Shown here piece after piece: positions 1 through 64,000 of a stretch of 64,000 nucleotides of DNA. Below the pieces are notes generated by a model that was not told where the DNA came from, did not search any database, and saw only the letters and a list, made by a program, of their open reading frames with translations. A program made the position numbers and the translations under genes. Positions within the stretch are counted from its first letter, which is position 1. Every line of letters begins with the position of its first letter. Source of the stretch: Phormidium tenue FACHB-1050 (GTDB taxonomy: Bacteria > Cyanobacteriota > Cyanobacteriia > Pseudanabaenales > Pseudanabaenaceae); NCBI RefSeq assembly GCF_014696925.1, contig NZ_JACJQY010000014.1, positions 43,103 to 107,102 on the forward strand. The letters run 5' to 3'.

Positions 1-1
1 T

Positions 2-247
2 GACTCTACTCAATTTAAACCAGAGCGCTTCTTAGATCACCAATTTTCACCCTATGAGTTTATGCCCTTTGGTGGCGGTGTGCGTCGCTGTGTGGGTGAG
101 GCTTTAGCCCAATTTGAGATGAAGATCGTTTTGGCAACAATTCTCGCCAACTATGATTTGGAGTTAGCCGATCATAAGCCAGTTAAGCCACAACGCCGAG
201 GTGTCACCCTTGCCCCTGCTGGTGGTATCAAAATGACTTTAAAATAG
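2..247 (+). CDS. Cytochrome P450, C-terminal part (cut by window edge)
   Basis: Frame open from base 2: FKPERFLDHQFSPYEFMPFGGGVRRCVGEALAQFE, with PERF and heme-binding FGGGxRxCxG motifs. Confidence 0.93.
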   Translation, partial: DSTQFKPERFLDHQFSPYEFMPFGGGVRRCVGEALAQFEMKIVLATILANYDLELADHKPVKPQRRGVTLAPAGGIKMTLK

Positions 248-293
248 AAGTAATTCTAGTAGCGTGGCTTCGCCACGCTACTAGAATTACTTC
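247..293. repeat. Perfect 21-bp-arm hairpin
   Basis: GAAGTAATTCTAGTAGCGTGG-CTTCG-CCACGCTACTAGAATTACTTC. Confidence 0.95.
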
Positions 294-327
294 AGAAAAT
301 ACTAAGGGGATTTAGGAGCCAACTCAT

Positions 328-1959
328 ATGCGATATTTTCTGTTATGGTTTCTTTCCTTAATGTTTGCGATGATGTCGCTAAGTTTCCCAAAAACTGTGC
401 GATCGCAAACTTCGGTTTTAACAGCACAATTTATTGATGACAATGATGATGACGATGATGACAACGATGGTCAAGATAGTAATTCCTCACAAACATCTTC
501 TGGCAATGGGCTTAATCTATTTTTGATCTTAAACCTGATCAATGCCTTAAATCGTTCTAGCAATAACGACCAAGAGCAAGTTGACTTTTCCATAGACATC
601 GCTGAAATTCGTGGACAAGTTGGGCGAATGTATTTTCTCTTAGCACGACAATATGCAGCTCAGAACCAATTACCTCAGGCTTGTAATGCTCTCGAAAAAG
701 CATATAGAGCTGAATTAGAAGCTTATTTACTCAAACGGAAGCGATTGCTTAAGCCTGACAGTGATGACTGTTATGCCTCAGAGGTGCAGCGCATCTCAAA
801 ATTGACAGGAAGCCCGACCGCCCTGATTTATGTCACTACTTCTAAAGATGGTTTAGAACTAATTGGCGTACCACCATCTACTCCTAATAAACCTGCGGGA
901 ATATTCTCACGGACTCGGATTGGTGCTAAATCCTTAGAGGAGAAAATGGGGATTCCATTGGCTCAAAACAATCAAGATAGTGGAATTCCATTTCGGAAGA
1001 CAGCCTATAATGTCACTACCGAAGAAGTTGATCGCGTAATCATTGATTTTCGCAATAATTTGCGCGACACCAGTTCCGAAGACTTCCTAACACAATCACA
1101 GCAACTTTATGACTGGGTGGTGCGCCCAATGGAACCTGAGCTAGAAAAAGCTCAAGTCAAAACCCTTGTATTTGTGATGAATGGCAATTTGCGCGTCGTG
1201 CCGCCAGCCGCATTCCATGATGGCAAGCGTTATCTGGTTGAGAAATATGCAGTCACAACGATCCCATCTTGGCAGTTAACGGAACCAACCCGTCACGATC
1301 AATCTCAGACTCCACAAATCTTAGCTATGGGTCTATCTGAAGCCATCGAAGGATTGCCGCCATTACCTGCTGCCAAAATAGAAGTTGAAATGATTTCTTC
1401 GCAGGTGTTAGTTGGCAAAAAATTCATGAATAGCACTTTTACCAAGGATAATTTGCGATCGCAAACCAGCCGTCGAAATTTTGGAATTATCCATTTAGCT
1501 ACCCATGCCAAATTTGTCAGACAGTCACCAGAAGAATCTTTCATTCAATTTTGGGGCGATCGCTTACAAATGAATCAAATCTCGAAGATGAATCTTGTGA
1601 CGGATTTACTGACCCTCAGCGCCTGTGAAACCTCAGTGGGACAAAATCTCGGCTTAGCTGGTTTAGCAGTAGATTCGGGGGCAAAGAGTGTCTTGGCTTC
1701 GCTCTGGGCAGTCAGTGATGCAGGTACGGCTCCCTTAATGATTCGTTTTTATCGCGGATTACCCACAGCACCTAGCAAAGCGATCGCTCTGCAAGAAACT
1801 CAATTAGCATTTTTGCGTGGTGAAGTAACGATTAAGAATAACAAAATCCTTGGTATCCAAGGATTTCCGAATATTCCCTTCCAAGTCGATACTAGAGGCG
1901 TTGACCTAAAACATCCTTACTTTTGGTCTTCATTTACCTTGATTGGTAATTGGTTGTAA
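328..1959 (+). CDS. CHAT domain-containing protein (caspase-like), exported or membrane N-terminus
   Basis: HLATHAKF and LSACETSVG motifs with LWAVSDAGTAPLMIRFY typical of CHAT; signal-like N-terminus; DDNDDDDDDND acidic run. Confidence 0.88.
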   Translation: MRYFLLWFLSLMFAMMSLSFPKTVRSQTSVLTAQFIDDNDDDDDDNDGQDSNSSQTSSGNGLNLFLILNLINALNRSSNNDQEQVDFSIDIAEIRGQVGRMYFLLARQYAAQNQLPQACNALEKAYRAELEAYLLKRKRLLKPDSDDCYASEVQRISKLTGSPTALIYVTTSKDGLELIGVPPSTPNKPAGIFSRTRIGAKSLEEKMGIPLAQNNQDSGIPFRKTAYNVTTEEVDRVIIDFRNNLRDTSSEDFLTQSQQLYDWVVRPMEPELEKAQVKTLVFVMNGNLRVVPPAAFHDGKRYLVEKYAVTTIPSWQLTEPTRHDQSQTPQILAMGLSEAIEGLPPLPAAKIEVEMISSQVLVGKKFMNSTFTKDNLRSQTSRRNFGIIHLATHAKFVRQSPEESFIQFWGDRLQMNQISKMNLVTDLLTLSACETSVGQNLGLAGLAVDSGAKSVLASLWAVSDAGTAPLMIRFYRGLPTAPSKAIALQETQLAFLRGEVTIKNNKILGIQGFPNIPFQVDTRGVDLKHPYFWSSFTLIGNWL

Positions 1960-1961
1960 GT

Positions 1962-2008
1962 AGCAAACCCAAAAAGCTGTGGCGCACGCGCAGCTTTTTG
2001 GGTTTGCT
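1962..2008. repeat. 18-bp-arm hairpin after CHAT gene
   Basis: AGCAAACCCAAAAAGCTG...CAGCTTTTTGGGTTTGCT. Confidence 0.93.
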
Positions 2009-2118
2009 GGAAATAACCTTTTCAGGTTTAAAACATGATTGTAAATCTACACGAAGCAAATTTTGCTGAAAACTAAGGTGATGGCATACTAGCGATCGCT
2101 AGTTTATGAGAGAGAACC

Positions 2119-2304
2119 ATGCAAAAATCGGATTATGACGAGGGCTTAACTTGGACTGCCGAAGCAAAAGTCAAGTACAAAAATATTCCCTATTTTGTGC
2201 GATCGCAAGCGCGTCAGAGAATCGAACAACTTGCTCAAGCCTCAGGTAGTGATACGATTACCGCAGAAATTGTCGAAAAAGCAAGAGTTGAGTTTGGACA
2301 GTGA
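2119..2304 (+). CDS. PCP_red-type small protein (light-independent protochlorophyllide reductase C-terminal-like domain)
   Basis: [29 protein letters not shown]...[10 protein letters not shown] pattern. Confidence 0.7.
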
Positions 2305-3236
2305 ATAGCGCAATCAATAGTGCCGTAAACAAGGCTTTGAATAATAGCGATCGCGGTTATTTGCTAACCGAACAAGCAAATCCCCACAGCCAAAATTTGG
2401 ATCGACTCAGTGCTTTAGAAATTGTCGAATTGTTTAATCAAGAAGATGCTAAAGCCGTTGCCGCAGTTGGGATCGAAAAAGAAGCGATCGCGGCCGCGAT
2501 TACGACGATTGCTGAGGCGATCTCTAATGGTGGTCGATTGTTTTATGTTGGTGCTGGTACGAGTGGTCGTCTTGGAGTCCTTGATGCAGCCGAATGTCCG
2601 CCCACTTTTTGCAGTGATCCTGAATTGATTCAAGGCATCTTGGCGGGTGGGATGAAGGCTATGGTACGTAGTTCTGAAGCTCTCGAAGATCGCGAAGATG
2701 ACGGTGCAGATGCGATCGCCGAAAGAAATATATGCGATCTCGATATTGTCTTTGGGCTTACCGCAGGCGGAACCACACCCTATGTCCACGGAGCGCTCAA
2801 GGAAGCCAAGCATCGGGGTGCAAAAACGATCTTTTTCTGTTGCGTACCGCCTGACCAATTTCCTAGCCAATACGATATCGAGATCCGTCCGTTAGTGGGA
2901 GCCGAAGTTTTAACAGGCTCAACCAGACTGAAGGCTGGGACAGCTACAAAACTCGTACTAAATACGATTTCCACGGGTGTGATGGTGCAGCTAGGTAAAG
3001 TTTATGGCAATCGGATGATCGATGTCGCTGTCACCAATAGCAAACTCGAAGATCGCGCCATTCGGATTATTCGCGATCTCACATCAAGCAGTCGTGAGGA
3101 TGCCGCCCAATTGCTAGAGCGATCGGGTAAGCGGGTGAAATTAGCTTTGTTAATGCATTGGAAAAATTTAGATATGGCTACTGCCGAGAAATTATTGCAA
3201 GATGCTCAAGGTCATTTGGGTAAAGCCATGATGTAG
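2301..3236 (+). CDS. murQ: N-acetylmuramic acid 6-phosphate etherase
   Basis: [51 protein letters not shown] start overlapping the previous stop. Confidence 0.95.
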
Positions 3237-3269
3237 GTTGTTTTTATAGCTATAGCCACCTGTATCAGG

Positions 3270-3306
3270 ATAGTGTGAGGCGGCGCTTCGCGCCGCCTCA
3301 CACTAT
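3270..3306. repeat. Perfect GGCGGCG-core hairpin
   Basis: ATAGTGTGAGGCGGCG-CTTCG-CGCCGCCTCACACTAT. Confidence 0.95.
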
Positions 3307-3368
3307 TTGGATTTTATATCCTAACAAGAATGGCGATAGCTATAAAACCCTTACTGGCTTTAGGTTCT

Positions 3369-3402
3369 AATTCACATAAGTGTGCCGACACTTCTGTGAA
3401 TT
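3369..3402. repeat. 15-bp-arm hairpin of AATTCACAAAAGTGT type (1 mismatch)
   Basis: AATTCACATAAGTGT-GCCG-ACACTTCTGTGAATT. Confidence 0.88.
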
Positions 3403-3415
3403 GGTATAAGATGTT

Positions 3416-3436
3416 TTACAGCGCAAAGCGCTGTAA
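3416..3436. repeat. Short perfect leader hairpin
   Basis: TTACAGCGC-AAA-GCGCTGTAA, 19 nt before ATG 3456. Confidence 0.9.
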
Positions 3437-3455
3437 GCAAAAAAATGTAGAAACT

Positions 3456-3770
3456 ATGACAGGCGCAGAACTTCGTCAGGCGATCGCCAACAAATGGGAC
3501 TATTCCTATGACGTACAATTACGCAAAACACAGGGTAAAATTTTCTTGCAAGTAATGTGGCGTTATCAAGAGCAGCAATCCTTTTCGATGAACGAAGCCG
3601 AATTTATACAACATCTGGATACGATCGCCTCCTATCTCAGTGATTGGGGCGTAGTCGAGCAAGTCCAAAAATTTATTGAAATCACCAAGGAACGCCCCCG
3701 ACTCGGTAAAGCGGTAAGCATTCCTCTGCAAATCGGTGAGCGATCGCTAGAGTGGCTCATTGGAAGTTAA
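3456..3770 (+). CDS. DUF3067-like conserved cyanobacterial protein
   Basis: MTGAELRQAIANKWDYSYDVQLRKTQGKIFLQVMWRYQEQ...; the ORF-track start at 3330 reads through a hairpin repeat, so ATG 3456 is preferred. Confidence 0.75.
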   Translation: MTGAELRQAIANKWDYSYDVQLRKTQGKIFLQVMWRYQEQQSFSMNEAEFIQHLDTIASYLSDWGVVEQVQKFIEITKERPRLGKAVSIPLQIGERSLEWLIGS

Positions 3771-3808
3771 TCATTTAAGAGCACAAAATGACGTAGCCAT
3801 TTCAAAAT

Positions 3809-3853
3809 CCAAGAATCGAGTGGCGGCGCGAAGCGCCGCCACTCGATTCTTGG
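3809..3853. repeat. Perfect 21-bp-arm GGCGGCGC-core hairpin
   Basis: CCAAGAATCGAGTGGCGGCGC-GAA-GCGCCGCCACTCGATTCTTGG. Confidence 0.96.
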
Positions 3854-4001
3854 GTTTTATGTCCTAACAAGAATGGCGACAGCTATAAAACCCTTATTGG
3901 GTTCGGTTTTTAATTCACAAAAGTGTGGCATCACTTTCGTGAATTGTGTAAATGGTAAGTAAACAAATGCTAATTAGATTAGATGAACGTAATTAATTAC
4001 A

Positions 4002-4056
4002 AACCCAAACCCATAAAGTTGCGCCCCTGCGGGGCGCAACTTTATGGGTTTGGGTT
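4002..4056. repeat. Perfect 26-bp-arm hairpin
   Basis: AACCCAAACCCATAAAGTTGCGCCCC-TGC-GGGGCGCAACTTTATGGGTTTGGGTT. Confidence 0.96.
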
Positions 4057-4248
4057 ATTTATTTGGGACAAGTGCTTATACAAAGTTAATAAAATCAATA
4101 AAAGTATGGAGTGTTGCTGACTTTCTAAGCTAAAGATTGTACGATTGTGTTGGAATACTTTTGATAATCTTAAATTTCTAAAAAATTTCATTTTATTTCG
4201 CTACGTCGCTCTAACCATACCTAAGTCTAAAAACGTCAGGGCAAAAAT

Positions 4249-7029
4249 ATGAGTCAAGCAGGAGCTAACCCATGGGATCGCCAATTTGTTAACCTTGGGC
4301 GAATCATGCAGTTCTTGCGTGATGAAGACAGTATTGACAACCTATTGAATGCAACCCTCGATTATCTTCGAGACAATTTCGAGTACAAATTGCTTTGGAT
4401 TGGGTTGTATGACGCAGAAAACCACCGTCTTACAGGTAAAGGTGGTACAACTCCTGCTGGTGAAATCAAATTCTTAAAAGAGAGATTTAATCTTAATGCA
4501 GGTGATCTGCTTGATCAGGTGATTTTGCAACGTAAGCCAGTCCCGATCGCCGATCTGCGTCAAGAGAAACGTAGTGGCGAATGGCAAAAATTAGCCCAAA
4601 AATTTGATATTCAAGGCACATTACTTTGGCCGATCTACCATCGCGATCGCAGCTTTGGCGTAGTCCTCTTAGGCTCAAACCTATGGAATGTCACCCCACG
4701 TAATGAAGAAAGAGCCAGACTATCGGTTGTTCTTGGTACTCTTGGTTCTACCCTCAGCCGTCTTGATGACGAATGGCGTTATCACAATGCTAAACGTCCT
4801 GACGAGCCATTACTACAAATCCTCTCAAAAATCCGTAATATTCCTGCACTCAACGAACGCCTTGAAGAGATTGTGCAGGAAACCCATAGCTTTGTGATGC
4901 CCGATCACACCAGCATCTATTGGTTTGAACGCGAACACCAATATTTCTGGCGACGAGTTGTCAATCGTCAACCAGGTCCTAAATCTAAGCAAGCTGTTGA
5001 CAATACGGCGGGAGTAACTGTCCAAAATGCTCCTACCCTGTATCAAGCACTATCTAAAGATCAGGTAGTAGTGGTAGTTGATGCCAAATCTATGACCAAA
5101 GGCGAAGTAAGCAATCGGGTCATGGAACAGTTTGGGGCAGTTTCGATTATTATTGCGCCGATATTTTTTCAATCCGAACTTTTAGGCTTTTTGTCAGTAG
5201 AAGGTGATGAACCACGACTATGGACAGATGATGAGCGTAATTTTGTGCGCGGTGCGGCTCAACTAGCTGCCATTACTGCACCCCTAGAAGAAATGGAAGT
5301 AACTCTTGACCGCATTGCTTCCGATCAAATTCTCACCGCAGGGATTGCGAGGGCTATCTATTCAGATAATGATTGGCAGAGTGCGCTCGATCAAGCTGCG
5401 GAGCAGCTATGTCAACGTCTAGGGCTAGAACGCTTTTGGGTGGCTACCTATGACAAAGACAATGATGTATTTAAGATTGATTTTCAGTATCATCCTAAAA
5501 ATCGCCGCCCACTTCCCACGATTTTACCAGGATTAGCCCCTGTGGATGTGCAGATGATGGAGCAGTCTCCCGATGCAGCAACCGTCGAGAATCTGGATAG
5601 CGATTTTAAATTTCTCTCATGGCGAACTCCCTTACTTGATCTAGATGTGCGATCGATGATTGTCAGTAGTACCTCAATGGGGAAATCCCTCGAAGGTATT
5701 CTTGCCGTGGCTCACGAAGCACCACGTACATGGTCACGTCCAGAAAGAGAAATGGTGCAAGCAGTTGCTCAACAGATTGGACTAATTGTTCACCAAAATG
5801 AATTACAACGCTTGTCCGATGAACGGCAAAAGTCTCATCAGGCTGTTCAGTTTGGTCTAGTTGCCCTCCAACAAAGCAACGCTCTTGAGAAACTGCACCA
5901 TACAGCCACACAGTTAATGGCTCAGGTTACACAATCACCTCTGGCTGTACTAGTAGTATGGCTCCCCGGTCGGCAAGGTGGACAAATCGCCTCAGTATTT
6001 GCCAGTCGAGACGAATATCAACTTTCTATTAGCGAAACTCTAATCGCGATCGAAGAAGATCCGCTAGCTCAATGGGCGATCCAAAGTGAGGGAATTCTGC
6101 CTCTGAGTATTCATGATTTACCAGAACAGACTAAAGCTTGGCTGAATGCCCCGGCCCTTGGTCACCTGATGTTAACTGCATTACGGACAACTCCTGATCA
6201 CCAACCCACAGGCATGATTTTGGTGGCTGATCGCGTGGGACGACGCTGGGTCGATCGCCAATTGCAAGCATTTAACATGTTGGCAAATCAGCTAGCATGG
6301 TCACGTCGCCATCTCTTACTAGTTGATCATCTCAAGCATAATCGTCAAGAATTGGAACGACTCAACTGGTACAAACATCGTCGTTTGGAAGATATCTATC
6401 GCACTGTTAGTTCGGGAGTGCAGCGTTTGTTAGATACTGATGCTCGCGCCAATGGCACTGGAGGCATTAACAACATTACGCTGCAAAGTTCTCTCAAGCA
6501 ATTGCAGGGTTCTCTATCACCACTCCCCCAAATTATCCGCAAGGAACAATGGCGCTTGCGTCCCAACTATGAGACTGCTCCCCTTGCAGGTATGCTCAAA
6601 CGAGCTTTAGAGCGCGTTGATTCGTTGGTAAAACAACGTCAGATTTGGTCGCAGGTGCATAACCAAGCCAATGTGGTGGTGGGTGGCGACATCGCTAAGA
6701 TGGAGATGATTTTAAATGAGTTGTTGTTGTTTGCCTGTGGGCGATCGGAAGTTGGTGGTCGCATCGATCTCTGGTGTCGTCAGATTGACGAAAAGCTTTT
6801 AGAACTATCAATTACTGACTACGGTGTGGTTGATGCGTCTTTACTGCAAGAGCTGCATCAAGGTCGAGCGATCGATCCGCTATCACCTTCGTTGCTAGAT
6901 CAACCCCCTGGGTTACATCTAGCGATTTGTCAAAGTCTCATGCTTGAAGCAGGTGGTGAGTTATCACTCTATCAACTAGAAGATAATCGCATTCTCAGCC
7001 GCCTTATCTTGCCCCTCTCTAGCTCCTAA
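4249..7029 (+). CDS. Multi-GAF domain sensor protein with degenerate histidine kinase-like C-terminus
   Basis: Several GAF-like segments (LLWIGLYDAENHRLTGKGG; GFLSVEGDEPRLWTDDERNFV; AQQIGLIVHQ) and a C-terminal ATPase-like region. Confidence 0.75.
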   Translation: MSQAGANPWDRQFVNLGRIMQFLRDEDSIDNLLNATLDYLRDNFEYKLLWIGLYDAENHRLTGKGGTTPAGEIKFLKERFNLNAGDLLDQVILQRKPVPIADLRQEKRSGEWQKLAQKFDIQGTLLWPIYHRDRSFGVVLLGSNLWNVTPRNEERARLSVVLGTLGSTLSRLDDEWRYHNAKRPDEPLLQILSKIRNIPALNERLEEIVQETHSFVMPDHTSIYWFEREHQYFWRRVVNRQPGPKSKQAVDNTAGVTVQNAPTLYQALSKDQVVVVVDAKSMTKGEVSNRVMEQFGAVSIIIAPIFFQSELLGFLSVEGDEPRLWTDDERNFVRGAAQLAAITAPLEEMEVTLDRIASDQILTAGIARAIYSDNDWQSALDQAAEQLCQRLGLERFWVATYDKDNDVFKIDFQYHPKNRRPLPTILPGLAPVDVQMMEQSPDAATVENLDSDFKFLSWRTPLLDLDVRSMIVSSTSMGKSLEGILAVAHEAPRTWSRPEREMVQAVAQQIGLIVHQNELQRLSDERQKSHQAVQFGLVALQQSNALEKLHHTATQLMAQVTQSPLAVLVVWLPGRQGGQIASVFASRDEYQLSISETLIAIEEDPLAQWAIQSEGILPLSIHDLPEQTKAWLNAPALGHLMLTALRTTPDHQPTGMILVADRVGRRWVDRQLQAFNMLANQLAWSRRHLLLVDHLKHNRQELERLNWYKHRRLEDIYRTVSSGVQRLLDTDARANGTGGINNITLQSSLKQLQGSLSPLPQIIRKEQWRLRPNYETAPLAGMLKRALERVDSLVKQRQIWSQVHNQANVVVGGDIAKMEMILNELLLFACGRSEVGGRIDLWCRQIDEKLLELSITDYGVVDASLLQELHQGRAIDPLSPSLLDQPPGLHLAICQSLMLEAGGELSLYQLEDNRILSRLILPLSSS

Positions 7030-7031
7030 CT

Positions 7032-7086
7032 AAAGCCCAAGAATCTAGTGGCGGCGCTTCGCGCCGCCACTAGATTCTTGGGCTTT
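7032..7086. repeat. Perfect 26-bp-arm GGCGGCGC-core hairpin
   Basis: AAAGCCCAAGAATCTAGTGGCGGCGC-TTC-GCGCCGCCACTAGATTCTTGGGCTTT. Confidence 0.96.
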
Positions 7087-7567
7087 GGTTTGTACTAGCT
7101 AACTCTTTTGGCTCAATAAGTGTTTCGGGGAGGTAAAGAAAGGTAGAAATTGATAATATTGTAGCGAAATCCAGAAGCAGCGATCACTATGCTGAGTGTG
7201 AACTTAACCCATCTAGTTGATGATGAAAAATGTTACGAAACAGTTCGTCAGATGAGATGGACAGGAGGAGTAAGCTGTCCAAAATGTAAAAGTACAGAGG
7301 TAATCAAGCGAGGCAAAGGGGTTTACACTGACGAATATGCTATCTACAACCCTTTACAAGCTTGGGGCTATGCTCACAAAACTGTTTGTCATGGGGTAGG
7401 CGAATATGCTAGAGATGAAGATGGTGATGGCTTTTGTGAAGTTCATGTCAATACAATGGAAGGCTTTTGGTCGCTTTTACGCTCTTGGTTACGACCTCAT
7501 CGTGGTATTTCTCAAGAAAAGTTACCTTTGTATTTGAGCTTCTTTGAGTTTGTTCACAATGCCAAGA

Positions 7568-7611
7568 GGAGGTGTAAAGCTTTGCTGAGTGCAGCAAAGC
7601 TTTACACCTCC
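7568..7611. repeat. Perfect hairpin inside transposase remnant
   Basis: GGAGGTGTAAAGCTTTGCTG-AGTG-CAGCAAAGCTTTACACCTCC. Confidence 0.95.
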
Positions 7612-7657
7612 GAATCACCTATTGAGACATGTCCTACAGAAATTTTCGATCAAAAGA

Positions 7658-7710
7658 CCCAGAAAAGCTTTGAAAGCGCTGCAAAGCAGCGCTTTCAAAG
7701 CTTTTCTGGG
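7658..7710. repeat. Perfect 25-bp-arm hairpin
   Basis: CCCAGAAAAGCTTTGAAAGCGCTGC-AAA-GCAGCGCTTTCAAAGCTTTTCTGGG. Confidence 0.95.
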
Positions 7711-7713
7711 TTT

Positions 7714-7740
7714 GTATTAGAGCGCTTTGCGCTCTAATAC
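7714..7740. repeat. Perfect 12-bp-arm hairpin
   Basis: GTATTAGAGCGC-TTT-GCGCTCTAATAC. Confidence 0.93.
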
Positions 7741-7774
7741 AAGAGAAGATGCAACGATGAAATAAATTGAAGCT

Positions 7775-8362
7775 CTAGATCAGAGCATCTTTAATCAGTT
7801 GACGAATACTTATAAACCCACGCTTGAGACGGTCAGGCTGATCGTAGAGTCTGGCAATTAATAGCACCCCTTCTAGCATGGTCAGAATTTGTTCTGCTAG
7901 TAAATCTGGATCAATGCGATCGCTTAATTGCTCTTTCCCATCCCGCAACATTTGAGCAAATAAGGCTTGCCATTCATTAAAAACCTGTTGCAGATGCTTC
8001 CGAAAGGTTTCGTTATATTCGGCTAAATCGACAATTAAGTTCCCCAATAAACATCCTGCACAGTTAATTTCGGAGAGATGTTTTGCTTCAATTTTATCAA
8101 TTGTCAGTATGAGTCGCTGAATCGGATCATCGGTAACTTGAGAAGCTGACAGAAAGGCATTTTCTCTGATTTTGTGCCACTGGAAATCAATCAGCGCATG
8201 GGCAAATTCATCCTTTGATTGGAAGTAGTTATAGAAACTGCCCGATGAAGCCTGAGTAGCAGCAAACAACTCCTTTAAGCCAGTCGATTGCAAACCCTGA
8301 CGATGGACAAGATCGATCGCTGAGGTGAGAATATCTTCGCGTGTACGTTTGAGATTTGCCAT
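7775..8362 (-). CDS. TetR/AcrR family transcriptional regulator
   Basis: TREDILTSAIDLVHRQGLQSTGLKELFAATQASSGSFYNYFQSKDEFAHALI HTH. Confidence 0.92.
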   Translation of the reverse strand: MANLKRTREDILTSAIDLVHRQGLQSTGLKELFAATQASSGSFYNYFQSKDEFAHALIDFQWHKIRENAFLSASQVTDDPIQRLILTIDKIEAKHLSEINCAGCLLGNLIVDLAEYNETFRKHLQQVFNEWQALFAQMLRDGKEQLSDRIDPDLLAEQILTMLEGVLLIARLYDQPDRLKRGFISIRQLIKDALI

Positions 8363-8414
8363 AAACTAACTGATTTTCATATTAGGCATAGCGTTGAAAC
8401 TTGTAGTGGGTTGT

Positions 8415-8447
8415 GGTTTTCATTTTGCCTAGGGCAAAATGAAAACC
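8415..8447. repeat. Perfect 15-bp-arm hairpin
   Basis: GGTTTTCATTTTGCC-TAG-GGCAAAATGAAAACC. Confidence 0.93.
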
Positions 8448-8470
8448 TCTATAGTTGAGAAGGGGTTATG

Positions 8471-8917
8471 TTACCACTTTTTATAAGGTAGGAACTTGCC
8501 GTTCATCGTTACTTTGACGCGATCGCCTTTGGGATCTTCCACTTTGTCGATATCGAGGGTGAAATCGATCGCACTCATGATGCCATCACCAAATTTCTCA
8601 TGGATGATTTCCTTAATGGGATAGCCATAGACCTGCATGATTTCATAGAAGCGATAAATCAATGGATCGGTTGGTACTACTGGTCCCAACCCTTTGCTAG
8701 GATAGGAACTCAAAGCCGTGATTATATCTTCTCCTAGTCCTAATGCTTCAGCAATTTTCGTGGCTTGTTCCACACTGGCGCTATTTTGACCATAAAAAAG
8801 AGAAGCAATCCAAACTTCATCTTGACCTAATAGTTTTTCGAGGTCAACAAAAGTTAAGCCTTTGGCTTTTTTGGCGGCTAATAGAGTTTGTGTAAAAGAT
8901 GGAAATTCAACTGTCAT
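8471..8917 (-). CDS. cynS: Cyanate hydratase (cyanase)
   Basis: Start at [67 protein letters not shown] is diagnostic; the track ORF extends to 8971. Confidence 0.96.
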
Positions 8918-8992
8918 AATGTTTTTGATGTTTCTAAGTATTTTGTATTGGGAATGTAAAAAATTTTGCACTGCAAATTTTTTTACATTTTC

Positions 8993-9892
8993 CTATATTC
9001 TTGCGGCTTCAACCGCACGAGTTTCACGCATGAGATGCTCTTCCATTTCCGCTTTGAGATCATGATATCCCGATTGTTGGTCGAGATTTTCTCGCGATCG
9101 CGGACGGGGAAAAGGTACATTCAGGATTTCATCAATCCCTGCGGCAGGTCCCCGCTTCATCATCACGATTTTATCAGAGAGCAGCAAGGCTTCCTCGATA
9201 CTATGGGTAATCATTACTACAGTTTTGCGTTTCTGCTCCCAAATACGGGCAACTTCATCCTGTAGGAATCCGCGAGTGAGGGCATCAAGTGCGCCAAAGG
9301 GTTCATCCATTAATAGGATTTGCGGATCGATCGCAAGGGCGCGAGCAATGCCCACCCTTTGTTTCATCCCACCAGATAGCTCATGGGGATGCTTTTTCTC
9401 AGCTCCTTTTAAGCCAACTAATTCGATATATTCATAAACACGACTTTTGCGATCGGCTAGAGACATTGTAGGATAGACCGTTTCGATCGCAAAGTGTAAG
9501 TTCTCGGCAACCGTCAACCAAGGCATCAATGCATAGTTCTGAAAAACTACACCGCGATCGGGCCCTGGGGCGTAAACTTCTTCACCATTAATTAAAATCG
9601 TGCCACTGGAGGGGCTAGTTAAACCTGCAATGAGATTGAGAAGTGTGGATTTACCACAGCCAGAGGGACCAATGATCGATACAAAGGTATTAGGTGCAAT
9701 GTCAAAACTAATATTTGCTAAAGCTACATAATCTTTAGAAGTGCGATGAGTGAGCTTATTGATCAAGCCACTTCTGCCACGATAAACCATTGAAACATCG
9801 CAGATGGAAATCTGTGCTTGCTGAGTTGCCATATTTGCAGATGCTTTTTCCATAGAAGACACGATCATACTTCTCTCCCAAATGAAACCCAA
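8993..9892 (-). CDS. cynD: Cyanate/nitrate-type ABC transporter ATP-binding protein
   Basis: Walker [10 protein letters not shown], signature [15 protein letters not shown], Walker [16 protein letters not shown]; operon context with cynS. Confidence 0.88.
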
Positions 9893-10722
9893 TGTTGCAG
9901 CAATCCAAATAGGCGATCGATGACTAAACCGATCGCGCCAATTAACAGGATCGCCGTAATGATACTCGTAATACTCAGATTATTCCATTCATTCCAAACG
10001 AAGTAACCCACACCCGTACCACCGATCAGAATTTCCGCAGCCACGATTACCAGCCATGCAATCCCTGCGCTAATTCGCATACCTGACACAATACTCGGAG
10101 CCGCCGCAGGTAAAATCACCTTCGTAATTGTGCGCCAAGGTGAAGCGCCAAGGGTACGGGTCACATCGATATAAGTGGGGTCAACATTACTCACGCCGAA
10201 TTTAGTATTAATCAGAGTCGGCCAAAGACTGGTAATTGCGATTACAAAAATGGCAGTACTTTCTGAATCCTTAATTAGTCCCAACCCAATGGGCAACCAA
10301 GCTAGAGGTGAGACAGGTTTGAGGATTTGAATGAATGGATCGACAGCTTTGGAAACTACGGGAAATAGTCCAATCAGAACGCCTGAAGGAATGGCGATCG
10401 CCGCACCCACAGTAAAGCCAATCGTGACGCGACGTAAGCTGGTAATCAAGTGCCAACCAATGCCGCGATCATTTGTTCCCTTTACATAAAAAGGATTAGA
10501 AACCCAGCCCCAAAAATCGGTTAAAGTTTGTGAAGCAGAGGGCATCAGGGGAGAAAACCAACCTTTAACTGCACCTACTTCCCAAAAAATCAATATCGAG
10601 CTAAGGATCAATAGGAATAAAACAAATGCTTGCAAGTCTTGATTCGGCAGTACGCTCTGAATCATTGCCATAATTGGATTTGAGCGTGGTCGAGACTTGG
10701 GCATTGAAGGAGAATAGTCCAT
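9865..10722 (-). CDS. cynB: Cyanate/nitrate-type ABC transporter permease
   Basis: SsuC/NrtB-like permease: [44 protein letters not shown]. Confidence 0.88.
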
Positions 10723-10823
10723 AGTTTTCTCTCATTTGGATTAGTACTTGATGTTTCGGTAGTGCTAGCTAAGAAATCTAAGAAACCATTTAAGAATTAC
10801 CTTCTGCGTTCAACATTGCCAAG

Positions 10824-10901
10824 AGATCCCCCTCAATCCCCCTTATAAAGGGGGAATAATTTAAATTCTCCCCCCTTTATAAGGGGGGCTGGGGGGGATC
10901 T
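10824..10901. repeat. Intergenic copy of the AGATCCCCC...AAGGGGG dispersed repeat
   Basis: AGATCCCCCTCAATCCCCCTTATAAAGGGGG...CCCCCCTTTATAAGGGGGGCTGGGGGGGATCT. Confidence 0.85.
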
Positions 10902-10922
10902 AGATAATTCTTAAAATAGGTT

Positions 10923-12587
10923 CTAGACCTTGAACTGCTTAATCTGTTCTTCAATATAGGCTTCAGGCTTCGCAGGATCGAAGGAGTCGTACTTCAATTT
11001 CTCAATACGTTCAGTTTCCGTTGGCGGAGTTTGTCCCAACTCTTTTGCCAACTCACGCGCCAGATCGGTCTGATAGATTTGCTCAGCGATAGTTTTGTAA
11101 TCAGCCTTATCTTTGGGCATCAAGTCCCAACGCACAAACTGCGAAGAAATCCACTTAGCAAAGCTCTTCCAAGGATAGGGATCAAAACCAACGCGATCGG
11201 GAATATCAAAGGTATTACCCTGACCATCCTCAAATTTGCCAGTTAATACTGCTTTTAAGACTGGTTCAGGTTGATTAAGATAGTTTTTACCTGCGATCGC
11301 CTTAGCAATTTCTTCGCGATGTTTAGGATCATTGGCATAGCCAGCACCATCAATAATCGCTTTGTTGATTGCGCGGTAGGTATTGGGATTGGTATCAATC
11401 CACTTCTGACTAGCTGCAAAAGCGCAACAGGGATGTCCAGCCCAAATATCTTTGGTGAGTAAATGGATGAAGCCAATCTTATTGAAGACAGAACGTTGGA
11501 CGACGTTATCAGGTAGTAGGAACGCATCAAGCTGTCCCGCTGTCATTTTAGCGATCGCATCAGGAGGTGGAATAACTTGAATCTGCACATCCTTATCAGG
11601 ATCGAGTCCACCCGCCGCTAAGTAATAGCGCAACAACAAGTTGTGCATGGAGAAGGCAAAGGGAACCCCAATACTAAATCCTTTAAAGTCTTTGGCTTCT
11701 TTGACCTTGCCCAAGTGCTGATTAGCAACTGAGATCGATTGACCATTAATATTCTCAATACTGGCAAGCTTTATAGGAAATGCGGTGGAACCTAGCCCCA
11801 AAGACATGGATATCGGCATAGGTGAAAGCATGTGATATGCATCTAACTCACCAGCGATCGCGGAGTCGCGAATTGCCGCCCAGCTAGGCATCTTCACTAG
11901 TTCAACCTTCAGACCATACTTAGTATAAAAACCTAATGGCTCCGACATGATAATCGGGGTGGCGCAAGTAATCGGTAAGAAACCAACTTTTAAATTGGTT
12001 TTCTCCACTCCCGCTGGTGGGGTATTTGGTGTATTGGTAGTTGCTTTAGATGGAGTCTCAGGAGGAGGCGCAGAAGGACATCCTGTGAGGGTTACCACTG
12101 CTGCTGCTGCGGCTACTTTAATTAGAAATTCGCGCCGACGGAAGGTGCTAGATTGCAATGTATCGGTAAAGAACTCTTGTGCTTGGGGACCAAAGGCAGC
12201 ATTAAAAGCTTCTTCAACACCGCCAGCCATCTTGATGAGGTCATAGCAAATCCGCTTTTGACTCTCAGAAGCATGGGATAAAGAACCCTGTTCTAAAAGT
12301 TGCCATAGATCTGCTTTCATGGCGTTGGTTTCCCATGACTGCGCCATCAATTGAGCGCGATCAGAGTAGTGACCCATCCGCATCAGGTCATTCACTAATT
12401 CCACAGGATCTGTCGGCATTCCTTCCATGACGCTCTGATGCTGATCAGCGTTATGATCTGCGCCACAGGGACAAGCATTCCATAAATTATTGTTTATTTG
12501 AGCGACAGAGTAATCAGAAGTTTGAGCAGAGATTGAGTTATTTCCTATCGCTGAAGCGACCATCTGTTCTATCAGGTGAGATGTCAT
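10923..12587 (-). CDS. cynA: NrtA/CmpA-family ABC substrate-binding protein with long N-terminal extension
   Basis: KVGFLPITCATPIIMSEPLGFYTKYGLKVELVKMPSWAAIRD; SSTFRRREFLIKVAAAAAVVTLTGC Tat/lipobox motif internal at about residue 150. Confidence 0.85.
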   Translation of the reverse strand: MTSHLIEQMVASAIGNNSISAQTSDYSVAQINNNLWNACPCGADHNADQHQSVMEGMPTDPVELVNDLMRMGHYSDRAQLMAQSWETNAMKADLWQLLEQGSLSHASESQKRICYDLIKMAGGVEEAFNAAFGPQAQEFFTDTLQSSTFRRREFLIKVAAAAAVVTLTGCPSAPPPETPSKATTNTPNTPPAGVEKTNLKVGFLPITCATPIIMSEPLGFYTKYGLKVELVKMPSWAAIRDSAIAGELDAYHMLSPMPISMSLGLGSTAFPIKLASIENINGQSISVANQHLGKVKEAKDFKGFSIGVPFAFSMHNLLLRYYLAAGGLDPDKDVQIQVIPPPDAIAKMTAGQLDAFLLPDNVVQRSVFNKIGFIHLLTKDIWAGHPCCAFAASQKWIDTNPNTYRAINKAIIDGAGYANDPKHREEIAKAIAGKNYLNQPEPVLKAVLTGKFEDGQGNTFDIPDRVGFDPYPWKSFAKWISSQFVRWDLMPKDKADYKTIAEQIYQTDLARELAKELGQTPPTETERIEKLKYDSFDPAKPEAYIEEQIKQFKV

Positions 12588-12682
12588 GATTGGTTATTGT
12601 TTGTGTTTTAGAGAATAATTCTTAATTTAATGAATGCAGTTCAATTAGCCATAAATAGCTAAAGATAAATTTAACTATTGGT

Positions 12683-12725
12683 ACTTTAGCAACTTATTTG
12701 CAATTAAATCGGTATAGACATATAC
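12683..12725 (-). promoter_or_regulatory. NtcA-activated promoter of the cyn operon: GTA-N8-TAC-N23-TAN3T
   Basis: Minus strand reads GTATATGTCTATAC, then 23 nt, then TAAAGT; about 95 nt upstream of the cynA start. Confidence 0.75.
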
Positions 12726-12865
12726 GAAAAGTATTGCATTATTAGTATGGAGATAATTTGCAGATCATTTTTATGCTGAATGTAAATCGATTTTCTAGCA
12801 TCAAAAAACTAATAAAACACATGAATTGCATATAAATCCCAAATAAATCACAATAACTTAAGACT

Positions 12866-12897
12866 AAAAACAAGGGGCTTAAGCCCCCTTGTTTTTT
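12866..12897. terminator. Bidirectional hairpin terminator-like
   Basis: AAAAACAAGGGGCTTAAGCCCCCTTGTTTTTT. Confidence 0.6.
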
Positions 12898-12928
12898 ATA
12901 GCAAAAAAAGAGTTAGCTAGTACAAACC

Positions 12929-12983
12929 AAAACCCAAGAATCGAGTGGTGGTGCGAAGCACCGCCACTCGATTCTTGGGTTTT
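12929..12983. repeat. 26-bp-arm GGCGGCGC-type hairpin (1 mismatch)
   Basis: AAAACCCAAGAATCGAGTGGTGGTGC-GAA-GCACCGCCACTCGATTCTTGGGTTTT. Confidence 0.95.
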
Positions 12984-13282
12984 ATGTCCTAAGCAAAACT
13001 TGCTTTGCTATATATAAAAATATTTTCTGGTTTGTATAATAGGCAATTACTATAGTATTGATATAAGTAGATTGTTAGAATTTAAAGTAGGATGTGTTAG
13101 CGATAGCGTAACGCATCATCTATAGACTTTAAATCTAATTTATACAAACTAGTTTGTAATTTCTTCTCAGCAGAAACTAACAAGGCTTTATTTTAAAAAC
13201 AAAACTTTGTTAGACGCTTAGATTATAATTTAGCCTTTGAAATTTTAGCTGTATTAATCTTATAAAAACTCTCTATTTCTAA

Positions 13283-14464
13283 TTAAGACATACTTGCTAA
13301 TACTTTGCGTAAATGTTTGAGCGCAGGAGTCACCATAGCAACGAAATATGATTCGCGTAAACGGCGATCGTACACACTGCCATGCACATAACCGATCGCA
13401 CCTGCATGGAGCATTAATGATTGCGAAGCTCTAAGTGATAACTCTGAAGCAGTTGCTCTCGATTCAATCACTTCCCGCAAAACTTCCTTGCAGACAATTT
13501 CCCGACCATGCCCGATCGCTTCGGCTAAACGATAGGATTTTAATCGCAGAGTTTCGAGTTCACATTCCATTTCATCGGGACGATCATCGAGGTATTGATT
13601 GACATGTTGCTTGGTTCTATCAATCCTTCGCATTAAATCAATACAGTTTTGGGTCAAACCTAAGCCCATCCCCACCTGCATTAATATAAATCCTGCTTTG
13701 ATATATTCCACATAGCGATCGCAAGGAGCCGCTAACACCCAATCATGACTGATAAAAGCATTACGAAACAAACATCTAAAGGTGTTTGTCCCTTCAAGAG
13801 CGATAAAATGCACATCTTGCTTTAGTTCTAGCCCTTGCATCCCACCCTGTGCGATCGCCATCAGATAGTTATCAGTTCCTTCTATTTGAGCAGATATCCC
13901 AAATAAATGCTGATCGCCTATATTAGAAACCCAAGGCAATGTGCCATTGAGAATATAACCACCTTCGCAAGGCGTAGCAATGATTTTGATCTTCTCAATG
14001 CCTGCAAAGTGTTTCATCGGATTCGATAAACCCGTTCCCGACAAAAGCTTGCCCGTTGCAACTTGCGGTAAGATTTGTTCTTTCAGAAAAGGATTATCAG
14101 TATTTTGCAGATACCAAGAGCAAGCATTGTGACACCAAGTCATAAACCCTGTACTCAGGCAAGTTTCCGAAACTATTTCGATCGCCTTTAATGCAGGTAA
14201 TACGCCACGTCCCGTACCACCATATTCCGTACTAACACCTTGACCATATGCACCCAGACTGCCAATATCGCGCAAAAATTCTTCTGGATAAATCCCTTTT
14301 AGATCAATGTTAGTAACATCAGGTGCTAATTTTTGAGCGATCGCCTCTTTTAAACTCTGCATTAATGCTGCGTCAGTGAGCAGTTTTGCTTGAGGTTGCT
14401 TGATTATGGTGTCACTAACCTGCATTTCTTCTTCCCTTATCTTAAGTTTTTTGATTAAGTCCAA
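13283..14464 (-). CDS. Acyl-CoA dehydrogenase family protein
   Basis: GSLGAYGQGVSTEYGGTGRGVLPALKAIEIVSETCLSTGFMTWCHNAC; GTGLSNPMKHFAG; ACAD fold pattern. Confidence 0.85.
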   Translation of the reverse strand: MDLIKKLKIREEEMQVSDTIIKQPQAKLLTDAALMQSLKEAIAQKLAPDVTNIDLKGIYPEEFLRDIGSLGAYGQGVSTEYGGTGRGVLPALKAIEIVSETCLSTGFMTWCHNACSWYLQNTDNPFLKEQILPQVATGKLLSGTGLSNPMKHFAGIEKIKIIATPCEGGYILNGTLPWVSNIGDQHLFGISAQIEGTDNYLMAIAQGGMQGLELKQDVHFIALEGTNTFRCLFRNAFISHDWVLAAPCDRYVEYIKAGFILMQVGMGLGLTQNCIDLMRRIDRTKQHVNQYLDDRPDEMECELETLRLKSYRLAEAIGHGREIVCKEVLREVIESRATASELSLRASQSLMLHAGAIGYVHGSVYDRRLRESYFVAMVTPALKHLRKVLASMS

Positions 14465-14497
14465 ATATGCCGCGCTTAGCGCGGCATACCTTTCATT

Positions 14498-15037
14498 TTA
14501 TGCTAGCGAAACTTCCATATCCACAGGATTACGGAAAGTATTTGCAACTGGCGACCAGTAATTTGCATGTTCTAGAAGTTCAGCAAGTTCTTCCTTCGTC
14601 GCATCGGACTCGATATCCACTTTCACACGCACAGCACTAATACCTAAACGCTTCTTAGAGAGATCTCCAATACCCCAAACACCAGTGATGTTAATGTCGC
14701 CTTCGAGATATAACTCTAATTTGGAAAGCGTAATTCCACGCATGATCGCGTTAGCATGAATGCCCACGGACAGACAAGAGCCTAGACAAGCCAGTAAAGC
14801 TTCGGATGGGTTAGGAGCGGTATCTTGTCCAAGCAAGGTTGGTGGTTCGTCAATGACATGCTCAGGTAGATCACGCACATAGGTTAGGTTGCGAAATTGC
14901 CCTTCACAGACAGTCTTTACTTTCAATGTGCCGATGACATTGGGGTTAGCTTGTGCTTTCGCAGCCAAGGCTACCAATCCATCTTTGCTAACAGGACGCA
15001 AGGGAGTAGTTACGGAGGCAGTCACAGTTGTAGTCAT
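14498..15037 (-). CDS. OsmC family protein
   Basis: DEPPTLLGQDTAPNPSEALLACLGSCLSVGIHANAIMRGI...EGDINI. Confidence 0.9.
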   Translation of the reverse strand: MTTTVTASVTTPLRPVSKDGLVALAAKAQANPNVIGTLKVKTVCEGQFRNLTYVRDLPEHVIDEPPTLLGQDTAPNPSEALLACLGSCLSVGIHANAIMRGITLSKLELYLEGDINITGVWGIGDLSKKRLGISAVRVKVDIESDATKEELAELLEHANYWSPVANTFRNPVDMEVSLA

Positions 15038-15161
15038 GGTTTCAAATATTTGATGTTTATTGCTTACTTAAATAAATAGAACGATCTATACAATTAAATA
15101 CTATACAACCTCTCGCAATTTCCGTATCACATATTACATATCTTGCAAAGAAAGTTTTTTT

Positions 15162-15210
15162 CCCAATAAGATAAGTGGCGGCGCAAAGCGCCGCCACTTA
15201 TCTTATTGGG
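15162..15210. repeat. Perfect 23-bp-arm GGCGGCGC hairpin between divergent genes
   Basis: CCCAATAAGATAAGTGGCGGCGC-AAA-GCGCCGCCACTTATCTTATTGGG. Confidence 0.96.
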
Positions 15211-15231
15211 TTTTGATTTGCTTTATAGTAC

Positions 15232-15284
15232 CAAATCAAAAAAGGAGATGAGGTGCAAAGCACCTCATCTCCTTTTTTGATTTG
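15232..15284. repeat. Perfect 25-bp-arm hairpin between divergent genes
   Basis: CAAATCAAAAAAGGAGATGAGGTGC-AAA-GCACCTCATCTCCTTTTTTGATTTG. Confidence 0.96.
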
Positions 15285-15329
15285 TCGATGGAGATCGATA
15301 TAATATTCAAAAATATATTGAATTAATCC

Positions 15330-16644
<1,315 letters not shown>

Positions 16645-16647
16645 TAG

Positions 16648-16678
16648 AAAAGAGACGGCGCAAAGCGCCGTCTCTTTT
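16648..16678. terminator. Perfect hairpin between convergent genes
   Basis: AAAAGAGACGGCGC-AAA-GCGCCGTCTCTTTT. Confidence 0.75.
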
Positions 16679-18159
16679 TATGGTTTGTAATTTTGCCCGA
16701 TCGCAATTTCGTAGGTTTTCAAATACAATCCTAATCTATTAATCGCCACATTACTAATGGGAGTAACTAGATCAAAATGGGCGATCGCTTCATTGGTAAG
16801 GGGATACCATTGATCAGAAATCAAGATGGCATTTTTACCCTTCTGTTGTGCTGCATTCTCAAGGTTCCAAATTGTAAATTGACTAATCCGCTTAGATATA
16901 GCCGTCACATCAGGATGTCCCATCTCATAGGCAAGTGCTGCCGCCGAACGATAATCAGAAGTAATTAACAAAGGCTTTTCTGGCAAAGTATTGCTGATTT
17001 TTTGTACCTCGGCGGACACCTCCTGCCATCCATAAATCATCCTGCCATCCTGATCGCCATCCTTCCCAAATATGGCACTCACTGGGAACATACAGGAATT
17101 CCACACAAATAAAATTGCGAATAATATTCCAAAGACTTCTGCTCCATAAAAAATTTGCAGATTTTCTCCCCTTCTCTCTAAGGGAGATGGGGCTGGTGGG
17201 TGAGGGAAATATGCTAATGGCAATAATGGAAATAGCAATAAATAAGCATGAATATTCCAATAATAGAGCGCTGTAGAAAATAGCGACACTACCATCAATA
17301 AACCTGTAGAAGTGATAAAAGTCCAAAATGCTACTCTTTTATATAGCCCATTTGCCTTGCAAAAACCTCGCCACAACAACCATGCTAAAAATGGCGAAAG
17401 CATTAATAATGAAATCCCAATAAAGCCCAATGGCTCTAGCAATCGCATAATCATAGAGCCACTGTCCACACTGCGATTTGCATAGAAACGGAAGGATACA
17501 AAATTATTGCTGTAGTTCCAATAAAATACGGGTAAAAAAGCGATCGCACTAATACCAACACATAACCACAAGCGGATATCTTTAAATAATCTTCTTAATT
17601 GTGGATCTGAAGCGATCGCTCCTAATAAACCCAATGTCATAAACAGCGCATTGTATTTAGTGATATGGGCTAGAGAGAGGGCGATCGCACTGCCATATAG
17701 TCGCCAGCTTGATCCTTTGCCATTGATTAAATATTCATCGAGAAAGCGAATGCATAGATATGCACCAACAAGACTAAGAGCGATCGCTAAATGGTCATGC
17801 CATGCCAAGGAAAGCATCATGTTATATAACGGTGAAGCCATGACTGCGAGAATCACCCACCAAATATAACGACTGGCTCTTTCTTGATAAAGATATTGGA
17901 GAATGCAGTAATAGGTATAAAAGAAGACGCTGCTAGTAAAGAGATTTAGCGATCGCAATGTTAGGAGAGATTTACCGAACCATGCAGTTATCCATCCCTG
18001 TAACCATGCCTGCAACGGTGGATGATCGTAATAGGAAAAGTCTAAATGCTGCCCCCATAGCCAATAGTAAGCTTCATCAGGATTGGGTGGGGCAAATAGC
18101 CAAAAGATGCATCGCAATCCAATCAATAACAGCAAAAATATTGGTAGATAAAAGCTCAT
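16678..18159 (-). CDS. GT39/ArnT-like membrane glycosyltransferase
   Basis: PNPDEAYYWLWGQHLDFSYYDHPPLQAWLQGWITAWFG; multiple TM segments. Confidence 0.88.
   Translation of the reverse strand: MSFYLPIFLLLLIGLRCIFWLFAPPNPDEAYYWLWGQHLDFSYYDHPPLQAWLQGWITAWFGKSLLTLRSLNLFTSSVFFYTYYCILQYLYQERASRYIWWVILAVMASPLYNMMLSLAWHDHLAIALSLVGAYLCIRFLDEYLINGKGSSWRLYGSAIALSLAHITKYNALFMTLGLLGAIASDPQLRRLFKDIRLWLCVGISAIAFLPVFYWNYSNNFVSFRFYANRSVDSGSMIMRLLEPLGFIGISLLMLSPFLAWLLWRGFCKANGLYKRVAFWTFITSTGLLMVVSLFSTALYYWNIHAYLLLFPLLPLAYFPHPPAPSPLERRGENLQIFYGAEVFGILFAILFVWNSCMFPVSAIFGKDGDQDGRMIYGWQEVSAEVQKISNTLPEKPLLITSDYRSAAALAYEMGHPDVTAISKRISQFTIWNLENAAQQKGKNAILISDQWYPLTNEAIAHFDLVTPISNVAINRLGLYLKTYEIAIGQNYKP
17165..17206. 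repeat. In-frame 42-nt repeat insertion of CTCACC-type repeat in glycosyltransferase
   Basis: TCTCCCCTTCTCTCTAAGGGAGATGGGGCTGGTGGGTGAGGG, encoding PHPPAPSPLERRGE. Confidence 0.75.
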
Positions 18160-18197
18160 TAGTCTTTAGCGGCTTTACTTTGATAGCTGATAGGTTT

Positions 18198-18262
18198 AGA
18201 TCTCCGACTTTTTTTGTGCGAGCAAGGATAGTTTGTGCATTTACAGAAAAAGTCGGAGATCT
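18198..18262. repeat. 16-bp inverted repeat pair, 33-bp spacer
   Basis: AGATCTCCGACTTTTT (18198-18213) and AAAAAGTCGGAGATCT (18247-18262). Confidence 0.85.
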
Positions 18263-18298
18263 TGGCTACCTGCTAATTGCGCTTGTTTACTCACCAAC

Positions 18299-18841
18299 TT
18301 ACTTGATAAACTTTGCGTCAAGGGGAGGTCGATCGCGTTTAACTTGGCGCGAGTTTTTAGATTTCATATTTGGGCGATCGCCATAGGGAACGGTATCAGG
18401 ATCGTCATCTTCATATTCTTCCTCTTCATCATCATACTCTTCTTCCTCTTCCTCTTCGTCAAATTCATCTTCATCCTCAACAAATTCTTCTTTGTACTGG
18501 GATTGAGTGGCTTTGACCTGTTCTTGTTTCTCTTGACCAGAGCCAGAGGCAATCACAGCGCGACGAATTAAAAGATTATGCCGCCAAGAAGCGATCGCAT
18601 TAATCACAAATGCTAGAAAACCGCCACCAACAAATGCAGCTAACATGGCAACACTCAGGGGAATGGCGATCGACTTTTGACCTAAAAAGAAAATCTGTAC
18701 CGCAGGCTGTAAATTTTGGACAAAGATAGCTGCAAGTAGGGTGATCACAATCCCTAAAATCACAAGTTGCGTGATGGTGATCGCACCTGAAGATTTCTTG
18801 TTAACAGCATTTGCGGTTTGAGAAAAACGCGATCTCGTCAT
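18299..18841 (-). CDS. LapA/DUF1049-like membrane protein with acidic poly-Glu/Asp tail
   Basis: Two TM segments (LVILGIVITLLAAIFVQNLQPAVQIFFLG), then EDEDEFDEEEEEEEYDDEEEEYEDDD. Confidence 0.75.
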   Translation of the reverse strand: MTRSRFSQTANAVNKKSSGAITITQLVILGIVITLLAAIFVQNLQPAVQIFFLGQKSIAIPLSVAMLAAFVGGGFLAFVINAIASWRHNLLIRRAVIASGSGQEKQEQVKATQSQYKEEFVEDEDEFDEEEEEEEYDDEEEEYEDDDPDTVPYGDRPNMKSKNSRQVKRDRPPLDAKFIK

Positions 18842-19497
18842 AGTTCAGCATCTCCTGTGACCATATTAGAAGGCATTCTACCCTGCCAGCGCTGGATTAA
18901 ATCTGCATCAATATCCAGTTGATCGAGCGCTCTAGCAATCACAAAATCTACCAAATCATTGATCGACTGAGGGTTGTGATACCAAGCAGGAATCGCTGGG
19001 ACAATTCTCGCCCCAGCTTCCGCTAAAGCGGTAAGATTTCGCAGATGGATCAAGCTTAAGGGGGTTTCACGCGGTACGATTACCAATCTTCGCCCTTCTT
19101 TGAGATGGACATCCGCAGCCCGCTCTAACAAATCAGAACTTAATCCGTGAGCAATCTTCGCCACCGTTGCCATACTGCAAGGAATTACCAGCATTCCCAA
19201 TGTCCGAAATGAACCACTCGCGATCGTCGCTCCCACATCGGCAAATTGATGACAAGTTAGTTTGCCATCATGTGTTTCACTGCGATCGCGCCAAAACTGT
19301 TCTTGCGATCGCAGATTACTCGGCATAGCAACATTATTTTCCGATTGCCACACCATCATCGCCGCCTTAGAAGCCACCAGATCGACGTTGTAATGATTAT
19401 TTAATAAAAATTTGAGCGATCGCACGGCATAAATCATGCCAGATGCCCCAGAAACCCCTAATACAATCGCCTTTTTAATCTCTTTGTTATTTTGCAT
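18838..19497 (-). CDS. ubiX: Flavin prenyltransferase
   Basis: VLGVSGASGMIYAVRSLKFL, SGSFRTLGMLVIPCSMATVAKIAHGLSSDLLERAADVHLKEGRRLVIVPRETPLSLIHLRNL. Confidence 0.96.
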   Translation of the reverse strand: MQNNKEIKKAIVLGVSGASGMIYAVRSLKFLLNNHYNVDLVASKAAMMVWQSENNVAMPSNLRSQEQFWRDRSETHDGKLTCHQFADVGATIASGSFRTLGMLVIPCSMATVAKIAHGLSSDLLERAADVHLKEGRRLVIVPRETPLSLIHLRNLTALAEAGARIVPAIPAWYHNPQSINDLVDFVIARALDQLDIDADLIQRWQGRMPSNMVTGDAEL

Positions 19498-19601
19498 TCA
19501 ATATCTAAATTCAGCATTTAATTCAGCACATTAGCTCAATCATAGCTCTGTTTGTTAAGCTTAAAGTTATATAGCTATCGCCAGCAGCAATTCTGATTAT
19601 G

Positions 19602-19656
19602 AAACCAATTTTGGTGTTTCCAGCGCCTTCGGCGCTGGAAACACCAAAATTGGTTT
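19602..19656. repeat. Perfect 26-bp-arm hairpin
   Basis: AAACCAATTTTGGTGTTTCCAGCGCC-TTC-GGCGCTGGAAACACCAAAATTGGTTT. Confidence 0.95.
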
Positions 19657-19690
19657 TTTGAAAGCCCACCAAAGGTGGGCTTTCAAAAAA
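19654..19690. repeat. Perfect 17-bp-arm hairpin abutting the previous one
   Basis: TTTTTTGAAAGCCCACC-AAA-GGTGGGCTTTCAAAAAA. Confidence 0.95.
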
Positions 19691-19868
19691 CCGATTTTTA
19701 TAATAAAAACAGCTGTGTCGCCAGTCATCAAAGAGTAAAGGGGCGGCTCTTTGCGCCAAACTTGCTTTAAGTTTAATACAGACGGCTGTAGCAACTAGTC
19801 TTACAAAAAACATGGCGCGATCACGCAAATTATTGGTGAGGCAAATTTCAGTAACTTGGTAAATAACT

Positions 19869-21443
19869 ATGTTAGTGGGCAAAACTTTAAAGAATCGATA
19901 CAAAATCCTCTCAGTTCTTGGCAGTGGAGGTTTTGGTGATACCTACTTAGCGCAAGATATAGATTTGCCAAGTCATCCCACCTGTGTAGTTAAGCAACTC
20001 AAGCCCAAAGACACGAATCCCAATGTTTTGCCGATCGCCAAAGGTTTATTTGATCGGGAAGCGGAATATCTATATAAATTGGGAAATGCTCATACCCAAA
20101 TTCCGAAACTATTTGCCCATTTTGAAGAGAACAATGAGTTTTTTTTGGTGCAAGAATTTGTGGAAGGACATAGCCTTGCTGAAGAGATTCCCATCGGTCA
20201 GCGATTATCAGAGAGTGCTACGACTGCTCTATTAATAGAGATTTTAGAAGTTCTCGCCTTCGTCCATCAAAATAATATTATCCACCGTGATATCAAACTC
20301 ACCAACATTATGCGCCGTCGGCAAGATGGCAAAATCGTTCTCATTGACTTTGGTGCAGTTAAAGACATCAGTGCTTTAAAAACTGACTCCCAAGGTCATA
20401 CCGATGTTACCGTTAGCATTGGCTCCCCCGGATATATGCCTAGCGAGCAAGCAAGGGGTAAACCTCGACTTAGTAGTGATGTCTATGCTGTCGGGATGAT
20501 TGGTATTCAAGCACTTACAGGAATTGCTCCTGATAGTTTGCAAGAAGATGCTAATACAGGCGAGATTTTGTGGCGCGATCGCGCACAGGTCAGTAATGCT
20601 TTTGCCGAAGTACTCCAAAAAATGGTGTTTTCTCATTTCAGTCAGCGTTATAAATCGGCGATCGATGCTTTACATGCGATGCAATCTCTTGGAGCCACTA
20701 ATATTAATAATATTGCACCAACTGAAGCGATCGCTTATCCATTGTTCAGCTCAGATTCGTCACCAACTATAGTTACCAATACAGATGGAGCAACTGCACC
20801 TGCATCTGCACCAACGACACCGCAACACCCTGTCACAACGCCCCATGTCACAGTCTCCACACCTAATCCAGCATTCTCAAAATTTCAACCCTTTCTATGG
20901 TTCGCTTTAACTGGAGTGATCTCAGTTTCGGCAGCGATCGCTACGGTTATGCTCATACCAAAACTAACTAATCAAACTGGAAATAATACTCAAATTGAAG
21001 CTACAAAAACACCAACAAGTTCTCCATCAGTTACTCCAACTACTTCCCCAAGTACAGACATTTCAGAGCCATTAGAGACAGAGACTCCAGAGTCTACACC
21101 TGTAGTTCCAACTAGTAATCCGACCATGATCAGTTTTGGGGCGATCGCCCGTTCCCCATCAACCCAAGATAAAGGTTATTCTTGGAACTATACTTCTCAA
21201 ATAGCGGCTGAAGAAAGAGCCTTGAGCGAATGCGAAAATAATTCTAGTTCAGGAGATTGCAAAATATTAGTTTGGGCGCGGAATGCTTGTATGTCACTAG
21301 CCGAAGGTTCTAATGGTTCAGTAGGCTCAGGCTGGTCAACGGATATGACTGCTGCGGAAAATACCGCAAAACAAGTTTGCCAACAATACAAAGGTGTTGA
21401 TTGTGCAATTACCCGCACAATTTGTCTACCATTTCAACAGTAA
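19869..21443 (+). CDS. Serine/threonine protein kinase with C-terminal DUF4189-like domain
   Basis: LGSGGFGDTYLAQD, IIHRDIKLTNIM, LIDFGAVKD; TM, then SWNYTSQIAAEERALSECE...ARNACMSLAEG. Confidence 0.92.
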   Translation: MLVGKTLKNRYKILSVLGSGGFGDTYLAQDIDLPSHPTCVVKQLKPKDTNPNVLPIAKGLFDREAEYLYKLGNAHTQIPKLFAHFEENNEFFLVQEFVEGHSLAEEIPIGQRLSESATTALLIEILEVLAFVHQNNIIHRDIKLTNIMRRRQDGKIVLIDFGAVKDISALKTDSQGHTDVTVSIGSPGYMPSEQARGKPRLSSDVYAVGMIGIQALTGIAPDSLQEDANTGEILWRDRAQVSNAFAEVLQKMVFSHFSQRYKSAIDALHAMQSLGATNINNIAPTEAIAYPLFSSDSSPTIVTNTDGATAPASAPTTPQHPVTTPHVTVSTPNPAFSKFQPFLWFALTGVISVSAAIATVMLIPKLTNQTGNNTQIEATKTPTSSPSVTPTTSPSTDISEPLETETPESTPVVPTSNPTMISFGAIARSPSTQDKGYSWNYTSQIAAEERALSECENNSSSGDCKILVWARNACMSLAEGSNGSVGSGWSTDMTAAENTAKQVCQQYKGVDCAITRTICLPFQQ

Positions 21444-21486
21444 ACTAAAAAAATGGCGACAAAACTAGCATCTATGCACCATTACT

Positions 21487-23397
21487 ATGGCACTTCCTAC
21501 TGAGTTTAGAGAGATCCTGACTAAGATATTACACAACGCAGCAAAGATATTAGATAAACACCTGCAAGAACTTATACTTGCACAGAATTCGCTGATTCTA
21601 GATCATGAAGTGTTTTTAGTACCTCCTGAAATCATTTCCGATCCAAGGTACTTGTCATTAGAGCTAAATAGAAAAAGTTCTGGATTCAGTAAAACTATTC
21701 TTGATCTATTAAGTGAGTGGCAATTTATCCGCATTTCCAAACAAATTGATGATTTAAAATCCCCTTGGGAATCAAGTCAGATATCAGCTAATTTTAGTCG
21801 TAAAATTCTGGATCGCATTCTCATCGATAATGCTAAGAAACATCGCTTAATAGTTTTGACTGCACCTTTTAAAATAAGCCCTAGCTGTGTAGCTAGTCTC
21901 AGAGAAGATCTTGAGATTGAACTAGCTGAAGACTTAAGAATGTTTTTAAGTAACAATTATCCTTTAGATAGCGAGGAATGTCCAATTGAGTTTTACAGCG
22001 ATCATTTTTACAACACCATTAATAATGACGATATCCATCAACTACAAACAATATTAACTAATATTCCTACATTAATCTTACATAGCAGTATCAGTGACTA
22101 TAAAGCTTACTTTCACCTAAATTTCTGGCTCCCCTATAGTAAATTTATTGTTTCTTATACTTTGCCAGTATGGGCTTGGGAAGAAGCCTGTGAAATCTTA
22201 AAAGCTTCTGGTAAAGAAGAGAAAATAGCCTTGAGAATTATCCGTCAAATCATTATTTCAATCCAAGAATTTCTAGCATCTTTTATTTCTGACTGGTACT
22301 ATTTACACTTAAATCCCTACTATTTACCCAAATTATTACAACCTCATAATATATTAACTACTCAATATTTTGATACAGATTTACTTGCTCCCTATATTGA
22401 TATTCTTAAGAAGATTCAGAGTCAGCAACAATTAACAAATGAAAATCTATTAAAAACATTCTCTAATCAACAAAAAAGCACTAGCAAAAAACTTATCCAA
22501 AAAGTTAAAGAATGGTCTTTAAGTAGTGTACTTACTACCCATTCTGGATGTGTTCATTCCCTTGCTTTTAATAGCGATCGCAGTATCTTACTAAGTGGAG
22601 GTAGTGATAGTGTAGTCAGACTCTGGCATCCTAGTACTGGTAAGGTAAGCTTAAGTTTAAAAGGACATATAGGCGATGTTTTTGCTGTAGCGGTAAGCGG
22701 TAATGACAAATATTTTGCTAGTAGTGGTAGTGATTGCAAAGTATTGGTATGGAATTTAGGTAAGCTGCAAGAACCAATTTGTTTTAATGAACACTCTGCA
22801 TATGTAAGTTCTCTTGTTTTTTGTCCAGACAATCGATTGTTGGCAAGTGGCAGCTATGACAACTCAATTCATATTTGGGATCTATGGTCAAGTAAAACAT
22901 TTCGAGTTCTCACTGGACATTCTTCCTATGTAACTTCGCTCGCTTTTAATACTAAAGGTGATCTTTTAGCCAGTGGTAGCTATGATTGCTCAATTCGGCT
23001 CTGGAACCCTTCAGAAAAAAAATCAAAACTTACACTTACAGGGCATACAGATTATGTCAACTGTATTGCCTTTAGTCCTTTTAATGATTTGCTTGCTAGT
23101 GGTAGTCGTGACGGTACGATCAGGCTATGGCGACCAGAGACTGGAACTACGATCGCCATTCTCAAAGGACATACTGCGGGTGTTAACTCTCTGACGTTTA
23201 GTCCTAATGGCGATATTCTCGTTAGTGGCAGTAGCGATCGCTCAGTTAGATTATGGAATACGAAAATTGGTGAAGAGATAGGGATTCTGACGGTAGGATC
23301 ACATCCAATTCTCTGCGTACATTTCTCTAAAGACGGCAAACAGTTAGCAATGGGCAGTAGTTGGACTGATAACATTAAGATTTGGAACTGTAGCTAA
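21487..23397 (+). CDS. WD40 repeat protein with uncharacterised N-terminal domain
   Basis: At least six WD40 blades (VHSLAFNSDRSILLSGGSDSVVRLWHP...); about 320 residues N-terminal without a recognised motif. Confidence 0.88.
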   Translation: MALPTEFREILTKILHNAAKILDKHLQELILAQNSLILDHEVFLVPPEIISDPRYLSLELNRKSSGFSKTILDLLSEWQFIRISKQIDDLKSPWESSQISANFSRKILDRILIDNAKKHRLIVLTAPFKISPSCVASLREDLEIELAEDLRMFLSNNYPLDSEECPIEFYSDHFYNTINNDDIHQLQTILTNIPTLILHSSISDYKAYFHLNFWLPYSKFIVSYTLPVWAWEEACEILKASGKEEKIALRIIRQIIISIQEFLASFISDWYYLHLNPYYLPKLLQPHNILTTQYFDTDLLAPYIDILKKIQSQQQLTNENLLKTFSNQQKSTSKKLIQKVKEWSLSSVLTTHSGCVHSLAFNSDRSILLSGGSDSVVRLWHPSTGKVSLSLKGHIGDVFAVAVSGNDKYFASSGSDCKVLVWNLGKLQEPICFNEHSAYVSSLVFCPDNRLLASGSYDNSIHIWDLWSSKTFRVLTGHSSYVTSLAFNTKGDLLASGSYDCSIRLWNPSEKKSKLTLTGHTDYVNCIAFSPFNDLLASGSRDGTIRLWRPETGTTIAILKGHTAGVNSLTFSPNGDILVSGSSDRSVRLWNTKIGEEIGILTVGSHPILCVHFSKDGKQLAMGSSWTDNIKIWNCS

Positions 23398-23400
23398 TCT

Positions 23401-23435
23401 CAACACACAAAATGGCGCAGCCATTTTATGTGTTG
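23401..23435. repeat. 16-bp-arm hairpin (1 mismatch)
   Basis: CAACACACAAAATGGC-GCA-GCCATTTTATGTGTTG. Confidence 0.92.
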
Positions 23436-23538
23436 AAAACCCTTACTAAATTTGGTTCTTATCTCAAAAGGTAGGCAGCGCTTTGCGCCGCCTACCTTTA
23501 TTTAGGCGTTAATATACCTGACACACTAAAGCTCTAAG

Positions 23539-23633
23539 CCCTCACCCCTAGCCCCTCTCCCGCAGGAGAGGGGAACAAGAAATCTAATATTTCTCCCCTT
23601 CTCCCGCGGGAGAAGGGGTTGGGGGATGAGGGG
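23539..23633. repeat. Intergenic CCCTCACCCC-type dispersed repeat
   Basis: CCCTCACCCCTAGCCCCTCTCCCGCAGGAGAGGGG...CTCCCCTTCTCCCGCGGGAGAAGGGGTTGGGGGATGAGGG. Confidence 0.8.
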
Positions 23634-23670
23634 TGCGTCAAGTATATGAACGCCTTTATTTAGGGTTGAT

Positions 23671-26349
23671 TTAGACAAGACTTTTTAGTTCGATTAGCGC
23701 ACTAACTTTAGTGACTAGTTCTAAGGTTGAGAAGCCTTTAGTAAGATAATCAGTTGCACCAAGACGACTTGTCTCGCGTGACCATTCTTCCGCAAGACGG
23801 GATGAAATCACCAGAATCGGCATATCTAATCCTGCTTGACGACAGCGATCAATCAGCGTGAATCCATCCATACGCGGCATCTCAATATCCGTAATTAGCA
23901 AAGCAGGTTGACTGTGGCGTTGTAGCCATTGCCAAGCATCCATACCATCATCGCAAGTTGTAATTTCGTATCCTTGTGGCGACAAGCCACTTTCAATACG
24001 GCGACGCATTAGAGCGGCATCATCTACGACTAAAATTTGTCGATCGCTGGATAGATCAAGGAAAGAAGCTGTTGACTGAGAACTAGAAATCGTGAGGTGT
24101 TCAATACCTGATGAGAAGAAGGCTTCCACAAAGGAAAGTGCATCAATGACAGGAATCAGCTTCCCGTCAGGCATCAAGCTCATCCCGATTAAACCAATTG
24201 GAGCAACCAGAGGCGCAGGAATTGGATTTACCAATAGATCACTCTGTCCAGCTAGGGTATCGGCAATTAACCAAACGCCACGATCGCTATCTGATTGCTT
24301 TGTTCGCACAGCGATCGCCGATGGCAGAAGTGTGCGGGTTTCAGTTTGTCCTTGCCAATATTGATAGAGATCGATCGCGGGTATTTTTCCTTTCTCCTCT
24401 TGTACTTCAATGGTGTAATCTGAGCGATCGGTCTTTTGCCAGAGTAGACTCTCAACGAGGGTAGTTGTGTAAATTTCGGAAGTGGGAACTGCAAAAGTGC
24501 GATCGCCTGCTTGCAAGAGCATACAGCGTACAAACAAATGCGGTACGGGAATCTGAATCGTAAAAGCTGTACCTTTGCCAAGTTGAGAGATAAGGCTAAG
24601 TTTGCCATTCATCAGTGCGACTTGGCTTGCCACCACATCCATACCCACACCCCGACCAGAAATATCACTAACGACGGTAGTGGAAGTAAAGCCTGACTGA
24701 CAGAGTACGCTCAATAGACGTTCAGAAGTGCTAGTATCCGTCAGTGGCAATCCTTTGGATTGGGCAATTTGACTAATGCGAACGGGATCAATGCCCCTTC
24801 CATCATCGCGAATGCTAAGGTCAAACATACTGCCTCTCCGTTTCAGAGACATTTCGATTTTGCCCTGTAGCGATTTGCCTAATTTCTCCCGTTCGGGCGC
24901 ATCTTCGATGCCATGATCGTAGGAATTACGCAATAAATGGAGTAGCACAGGTTCTAAGCTGCGAAGTGTGCCTGCATCAAGTTCCAATTGCTCACCAATA
25001 ATCGTAAACTGTACGACTTTACCAACACGAGTCATTAAATCGCGTAAAATCCCTCTCGATCTAAAAGCAAGAGTTGAGAAGGGAACAAGGCGACTTTCTT
25101 CGATGGTTTGTTGGAGATTGCGTAAGCTGCGGTCAAGGTTTTGAATACTGTCGGCAGTTCGCCTTGCCGATTCACCTGTTTCTGAGCCTAGTTCAATTAA
25201 GCGCAGACTAATTTCTAGTAAGCGGTTAATGGCGGTATATCCTTGACGATAGCGCTCAATTTTTAATCCATCCTGCTCCCCTGATGAATCTAGTAATGCA
25301 TAATCATCTTGAACTTCGCGTAATTGGGTAATGTATTGAACACTGTTTTGCGCGAGTGAGACTAACGGCAATAGATTCGAGTAAACCGATTGATAAAAAC
25401 CTTGTGTGGCACGGGTTGCCATTAAGGTTTCCACTAGATACTGGGACGATCGCTCTAGGCGATCGAGTGGCACAGGAATTTGAATGTCCGCCGTTGGTGA
25501 AACTGGTGCATAAGTAAATGCAGGAACTTCATTCACAGCGATTGAAGTTGATTCTATGCTTAGAAGAGAGGGCGCTGTTGCTTCTTGTTCAGCTTCAAAA
25601 ATCCCACCTTGACGTGCGCTTTCTTTGACTTTTTTCAGAAAGGGCATCCATTCTGCGTGCCATTGCTCACAATCTAGGCGATCGCATAGCTCACTCCCTT
25701 TTTGTAAAAACTCATGCCAAGTTGCTGCCAAGCTTATTTCTGTACCAATTTCTTGTAACTGGGCTATAGTTTGCTTAGCGATCTCACAAGCTTCGGTCGG
25801 AACCTCGCCTGTCAGAGGCAAGTCTTCGATCGCCATTTCTAGCTCAAGCGTCACCAAATCAAAACCTTGATCAGCAAATTCTTGCTGAACTTGACGCATT
25901 TCGTTCCATTCAGGTAAATATTTAGATTGAATGCGATCGCGTAGAGTTTGAATATAGTTAACTGCTGCTTCGGGGTCGCTGAGTTCCCCCATCTGAACTG
26001 CACCGATCAGTAACTCACCAGCTTCGATCAAAGACTTAGCTAATTCGCCATCAGCCAAAGGTGGTGCAACATCTAGATAACGCAGATCGGAAAGAACATC
26101 CTCTAGTATTGTGGAAACTTGAAGTACCGCTTGAAAACCTACAGTAACAGAACCACCTTTAATCGTGTGTACACAGCGATATAACTGCTGAATATCTTCA
26201 CGCCAACAGGCTATGCTTAACTGATGCACAGTCTGCACATAGAGTTGCAAATATTTCTGGGTATCTAATTCAAATAGGGTACGCAGTTCTTCTTGCAGTT
26301 GTAAATCATCAAATTCAGAATTTGGCATTATTTCGCTATTCGCTATCAA
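23671..26349 (-). CDS. CheA-type hybrid histidine kinase (HPt, HATPase, CheW-like, receiver)
   Basis: CVHTIKGGSVTVGF HPt; LLRNSYDHGIED, DDGRGID, GRGVGMDVV; C-terminal ILVVDDAALMRRRIE...LITDIEMPRMDG receiver. Confidence 0.93.
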   Translation of the reverse strand: MIANSEIMPNSEFDDLQLQEELRTLFELDTQKYLQLYVQTVHQLSIACWREDIQQLYRCVHTIKGGSVTVGFQAVLQVSTILEDVLSDLRYLDVAPPLADGELAKSLIEAGELLIGAVQMGELSDPEAAVNYIQTLRDRIQSKYLPEWNEMRQVQQEFADQGFDLVTLELEMAIEDLPLTGEVPTEACEIAKQTIAQLQEIGTEISLAATWHEFLQKGSELCDRLDCEQWHAEWMPFLKKVKESARQGGIFEAEQEATAPSLLSIESTSIAVNEVPAFTYAPVSPTADIQIPVPLDRLERSSQYLVETLMATRATQGFYQSVYSNLLPLVSLAQNSVQYITQLREVQDDYALLDSSGEQDGLKIERYRQGYTAINRLLEISLRLIELGSETGESARRTADSIQNLDRSLRNLQQTIEESRLVPFSTLAFRSRGILRDLMTRVGKVVQFTIIGEQLELDAGTLRSLEPVLLHLLRNSYDHGIEDAPEREKLGKSLQGKIEMSLKRRGSMFDLSIRDDGRGIDPVRISQIAQSKGLPLTDTSTSERLLSVLCQSGFTSTTVVSDISGRGVGMDVVASQVALMNGKLSLISQLGKGTAFTIQIPVPHLFVRCMLLQAGDRTFAVPTSEIYTTTLVESLLWQKTDRSDYTIEVQEEKGKIPAIDLYQYWQGQTETRTLLPSAIAVRTKQSDSDRGVWLIADTLAGQSDLLVNPIPAPLVAPIGLIGMSLMPDGKLIPVIDALSFVEAFFSSGIEHLTISSSQSTASFLDLSSDRQILVVDDAALMRRRIESGLSPQGYEITTCDDGMDAWQWLQRHSQPALLITDIEMPRMDGFTLIDRCRQAGLDMPILVISSRLAEEWSRETSRLGATDYLTKGFSTLELVTKVSALIELKSLV

Positions 26350-26368
26350 TTTGTGATTAAGGTCTGCG

Positions 26369-26413
26369 ATAGATTTTTTGTGGCTCGGCTTCGCTGAGCC
26401 ATAAAAAATCTAT
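26369..26413. repeat. 21-bp-arm hairpin (1-2 mismatches) overlapping MCP stop
   Basis: ATAGATTTTTTGTGGCTCGGC-TTC-GCTGAGCCATAAAAAATCTAT. Confidence 0.92.
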
Positions 26414-28020
26414 CTGTCAGTAATCGATTCCATCTCGTCCATTTCCGAAATCTGCATTTCTAGCATTGGTGGTAAACGGAAAAACTGCACCCTTTCTAGT
26501 AGTTGCCTTGCCAACATTCCCATTTTGCCCGATTGATCGCGGGTAAATTGGGCTTGAGAAGCAGAGCGTTCTGCGATCGCTTCAATATCTTGGATCGAGG
26601 CTAAGCTAAATTTGACGGCTTCCGCAATTGAGCGTGATGAATCAGTTACGGCAACGCCAATTTCGGCTAACTCTTCAGTTACAGTGGCAATGTTAGTAAA
26701 TGACTGCTCCGAACTATTCACACTATTAGTGAAGTCCGACACAAGACTATTTACATCGCGCACGTCTTGATCAATCCCCGACACAACCACATCCACAAAT
26801 CCCGTCCTTTGTTGCAGTACTACTAGCCCCTGATTGGTTTGAGTTGCCAAGTTATTTACCTGTGAGGCGATCGCTTCAAATTCCCTTGCGACGGAGACAA
26901 ATTGTTCAGGATCGCGCTGTTCTAGCGCCCTTGCTGCCACCATGGAGGCATTGGTCGCCAAAACCTGAGTTAAGGAGGCAAGGCGTTTTTGATCCAACAC
27001 AAATTGTTTCGCAAGCGCCACGAATTCCCCTAGATTTTTAATTCTTTGCACCATCTGCACCGTTGCTGCTTGCAGAGACTCAATCGAAGCTGTCAAGTAA
27101 ATAATTTGTTCCTCCCCTTGTCGCACGGCTGATCGCACCCTCTGCACAGCTTTGTTGGCAGCGATCGCTTGTTGGGCTGCATCTTGAGCCAACTGGTTTA
27201 CATCCTCAATTCCTAAACGGGCTTGCACCACCAGTGCTTCCTGTTGCTCAGCATTTTGGGATACCGCGATCGCTAACTGCTCAAGGCGATCGGTGCGGAG
27301 CGTTACCTGTTGAGCAGTCTGCAACACTGCGGCAAGTACCTCAGCCAACTGCTCTGATAGACGATTGAGCGTATCCGCAATTAAACCAGTTGCGTGGGGA
27401 CTGACCTCAGCCTTAGCCGTCAAATCTCCCATCTCCAGTTCTGAAACTACATCCAACAAGTGCGAAATTTCATCTTGAAAAATATTATTTTGGACTTCAG
27501 CCTCGACTTGAGCCGAAGACTGCTCTTGCTTATTTTGGGCAAGGTTAAAAGTCATCTGGTTAAAAATATCAGCTAACTTGCCAATTTCATCCTTTGCCCC
27601 AAGCTCTACATTTGCGCCAAAGTCCCCTGTGGCATATTGCCTAGCGATCGCTTCTAGCCCCCGAATCCTCTTGCTAAGGGTACTACCGATAAATAAACCA
27701 AATATCGCACTAATCACAATCAAAATCACCCCTAAACCAAACACAAATAAGGTGGCATCGGATAGTTTCCTTTGAGCCTCTTGGTTGACAATCGGCGCGA
27801 GACTGTTATTTAGATACAAAGCGGCGATCGCAAAGCCAATTAAGGATAAAAAGCTAGTTGAACCGATCGCAAAGAGGATTTTGGCGCTAATCGGTAAATT
27901 ATTTAACCAACTGCTCTTATTGGAAGCTTGTCTAGATATCGGGGCAGCAGCAGCAACAGCAGCCTTCCTCTTTCTTTTTGCATTCGCTTTTTTGCTTGAA
28001 AAGGGAGGTTTATTTGCCAT
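26410..28020 (-). CDS. PilJ-like methyl-accepting chemotaxis protein
   Basis: Two TM, HAMP (STLSKRIRGLEAIARQYATGDF), coiled-coil MCP signalling region. Confidence 0.85.
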   Translation of the reverse strand: MANKPPFSSKKANAKRKRKAAVAAAAPISRQASNKSSWLNNLPISAKILFAIGSTSFLSLIGFAIAALYLNNSLAPIVNQEAQRKLSDATLFVFGLGVILIVISAIFGLFIGSTLSKRIRGLEAIARQYATGDFGANVELGAKDEIGKLADIFNQMTFNLAQNKQEQSSAQVEAEVQNNIFQDEISHLLDVVSELEMGDLTAKAEVSPHATGLIADTLNRLSEQLAEVLAAVLQTAQQVTLRTDRLEQLAIAVSQNAEQQEALVVQARLGIEDVNQLAQDAAQQAIAANKAVQRVRSAVRQGEEQIIYLTASIESLQAATVQMVQRIKNLGEFVALAKQFVLDQKRLASLTQVLATNASMVAARALEQRDPEQFVSVAREFEAIASQVNNLATQTNQGLVVLQQRTGFVDVVVSGIDQDVRDVNSLVSDFTNSVNSSEQSFTNIATVTEELAEIGVAVTDSSRSIAEAVKFSLASIQDIEAIAERSASQAQFTRDQSGKMGMLARQLLERVQFFRLPPMLEMQISEMDEMESITDR

Positions 28021-28172
28021 ATATCAACATATTCAACAGTTTAGCAATGTCAAAGATCAGAATAATTTGAAGTTTGCTGATTAGTAAACCGTCAATTATC
28101 TTGTCTTTTAGGTTGGATGTTAACAACATACAGCTTTGTGTTGAAACTCTTGAGTGTGCTTGGCAACAATGT

Positions 28173-28231
28173 CAAAACCAATTTTAGAGTTTTCAACGCC
28201 TACGGCGTTGAAAACTCTAAAATTGGTTTTG
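28173..28231. repeat. Perfect 28-bp-arm hairpin
   Basis: CAAAACCAATTTTAGAGTTTTCAACGCC-TAC-GGCGTTGAAAACTCTAAAATTGGTTTTG. Confidence 0.96.
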
Positions 28232-28314
28232 TTGCTCTCTTAGCAGCTATAAAGCAAATGTCAGCAAGTTCCTGTATTCTTGACTATTACAGCAATTACT
28301 GCTCAAACGAACCA

Positions 28315-28365
28315 CAAGAAAATTTTTGAAAGGGTTGCAAAGCAACCCTTTCAAAAATTTTCTTG
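28315..28365. repeat. Perfect 24-bp-arm leader hairpin upstream of murD
   Basis: CAAGAAAATTTTTGAAAGGGTTGC-AAA-GCAACCCTTTCAAAAATTTTCTTG. Confidence 0.96.
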
Positions 28366-28431
28366 GATTGTTTTTGATCGAAAAGCGCTGTAACTTTTTA
28401 ATTTAATAAATTTATAAATCAAGCGATCGCC

Positions 28432-29832
28432 ATGCATCAAGCGTATGTACTGGGACTGGGACAGTCTGGAATTTCTGCGGCAAAACTCCTCAAAGCTGAT
28501 GGCTGGCAAGTGACAGTTAGTGATAGTCAAGCAAGTGCTAGCCTAGAGCAACGTAAGCAAGCCTTAGAGTCAGCAGGAATTGCAGTTGAGCTTGGAGGAT
28601 TTCCTGACTTTGTCAAAATAGTTGAGTCGGGACAAAGCGTGGATCTTGTCACTGTTAGTCCTGGGGTTCCTTGGGATTGCCCTGCGGTGGAACAAGCGCG
28701 ATCGCTTGGTATTGATACGATCGGGGAGATCGAACTAGCTTGGCGCTACCTCAAGCATATTCCTTGGGTGGGTATCACAGGGACTAACGGCAAGACGACC
28801 GTGACATCTTTGACGGCAGCAATTTTTCAGGCGGCAGGGCTAAAGGCGATCGCCTGTGGCAATATTGGCTTTCCCGCTTGCGAAATTGCTTTACAAGTCT
28901 TGCAGAAACAACTTCAGCCTGATTGGATTATTGCAGAGTTAAGCAGTTATCAGATTGAGTCCATCCAGACAGTCAAACCTCAAATTGGCATCTGGACAAC
29001 CTTTACCCCCGATCATCTTAATCGTCACTACACCCTTGAGGCATATCGAGATATTAAGGCAAGCTTGATCGATCAATCCGCTCATATTGTCCTCAACGGC
29101 AATGATCCGTACTTAGAGAATTTTGGGGCAGCCATGTGGCCAAAAGCGATCTGGACAGGGATTGACGATCAGGTGGTAGAAGCGATCGCCGATGGTGCTT
29201 GTATTGAAAAGGGCTGGGTCAAGTTTCGGGGTGAGCCAGTTTTCCCGATCTCACACTGGACGCTTTTGGGAAGCCATAATCGTCAAAATTTATTGATGTC
29301 GGTAGCCGCCGCCAAGCTGGCAGGGATTGAGGCAGAACATATTGATTTTGCCATTTCTAATTTTCAAGGTGTTCCCCATCGCCTTGAGCATGTGTGCTTT
29401 TATGAAGGAATTGCCTTTATTAATGACAGCAAAGCCACAAATTATGATGCTGCTGAAGTAGGTTTAAGAGCAGTAAAGCCCCCTGTAGTTTTGATTGCGG
29501 GTGGTCAACCAAAGCAAGGTGATGCGAGTGCATGGCTAGAGCAAATTCGCCAAAGAGCGATCAGAGTATTATTAATAGGTGAAGCTGCGTCATTGTTTGC
29601 GGAAATGCTCAAAGACGTAGGGTTTAAAAATTATGAAATAGTAGACACTCTTGAGAACGCAGTCAAACAAGCAGCTCATATTGCCCATAGTCGCGCTCAT
29701 AATCACCCTAGTCAGCCTTTGCCAACTGTGCTATTCTCACCCGCATGTGCTAGCTTTGACCAGTTTGCTAATTTCGAGCAACGTGGCGATCGCTTCCGCC
29801 AACTTTGCCAAGAGCTTAGGGCTGCGCCGTAA
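28432..29832 (+). CDS. murD: UDP-N-acetylmuramoylalanine--D-glutamate ligase
   Basis: GLGQSGISAAKLL, GITGTNGKTTVTSL, FTPDHLNRH, FINDSKATNYDA. Confidence 0.97.
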   Translation: MHQAYVLGLGQSGISAAKLLKADGWQVTVSDSQASASLEQRKQALESAGIAVELGGFPDFVKIVESGQSVDLVTVSPGVPWDCPAVEQARSLGIDTIGEIELAWRYLKHIPWVGITGTNGKTTVTSLTAAIFQAAGLKAIACGNIGFPACEIALQVLQKQLQPDWIIAELSSYQIESIQTVKPQIGIWTTFTPDHLNRHYTLEAYRDIKASLIDQSAHIVLNGNDPYLENFGAAMWPKAIWTGIDDQVVEAIADGACIEKGWVKFRGEPVFPISHWTLLGSHNRQNLLMSVAAAKLAGIEAEHIDFAISNFQGVPHRLEHVCFYEGIAFINDSKATNYDAAEVGLRAVKPPVVLIAGGQPKQGDASAWLEQIRQRAIRVLLIGEAASLFAEMLKDVGFKNYEIVDTLENAVKQAAHIAHSRAHNHPSQPLPTVLFSPACASFDQFANFEQRGDRFRQLCQELRAAP

Positions 29833-29917
29833 AATAAAGAATCGATAGTTGGTAACATGGCTTCGCCGCTCTCCCAACTATCGATTCTTGTAGACAGAAT
29901 TTCGCCAAGATATAGTC

Positions 29918-31771
29918 ATGAACCCATCGATTCCGCCTAGAGATCTTGCCACTATTAATCTTTTTAAACGTCGCACTGTGCTGATCTGGATGATTTTGGC
30001 TCTGTCGATGATTGGGTTGATTGTACGCTTAGTTTTTTTACAAGTGGTGACATCATCTGAATTACTCGAAAAGGCGAGAAGACAGCAAATGTTTACCTTG
30101 CGACCATTTATTCCCCGCCGCACGATTACCGATCGCAAAGGTGCAGTTTTAGCTCTAGATCGCCCTGTCTACACATTATTTGCCCATCCCAAGCTTTACA
30201 AAGAAAAACCAGAGGTGATCGCTGAAAAGCTTGCGCCGATTCTCAAGAGACCAGCCGATAAACTTCTCAGTATTCTCTCTCGTGATACGACTTCAACTCA
30301 AGTCGAATATTGGCTATCGGAGGAAAATGCCGATCGCATTTTTAACCTGCGTCTCGATGGTTTAGATCTTGTCCAACAACGTCATCGACTCTATCCACAG
30401 CAGGATCTAGCCGCTGAGATACTAGGCTATGTGAATGTCGATCATCGAGGTCAAGCAGGGATTGAACTTAGTCAAGAAAAACTATTAGAACGCACCGATC
30501 AAGCACCATCGGTTACTCAAGATGGTAATGGCAAGTTAATTCCTAACCGTATTCCTGCGGGAATGCTGCAAAGCGATCGCACTAGCTTGCAAATGACGAT
30601 TGATTCGCGTATTCAACGGACTGCTAGACAAATACTCAAGCAGCAGATGGTTAAGTTTAACGCTAAGCGTGGCTCAGTAATTGTCATGGATGCCAGAGAT
30701 GGTGGGCTACTCACCCTCGTAACTGAGCCAACCTACGATCCCAATCGCTACTATGAGTCCGATGTCAAACTCTTCAAAAATTGGGCTGTTTCGGACTTAT
30801 ATGAACCTGGATCTACCTTTAAACCTCTCAATGTGGCGATCGCCCTCGAAGCAGGAGCAATTCAGCCTGATACCGTATTTAACGACGAAGGTGCTTTAAC
30901 TATTGGCGGCTGGCCAGTCGCTAACTTTGACTACGATCAAGTCGGTGCAGTTGGTCCTCTCAGTATTAGCCAAATCCTAGAGCGATCGAGCAATGTGGGT
31001 ATGGTGCATATTGTCCAACGCATGAAGCCTTCAGTTTATTACGGTTGGCTAGAGCGAATTGGGCTAGGAGATATCTCTGGTATTGATTTGCCATCGGAAA
31101 CACCTAGTACCCTAAAGCCCCAAGAGCAGTTCCTTGAATATGTGATCGAACCAGCAACAACTTCTTTTGGTCAAGGGTTCTCACTCACACCAGTTCAGAT
31201 GGTGCAATTGCAAGGTATCCTCGCCAGTGGTGGTAAATTGCTCACGCCCCATGTGGTCAAAGGTTTAATTAATGAAGAAGGAGAGGAGTATTATCAGCCC
31301 AAATTAGCCACGCCTCGACAGGTAATTTCGCCAGCTACGGCTCAAAGGGTTGTAGAAATGATGACTAATGTTGTAGAAAAAGGAACAGGTTTACCTGCAC
31401 GTATTCCAGGCTATCGGATTGCTGGAAAGACTGGCACTGCACAGAAAGCCTTGACTACGGGTGGTGGTTATTCCAATGCCAAGATCACTAGTTTTGTCGG
31501 TATTTTCCCCGCCAAAGAACCTCGCTATGTGGTGATGGCAGTAATTGATGAGCCTGTTGGTGATGATGCGTTTGGTTCCACCGTGGCGGCTCCAATTGTC
31601 AAGACAGTAATCGAAGATATCATTGTCAGTGAGGGGATTCCACCTAGTCATCCTGAAGAAGTAATCTCCAAAATCCCCATTCTGGCTGATCCAACACCAC
31701 CTCCAGACTTAAAACCTGCTCCCAATAATTCCCCTAATCCTGAGCCTAAACCACCTCGTGATCGCACTTAA
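29918..31771 (+). CDS. ftsI: Penicillin-binding protein 2 / FtsI-like transpeptidase
   Basis: DRKGAVLALD, YEPGSTFKPLNVAIALE, SSNVGM, KTGTAQKA. Confidence 0.92.
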   Translation: MNPSIPPRDLATINLFKRRTVLIWMILALSMIGLIVRLVFLQVVTSSELLEKARRQQMFTLRPFIPRRTITDRKGAVLALDRPVYTLFAHPKLYKEKPEVIAEKLAPILKRPADKLLSILSRDTTSTQVEYWLSEENADRIFNLRLDGLDLVQQRHRLYPQQDLAAEILGYVNVDHRGQAGIELSQEKLLERTDQAPSVTQDGNGKLIPNRIPAGMLQSDRTSLQMTIDSRIQRTARQILKQQMVKFNAKRGSVIVMDARDGGLLTLVTEPTYDPNRYYESDVKLFKNWAVSDLYEPGSTFKPLNVAIALEAGAIQPDTVFNDEGALTIGGWPVANFDYDQVGAVGPLSISQILERSSNVGMVHIVQRMKPSVYYGWLERIGLGDISGIDLPSETPSTLKPQEQFLEYVIEPATTSFGQGFSLTPVQMVQLQGILASGGKLLTPHVVKGLINEEGEEYYQPKLATPRQVISPATAQRVVEMMTNVVEKGTGLPARIPGYRIAGKTGTAQKALTTGGGYSNAKITSFVGIFPAKEPRYVVMAVIDEPVGDDAFGSTVAAPIVKTVIEDIIVSEGIPPSHPEEVISKIPILADPTPPPDLKPAPNNSPNPEPKPPRDRT

Positions 31772-31776
31772 CACTA

Positions 31777-31825
31777 AAATTACTAAGAGAGTGCGTCCCG
31801 TCGGGGCGCACTCTCTTAGTAATTT
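31777..31825. repeat. Hairpin downstream of PBP gene
   Basis: AAATTACTAAGAGAGTGCG...CGCACTCTCTTAGTAATTT. Confidence 0.93.
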
Positions 31826-31893
31826 GTGAATTGATATATCGGTAGTTAAGATTTGTTAAAATGACATAGGTTAAACAAGTCTAGGAAATAGTG

Positions 31894-32151
31894 ATGGCAA
31901 AAGTTGAGATTTATACATGGCGGATGTGTCCTTTCTGTATTAGAGCAAAACATTTACTCGATAAGAAAGGCGTAGAATACGAGGAATATGTCATCGATGG
32001 GGACGAAGCAGCGCGATCGGCAATGGCAGCTAGGGGATCTGACGGCAAACGCTCTGTTCCCCAAATTTTTATCAACGATCAGCATATTGGTGGTTGTGAT
32101 GCTATTCACGCGCTAGACGCTAAAGGCAAACTTGATGCTTTGCTAGCATAA
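31894..32151 (+). CDS. grxC: Glutaredoxin 3
   Basis: MAKVEIYTWRMCPFCIRAKHLLDKKGVEYEEY...SVPQIFINDQHIGGCDAIHALD. Confidence 0.95.
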   Translation: MAKVEIYTWRMCPFCIRAKHLLDKKGVEYEEYVIDGDEAARSAMAARGSDGKRSVPQIFINDQHIGGCDAIHALDAKGKLDALLA

Positions 32152-32159
32152 CCAAATTT

Positions 32160-32192
32160 ACAAAGAGAGTTCGCTTTGCGAACTCTCTTTGT
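32160..32192. repeat. Perfect 15-bp-arm hairpin
   Basis: ACAAAGAGAGTTCGC-TTT-GCGAACTCTCTTTGT. Confidence 0.95.
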
Positions 32193-32235
32193 AATAAGAG
32201 TAAAAGCCTCGCTTTGCGAGGCTTTTACTCTTATT
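32193..32235. repeat. Perfect 20-bp-arm hairpin overlapping the gyrA stop
   Basis: AATAAGAGTAAAAGCCTCGC-TTT-GCGAGGCTTTTACTCTTATT. Confidence 0.95.
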
Positions 32236-34996
32236 TGGCGACAACACGAATTACTTTTTCCGATCGCACCAAGTCACTCTCACCTGCAAAAATCGAGCGT
32301 CCTTGACTATTGGGTAACTCTAGAGGAATCGCACCCAAAGGCATTTGCACAGTTCTTAATCCAATATCATTGTCTTGACCTATCAAGAAAGTTACAGGTA
32401 AATCAAGACGCGGCTTAGCGATCGCAGTCATGCTAACTAATCGATCAGCTCGCGATTGGAACTTGAAGCATTGCGAACCGATCGCACCTCGCACCGCAGA
32501 GCGAATATTCGACGCTGCTATGCGTTTGGCAAAACCTTCAGCCGTAATTAAAATCAGTTCAGAATTGGGGTTATTTTGTAAATCAAGAACTGATACACCA
32601 ATTTGAGTTTCTGAACTGCCTAGACGCAGAGCAATATTTCCAGCGGCGGTACGTCCAACGGTGGGAATTTGGGTTTCATCGGCTTTGAGGCGCAAGATTC
32701 TACCAGCAGAGGTGGCGATCGCTAGTTCTTGTTCTAAGCCGACAATATCAGCCCAGAATAGAGCATCATCTTCTTTGAATTTTGCTGCAATCAGTCCGCG
32801 TGCGGTCATATCGGCAAATTCGGCAAGGGGCGATCGCTTGATTTTGCCTTGACTCGAAAGCAGGACTAAACCTTCCGTTGATTTAGGATTCTTTTCCCAG
32901 ACAAACTGCGACACGATGCTATCAGTGCTATCTGGCAATAGTGTAATTAAAGGCGTAGCCCGTCCTTTTCCTTTGACGATTGGTACATTGGCGAGTGCAA
33001 GGGGAAATGCTCTACCTGAACTAGTCATAACCACCATTTCGCGATCGCTACGGGTGTCATAGGAAGCGATCGTCACATCATCTCCTAAATCCGCAGACTG
33101 CGACGCTCTAGAATTAGGCTCTAGGCTTTTGATATAGCCTTTGTGAGTGAGTTGGACGGTAATATCTTGCGGCTCGGCAATGGGAATATTTAGCTCCGTT
33201 GTTAGAGAAATTAAGGGGACTTCTACTGGTTTGGGTTGTTTATTAGTTGTCGATTTAGTAGATTTGCGATCGCTTACTTTCTCAGTAGTCTTCTCAGTAG
33301 TCTTCTCAGTAACGTTCTCAGTGACATTACCAGTATCAAGGGTTTGCTGAATCTGGCGATCGCTTTCAGTATTTTTATCGGCGTTTTTAGATTTAGAACT
33401 TTTCGAGGTGGCTCTGGGCGGCTCTAGTTCATCAATGTCGGGAACTTCACTCCTTTGTTGATTGCCCTGTAACAGCCAAGCAAGATGGGTACGTCTTTGG
33501 TCGCTATGACGTTTTTTATGATCGCGCAATTCTTTTTTTAAGAATTTCATTAACTCACGGCGATCGCCCAATAACCTCTCTAATCTAGAAACCTGTTGTT
33601 GTAAGGTTTCTAGTTCTTCACGGATTTTCTGTTGCTCAATTGCCGTAATCCGACGTAAAGGCATGGAGAGAATTGCTTCCGCTTGGGTTTCTGACAATGC
33701 AAATTCTGTTTGCAGGTCAGTCTTAGCTAGAGCGCTATTATTCGCAAATCGGAGAATCCTGATCAGGCGATCAATATCTTGAAGAACTAGCACCAGTCCT
33801 TCCAATAGATGCGATTTTTCTTGGGCTTTTTTTAGTTCATAACGGAAGCGCTTCGCAAGAGTCTCTTCTCGAAAAGAGAGGAATTCTTGCAATAGTTCGC
33901 GCAGACTCATTTGCTTTGGTTGCGAACCTTTGAGCGCTAGCAGGATCACCCCAAAATTTGACTGCAAAGCCGTTTGGCGATATAGCTGATCGATGATTAC
34001 TTCAGGGGCAATGTCTTTCTTTAATTCGATAACAACTCGCATCCCTGCGCGATCGCTTTCATCGCGAATATCGGAAATGCCCTCAATTTTGCCATTGTTT
34101 ACTAATTCAGCAATTTTCTCGATCCATGCCGATTTGTTTACCTGATAGGGCAACTCCGTCACAATAATTGCTTGTTTCTGACGCTTGCCTGTGCCTTTAC
34201 CCCCAAACTGCTCAACCGCAGCCACACCACGAATCGTAACGCTACCCCTTCCAGTTAGGTATGCCTCGCGCACACCATCCTCATTCATGATGATCCCGCC
34301 CGTAGGAAAGTCGGGAGCAGGGATTAAGCTCAATAACTGCTCGTCAGGCAAATTAGGATTATCAATTAAGGCGATCGCGCCATCAACAACTTCACTCAAG
34401 TTGTGCGGCGGAATATTGGTCGCCATCCCCACGGCGATCCCCGTGGAGCCATTGAGTAATAGCATTGGCAATTGGGCAGGCAGCACGGCTGGCTCTTGCT
34501 CTGAGCCATCAAAGTTATCGACAAAATCAACAACATCTTCTTCGATTTCGCTGAGCAAAGCCTCATTACCGATCGCCGCTAAGCGACATTCGGTATAACG
34601 CATCGCCGCCGCAGGGTCATTATCTACGGAGCCAAAGTTGCCATGCCCCGCTAATAATGGGTAGCGGCTGGAAAAGTCTTGCACCAAGCGCACGAGGGCA
34701 TCATAAACCGATTGATCGCCGTGGGGATGATATTTGCCCAATACGTCGCCAACGACGCGGGCGCATTTGCGAAAGGGGCGCTCTGGCACAAGCCCAAGCT
34801 CATGCATAGCGTAGATAATCCTACGATGCACGGGTTTGAGACCGTCACGGGCATCGGGCAAGGCACGTCCGACAATGACGCTCATCGCATACTCTAGGTA
34901 CGATCGCTGCATTTCTGTATGCAATGAGGTCGGTATGATATTTCCCCCGTTAGACTCCAACCCGAAATCTAGCTGTTGTTGCCCTTGCTTTGCCAT
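32231..34996 (-). CDS. gyrA: DNA gyrase/topoisomerase IV subunit A with long low-complexity linker
   Basis: [48 protein letters not shown]; GyrA-box-like C-terminal repeats. Confidence 0.93.
33279..33327. repeat. 12-bp tandem repeat in gyrA linker
   Basis: TTCTCAGTAGTC TTCTCAGTAGTC TTCTCAGTAACG TTCTCAGTGACA, encoding [15 protein letters not shown] on the minus strand. Confidence 0.85.
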
Positions 34997-35111
34997 AAAA
35001 TCTACGAACGCTGTACAAGATAATCACGATACTTGAAAACAATGTAACAGCAAAACCAAGTCGTATAGTGAATTTACGTCTGACAAGAAGTGATTTTTTG
35101 ATCGTATTTAG

Positions 35112-35576
35112 CTAATTTTCAGGCAAGTAGTCTTCATCTAGGACTTTGGCAATCGCAAAGGGAGTCTCTAGAGGAAACGTGGCGATCTCTATTCCTGTTT
35201 CTACACTAGCGAGTTTTCTAGCTCCTTGATAGCAATCTTCAAATTCTTGTAAGAAATATCTTTTCAAGCTTGGGCTAGCTTTGAATGCTTGAGCCAAGCG
35301 ACGACGATGTTCTAGCAAGGTATAGCGCCAACTGTTTGAGCGTTTTTCGGGTTGGTATTTATATTTCAACAAGTGCATCAAAATAATTTCTAAATTACTT
35401 TTTACTGCTTGTTTTTCACTTCTTCCCATACATTCAATTTCTTCGATCAAGTTCTCGATATCGAGGGCATCTAAGTTTCCTTCTCGCAATAATTTTACGG
35501 ATTGTTCTAACCAAAGCGAAAAGTCTTGTTCGTAGAGTTGAGTATGGGAGTTTGTTTTATGGGTGGTGATAGTCAT
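35112..35576 (-). CDS. DUF29 family protein
   Basis: YEQDFSLWLEQSVKLLREGNLDALDIENLIEEIECMGRSEKQAVKSNLEIILMHLLKYKYQPEKRSNSW. Confidence 0.93.
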   Translation of the reverse strand: MTITTHKTNSHTQLYEQDFSLWLEQSVKLLREGNLDALDIENLIEEIECMGRSEKQAVKSNLEIILMHLLKYKYQPEKRSNSWRYTLLEHRRRLAQAFKASPSLKRYFLQEFEDCYQGARKLASVETGIEIATFPLETPFAIAKVLDEDYLPEN

Positions 35577-35628
35577 AGGGTTAAAGAGTAAAAAACATCA
35601 TAAAAAAATGGCTCCTTGCAATGCTTTT

Positions 35629-38301
35629 TTATTTTTCTGTCATTCTCCATACGCCATCCCAGTCATCTTCGGGTGCATTGAGTAAAAAATGCTGACAACG
35701 AGTGATATGGATATTCGCCGCCTTGTTGTTTTTATCGAGTTCTAGTACCTCAGCAAACTCAGCAACAGCTTTACTGAACTTCCGCGTCAGGTAATGCTCA
35801 CGGGCTGTATGGTAATGCTCAATAATCCGAGTTTGGATCTCGGTCAGTGGATCGGATTTTAAGCCGACTAATTCATACACACTCACAGGTTGATTTTTGC
35901 CCTTGACTTGAATGCGATCTAGTTCGCGGACCCAGAGGCGATCGCTACAGAGATTGTAGGTAGTTTCACTAATGATGGCATCTGTACCATATTGTTTACT
36001 TGCGCCCTCTAGCCGTGAGCCAAGGTTCACCCCATCACCGATCGCCGTAAATTCCATGCGTCTAGTGGAGCCAATATTGCCACTGATCACCGTATCAGAA
36101 TTAATACCGATGCCAATTTTGATCGTCGCCATATCGATTTCTTTTTGGTTTTGTGGCTTCAGTTTTTCGAGCCGCTTGATATTAAATTCTTTTAAACGAT
36201 GGCGCATATCGATCGCTGTCTGCACAGCCATCCACGCATGATCGGGAATTGGTAAGGGCGAACCAAACACCGCCATAATCGCATCACCGATGTATTTATC
36301 CAGCGTGCCTTTGTAGTTAAAGACCGCCTCCACCATCGTTTCAAAATATTCGTTCAGCATCATTACCACATCTTCAGCAGTGAGAGATTCGGTAATCGTC
36401 GTGTAGCTGCGAATATCTGAGAATAATACGGAAACTTCTTTGCGATCGCCGCCCATCTTGGCATCACCACCAGCGAGAAGCTGCTCGGCTAGCTCTTGGG
36501 TCATGTAGCGATACATCGTACTCTTGAGGCGTTTCTCTTGGCTGATGTCTTCCATCACGACTAGAGCGCCACGCACGCCTTCACCTTCGTCTCCTTCAGA
36601 CATAGTGTTGATGGAAATATTAATGCTGTGCTGTTCGCCATCGGTAGAGCGCAGAGTTTGATCGGGATAATATTGCTTGCGACTTTTTTCGTCACCGCCC
36701 TCCAAACTAGTTTCAAACCATCTAGTGAAGTTCGCCTTTTCAATATTGATCAGTTCATACACAGATCGGCCTTCTAACAAGGCATTTCCAACTCCAAGTA
36801 AGTCATAGGCTCGTTCATTAGCAGCGATGATTTTGCCATGTTTATCGGTGGAAATTACACCATCGGAAAGGCTTCGCAAAATGTCTTTTTGCATTTGCTG
36901 TTCTTGCTTGACCTTAGCAAATAACTTGGCATTTTCTAGCGCCACGCCAGCTTGAACATTGAAGACTTTCATGAATTCTTCATCATTACTGTTAAAACTT
37001 GCCTTGAATCTTTCAGGGGAAGCTGGCCATGTGTTGGGGTCATATTCAGGAAAATCGCCACGCTGAATCTTGTTAACTAATTGAGTAACACCAATTAACT
37101 CTTTGTTAGAGTTGAAAATTGGCATACAAAGCAGGCTACAGGTGCGATAGCCATTAGCTTGATCGAATTTTTTAGAATTGCCAGCATCAGGATGCTCGTA
37201 AAGATCAAAGGGAATATTTAAGACTTCGCCTGTGGTTGCTACACGCCCTGCATAACCTACGCCCATCGGTACGCGCAATTCTTTGGTTAAGCCGTAGTGG
37301 TCAACTATTTGTGTCCAGAGATCATTGCGATCGCGATCGATTAACCACAATGTACTGCGATCGGCATTCATCAATAACTTGGCTTCGTCCATTACCTTTT
37401 TAAGGGTAGTCTCTAGGTCTAAACTCTGACCAAGGGACATGGCAGCTTTCATCAGGGCATCGGCAGCGCGTTGCTTCTGAGCAGCCGAATAAAAAGCCTG
37501 CGAGCTTTCTAAAATTAGGCGCATTGATGGCGCAAACTGAGCAAATAGAGCTTGATCTTCTTCCGTAAAGCCAACTCGATCAACACTCTCTTCAAGAGGG
37601 ACAGAAGGATCGATAATTCGTAATTTGTTAATTAACTGCACCACCGCAACCAGTTGATCGTTATCGTTCAACAGGGGCATGGCAAGCATGGAGTAGGTGC
37701 GATAACCAGTCCGCTCAAATTGTTTTTTAGCTTGCGCCGATCGCGGATCATCGAAAAAGTCAAAGGGAATATTGACGATGCGACCATAGGTAGCGACTTC
37801 ACCAGCGATGCTAGTTGGCTCGGTGGAAATCCGAATTTCAATATTTTTGCCATCTTCACTAGGTACATTTGTCCATAGTTGATTTTTATCGGCATCTAAT
37901 AAAAAAATTGTGGTGCGATCGGCTGATAACAATTCACCAATTTTGCCGCGAATTGCTTGGAGCATCTCATCAAGGATGACATCAAAGTCGGTGTTGAGCA
38001 TTCCGAGGGTTTGATTGACGATCCTTAATCGCTGCTCAACGTCATTAACGACTTGGCTAAACTTTTCGGGGGTAAGTGGTGCAAGCACAGAGGCAAAGTT
38101 ACCTGCTGCGGTTACCGCTAAGGCACTGCTGGATTGGCGATCAGAACTATCTTGAAAATTAGTTAAAGCTGGGGCGGGAGGGTTGGGCTTGACAGATGGA
38201 GATTCGCTTGAAGATTCGCTCTCTGCAATCACATCGATCGTTGCCTCAATCGTAGCGTGGGTATCTATGGATGGTATGCGAGAAGGGGATGATGGTGTCA
38301 T
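35629..38301 (-). CDS. Class III adenylate/guanylate cyclase, GAF-GAF-PAS-CHD
   Basis: VSVLFSDIRSYTTITESL...TLDKYIGDAIMAVFGSP...GIGINSDTVISGNIGSTRRMEFTAIGDGVNLGSRLEG. Confidence 0.94.
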   Translation of the reverse strand: MTPSSPSRIPSIDTHATIEATIDVIAESESSSESPSVKPNPPAPALTNFQDSSDRQSSSALAVTAAGNFASVLAPLTPEKFSQVVNDVEQRLRIVNQTLGMLNTDFDVILDEMLQAIRGKIGELLSADRTTIFLLDADKNQLWTNVPSEDGKNIEIRISTEPTSIAGEVATYGRIVNIPFDFFDDPRSAQAKKQFERTGYRTYSMLAMPLLNDNDQLVAVVQLINKLRIIDPSVPLEESVDRVGFTEEDQALFAQFAPSMRLILESSQAFYSAAQKQRAADALMKAAMSLGQSLDLETTLKKVMDEAKLLMNADRSTLWLIDRDRNDLWTQIVDHYGLTKELRVPMGVGYAGRVATTGEVLNIPFDLYEHPDAGNSKKFDQANGYRTCSLLCMPIFNSNKELIGVTQLVNKIQRGDFPEYDPNTWPASPERFKASFNSNDEEFMKVFNVQAGVALENAKLFAKVKQEQQMQKDILRSLSDGVISTDKHGKIIAANERAYDLLGVGNALLEGRSVYELINIEKANFTRWFETSLEGGDEKSRKQYYPDQTLRSTDGEQHSINISINTMSEGDEGEGVRGALVVMEDISQEKRLKSTMYRYMTQELAEQLLAGGDAKMGGDRKEVSVLFSDIRSYTTITESLTAEDVVMMLNEYFETMVEAVFNYKGTLDKYIGDAIMAVFGSPLPIPDHAWMAVQTAIDMRHRLKEFNIKRLEKLKPQNQKEIDMATIKIGIGINSDTVISGNIGSTRRMEFTAIGDGVNLGSRLEGASKQYGTDAIISETTYNLCSDRLWVRELDRIQVKGKNQPVSVYELVGLKSDPLTEIQTRIIEHYHTAREHYLTRKFSKAVAEFAEVLELDKNNKAANIHITRCQHFLLNAPEDDWDGVWRMTEK

Positions 38302-38503
38302 ATCAGCACTAAGATTTTCGGTTTAGTCCCAACTTTTTTAAGAGTGGTGATGCTTATCGCAACACTCTTGTTCCACTTGCACTGTTGCTTTTGAGTTTAT
38401 GCAAAGCCAATTTCGTCAAATTGAAAAAATTATCTTAGCACCCCTCAGATTGAGATCGCAAACCTAGAAACTATAGGCGGCGCGAATCACCGCCCACCGA
38501 CCC

Positions 38504-38548
38504 AAATCCACAAGACTGCGCCCCGCAGGGGCGCAGTCTTGTGGATTT
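38504..38548. repeat. Perfect 21-bp-arm hairpin downstream of aroK
   Basis: AAATCCACAAGACTGCGCCCC-GCA-GGGGCGCAGTCTTGTGGATTT. Confidence 0.95.
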
Positions 38549-39086
38549 ACTTAAGACGATCAGGGGTAATCCGAGCTTGGATCATCTCACATAGGCGATC
38601 GCTGACGGCTTCGGTAGTTTCATCCTTCGTGACCATAATCGAAATATCGGCTTGAGCATAGCGATCGCGACGTTGGCTATAGATATCATTGAGGGTTTGC
38701 AATGGATCAGCAGTTTGCAAAAGAGGGCGTTGCTCCGATGCTGTTTTGAGGCGATGGTATAAAGTATCAACTGGGACATCAATCCAAATGACGATGCCAT
38801 CGTGTAAATGTGACCAATTGAGCGATCGCATGACGATTCCACCGCCTGTAGCCACGACTAGACGGGTATAAGCCGAGACTTGTGAAAGTACTTGTTGTTC
38901 GAGATCGCGAAATTTCTCCTCGCCATCCTTGGCAAAAATTTCAGGAATTGATTTTCCTGCACATTTCTCAATAAGTGGGTCGGTATCTAAAAAGTTGTAA
39001 CCTAATTTTTGTGCTAAAAGCTTGCCGACGGTGCTTTTACCTGCACCCATCATCCCAATCAAAAATATATTCGTTCCGTTGAGCAT
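38547..39086 (-). CDS. aroK: Shikimate kinase
   Basis: LIGMMGAGKSTVGKLLAQKLGYNFLDTD, VVATGGGIV. Confidence 0.97.
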   Translation of the reverse strand: MLNGTNIFLIGMMGAGKSTVGKLLAQKLGYNFLDTDPLIEKCAGKSIPEIFAKDGEEKFRDLEQQVLSQVSAYTRLVVATGGGIVMRSLNWSHLHDGIVIWIDVPVDTLYHRLKTASEQRPLLQTADPLQTLNDIYSQRRDRYAQADISIMVTKDETTEAVSDRLCEMIQARITPDRLK

Positions 39087-39284
39087 TTGCCTGTATTTAA
39101 AATTTATGATGGGTAGTCAAGGAAATTTCCTAAACTAATGTTCCCACAGCAACAGGACTTCTAATTAGCGCTTCTAATTTTTCGGTCGGAGATTGCTATA
39201 AAATTTTTATTGCTATCTTGATACTTAATGGTAAAACCGTAAGTCAAAGATATTTAAGATTAAATTTTTAAGAGTATGTTGTGA

Positions 39285-40862
39285 ATGCTGAACTATCGCA
39301 CAGTCTTGTCTCATAAAAGTTTGCCAAAAAAATGGATATTAGGTTTGGGGATTATCAGTGTTGCCGCGATCGCCAATACCTTATTTTCCATTGAGCATGA
39401 CTGGCATTTACTGAGCATAAGTACACTGATGATTGGCGGCACACTTTTGTTTGTGAATGTGCGAAAGAGCTTTGCTGCGGGGCTAGAGCAGCCAAACGTA
39501 ATCGATCGCAGTTATCTATTTAAAGAATTACAGAAAGCGCAAAAGGCGATCGCTAAAATTGCCGATCTTAGTAAACGCACAACTTTAGACCAGCAAGCAC
39601 AACAAATTACTAGCAATCTCCAAAAAAATCATTTTCAGATCGTCGTTTTTGGTACAGGCTCCGCAGGCAAAACTTCGGTGATTAATGCTTTGTTGGGGCG
39701 CAAGGCAGGTAAGACGGGGGCAGCAATTGGCACAACGATCGCTCGTCAAGAATACACTTATCAAGGGATCGACTTTTCACCCGTTGGCATAACGCCAATT
39801 CAAAGTGAAAACAAAGTTAAGCGCCAGATTTCTTTGCTTGACACATCAGGGACGCAAGAAATGGGAGCGATGGGGCAGCAGCGGGAAATCGAATCTCTGC
39901 AAGTTGTCCAAAATGCCGATCTGATGATTTTTGTAACGGCAGGAGATTTAACCAATAGCGAATATGGCGAACTTGAACGCCTTGCTGGTCTAGGTAAGCG
40001 TGTAATTCTCGTTTTTAATAAGACGGATTTGTATTTGCCAAGCGATCGCGAAAATGTATTAGCTAAGCTCAAAGAACGCACGCATCATTTCTTAGCTCCC
40101 ACCGATATTGTGGCGATCGCCGCTCAGCCTAGTCCCATTAAAGTGCGTCAATATGCCAATGCTGAAGATTCAGTTCATAGTGAGGCAATCCAAGAATGGT
40201 GGGAAGATCTACCGCCCGATGTGAAAGCTTTAAAAGAACGCATTGAGACAATTCTTTCTAATGAGTGGGAAGACTTGCTAATTCACAACACCCATCTGCA
40301 AATCAAAAATTTGCTACAGGAAATCAATGGCACAATCAATCATCAACGTCGCCAAGATGCCGCCATAATCATTAATCGTTATCAATTAATCGCCGCTACG
40401 ACAGTTTTTGCGAATCCCATCCCTGCGATCGATTTGTTGGCTGGAGCGGCGATCAATACCCAAATGTTGATGGATCTCGGCAAAATTTATGATCGTCCAC
40501 TCAATATCAAACAAGCTCAGCAATTTGCGATGATCATTGCCCAGCAATTATTACAACTTGGCTGCATCGAAATCGCCAGCTCAGCGATCGCCTCTTGCTT
40601 TAAGGTAAATGCGCTCACCTATGCGATCGGTGGCTCCATGCAAGCCGTTACCGCCGCCTACTTAACTCACATTGGCGGTACGAGTTTTGTGGAATATCTA
40701 GAGCAGCAACCTGAAACACAATCTGCTCCTGCGATAACCAATGCATTGCAAAAAATATGTCAAAAAACCTTTAATGCGTTACAAGGCGATCGCTTCTTTA
40801 TTGACTTTGTAACCAGTATTTCCAGTCGTGTCGCTAGCAACTACAGCGCTTTGCGCTCATAA
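39285..40862 (+). CDS. GTPase with DUF697-like C-terminal region
   Basis: FGTGSAGKTSVINALLG, LLDTSGTQEMG, NKTD; C-terminal DUF697-like helices. Confidence 0.88.
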   Translation: MLNYRTVLSHKSLPKKWILGLGIISVAAIANTLFSIEHDWHLLSISTLMIGGTLLFVNVRKSFAAGLEQPNVIDRSYLFKELQKAQKAIAKIADLSKRTTLDQQAQQITSNLQKNHFQIVVFGTGSAGKTSVINALLGRKAGKTGAAIGTTIARQEYTYQGIDFSPVGITPIQSENKVKRQISLLDTSGTQEMGAMGQQREIESLQVVQNADLMIFVTAGDLTNSEYGELERLAGLGKRVILVFNKTDLYLPSDRENVLAKLKERTHHFLAPTDIVAIAAQPSPIKVRQYANAEDSVHSEAIQEWWEDLPPDVKALKERIETILSNEWEDLLIHNTHLQIKNLLQEINGTINHQRRQDAAIIINRYQLIAATTVFANPIPAIDLLAGAAINTQMLMDLGKIYDRPLNIKQAQQFAMIIAQQLLQLGCIEIASSAIASCFKVNALTYAIGGSMQAVTAAYLTHIGGTSFVEYLEQQPETQSAPAITNALQKICQKTFNALQGDRFFIDFVTSISSRVASNYSALRS

Positions 40863-40895
40863 AAAAAGGAGGGTGCAAAGCACCCTCCTTTTTTT
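40861..40895. terminator. Perfect hairpin with T-run overlapping the GTPase stop codon
   Basis: AAAAAAAGGAGGGTGC-AAA-GCACCCTCCTTTTTTT. Confidence 0.8.
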
Positions 40896-40913
40896 GTTTA
40901 ATTATTTGTTTAA

Positions 40914-41054
40914 TTACAAGTCGCCACTGTTAGCAGATAACAAAAAGATGATGACGGGGCCAGAAACGACAATCAGCGCTAAACAAGTCAATTGGAAAAT
41001 TAGCTGAAAATTAATACTGGAAAATGCGGAAAATACAGGGTTTAGGAAGTCCAT
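40914..41054 (-). CDS. psb30: Photosystem II protein Psb30 (Ycf12), 46 aa, absent from the ORF track
   Basis: MDFLNPVFSAFSSINFQLIFQLTCLALIVVSGPVIIFLLSANSGDL; one TM with ALIVxxGPxIIxLL and terminal GDL as in Ycf12. Confidence 0.82.
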   Translation of the reverse strand: MDFLNPVFSAFSSINFQLIFQLTCLALIVVSGPVIIFLLSANSGDL

Positions 41055-41135
41055 AGCGGTTTTCTTAAATATGATTAATAAATCAAACAAAATTCTAGAG
41101 ATATTCTAGCAAGCATCGCTACTCAAAAAATCTTT

Positions 41136-41192
41136 AAAACCCAGAAAATTAAAGAGGGGCGCTTTGCGCCCCTCTTTAATTTTCTGGGTTTT
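41136..41192. repeat. Perfect 27-bp-arm hairpin
   Basis: AAAACCCAGAAAATTAAAGAGGGGCGC-TTT-GCGCCCCTCTTTAATTTTCTGGGTTTT. Confidence 0.96.
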
Positions 41193-41259
41193 GTGAAAAC
41201 CTAAAATCGGTTTTGATAAAGAAGCGCTATCATTTGAAATATATTCAAAACATTCAGAA

Positions 41260-42171
41260 TTGGTAAGAGTTATACCTGTGCGTCATCGAATTTGGTTGTT
41301 GGCAATACTTGCTTCAGTTAGCGTTGGAGCCTCTCCACTACGCGCTCAAGCTCTTCTGCCTCACACAACAAGGATTAATTTTGGCAACTTAGAAGAGCAA
41401 GCGCTCAACTTGGCAAGGGAAGCCGCTCAACTTGCTCAATTTGAGCAGTACGATTTGGCATTACCTCGCGCTCGCCTAGCCGCACAACTAGCGCCCAAAG
41501 CATTTCAAACTCAAGGTATTCTCGGCAGTATCTATCTCCGTAAAGAGCAATATGCTGAAGCCATTACGGCTTTGAAATTGGCTCTTAATCTCAAAAAAGA
41601 TGAGCCGACGATTTTATTCAGTTTGGGGGCTGCCTATCTCCGCAATAAAAATTATCCCGAAGCAATTAGTCACCTCAAACAAGGACTAGCCCTTGAGCCA
41701 AAGGCGGCAACAGCAATGTTTGACCTCGGCAATGCTTACTTTTTGACCAAGCGTTATGACGAAGCAGTGACTATCTACAATGATGTCCTCGTAATCGATA
41801 ACAAGTTTTGGGCAGCAACTAATAACATCGGTCTAGTTGAGTATGAGCGTGGCAATGTCGATCAGGCGATCGCTAAATGGCAAAACTCACTCAAGCAAGC
41901 CGAAAAAGTTGAGTTTCTTGCCGCCGAGCCAACCCTTGCCCTTGCCACGGCTTTTTATCGTAAAGGCGATCGCACTAAAGCCGTTGAGCTAGCGGTAGAA
42001 GCGATGAAAATCGATCCACGCTATGGCAAAATTCCCTATCTAGTTGAAAATCTCTGGGGCGATCGGCTTATTGCTGATGTGCAAATCGTCTTGGCGCAAC
42101 CGCAAGTTAAGCAAATTTTAGCTGAGAGCGATCTTTCTACTCGCCAAGTTCCCAAGATTCGCCGTAATTAA
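41260..42171 (+). CDS. TPR repeat protein (secreted); start may be GTG 41278
   Basis: ALNLKKDEPTILFSLGAAYLRNKNYPEAISHLKQGLALEPKAATAMFDLGNAY. Confidence 0.88.
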   Translation: MVRVIPVRHRIWLLAILASVSVGASPLRAQALLPHTTRINFGNLEEQALNLAREAAQLAQFEQYDLALPRARLAAQLAPKAFQTQGILGSIYLRKEQYAEAITALKLALNLKKDEPTILFSLGAAYLRNKNYPEAISHLKQGLALEPKAATAMFDLGNAYFLTKRYDEAVTIYNDVLVIDNKFWAATNNIGLVEYERGNVDQAIAKWQNSLKQAEKVEFLAAEPTLALATAFYRKGDRTKAVELAVEAMKIDPRYGKIPYLVENLWGDRLIADVQIVLAQPQVKQILAESDLSTRQVPKIRRN

Positions 42172-42175
42172 TCAT

Positions 42176-42217
42176 AAAACCTAAAAAGGAGCCTTTAAAG
42201 GCTCCTTTTTAGGTTTT
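42176..42217. terminator. Perfect palindromic hairpin
   Basis: AAAACCTAAAAAGGAGCC-TTTAAA-GGCTCCTTTTTAGGTTTT. Confidence 0.75.
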
Positions 42218-42302
42218 AAATTACTTGAAATGTCCACTAATACCGATTCACGAAAGAGTGGTCACACTTTCGTGAATTATATCTGTCGCCATTCTTGTTA
42301 GA

Positions 42303-42345
42303 CAAATAATGTGAGGCGGCGCTTCGCGCCGCCTCACATTATTTG
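42303..42345. repeat. Perfect 20-bp-arm GGCGGCGC hairpin
   Basis: CAAATAATGTGAGGCGGCGC-TTC-GCGCCGCCTCACATTATTTG. Confidence 0.96.
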
Positions 42346-42391
42346 GGTTTTTATTTGTCCTGATACAGGTGTCTATAGCTATAAAAACCAA

Positions 42392-43651
42392 TTAGAAACT
42401 TGCGATCGCCTGTTCAACAATGGCTAGTGCTTGATCAATCTCCTCAGCCGAAACAATCAACGGAGGTACAAAGCGCACCACCTTCACACCCGCAGGCACT
42501 AACAACAAACCATGCTCAATTCCTGCGGCAACTACATCACGAGCTTGGATTTGGCTAGACTCTTGCAATACCAAACCATCGATCAAGCCCCAGCCACGGA
42601 CTGAAGCAATATGTTGGGGAAAGCGATCGCAAATAGCTTGCAACCCAGTCCGCAGTTGTTGACCACGTTCTCTGGCATTGGCGATCAGATTATCCTTGAC
42701 CATCGTGTTGCAAACCGACAGAGCCACGGCACAGGCAAAGGGATTACCGCCGAAGGTACTAGCATGATCGCCCGCTTCAAAGACATCACAACTTGCCTTG
42801 CACATCATCGCACCGATGGGAATACCGCCACCTAAGCCCTTTGCCGAAGTGAAGATATCGGGCTGAATGCCCAGATTTTCATAACCCCAGAGCATTCCAC
42901 TGCGTCCCATTCCCACTTGGACTTCATCAATAATCAACAGGATTTTCTTCTCGTCACAAATTTCGCGAATACGCGAGAAATAAGCGCGATCGCCAGGGTT
43001 AACACCGCCTTCACCTTGCAATGGTTCGAGCATGATCGCGCAGAGTCTGCCTTCATATTTTTTGACAGCATCTTCGAGAGCGGCGATATCGTTGTAAGGA
43101 ATATAGTCAAAACCTTGGACGAGGGGCGCAAAATTCTTGTGATATTTGGGCTGCCCTGTGGCGGTAACGGTGGCAAGGGTGCGTCCATGAAAACTAGCAT
43201 TTGCTGTCAAAATCAAAGGATCTTCGATACCAAGCTTGGTATGGGCATATTTACGCGCTAATTTAATCGCCCCTTCATTGGCTTCAGCACCAGAGTTACA
43301 GAAAAATGCTTTGTCAGCACAGGAGTTTTGTACCAGCCATTTAGCCAATTGACCTTGGGGTGCAAAATAAAACAAATTAGAGGCATGGTGCAAAGTTTGG
43401 ATTTGCTCAGTTACCGCTTTGACCATTGCAGGATGTGCGTGTCCCAACGTACAAGTAGCTATGCCAGCCACAAAATCTAAATATTCTTTGCCTGTGCTGT
43501 CCCATACTCGGCAGCCCTCGCCGCGCTCTAGGGCGATCGGAAAGCGAGCATAGGTACTCATCACATATTGATTAAACTCAGCGATCGCATCAGTTGCGAC
43601 TTGCGGATCAGCCTGAACTTGAGATTGTACTTCTAGCGTAGTTGGCGACAT
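42392..43651 (-). CDS. argD: Acetylornithine aminotransferase
   Basis: FVAGIATCTLGHAHPAMVKAV, FCNSGAEANEGAIKLARKYA, IDEVQVGMGRSG, TSAKGLGGGIPIGAM. Confidence 0.94.
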   Translation of the reverse strand: MSPTTLEVQSQVQADPQVATDAIAEFNQYVMSTYARFPIALERGEGCRVWDSTGKEYLDFVAGIATCTLGHAHPAMVKAVTEQIQTLHHASNLFYFAPQGQLAKWLVQNSCADKAFFCNSGAEANEGAIKLARKYAHTKLGIEDPLILTANASFHGRTLATVTATGQPKYHKNFAPLVQGFDYIPYNDIAALEDAVKKYEGRLCAIMLEPLQGEGGVNPGDRAYFSRIREICDEKKILLIIDEVQVGMGRSGMLWGYENLGIQPDIFTSAKGLGGGIPIGAMMCKASCDVFEAGDHASTFGGNPFACAVALSVCNTMVKDNLIANARERGQQLRTGLQAICDRFPQHIASVRGWGLIDGLVLQESSQIQARDVVAAGIEHGLLLVPAGVKVVRFVPPLIVSAEEIDQALAIVEQAIASF

Positions 43652-43735
43652 GGATAAAAATGTGATAATGCTGTTAATTTCATTATGAATGATATGAGAG
43701 TTTTCACGGGAACTTCTGTAGTGGAATTAGCGAAT

Positions 43736-43796
43736 AAACCCAAATTTTTTATTGAAAGTTTTGCTTTGCAAAACTTTCAATAAAAAATTTGGGTTT
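43736..43796. repeat. Perfect 29-bp-arm leader hairpin upstream of FHA-cyclase
   Basis: AAACCCAAATTTTTTATTGAAAGTTTTGC-TTT-GCAAAACTTTCAATAAAAAATTTGGGTTT. Confidence 0.96.
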
Positions 43797-43851
43797 TACT
43801 TCAGTGCTTTGCGCTGTAATGATATTCCAGTAGTCGCAGCAAATAAAAATA

Positions 43852-45551
43852 TGCCATACATTATTCAAAATCAAGGTACTCCCCATGAGCGCGTCTGCGA
43901 TCTAAAACATGGTGTAAATACGATCGGGAGAGGACTAGATAATAGTATTGTCGTAGAGGATGATGCTCGAAGTTTGTCACGTCATCATGCGGAAATTCAG
44001 GTAACAGATAAAGGACTATATGTTACCGATTTAAATAGTAGTAATGGCACTTTTGTTAATCAGGTCAAGATTATCCAACAAAAACTAAATCATGGGGATT
44101 TGGTGCAGTTTGGTAGTGTTGTATTTCGATTAGTTGATGAATCTCAATCTGGCACAACTTCTGGGGCTAACCCCACTAATCAAAATACAATTCCCAATTC
44201 AGGATTGTCGATTTTAATGCGAGTTTCTCCAGAGAAATCTCGTGTGAATATGCAAGATTTACTCCAACAGCAGAAGCTCGCAACCTCAGGCTCAGTGCTG
44301 ATGATTCAAGGTACTGATGAGGTGCAAAGGACATCGGCAAAGTTACGAGTTTTGTTGGAGGTTAGCCAAGAATTAGCCTCTCCAGAAGCCTATTCGGCTT
44401 TACCTGAAAAGATTTTAGAATTATTACTAAAAATCATGTCAGTCGATCGCGCCGTATTATTACTGATCGATGAGAAAACTGGGCAGTTAGAACCAAAAGC
44501 CTACAAATTTAGTAACCCCAATACAACGGCTGACCTTGATTTTTATAGTCGCAAAATCACTAATTTTGTCTTGAAACAAGGTGATGCGATCATTAGTGAT
44601 GATGCTTCGCTCGATCGCCGTTTTGATAGTTCACAGTCAATTATTCAACAATCGATCCAAGCGGCGATGTGTGCGCCCTTAAAGCCAAGAGATCAAGCGA
44701 TCGGTGTATTGTATGTGGATAATCTATCGCGTGGTCATGCATACCATAAAGAAGATCTAGAATTTTTGAGTAGTTTGGCAAATCAGGCGGCGATCGCGAT
44801 CGAAAATGCCCATCTTTATCGCAATATGCAATCAGAAGTGATTCGTCGCACCAAGTTAGAGCGATTTTTTCCTGCCGCCGTTAGCAAAAAAATTGAAGAA
44901 GGTTGGGACTTAAATCGGATTGTTGAAACAGAAGTCACCGCTTTGTTTTCTGATATTAGCGGTTTCACCGAAATGACTGCTCAAATGCAGCCGCGCAAGG
45001 TTCTCGAATTCTTGAATGAATATTTCAAGGTGATGGTCGAAGATATTGTCTTCCCCTTTGGTGGCACATTGGAAAAATATATTGCGGATGCCCTTTTAGC
45101 AGTCTGGGGTTCACCCTATCAAAAAGAGGATGACGCAGTGATGGCTGTGAATGCAGCGATCGCCATGCAATGGGCGATGAAACAATTAAATGAAGATTGG
45201 ACAGAACAAGGACGAGATCTCCAAATTCAGATTCACATTGGACTCAATACAGGCATGGTCGCCGCTGGTAATATTGGCTCTGAGAACCTGATTCAGTACA
45301 CGAATATTGGCGATACGATGAATGTGGCTAGTCGCATTTGCACAGCCGCCAAAGCGGGAGAAGTATTTATTTCTGAAAGTACAAAAGCCAAGATTTCTAG
45401 CTTAAATCTACCGTTAGAAAAGCTGGATTTGATTAAAGTAAAGGGTAAAGAAGAGCCATTGCAGTTATATCGAGTTCTTTGGGAAAATGTTGATGTCAAG
45501 GAAATGATCAGCAATATCAAAACAAGTTTTTCGGCTGGAGTCTCTCAGTAA
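43852..45551 (+). CDS. Class III adenylate/guanylate cyclase, FHA-GAF-CHD
   Basis: FHA (VNTIGRGLDNSIVVEDDARSLSRHHAEI), GAF, CHD (VTALFSDISGFTEMTAQM...GTLEKYIADALLAVWGSP); ATG 43852 preferred over the track start. Confidence 0.94.
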
Positions 45552-45558
45552 ACACACG

Positions 45559-45621
45559 ACCCAAAACAAAATTTTTTGAAAGTGTTGCTTCGCAACACTT
45601 TCAAAAAATTTTGTTTTGGGT
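45559..45621. repeat. Perfect 30-bp-arm leader hairpin upstream of NurA-like gene
   Basis: ACCCAAAACAAAATTTTTTGAAAGTGTTGC-TTC-GCAACACTTTCAAAAAATTTTGTTTTGGGT. Confidence 0.96.
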
Positions 45622-45701
45622 TTGAGTGCTAAGCGCTGGATGTTGCATTAATAGCTTGCTCCTGTATAATTCATTCCAAATTTACAGAGCTTATTTTCCA
45701 T

Positions 45702-46778
45702 ATGGTTACCAACCTTGTCAAACCACTAGCGGACAACTTTTGGAGCGAATATAACATTCGTCTAGAGCCTTGGAGTATGGGCTACGATGCGCCTGTCAGC
45801 ATCAATCCTGAAGAAATTCCCGCTAGTGACAAGGTAAATACTGAAGTTGAATTTAGCAATGGTGAATGGCAACCAATTAGGGCAGCGATCGCCCCTGAAC
45901 TGCCTAATCAAATTTTGTTTATTGATGGTCGATTGCGCCTTGATGCGAGCTTTCTGGGAAGGCGTGATGATGAGATTTTGTATGGAGCTTTTGCGACGAT
46001 TTCAGTGGGTGCAGTGTTAGTTGATCGCACGATCAGTAGAGCTAAATGTGTAGCAACAGAAGTAACCAGAATTATTGCTCTAGGCGGAAATTTGACTCCA
46101 CCCGTCACGTCAATCCCATGTCCTGTCAGTGGTCGAGGTGATTTGAAGTACGATCGCTGTTTGACTAGTAGTAACAATCAACCAGATACACCTTCTCAAC
46201 TAGTACAAAGCGAAATGCTCGATGAAGAACTACGGATTGCCAATGCACTCTCGTTAAACAAAGAACTAATCAAAGAGAATACGCTAATCGTCCGTGATGG
46301 TCCTTTGCTCTATCGGGTTTATCAGACTCCCTATGATACGATGGGCTACGTAAAAACGATGGGTAAAGCTTATCTTAAAGGAGACAATGCCCAAGTCATG
46401 CGATCGCTAAAGGTAGGAGAGCGCACACCGATTTTTCGGATTTCTAAAGCCAATGATTCCAATCTTAGTTGGTACTTGCGATCGGGCAGTAAAGATTTGA
46501 ACTTTAAAAAGCTGGGCTATCACGATCTGCATGGAATTATTCGGATTGATCTTGATGGCGCAATCCCTCTTGAAAGGGCTAAGGAGATCGCTGATCAAAG
46601 TACCTACTTAATTCCTCAATATGCCTCACATCCCACCCGCGATCCCCGTGCGCCGCAAAACCTCACGCCTGTGGGAGCCTTAGAAAAAGAGCTTGGGCGG
46701 AGAATGGGAAGCCGAGAACTAATTTCGCGGCGCTTGCGTAGTTTCTTAGCAGATTCTGCTAATTTTCAGTCGCTCTAG
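45702..46778 (+). CDS. Conserved cyanobacterial protein, possibly NurA nuclease-domain-like
   Basis: LFIDGRLRLDASF near N-terminus, LIVRDGPLLYRV, and C-terminal DPRAPQNLTPVGALEKELGRRMG; homology only suspected. Confidence 0.5.
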   Translation: MVTNLVKPLADNFWSEYNIRLEPWSMGYDAPVSINPEEIPASDKVNTEVEFSNGEWQPIRAAIAPELPNQILFIDGRLRLDASFLGRRDDEILYGAFATISVGAVLVDRTISRAKCVATEVTRIIALGGNLTPPVTSIPCPVSGRGDLKYDRCLTSSNNQPDTPSQLVQSEMLDEELRIANALSLNKELIKENTLIVRDGPLLYRVYQTPYDTMGYVKTMGKAYLKGDNAQVMRSLKVGERTPIFRISKANDSNLSWYLRSGSKDLNFKKLGYHDLHGIIRIDLDGAIPLERAKEIADQSTYLIPQYASHPTRDPRAPQNLTPVGALEKELGRRMGSRELISRRLRSFLADSANFQSL

Positions 46779-46874
46779 AACACACAATATTTTTTTTGTG
46801 GTGCGGCGAAGCCGCGCCACAAAAAATTTGGTTCTTTATTGTAAGATTAGCAAGATTAGACAGAATTAACTAGA

Positions 46875-47975
46875 TTGGCTCCACCAAACTCTCGAATCAA
46901 AGTATTTTTCTTAGTCATCGCCACGATCACATCGATGATGTCCCTCATCGCCATGTATCTAGACCGCGATGAACTGGTTTATATCGGACTTGCCATCATC
47001 TCGACGATTATCTTTCCAATTCTCTTACCGCCGTTCATAACAGCGATCGCCTCGTCGCCACTGGGAAAACGCTGGGATATTACCCTATCGATCATTCTCG
47101 CTGGAGTCGCCATATTAATGGCAACCCATGTCACCGAGTTTGATATTGCATTTGCAAGATGGTTTGACAGTCTGAAATGGGAAGCATTAGGAGCCGTAGG
47201 ACAGATTTTAATCGCGATTTTGGCGGTGTGGGTGGCTTGGCGACAAAATGAAATTTCGGAAAGTTTGACAGGTCAGCAAAATGTCATTACCCAACAGCAA
47301 ACCATTGACTCCTATTTCCAAGGGATTTCTGATCTCGTTCTCGATCCACAAGGACAATTGGAAGACTGGCCCCTAGAAAGAGCGATCGCTCAAGCCAGAA
47401 CCGCAGCATTGCTGGGGGGATGTGATGCTGATGGACGTGCGAAAATTATTCGCTTCTTGTCCAGTGCCAATCTTTTAACTCCACTCAAACGCGATGGCTT
47501 GCTTGGTCGTCCAATTCTGGATGGAACTGGCGGCTATGTAGTAGATTTGGCTAATGGAGTAAGGGTAGTTAATTTGGGAATGATGCTAGCTGGTCGTGAT
47601 GTTTGCAATACGGATTTGCGAAATGCGGATTTAAGCGGTGCGAATTTGATTAAGACAAATTTTGTGAATTGCGATCTTACGGGTTCAAACCTCGTGGGGG
47701 CGATCTTAGCTAAGGCAAACTTGCGCGGTACAGATCTTAGTCGAGTGAGGCTATTTTATGGCAACCTAGAAACGGCTTCTCCCCGCGATCGCCAACATCT
47801 CCCTAATTTCGAGACAGGAGAATATACAGGCGCAGTGGTGGAAGATGCAGACTTTAGCAAGGCGATCGATTTATCCGAAGAAACACGCCAATATCTCTGT
47901 GCATGGTGTGGCAAAAAATCTCGTAAAACTATCCCAGGAGGCTGTGAAGATGTACCAAATAGATTGGGGCGCTAA
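46875..47975 (+). CDS. Membrane protein with pentapeptide repeats
   Basis: TM segments, then NTDLRNADLSGANLIKTNFVNCDLTGSNLVGAILAKANLRGTDL. Confidence 0.88.
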   Translation: MAPPNSRIKVFFLVIATITSMMSLIAMYLDRDELVYIGLAIISTIIFPILLPPFITAIASSPLGKRWDITLSIILAGVAILMATHVTEFDIAFARWFDSLKWEALGAVGQILIAILAVWVAWRQNEISESLTGQQNVITQQQTIDSYFQGISDLVLDPQGQLEDWPLERAIAQARTAALLGGCDADGRAKIIRFLSSANLLTPLKRDGLLGRPILDGTGGYVVDLANGVRVVNLGMMLAGRDVCNTDLRNADLSGANLIKTNFVNCDLTGSNLVGAILAKANLRGTDLSRVRLFYGNLETASPRDRQHLPNFETGEYTGAVVEDADFSKAIDLSEETRQYLCAWCGKKSRKTIPGGCEDVPNRLGR

Positions 47976-48351
47976 AAGTTGCCAAGCTTCGCAACGCCAA
48001 AATTTATCACCACAAAGCAGAAATCACAGATTAGCGATCGCCACTTTCTTCAGTTTCCAGATCTCTGCAATTGCCATGATGCCGATGCTTAGTCTCGCCG
48101 AAACTCAGTCAAAACTATCTGTGCAGGAAGATACACCCGAAGAAGTTTTACGTGCCGAAATCTATACCGATGCGCGATCGCCGATCGATGGCAAACAACT
48201 CTCAGCCGCCGAATATACTGAACTCATGGAAAAACTGCGATCGCTAGATGGTATACCACCTGAAGATTTCGTCTCACCCAAGGTGCGCGAAGTCATCGGT
48301 CTATTAAAGCTTCGGAAATTCCTAAAACAGTTTATTCCATTTATCCCATAA
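47950..48351 (+). CDS. Conserved hypothetical protein, signal-anchor-like
   Basis: MYQIDWGAKSC...LAIATFFSFQISAIAMMPMLSLAETQ; internal ATG 47950 preferred. Confidence 0.6.
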   Translation: MYQIDWGAKSCQASQRQNLSPQSRNHRLAIATFFSFQISAIAMMPMLSLAETQSKLSVQEDTPEEVLRAEIYTDARSPIDGKQLSAAEYTELMEKLRSLDGIPPEDFVSPKVREVIGLLKLRKFLKQFIPFIP

Positions 48352-48424
48352 CTAGAGGCGACGATGGATGGCACGAAGAAACGCCCATCATCGCCTTCAC
48401 TACCAAAAACATGATCTATCAAAA

Positions 48425-49834
48425 ATGGCAATAATTATCGCAGGTGAGCGTAGTGGTGTAGGCAAGACCACCGTAACTTTGGCACTACTAGCAGCAATGA
48501 AAGCGCGATCGCAATCTGCTAAATCTCCCGTGCAATCTTTTAAAGTGGGACCCGATTACATCGATCCCATGTTCCATTCTTACATCACGGGGCTACCCTG
48601 TCGCAATCTCGATCCCGTCCTCACTTCTGAATCCTATGTAAAGGACTGTTTTGCGAAATATCGTCAGAAAGCTGAGTATGCAATTATCGAAGGAGTGATG
48701 GGGCTATTCGATGGCGCAACGGGGAAAGATGATACTGCTAGTACTGCTCACGTTGCAAGGCTGCTAAATGCGCCAGTAGTAATCATTCTTAACTGTGCTA
48801 GTACTTCGCGTTCAATTGCAGCGATCGCGCATGGATATCGCACCTTTGATCCACGCATTCACATTGCTGGTGTTGTGCTTAATCGCGTTGGTAGCGATCG
48901 CCATTTAGAGTTATTAACCCAAGCCTTAGAACCATTAAATTTACCAATCCTAGGTGTTCTCCGTCGCCAAGATGATATCTCTATTCCCGATCGCCATTTG
49001 GGACTAATTCCCACTGCGGAAATGTCTAATCTCGATGGAATTATTGAGCGATTAGCCCATCTAGGTGAGACTTGCTTTGATTGGGAGAAATTATTGCCAT
49101 TGATGGCAAGCCCTCACTCCCCATCCCCATCTCCTATGGGAGAGCAGGAGCAAGAAATATTACTCCCCTCTCCCCATGGGAGAGGGGCTGGGGGTGAGGG
49201 TATCCGCATTGCGATCGCACAAGATCGCGCTTTCAGTTTTTACTATGCTGATAATCTCGATTTGTTTAGAGAAATGGGTGCGGAGCTAATTCCTTGGAGT
49301 CCTATTAGCGATCACACCTTGCCAGAAAATATCCAAGGTTTATACTTTGGTGGCGGCTTTCCTGAAGTGTTTGCCAGCGAATTAGCCGAAAATAAGACTG
49401 CTAGAGAGTCTGTTTACAATGCGATCACATCAGGCATACCAACCTATGCCGAATGTGGAGGGTTAATGTATCTGTGCGATCGCATTGTTGATTTTCAGGA
49501 ACAGTCATTCCCAATGGTGAATATTTTCCCGACGGCAGCAAAAATGGGTAAGCGGCTAACTTTGGGATATCGTCAGGCGATCGCCTTGCAAGATAGCCCA
49601 TTAGTGAATAAAGGCGATCAAGTTTGGGGGCATGAGTTTCATCGTTCATCTTTAACTGAATTAAGCGATCGTCCCTTGTATTCTCTGCAAGGCTATGACT
49701 CGCATTTACAGTATCCATCTGAAGGATGGCAAAAATATCAAGTTCATGCTGCCTATACCCATCTCCATTTCGGCGCACAAACACATTTATTAGAAAGGTT
49801 TCTCACTAATTGCAATCAAGTCTCTCGACTATAG
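48425..49834 (+). CDS. cobB: Cobyrinate a,c-diamide synthase
   Basis: IIAGERSGVGKTTVTLALLAA, FKVGPDYIDPMFH, VMGLFDG, YAECGGLMYL. Confidence 0.96.
   Translation: MAIIIAGERSGVGKTTVTLALLAAMKARSQSAKSPVQSFKVGPDYIDPMFHSYITGLPCRNLDPVLTSESYVKDCFAKYRQKAEYAIIEGVMGLFDGATGKDDTASTAHVARLLNAPVVIILNCASTSRSIAAIAHGYRTFDPRIHIAGVVLNRVGSDRHLELLTQALEPLNLPILGVLRRQDDISIPDRHLGLIPTAEMSNLDGIIERLAHLGETCFDWEKLLPLMASPHSPSPSPMGEQEQEILLPSPHGRGAGGEGIRIAIAQDRAFSFYYADNLDLFREMGAELIPWSPISDHTLPENIQGLYFGGGFPEVFASELAENKTARESVYNAITSGIPTYAECGGLMYLCDRIVDFQEQSFPMVNIFPTAAKMGKRLTLGYRQAIALQDSPLVNKGDQVWGHEFHRSSLTELSDRPLYSLQGYDSHLQYPSEGWQKYQVHAAYTHLHFGAQTHLLERFLTNCNQVSRL
49111..49200. repeat. In-frame 90-nt dispersed repeat inside cobB
   Basis: CCCTCACTCCCCATCCCCATCTCCTATGGGAGAG...CTCCCCATGGGAGAGGGGCTGGGGGTGAGGG, encoding PHSPSPSPMGEQEQEILLPSPHGRGAGGEG. 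Confidence 0.85.
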
Positions 49835-49840
49835 CAAAAC

Positions 49841-49905
49841 ATCCTAAAACCCCAAAGACGAAAGGCGATGCGAAGCACCGCCTTTCATCTTTGGGGTTTT
49901 AGGAT
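49841..49905. repeat. 31-bp-arm hairpin (about 2 mismatches) upstream of mnmA
   Basis: ATCCTAAAACCCCAAAGACGAAAGGCGATGC-GAA-GCACCGCCTTTCATCTTTGGGGTTTTAGGAT. Confidence 0.93.
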
Positions 49906-49919
49906 ACAATTTAGGCTGA

Positions 49920-51023
49920 ATGGTTCGATCGCAGCAAATGTCAAACGCAGAAATCTCAGAAAAAAAGACAGAAAAGGTCGTAGTCGGTTTGTCGGGCGGA
50001 GTTGATAGTTCCGTGGCTGCGGCCCTATTGCATCGTGCGGGATACGATGTCACAGGTTTGACGCTGTGGTTAATGCGTGGCAAAGGACAATGCTGCTCAG
50101 AAGGTATGGTTGATGCTGCGCGACTATGTGAGGAATTAGGCATTCATCATGAAATTGTGGATAGTCGTGATGTCTTTGAACAAAATATTATTAACTATCT
50201 AGTCACTGGCTATGCCGCAGGGGCAACGCCTTTGCCCTGTTCACGCTGTAATAAAGCCGTGAAGTTCACGCCAATGATGACCTATGCTCGCGAAAAGTTG
50301 GGCATCAATAAAATTGCGACTGGGCATTATGCCAAGCTAAACTTTAATCCTGAATCGGGACGCTACGAATTGCGCCGTGCCGTTGATCAAAATAAAGATC
50401 AGTCCTATTTTCTCTACGAAGTTGGTCAAGAAGAACTAAGCTGCTGTGTTTTTCCCTTGGGCAACACCACCAAAGTCGAAACCCGCAAAATTGCAGCAGA
50501 GTTTGGCTTAGCTACTGCCGAAAAGCCTGAAAGTATGGACTTATGCTTAGTTGAAGCTAATGGCTCCATGAAAGCATTTCTGGATAAATATCTCACACCT
50601 GTTCAAGGCAAGATTGTTGATACGCAAGGAAATATTTTGGGTGAGCATGATGGTACTTATCACTACACCATCGGTCAACGCAAAGGTTTGGGCGTAGCGG
50701 CGGCGCATCCTTTATATGTGATTGCCCTTGACCCTATCAAAAATGAAGTTATCGTTGGCGATCGCACAGAAGCCCATGAAAAAGAATGCACGATCAATCA
50801 AGTTAACTGGGTATCACTTGCCCCTACAGATGTTCCATTTACTGCCGAAGTACAAGTACGCTATCGCACTGAGCCTGCAAATGCAACGGTAATTCCCCTC
50901 GAAGGCAATCGGGCTAGGATTGTCTTTGACGAGCCACAATTTAGTATTACTCCAGGTCAAGCAGCAGTCTTCTATTGTGGTGACTTGCTGCTCGGTGGTG
51001 GACTAATCGAAGCCAAGCAATAA
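49920..51023 (+). CDS. mnmA: tRNA-specific 2-thiouridylase
   Basis: [54 protein letters not shown]. Confidence 0.96.
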
Positions 51024-51050
51024 AAAAGGGACGCTTTGCGTCCCTTTTTT
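51022..51050. terminator. Hairpin with T-run between convergent genes
   Basis: AAAAAAGGGACGC-TTT-GCGTCCCTTTTTT. Confidence 0.8.
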
Positions 51051-51060
51051 TGTCCTTTTT

Positions 51061-51579
51061 TTAGGCAGTTGGTACTACTTGTTTACGTAAAGAATTTAAG
51101 CGGCGCTTTGCAGTTTCATTCTTTTCATCTAGTTTTACGACTTGTTCATACATCTCGATCGCTTGAGGTAGCAGCTTTTTCTTCTCATAGGCATGACCAA
51201 GATTATTGATGGCAGTTACATAGCCATCTTGTAAAGCGATCGCCTCTTTGTAATTTTTGATCGCTAGATCGTACTGTTCCTGCGAGAAATAGGAAAATCC
51301 CAGTGCATTGTAAACTTCGGGAACGTTATCCCCTCCTTCTTTCAGTGCCTTATTAAATAGGACAATGGCTTGAGCATAGAGTTTTTTTCGCAAATAAACA
51401 CTACCAAGTTGGTAATAGTCTTCGGGTGTACCTTTTTCCTTTTGCAGCTTGGGTTGAAGGTCAGAAATTACATTTTCTAAACTACGGGCTTTCAAAATCT
51501 GGCGGATAACTAACCAGCTAACCCCAGCTAGCAGCACAACTAAGGCCCCAAGGTATGCGATCGCTAATGTACTATCCAT
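51061..51579 (-). CDS. TPR repeat protein with N-terminal TM
   Basis: DYYQLGSVYLRKKLYAQAIVLFNKALKEGGDNVPEVYNALGFSYFSQEQYDLAIKNYKEAIAL. Confidence 0.9.
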   Translation of the reverse strand: MDSTLAIAYLGALVVLLAGVSWLVIRQILKARSLENVISDLQPKLQKEKGTPEDYYQLGSVYLRKKLYAQAIVLFNKALKEGGDNVPEVYNALGFSYFSQEQYDLAIKNYKEAIALQDGYVTAINNLGHAYEKKKLLPQAIEMYEQVVKLDEKNETAKRRLNSLRKQVVPTA

Positions 51580-51768
51580 AAATATTTACTAATTTCAATC
51601 AATTTTATTAATACAGTTTTTCTATCATTGCACTCTAGCAATTTGTTTAGGTGGTTTAAAAAGTAATTTTTAACAAAACCACAAAAAGAGAGACTCTCTT
51701 TTTGTGGTTTACAACAAATTGCCAAAATCACAACTTTTGTTGTAGTATAATAAACCGTGAAATTGTTT

Positions 51769-51842
51769 GGGCTAGTAGCTCAGTTGTATAGAGCAATCGC
51801 CTTCTAAGCGATCGGTCGATGGTTAGAGTCCATCCTAGCCTG
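51769..51842 (+). tRNA. tRNA-Arg(UCU)
   Basis: Cloverleaf GGGCTAG.TA.GCTC.AGTTGTATA.GAGC.A.ATCGC.CTTCTAA.GCGAT.CGGTC.GATGG.TTAGAGT.CCATC.CTAGCCT.G; TATAAT at 51746-51751. Confidence 0.93.
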
Positions 51843-51849
51843 TTTATAC

Positions 51850-51884
51850 CAACACACAAAACGGCTAAGTCGTTTTGTGTGTTG
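51850..51884. repeat. Hairpin immediately after tRNA-Arg
   Basis: CAACACACAAAACG-GCTAAGT-CGTTTTGTGTGTTG. Confidence 0.93.
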
Positions 51885-51909
51885 AAAACCCTTACTGGGT
51901 TAAGTCTTT

Positions 51910-51943
51910 AATTAACAAAAGTGTGACAACACTTTTGTTAATT
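51910..51943. repeat. Perfect AATTAACAAAAGTGT-type hairpin
   Basis: AATTAACAAAAGTGT-GACA-ACACTTTTGTTAATT. Confidence 0.94.
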
Positions 51944-52002
51944 GCTATTAAATATGTAGATATGCGGCGCTTTGCAACGCATATCTAATCTGGATTTTAA
52001 AA

Positions 52003-53127
52003 ATGAATCAATACTTTGCAACTGTGGCGAGGGGTTTAGAAGCACTCGCAGCACAGGAACTAGAACAACTCGGCGCTCATTCGGTTGAGGCAGGATTTTG
52101 CGGTGTTAGCTTTGAAGGCGATCGCACTTTGCTTTATCGGGTCAATCTCTGGGCGCGGCTACCATTTCGGATCTTGATGCATCTCGATCAATTTGATTGC
52201 CTTGATGCTGATGATCTTTATCAAGGAATTAAAGCGATCGACTGGTCAGAATTTCTCACCCCTGAAATGACTTTAGCGGTGAATGCTACTGGCAAAAATG
52301 ATCATCTCAATCATACGCATTTCACAGCTTTACAGGTAAAAAATGCGATCGTTGATCAGCAGAAGGAGAAATTTGGCGAGCGATCGGATGTGGATGTACA
52401 GGAAGCCGATGTCCGAATCGGCGTGCATATTGATGACAATGGTTGCACGGTCAGTCTTGATAGCTCTGGCAATAGCTTGCACCGTCGCGGTTATCGTCCC
52501 GCCGTGGGAGCCGCGCCGCTCAAAGAATCTCTTGCTGCGGCGATAATCCAGATGTCAGGCTGGCAACCAGATCAGATGTTTTACGATCCTCTCTGCGGTT
52601 CGGGAACTCTGCCCTTGGAAGCAAGTTTAAAAGCCCTGAATATTGCCCCTGGAATGTTTCGCGATCATTTTGGCTTTGAGACTTGGCTAGATTTTGATCA
52701 GGAACTTTTGGCAAAACTAATTCAAGAAGCAGATGATAGTCGTTTGGATACATTACCTGCACCAATCTGGGGTAGCGATCGCAATCCTGAAGTGGTAGAT
52801 CAAGCAATTATCAATGCCAAAAACTGCGGCTTATCCAATCATGTCTATTTCTCGGCTCTAGACCTTGCGGAAGTAGTTGCTCCTGCTGACAGTGGCGTTC
52901 TGTTCTGTAATCCTCCCTATGGTGAGAGATTAGGACGTGATAGTGATTTGGGTGCTTTTTATAAACAGTTAGGGAATGTTCTCAAACAACGCTTTAAGGG
53001 ATGGACAGCTTTTGTCTTGAGTGGCAATAAGCAGCTATCACAAACAATTGGATTGAAATGTGCAGAGAGAACAGCCGTACTCAATGGATCTTTGCCCTGC
53101 CAGTTAATGAAGTACGAGTTATATTAG
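52003..53127 (+). CDS. THUMP-domain class I SAM RNA methyltransferase (RlmL-like)
   Basis: FATVARGLEALAAQELEQLG, FYDPLCGSGTLPLEASL, FCNPPYGERLG. Confidence 0.93.
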   Translation: MNQYFATVARGLEALAAQELEQLGAHSVEAGFCGVSFEGDRTLLYRVNLWARLPFRILMHLDQFDCLDADDLYQGIKAIDWSEFLTPEMTLAVNATGKNDHLNHTHFTALQVKNAIVDQQKEKFGERSDVDVQEADVRIGVHIDDNGCTVSLDSSGNSLHRRGYRPAVGAAPLKESLAAAIIQMSGWQPDQMFYDPLCGSGTLPLEASLKALNIAPGMFRDHFGFETWLDFDQELLAKLIQEADDSRLDTLPAPIWGSDRNPEVVDQAIINAKNCGLSNHVYFSALDLAEVVAPADSGVLFCNPPYGERLGRDSDLGAFYKQLGNVLKQRFKGWTAFVLSGNKQLSQTIGLKCAERTAVLNGSLPCQLMKYELY

Positions 53128-53153
53128 AATTAGCATCAAAAATCATAGGCGAG

Positions 53154-53489
53154 ATGACTAAGGCTATTGCAAATAAGCAATTATCAAATTTACTAATCGA
53201 GTTAAAAGCTAGTTTAGTAGAGCTATATGGCGATCGCTTATTTTCATTGATTCTATTTGGCTCGCAAGCAAGGGGAGAAGCAACTCCTGACTCAGATATT
53301 GACGTGATGACCGTCCTTGATGATCCTGTAAATGTAGCTGAGGAAATATATCGAACATCTGACATTCGCTACCATTTCCTGAATGAATATGGCGAATTAG
53401 TATCGATTATTCCCACTGCGAAGTCAGCTTTTTTAGATGCAGCTATTTCTTTAATCCGAGTGGTCAAGCGTGAGGGGATTGAGCTATAA
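53154..53489 (+). CDS. MNT-type nucleotidyltransferase domain protein
   Basis: SLILFGSQARGEATPDSDIDVMTVLDD (GSxxxG-SDxD); ATG 53154 preferred. Confidence 0.9.
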   Translation: MTKAIANKQLSNLLIELKASLVELYGDRLFSLILFGSQARGEATPDSDIDVMTVLDDPVNVAEEIYRTSDIRYHFLNEYGELVSIIPTAKSAFLDAAISLIRVVKREGIEL

Positions 53490-53506
53490 AATCTCTAAGT
53501 TGGTGA

Positions 53507-53637
53507 CTATAGTAAGGATTTTGTGGCTGATGAAATAGTTGCAAATAGAGCGATCACCGATGCAAAAACCTTTATTGCTAAGATTAGAAAATTTTTGCTA
53601 GATAAAGATATTGGAGAAGTGGATGTTGTCAGATAGA
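53507..53637 (+). pseudogene. HEPN-domain remnant, C-terminal fragment only
   Basis: Frame reads DYSKDFVADEIVANRAITDAKTFIAKIRKFLLDKDIGEVDVVR*, like the C-terminus of HEPN partners of MNT genes. Confidence 0.6.
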
Positions 53638-53668
53638 ACTATAGGAATGTAAGTTTTGCTTAGGACAT

Positions 53669-53723
53669 AAAACCCAAAAGATGAGTGGCGGCGCAAAGCG
53701 CCGCCACTCATCTTTTGGATTTT
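53669..53723. repeat. 26-bp-arm GGCGGCGC hairpin (1 mismatch)
   Basis: AAAACCCAAAAGATGAGTGGCGGCGC-AAA-GCGCCGCCACTCATCTTTTGGATTTT. Confidence 0.95.
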
Positions 53724-53874
53724 GATTTGTCCTAGCTATATCTTGCATTGCTATATCAAATCTGATGAGACCTATAGATAATTACCTTTGATTGCTAGTG
53801 ACATTGATCACCTATCAGGTTTGTTTGTCTTAGATACAATGATGAGGATAAAAAGTTAATAAAGCTCAAAAATT

Positions 53875-54216
53875 GTGAAATTTATTTCAGTAGCTGTCAT
53901 TTCGGCGATCGCCGCATTATCTATTCCATTCTCAGCCCAAGCAGATAGTAGAAAAGCATATTGTCGATATTTCCCTAATGGTGCTAGTCGAGCAACCATA
54001 TCCATGCCCTGCGTATTTTCAATGAATCAAGGCAATGTTGGCATTCGTTGGGAAGACGGAGTATCTGACTATTTTTTGCTTAGTCGCGATCGCCCCATGA
54101 CCTACACCGATGAGCGCGGTGGTCTTGTCTATCAGCAAAGGAGCGAAGATGCGAATGGTGAAAGTGTCAGAATTTTTAAGATGGAGAATGGCTCAATCCA
54201 TATTTGGGGAAGTTAG
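53875..54216 (+). CDS. Small exported protein of unknown function
   Basis: Signal peptide MKFISVAVISAIAALSIPFSAQA. Confidence 0.75.
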   Translation: MKFISVAVISAIAALSIPFSAQADSRKAYCRYFPNGASRATISMPCVFSMNQGNVGIRWEDGVSDYFLLSRDRPMTYTDERGGLVYQQRSEDANGESVRIFKMENGSIHIWGS

Positions 54217-54312
54217 CAACTTTCTAGCAGAACCAAGCGTCAATCGACATCGCTAAGCTCCTTAACCCAAAAACCTCTGGGTGATTTTTTTATCTAATTA
54301 AATTTCAACACA

Positions 54313-54783
54313 ATGCAAAGAATTCGCATTTCCTGTTTGTCAGTTTTAGCGATCGCCACTTCCCTACTTTCCTTCACCAATTTAAAAGTCGAAGCTTTAC
54401 CACAAAATACACCTGCGATCGCGCAATCATCGGAGGATGATTTCAGTAGAAACGGCTTCATCATGCCTAGCAAAAATATTTACTGTGTGATCTACGGCGA
54501 TCACTTGCGTTGTGAGATTGTCAGCCGATTAAAGCCTATGCCACCACAACCAGAGTCCTGCAATTTGGATTGGGGCGGTGGCTTATCCTTGCCCAAATTT
54601 GGTAAGCCCTCGGTAATTTGTGCAGGGGATAGCGCTTATTCGCCAAACTACAAAACCTTGGCATATGGCAAAACTTGGAACAGAGGCGGATTTGTCTGCA
54701 AGTCGCGCACCGATGGGCTGACCTGCACCAACCCCAAAGGCAACGGCTTCTTTCTCAATCGTGAAGAATGGAAGACATTTTAA
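54313..54783 (+). CDS. Small exported protein, DUF6636-like
   Basis: Signal peptide; FIMPSKNIYCVIYGDHLRCEIVSR...VCKSRTDGLTCTNPKGNGFFLNREEW. Confidence 0.75.
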   Translation: MQRIRISCLSVLAIATSLLSFTNLKVEALPQNTPAIAQSSEDDFSRNGFIMPSKNIYCVIYGDHLRCEIVSRLKPMPPQPESCNLDWGGGLSLPKFGKPSVICAGDSAYSPNYKTLAYGKTWNRGGFVCKSRTDGLTCTNPKGNGFFLNREEWKTF

Positions 54784-55415
54784 TAAACACAATTACCAAA
54801 CCATCCATGAAATATACTACCTGCCTATCTCTATTTTCCCTGTTGTCCCTAACTGCTGCTGTTGCGGCTCCAGTCCATGCTCAAAGTAATAGTGGTCATA
54901 GTTTGGTCGGCTCTTTTAGAACAGAACTGAAGTCCCTTAGCATCAAAATTGCGCTTCCCAAATATGTCCCTCAGGGATTTTGGATAGCGGCGGTCGAAAC
55001 TGAACCCTGTCGTCGGGGAGACAGGATCGATGCTAATGGAGTTTGTCGCTTTGGTCCTGACTATACAGTGCTATATCGCAATGCTCAAGATCAGTGCTTT
55101 GCGGTTGAGGCAACTGGCGGTGGTATTGGGGGACCGACTGGACGCTATTCTCGTACTGTCAATACCAAACTTTTGGGCAAGGTGGATGTCAATATTGATA
55201 CTGGTATGAGCGAACCGATAACGGAAGCGATCGCCAAGACTCCACAAAATAATTTATGGTCTTTTCCCGCAGGTAAATCCCCATTCTACTCTTTGAGAAC
55301 TATTGATAGCGATGCTGCCAATCGGATCAATGCGGCGATTATTTGTAGTGACACAGCCTACATGACTCCCAACGAGTTTATCAAAATTGTCCAATCTCTA
55401 GACTGGTTGCGCTAA
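54768..55415 (+). CDS. Exported protein of unknown function
   Basis: Signal peptide MKYTTCLSLFSLLSLTAAVAAPVHAQ; start probably at ATG 54807. Confidence 0.7.
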   Translation: MEDILINTITKPSMKYTTCLSLFSLLSLTAAVAAPVHAQSNSGHSLVGSFRTELKSLSIKIALPKYVPQGFWIAAVETEPCRRGDRIDANGVCRFGPDYTVLYRNAQDQCFAVEATGGGIGGPTGRYSRTVNTKLLGKVDVNIDTGMSEPITEAIAKTPQNNLWSFPAGKSPFYSLRTIDSDAANRINAAIICSDTAYMTPNEFIKIVQSLDWLR

Positions 55416-55421
55416 ATCAAT

Positions 55422-55988
55422 ATGACATTCTCAAAAATCAAACTCTTTGGTTTTCTTGCCCTTAGCTGCTCAATAGCAGCCTGTGGACAAGCGCAAGCCT
55501 CAACTCTGCCTAAACAATTTTCTGCGGTGATCGCTCAAGCAGTGATTGAGCCAAAAGCAGAGCTAATAACCTCAGAAAAAACTAAACAGCAATCAGGTTC
55601 AGGTCTATCTCCAGAACAGGTACGCAAAATGCTTGAGGCGAGTCCCTACGGATATGCAATCATGACCTACTGGATTGAAGGAGACAAATCGCTCAAAATG
55701 GGGCAGTTTAACGAAGCGATCGAGCAGTTCCAAAAAGCCCTCGCCGCTTCAAAAGTTTGGCGCAAACCAAGATTTACGGTAGAGCAGAATCTGCTGGTAA
55801 GACAATGCGCGATCGCTGGATCTGAAGCTAGTTTGGTAGGCGCGATCGCCGCTCGTGATTACTACAAAAAGAATAATCGCAAAATGTCGGCTATTGACGA
55901 AGCGCTAAAAATCTACCAACGAGAGCGCAAATCATCATGGGATCGGGCGATCGCTGAAAATCCTAGACTTGAATCAGGCTGTCCCTAG
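55422..55988 (+). CDS. Putative lipoprotein with TPR-like region
   Basis: MTFSKIKLFGFLALSCSIAAC lipobox; LKMGQFNEAIEQFQKALAA. Confidence 0.7.
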   Translation: MTFSKIKLFGFLALSCSIAACGQAQASTLPKQFSAVIAQAVIEPKAELITSEKTKQQSGSGLSPEQVRKMLEASPYGYAIMTYWIEGDKSLKMGQFNEAIEQFQKALAASKVWRKPRFTVEQNLLVRQCAIAGSEASLVGAIAARDYYKKNNRKMSAIDEALKIYQRERKSSWDRAIAENPRLESGCP

Positions 55989-56020
55989 TCAACTTAAAAC
56001 CCAACCTAAAAAACAAGAAC

Positions 56021-56950
56021 ATGAAATTTATTTCTATACCTCTAATCTCAGCACTTCTCGTTTTAGGTTCTCCCCTAGCGCTACAGGCTAAACCTACTCA
56101 AGCCGAAGCCTTACATCGAGCTTTTGCAGAGATTAGCCAACAAACCTGTGATGATCGCAGCATCTTACAGGCAGGTATTAATTACAGTGTTTGTACTGCC
56201 AGTGCAGGCGACAAGGGACAGTATCGATTGATCTCTGCGTCGTCAACCATTGTCAATTATGGTGATGGTATTGGTTATTGGTATTACCCAAATGGCAAGG
56301 TAGCGGCAATTCGCTTTTTTCACACCGATGAGCTATTCATGTTTGATGGTGGCGGCAAGTTGCAAGCCGAATTAATTCGCGCGCAAAAAGTGATGGTCAA
56401 TGGACAGGAGCAATTTCAAGAACGCTCGATAAGGGCTAATTTTACAAAATCAGAACGCGATCGCCTTGAAAAACTCGCCCAAGATGGCGGTAAAGATATT
56501 CTCTCTAAATTTAAAAAGCAACCGCAGTCAAGCACAAATGAGACTCCATCTCTGTGGAGTCATTGCAAAAGGATGATCGATGAAAATGTTGTGCGTTTAG
56601 AAGCTATTCCTAATGTGAAAGTCACGACTAGCAGCAGATTCTCTAAACTAATCACTCCCTATCCTGATCGCTCAGCTAACCTTGATCGCCGCTATGTATT
56701 TGCAATGGAAGGGCGTGGGGTTGAGACTGTGTGGAAATCTGTTGATCTAATGACCGAGATTACTCAAGAAATAACTAATGCTTGCGTTGGTACGGCTGCG
56801 GTTACATTTGGGCGCGATCGCACTGCTGACTCAGCAACCGTAGGACTATTTCCAAATGGCGAGATCAAACGATTTACTTGCGGTGTAGACTTTGATGATC
56901 GTACTCGCACCAGAACTCCTATGTCTTGGGGACAACAGGCTTGTGACTAA
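56021..56950 (+). CDS. Exported protein of unknown function
   Basis: Signal peptide MKFISIPLISALLVLGSPLALQA. Confidence 0.72.
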   Translation: MKFISIPLISALLVLGSPLALQAKPTQAEALHRAFAEISQQTCDDRSILQAGINYSVCTASAGDKGQYRLISASSTIVNYGDGIGYWYYPNGKVAAIRFFHTDELFMFDGGGKLQAELIRAQKVMVNGQEQFQERSIRANFTKSERDRLEKLAQDGGKDILSKFKKQPQSSTNETPSLWSHCKRMIDENVVRLEAIPNVKVTTSSRFSKLITPYPDRSANLDRRYVFAMEGRGVETVWKSVDLMTEITQEITNACVGTAAVTFGRDRTADSATVGLFPNGEIKRFTCGVDFDDRTRTRTPMSWGQQACD

Positions 56951-56992
56951 TACCAAATGAAGAAATGGCGTAGCCATTTCTTCATTTGGTAT
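56950..56992. repeat. Perfect 20-bp-arm hairpin
   Basis: ATACCAAATGAAGAAATGGC-GTA-GCCATTTCTTCATTTGGTAT. Confidence 0.95.
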
Positions 56993-57097
56993 AACTTTTC
57001 TCTAAATTTTAGTTGAGCTACAAAGAAAAAGCCATGCACAGCGTGGCTTTTTCTTTGTGACTTAGTATAGTTATAAAGCTTACAAATTTTATTGTCC

Positions 57098-58699
57098 ATG
57101 TTACGAATTACCGAAATTAAACTTCCACTCGATCATCCTGAAGATGCACTGAAATTAGCAATTCTCAAAAAGCTGCAAATTAAACCCGAAGAGTTAACTA
57201 ATTATTCTATTTTTAAGCGTAGCTATGATGCACGAAAGAAAACAGATATTTACTTGGTTTACATCGTTGATGTTGAGACACCTTTAGAAAAACAATTACT
57301 AGCAAAATTACAAGCAGATCCCCATGTTAAGCCCACGCCAGACATGAGCTATCAATATGTCGCCAAGGCTCCCAGCAATTTCAAAACTCGTCCAATCGTG
57401 ATTGGGATGGGGCCAGCAGGGATGTTTGCTGGGCTAATGTTGGCGCAAATGGGATTTCGACCCATTATTTTAGAACGGGGTAAAGCAGTACGCGATCGCA
57501 CTGCGGATACGTTTAACTTTTGGAAGGGAAGAACCGAATTTAATCCTGAATCTAATGCTCAATTTGGAGAAGGCGGTGCTGGGACTTTCTCCGATGGGAA
57601 ACTCTACAGCCAAGTCAAAGATCCACAACACTATGGGCGCAAAGTTCTCACTGAATTTGTGAATGCAGGTGCATCTCCTGAAATTCTCTACATCAATAAG
57701 CCCCATATTGGTACACTCAAACTAGTCGGCATCGTTCAAAGTTTTCGCGCTCAAATCCAAGCTCTCGGCGGTGAAATTCGCTTTCAAAGTCGAGTAGAAG
57801 ATATTGACATTCAAGATGGTAAAGCGAGAGGTGTAACCCTTGCTAATGGTGAATATATTGCTAGTAATCATATCGTTCTTGCTGTTGGTCATAGCGCCCG
57901 TGATACCTTCCAAATGCTCTATGATCGCGGCGTATATATCGAAGCCAAACCTTTCTCAATAGGTTTTCGGATTGAACATCCACAAACCCTTATTGATCAA
58001 GCGAGATTCGGCGATTATGCAGGACATAAGGTTTTAGGTGCTGCTGACTATAAGTTAGTTCACCATTGCCAGAATGGACGTTCTGTTTATAGCTTCTGTA
58101 TGTGTCCTGGGGGACTAGTTGTGGCGGCAACTTCCGAGATTGGGCGCGTAGTTACCAATGGCATGAGTCAATATTCGCGGAATGAGCGGAATGCGAACAG
58201 TGGCATCGTGGTGGGGATTACGCCCGATGATTATCCAGAGCATCCTCTCGCAGGTATTGATTTTCAGCGTCGCCTCGAATCTCGCGCCTTTGAGCTTGGT
58301 GGTGGAACCTATGCCGCACCAGCCCAACTTGTAGGGGATTTTCTTGCTAACCGTCCTTCTCAAGATCTAGGTAAAGTTCATCCTTCCTATGCACCTAATG
58401 TGAATTTATGTGATTTGAGTGAGAGTTTGCCTGACTATGCGATCGCTGCAATTCGTGAAGCTCTACCTGCATTTAACAAACAAATCAAAGGTTTTGCGAT
58501 GGATGATGCGATGCTCACGGGTGTGGAAACGCGCACTTCTTCACCGATTCGGATTAAACGTAATGAGAAATATCAGAGCCTCAATGTGGAAGGGCTTTTT
58601 CCTGCGGGAGAGGGTGCAGGCTATGCAGGCGGGATTCTCTCGGCGGGGATTGATGGGATTAAAGTCGCTGAGGCTGTAGCGTTGAGTATAATGACGTAG
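57098..58699 (+). CDS. FAD-dependent oxidoreductase
   Basis: PIVIGMGPAGMFAGLMLAQMGFRPIILERG; GEGGAGTFSDGKL; FPAGEGAGYAGGILSAGIDGIK. Confidence 0.92.
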   Translation: MLRITEIKLPLDHPEDALKLAILKKLQIKPEELTNYSIFKRSYDARKKTDIYLVYIVDVETPLEKQLLAKLQADPHVKPTPDMSYQYVAKAPSNFKTRPIVIGMGPAGMFAGLMLAQMGFRPIILERGKAVRDRTADTFNFWKGRTEFNPESNAQFGEGGAGTFSDGKLYSQVKDPQHYGRKVLTEFVNAGASPEILYINKPHIGTLKLVGIVQSFRAQIQALGGEIRFQSRVEDIDIQDGKARGVTLANGEYIASNHIVLAVGHSARDTFQMLYDRGVYIEAKPFSIGFRIEHPQTLIDQARFGDYAGHKVLGAADYKLVHHCQNGRSVYSFCMCPGGLVVAATSEIGRVVTNGMSQYSRNERNANSGIVVGITPDDYPEHPLAGIDFQRRLESRAFELGGGTYAAPAQLVGDFLANRPSQDLGKVHPSYAPNVNLCDLSESLPDYAIAAIREALPAFNKQIKGFAMDDAMLTGVETRTSSPIRIKRNEKYQSLNVEGLFPAGEGAGYAGGILSAGIDGIKVAEAVALSIMT

Positions 58700-58725
58700 C
58701 CGCCCATAAGCTATTTGGATTACTA

Positions 58726-61700
58726 ATGCATCGTATTGCCACTATTTCAGGGGGCTGGAACCAGTCCACCGACAGCGTTATTTTTGTTGATCAGCAACCT
58801 GCACCGATTGTGATCATTACTGCTGCGGATACGGATATCCAAACCCTTGCAGCGGCTACAGCCCGTTTGCCCGAAGATTTTCCACAAATTCGAGTGGTGA
58901 ATGTCTTGCAATTACAGCAACAAATAGCGATCGATACCTATGCCGAAGAGGTGTTAGCTTACGCAAAGGTCATTATCTTACGGTTAATTGGTGGGCAATC
59001 CTATTGGAGTTATGGATTAGAAGTCGTTAAGGAGGTAGTAGAGAATACGGGTGCAGTTTTAATTGTTTTACCAGGGGATGAGCGCCCTGATCCAAATTTA
59101 ACTAGTCATTCTACGACGACACTAACTTTGGTAAATCAGGCTTGGCAATATTTTATTGAAGCAGGAATTACGAACTATCATAATTTACTCAAATTTATTG
59201 CAACGGAATTTCTGGATGATGCGATGGAATATCAACTTCCTCAACCAGTGCCACGCATCGGGATTTATGAAGTTTCTCTTCCTGCCGAAGAAAAAAGTAG
59301 TAACGGATTAGTCGCAATTATTTTTTATCGCGCCCATTACTTATCAGGTAATACGGCAGCGATCGCGTCTTTGTGTAAGGCTTTAGCTAAGCGTAAGGTT
59401 AAACCTTTACCAATCTATGTTTCATCCTTAAAGGAACCCGATGTGCAAGCGGAATTAATTCGCTATTGCTTGCCTGAATCTGGTCAAAAAGTAGATGTGA
59501 TTTTGAATACGACTAGCTTCTCTTTAGCAAGTTTAAAAACCGATACACCGCAAGTCGATCTTTGGGAAGCTTTGAATGTGCCTGTGTTTCAGGTGATTTT
59601 TAGTGGTGGACTTAAGAAAACTTGGGCAAATGGTACACAAGGACTAAATCCTCGCGATATGGCGATGAATGTGGTCTTACCTGAAGTTGATGGCAGAATT
59701 ATCACAAGGGCAGTTTCCTTTAAAGCGATGCAGGGACAAAATCTGGCTTTGCAAACGGAAGTATTGACCTATGAACCTGTACGATCGCGGATTAATTTTG
59801 TCACTGATCTGGCGGTGAAATGGATACAGCTAAAGCACACGGATGTAAGCGATCGCAAAATAGCTTTAATCCTTGCCAATTATCCTAATCGTGATGGCAG
59901 ATTAGCCAATGGAGTTGGTTTAGATACCCCAGCCAGTTGTTTAGAGATTCTCAAGTCTCTGCGAAGTTCAGGCTATAGCGTTGGCGAAATCCCTGAAACT
60001 AGCGACGAATTGATGAAGTTGTTAACGACAGGCGTAACCAACGATCGCGAATCCTTTGGAGAGCGACAGGTCTATCAATCTTTAGCATTAGCAGATTATC
60101 AAAACTATTTCCAGAATTTGCCCGAACCTGTGCAAAATGGAATTAGTAACCGATGGAATCAGCCAAAGCAAGAACAAGAATTTGCGATCGCGGGTATGCA
60201 ATTTGGCAATATTTTTGTCGGTATTCAGCCATCACGCGGTTATGACCTTGATCCTACTCTCAATTACCATGCGCCCGATTTAGAGCCGACCCATGATTAT
60301 ATGGCTTTCTATCATTGGGTGCGCGACAAGTTTAACGCCCATGCGATCGCCCATATCGGCAAACATGGCAATCTCGAATGGCTTCCCGGCAAGAGTGTGG
60401 CTCTATCGGAAAATTGCTATCCTGAAGCCGCTTTTGGTGCGATGCCTCATTTCTATCCCTTTATCGTCAATGACCCTGGGGAAGGTTCTCAAGCAAAAAG
60501 GCGATCGCAAGCCGTTATTCTTGACCATCTCACTCCGCCGATGACTCGCGCTGAGTTGTATGGCGGCTTGCAGCAATTAGAAGGCTTAATCGATGAATAT
60601 TACGAGGCGGAAACTCTTGATCCTTCACGTTTGGGTATGATTCGCGATCGCCTCATCGAAACCATCAAACAGGAAAATCTCTATCATGATCTAGGAATTT
60701 CCCTAGACCGTTTAGAGGATTCTTTAAATACAATTCTCACGACAGCCGATGGTTATCTTTGCGAGATTAAGGAGGCGCAAATTCGTGATGGGTTACATAT
60801 TTTCGGGCAATGCCCAGAAGGTCAGCAGTTAAGGGATTTGGTTGTAGCGATCGCCCGAAATCCTACGGCTAATCGGATGGGGTTGACTAGGGCGATCGCG
60901 CAAGAGTGGCAATTAGATTTTGATCCCCTGACTGCAGATTTAGGGGAATTACTTGCAGCAAATTCGCATCCACGTTTAGCTAATTGTCGGATTATTGGTG
61001 ATGCGGTGGAAGTTATAGAGGAATATGCGGCGGAGTTGGTAGCAGAGATTCTTGAAGAGATCCCCCCTACCCCCCTTGCAAAGGGGGGCGAGATTCCAAT
61101 CAAAGAGATTTATGCTAGTAGCAAAAAACCTGAAGTCCCCCTTTATAAGGGGGATTTAGGGGGATCTTTTAGAGATTTAAAAATAGAAGAGATCCCCTCT
61201 ACCCCCCTTGCAAAGGGGGGCGAGATTCCAATCAAAGAGATTTGTGCTAATAGCAAAAAGTCTGAAGTCCCCCTTTATAAGGGGGATTTAGGGGGATCTT
61301 TTGGAGATTTAAAAATAGAAGAGATCCCCCCTACCCTCCTTGCAAAGGGGGGCGAGATTGTGGCGGAACTAACGTGGATTCGCGATCGCCTGCTCCCCTC
61401 TCTCTACAAAACCAAGCAAGAAATTACAAATCTTTTGCGCGGACTCAATGGTGAATATGTGCCTAGTGGTGCATCAGGTGCGCCGACAAGGGGTAGACCT
61501 GAAGTATTACCCACAGGACGGAATTTCTATTCGGTTGATATTAGGGCTGTGCCGACGGAAACGGCTTGGGATATTGGGCGCAAAGCTGCGGATGTGTTGA
61601 TCGAAACTTACACTCAAGAGCATGGTGAATATCCGCAAACCTTGGGGCTATCAATTTGGGGAACTTCCACCATGCGAACGGGAGGCGATGATCTTGCGGA

Positions 61701-62727
61701 AGCTCTGGCTCTGCTTGGTGTGCAACCTGTTTGGGATGGCGTATCGCGTCGCGTCGTGGATTTTGAGATTTTGCCTTTATCAATTCTTGGTCGTCCCCGT
61801 GTGGATGTCACATTGCGAATTTCGGGATTCTTTCGAGATGCGTTCCCAAATCTGATCGATCTATTTGATAGTGCGGTGAACGCGGTTGCGAATCTTGATG
61901 AACTTGCTGATCAAAATCCCTTAGCGGCAAAAGTCCAAGCAGAATCTGCACAATGGCAAAAGGAAGGCTTGACTTTAGAACAAGCGGAAGAGCGATCGCG
62001 TTATCGGGTATTTGGCTCGAAGCCAAGCGCCTATGGTGCGGGTTTGCAGGGCTTAATCGAGTCGCAAAATTGGGAGAGTGAGCAGGATTTAGCCCGTGCT
62101 TATATCAATTGGAGTGCCTACGCCTACACTAGCAAGTCTGAGGGTAAATCGGCTCCCGAAGCCTTCAATCAACGCCTCGGCAATATGCAAATCGTACTGC
62201 AAAATCAGGATAATCGCGAGCATGACATTCTCGATTCCGATGATTATTATCAGTTTCAAGGTGGAATGACAACGGCTGTCAAATCTATATCTGGCAATGC
62301 TCCAGATGTCTACTTTGGCGATAATTCACGGATGGCTCAGCCAAAGGTTCGCAAATTGAGTGAAGAGATTGCGCGGGTTTATCGATCGCGTGTTGTTAAT
62401 CCCAAATGGATATCAGGCGCAATGCGTCACGGTTACAAAGGGGCTTTCGAGATGTCGGCAACCCTTGATTATCTGTTTGCCTATGATGCTACGACTAACT
62501 GCGTTTCGGACTTCATGTATGAGGGAGTTGCGGAGGCTTATATCTTTAATCCTGAAGTCCAGAATTTTATTAAGTCTAGCAATCCTTGGGCGTTGCGAGA
62601 TATGTCGGAGCGCTTACTAGAAGCGAATCAGCGTGGGATGTGGCAAGATGTGACTGCGGATATGTTGGATCGTTTAAAGGCGATCGCTAATGAAGCCGAA
62701 GGAGCGATCGAATCTCAGACAAGTTAA
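58726..62727 (+). CDS. cobN: Cobaltochelatase CobN subunit, carrying in-frame repeat array
   Basis: CobN/Mg-chelatase H features: HIGKHGNLEWLPGKSVALSENCYPEAAFGAMPHFYPFIVNDPGEGSQAKRRSQAVILDHLTPP. Confidence 0.94.
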   Translation: MHRIATISGGWNQSTDSVIFVDQQPAPIVIITAADTDIQTLAAATARLPEDFPQIRVVNVLQLQQQIAIDTYAEEVLAYAKVIILRLIGGQSYWSYGLEVVKEVVENTGAVLIVLPGDERPDPNLTSHSTTTLTLVNQAWQYFIEAGITNYHNLLKFIATEFLDDAMEYQLPQPVPRIGIYEVSLPAEEKSSNGLVAIIFYRAHYLSGNTAAIASLCKALAKRKVKPLPIYVSSLKEPDVQAELIRYCLPESGQKVDVILNTTSFSLASLKTDTPQVDLWEALNVPVFQVIFSGGLKKTWANGTQGLNPRDMAMNVVLPEVDGRIITRAVSFKAMQGQNLALQTEVLTYEPVRSRINFVTDLAVKWIQLKHTDVSDRKIALILANYPNRDGRLANGVGLDTPASCLEILKSLRSSGYSVGEIPETSDELMKLLTTGVTNDRESFGERQVYQSLALADYQNYFQNLPEPVQNGISNRWNQPKQEQEFAIAGMQFGNIFVGIQPSRGYDLDPTLNYHAPDLEPTHDYMAFYHWVRDKFNAHAIAHIGKHGNLEWLPGKSVALSENCYPEAAFGAMPHFYPFIVNDPGEGSQAKRRSQAVILDHLTPPMTRAELYGGLQQLEGLIDEYYEAETLDPSRLGMIRDRLIETIKQENLYHDLGISLDRLEDSLNTILTTADGYLCEIKEAQIRDGLHIFGQCPEGQQLRDLVVAIARNPTANRMGLTRAIAQEWQLDFDPLTADLGELLAANSHPRLANCRIIGDAVEVIEEYAAELVAEILEEIPPTPLAKGGEIPIKEIYASSKKPEVPLYKGDLGGSFRDLKIEEIPSTPLAKGGEIPIKEICANSKKSEVPLYKGDLGGSFGDLKIEEIPPTLLAKGGEIVAELTWIRDRLLPSLYKTKQEITNLLRGLNGEYVPSGASGAPTRGRPEVLPTGRNFYSVDIRAVPTETAWDIGRKAADVLIETYTQEHGEYPQTLGLSIWGTSTMRTGGDDLAEALALLGVQPVWDGVSRRVVDFEILPLSILGRPRVDVTLRISGFFRDAFPNLIDLFDSAVNAVANLDELADQNPLAAKVQAESAQWQKEGLTLEQAEERSRYRVFGSKPSAYGAGLQGLIESQNWESEQDLARAYINWSAYAYTSKSEGKSAPEAFNQRLGNMQIVLQNQDNREHDILDSDDYYQFQGGMTTAVKSISGNAPDVYFGDNSRMAQPKVRKLSEEIARVYRSRVVNPKWISGAMRHGYKGAFEMSATLDYLFAYDATTNCVSDFMYEGVAEAYIFNPEVQNFIKSSNPWALRDMSERLLEANQRGMWQDVTADMLDRLKAIANEAEGAIESQTS
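61057..61358 (+). repeat. Two 132-bp tandem units plus partial third, in frame in cobN
   Basis: Unit starts GAGATCCC at 61057, 61189 and 61321; encodes EIPPTPLAKGGEIPIKEIYASSKKPEVPLYKGDLGGSFRDLKIE. Confidence 0.95.
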
Positions 62728-62801
62728 AAGACATTTCTGAGACTCAATGAGAGATAGGGTTTCTGCTAATGTTATATTTAAGTATAACTACAAGAAAAAT
62801 T

Positions 62802-63056
62802 ATGCACACCACAAATCTTCGTAAGGTCGGTGGCTCGATCATGTTGGCGATTCCCCCCGCCGTCCTCGAAATTTTAAACCTACAATCAGGTACAACTGTG
62901 GGGGTTGCTGTTGACAATGGCAGACTGATTATTGAACCTCAACCAAAACCAATATATTCACTAGATGAGCTTTTGGCGCAATGCAATCCTAATGCTCCGA
63001 TAACGGAAGACGATCGCGTTTGGCTAGATGTCAAACCTGTGGGGAATGAACTGTGA
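62802..63056 (+). CDS. MazE/AbrB-type antitoxin
   Basis: MHTTNLRKVGGSIMLAIPPAVLEILNLQSGTTVGVAVDNGRLIIEPQ. Confidence 0.92.
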   Translation: MHTTNLRKVGGSIMLAIPPAVLEILNLQSGTTVGVAVDNGRLIIEPQPKPIYSLDELLAQCNPNAPITEDDRVWLDVKPVGNEL

Positions 63057-63391
63057 AACGTGGTGATATTTATCTTGTTTCGCTTGATCCCACGGAAGGA
63101 CATGAGCAACAGGGAACTAGACCAGTTTTGATTGTCTCTCCTGATAAATTCAACGCCTTAACTAAAGTCCCTATCGTTGTTCCAATTACATCAGGTGGAA
63201 ATTTTGCGAGAACCGCAGGTTTTGCTGTTTCTCTAGATTCTGCTGGAACCATCACTAAAGGTGTAGTTCGTTGCGATCAACCCCGTCCTATTGACTTGTC
63301 TGCTCGTAAAGCGCGAAAGTTAGAGAGTGTGCCAGATGCGATTATTGATGATGTATTGGCTAGAATTGTTGCTCTATTTAGCCCTCAATAA
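63053..63391 (+). CDS. MazF/ChpB-type endoribonuclease toxin
   Basis: MKRGDIYLVSLDPTEGHEQQGTRPVLIVSPDKFNALTKVPIVVPIT; GTG start overlapping the antitoxin stop. Confidence 0.93.
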   Translation: MKRGDIYLVSLDPTEGHEQQGTRPVLIVSPDKFNALTKVPIVVPITSGGNFARTAGFAVSLDSAGTITKGVVRCDQPRPIDLSARKARKLESVPDAIIDDVLARIVALFSPQ

Positions 63392-63417
63392 TTTTGCGAT
63401 CGCTGATTATTGGAATA

Positions 63418-63634
63418 TTATGGCGTTTGATATCCAAGGGTAAATAGGACAGTTCTTTCTAACTCGGCAATTACGTTTATGTCTAGCTGTCCTAATCTTT
63501 TAATCAAGCGAGTTTTGTCAAGTACTCGGAGTTGATGACATAGTGCAACTGAGTCTTGATTTAATCCGCCTTGACCGTTAGAAATCAGTAAACAGCTTGG
63601 TAAAGCTGCACGGCGTAAATTACTGGAGTCTAGA
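63418..63634 (-). pseudogene. C-terminal fragment of a second MazF/PemK-like toxin
   Basis: Minus frame: LDSSNLRRAALPSCLLISNGQGGLNQDSVALCHQLRVLDKTRLIKRLGQLDINVIAELERTVLFTLGYQTP*. Confidence 0.65.
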
Positions 63635-63793
63635 CTAAGTTGATTAAAAAAATCAAAAAAAGAGCAGGAAAAAGTAACCCAGAGAATGGATAACTGAGCA
63701 AATCCAAGAGAATGAAAAGGAGACGCTCATATGGGGAAGCAGGTGAAATGGCAAAATAGGAGGGAGTCATTTTCATGAATCGATAGAGATGCC

Positions 63794-64000
63794 ATGATCA
63801 AATTTCCCCTGACGGAATTGTTAGATGAGCAAGCCTGCTATGAATGGTTATTAGAAATTCTACATCCGAAAGGATTGTATTGTCCCAATGGACACGCAAT
63901 ACCAGTGGGACAAGCGCCACACGATCGCCAACGTACACCAATCGTCAAATACAAGTGTCGGGAATGTGGGAAAGTGTTCCATATTTTTACAGGGACAGAC
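63794..64000 (+). mobile_element. IS transposase N-terminus (zinc-ribbon, IS1595/IS1-like), cut by window edge
   Basis: MIKFPLTELLDEQACYEWLLEILHPKGLYCPNGHAIPVGQAPHDRQRTPIVKYKCRECGKVFHIFTGTD. Confidence 0.75.

Follow-up and report, generated by a model that had tools for sequence, protein, structure and literature searches.

Repeat elements in the window

The window, by which we mean the whole stretch of 64,000 nucleotides of Phormidium tenue FACHB-1050 analysed here, has its first repeat copies among three genes, which encode a MurQ-like SIS-domain protein (2301-3236), a DUF3067 protein (3456-3770) and a GAF-domain protein (4249-7029). The MurQ is 94% identical to that of Pseudanabaena sp. 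SR411, the best named neighbour, and the same comparison places the window in Pseudanabaena. Hairpins are abundant: 30 with a stem of at least 16 and a loop of 3-5 were counted in the window, whereas five sequences from a first-order Markov model contained no such hairpin. A C-rich 39-bp inverted repeat at 10824-10901 has no recognisable relation to the two repeat families described below, elements A and B (Table 1).

Table 1. Copies and parts of elements A and B located in the window.
Feature	Position	Strand	Remarks
Element A copy 1, both TA included	3245..3344	+	100 bp; lacks ~16 bp left of the hairpin; site empty in SR411
Central hairpin of A copy 1	3270..3306	+	17-bp arms, loop TTC
Right part of B: linker plus right hairpin, end TTGGTATAA	3345..3409	+	common to SR411
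Fragment of the B left hairpin, preceding A copy 2	3779..3803	+	from comparison with other B copies
Element A copy 2, without left end	3804..3887	+	hairpin 3804-3858, loop GAA; right TA 3886-3887
Right part of B, following A copy 2	3888..3949	+	from sequence
Element A copy 3	42278..42383	-	106 bp, both TA included
Element B right hairpin adjoining A copy 3	42238..42277	-	from sequence
Element B left hairpin and linker	23400..23465	+	right half differs; A absent
Element B, complete copy	51847..51950	+	A absent

An earlier note had placed these hairpins within one larger, MITE-like mobile element. Mobility is upheld by the ends, the TA duplication and a transposase gene with such ends, but the single element resolves into two nested MITE families. 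All three A copies in the window adjoin or lie in B, and it is for this reason that the copies share an order resembling one larger unit. The stretch common to 3307-3402 and 3854-3945 is real, but joins the right-hand portion of A to the beginning of B. On the opposite strand at 42235-42390, A again stands next to B, but at a different TA of B; AAACCCTTA comes after A copies 1 and 2 (3245 and 3804), and ATTCAC after copy 3 (42278). The repeats at 23436 and 51885 are akin to the rest through element B, but not through A.

Two families and their insertion sites

The sequence conservation extends beyond the stems, as had been claimed. The stem-free core CTAACAAGAATGGCGAYAGC has three matches in the window (two on the plus strand, one on the minus strand) against 0.02 expected, and this right end of element A has 155 matches in the whole genome against one for a reversed-pattern control. 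Likewise, the linker between the two hairpins of element B has 155 matches in the genome against none for its control, and the flank matches thus stay above chance when the stems are masked. Element A measures 116 bp, with imperfect terminal inverted repeats of about 28 bp flanking a perfectly paired 26-bp hairpin whose loop is 3 nt long (consensus TATAGCTATAGCCACCTGTATCAGGACAAATCAAAACCCAAATAGTGTGAGGCGGCGCGAAGCGCCGCCTCACACTATTTGGGTTTTATGTCCTAACAAGAATGGCGACAGCTATA). Element B, which runs from TTATACCAAA to TTGGTATAA, is a separate element, since it has its own 155 linkers and its own ends, and is present in SR411 without A.

Copies elsewhere in the genome were examined in 52 stretches around the listed matches to the right-end pattern or the consensus, a sampling by which copies lacking the A right end are under-represented. 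Among 106 distinct right ends read, 62 belonged to copies of exactly 116 bp and 85 to copies with both ends, the latter a slight overcount, with very symmetric copies (e.g., L237, L273, L276) read on both strands; merging these left 82 sites. Very short, present in many copies and without coding capacity, element A is a new family of an already known kind, the MITEs. The sole match in an Rfam search was a tRNA, with no family for the hairpins; the exact A right end was not found in viral contigs, and no paper naming Pseudanabaena together with MITE and insertion sequence was found in the literature searched. Element A is present in 24 of 25 other Pseudanabaena genomes and in none of 32 genomes outside the genus, and is thus restricted to Pseudanabaena among the genomes sampled.

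The site of the copy at 3245-3344 is empty in SR411, where B is present and one TA stands in place of the two in the window: the joint GTGTTTTTAAAACCC in SR411 corresponds to GTTGTTTT-TA-element-TA-AAACCC. The TA is likewise duplicated at two further orthologous sites (L014/L281 and L046/L280), which brings the clean orthologous empty sites to only three in total. At the sites of L022 and L039, SR411 holds a different hairpin element in the same intergenic place (L282 and L284, respectively), and no clean orthologous joint was found for L003, L004 and L030. Furthermore, when A plus one TA is removed from four copies nested in B, a single B match spans the joint, over its full length in L043, L054 and L266 and over most of it in L279. 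Some similarity to B lies within 70 bp of 23 A copies. Element A has often inserted inside an older element of the second family, and its target, TA, duplicated at the three empty sites and in the four nested copies, is that of the IS630/Tc1-mariner group, for which ISY100 offers a precedent (PMC2170065).

Covariation and loop inversion in the hairpin core

Across the 26 pairs of the core in the 62 full-size copies, 31 cells are changed on both sides and yet paired, compared with 22 other changed cells. In 1000 shuffles over the 52 distinct sequences the mean number of such doubles was 2.1 and the maximum 8, and sliding the partner gave 2-3. Common descent inflates these cell counts; less affected by it is the spread of the compensated changes over 13 pair positions. 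The loops read GAA in 30 of the 62 copies, TTC in 27, TTT in three and AAA in two, and seven copies that are identical outside the loop comprise four with TTC and three with GAA. In a second Pseudanabaena genome, 18 of 20 copies have a perfect stem of 24-26 bp and two have no such stem; the loops there are TTC (10), GAA (5), TTT (2) and AAA (1).

Template switching during replication yields both arm homogenisation and spacer inversion (PMC8604942), and the pattern in element A makes it most likely that switching between the arms has kept them paired and inverted the loop. The two processes are alike down to the change from GAA to TTC, although the documented cases concern yeast genes and RNA genes (PMC8794818, PMC8604942), whereas for A, a multi-copy mobile element, we infer the process. 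Could the arms of a MITE instead covary through selection on a structured RNA or DNA? In its favour, covariation by itself fails to separate the two, and variation in the stems is about as great as in the ends. The near-equal numbers of GAA and TTC, and their occurrence among otherwise identical copies, are nevertheless what spacer inversion gives, and Rfam offers no matching family. We therefore consider selection on structure an unlikely, though serious, explanation.

A-like cores also occur inside other ends, at 12929-12983, 53669-53723 and 7024-7094 (e.g., ..GTCCTAAGCAAAACTTGCTTTGCTATA). Those at 12929 and 53669 suggest, without proving, that hairpin cores are common to several families. 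That the core is an exchangeable cassette common to MITE families with different ends, kept perfect and repeatedly inverted by template switching, is a further step, which we advance tentatively and think rather improbable.

Proposed mobilisation in trans and its alternatives

The copy number, the ends, the TA duplication, the nesting in B and the degenerate transposase gene that has similar ends in a congener together indicate that element A is a non-autonomous MITE of the IS630/Tc1-mariner type, inserting at TA and most likely mobilised in trans, a reading to which we assign a probability of about 0.9. The transposase gene is absent from A, and the domains PF13358 (DDE_3) and PF01710 are found only in the putative source element. 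The best PF13358 match in the genus sample, L169 (E 4e-39), ends in an A-type terminal repeat, and its protein has its stop codon within the reverse complement of TATAGCTGTCGCCAAGTGTATTAGGACG. In L217, both A-type repeats are present and bound an element 953 bp long; its reading frame is disrupted, and the upstream frame encodes a PF01710 protein. This IS630-type element (L217:1475-2427) seems to interrupt another transposase-like gene. The IS630-family transposase with near-identical ends is thus represented in a congener only by fragments or a frame-disrupted copy. Several bases differ between the ends of A and those of the insertion sequence, more so at the left end. The matching transposase was absent from the own genome in a search at E 1e-20, and an intact copy was found nowhere searched.

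Among other candidates, none of the eight own-genome loci encoding PF13358 proteins has A ends, and the matching end of L176 belongs to a neighbouring hairpin element. A parallel case is offered by the end CTATAGCAATCCTAAATGAGTTGT, which occurs at 62 places in the genome and also bounds a resident IS630-family insertion sequence (L034, G000:C67:150142-151237) with its transposase split over two reading frames: small hairpin elements and an insertion sequence here have common ends in the same genome. The insertion sequence in L032 is followed by TTTTGTGATTTGGTATAA, which by eye resembles a B end.

Under the favoured reading, a transposase of the IS630 family, provided in trans, would recognise the imperfect terminal repeats of A, excise the element and insert it at a TA, which would be duplicated; template switching between the arms at replication would keep the core paired and flip the loop. 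Movement by an IS630/Tc1-mariner transposase is the most likely course, and its assignment to this transposase is our inference.

The hairpins might otherwise be intrinsic terminators kept by selection between genes, and their strong stems and T-rich tails fit this, as do nine terminator-like sites in 3200-4260, compared with 0.9 in shuffles. Their placement argues against it. Of the 82 A sites, 31 lie between co-directional, 23 between convergent and 22 between divergent genes, with three in an open reading frame and three without a neighbour, counts from crude, mechanical gene calls of which we use only the absence of a convergent excess over divergent. The intergenic gaps of the window itself number 24 co-directional, six convergent and six divergent. 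Such a frequency between divergent genes is unexpected for terminators, in agreement with the earlier note, which had argued against convergent ones, and the conserved ends and TA duplications would be left unexplained. We judge this account very improbable, but the sequences of the hairpins do resemble terminators and may incidentally affect transcription. Palindromes of the REP/REPIN kind, mobilised by a RAYT (Y1) transposase, would likewise be short, mostly extragenic and numerous, but the TA duplication and the ends in common with a DDE-type IS630 gene leave this with hardly any credibility.

Small dispersed repeats of cyanobacteria are, by description, short, hairpin-bearing and mobile, as element A is. 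ISY100 and the IS630-Tc1-mariner group share with A the duplicated TA target, short imperfect terminal repeats and a cyanobacterial host, a likeness that rests on traits other than the end sequences, and differ from it in carrying a transposase gene (PMC2170065). Prokaryotic MITEs, under which Nezha of cyanobacteria is listed, are similarly small and non-coding, with terminal inverted repeats, a location mostly outside open reading frames and a transcript that would fold strongly, whereas A has a perfect hairpin core with its loop in both orientations and is confined to one genus in our sample (PMC10969869).

Our findings account for a large class of Pseudanabaena hairpins as mobile DNA. The copies of element A form a natural multi-copy data set on arm correction and loop inversion in perfect palindromes and, if the core is indeed an exchangeable cassette, they would be a record of switching events in a bacterial genome.
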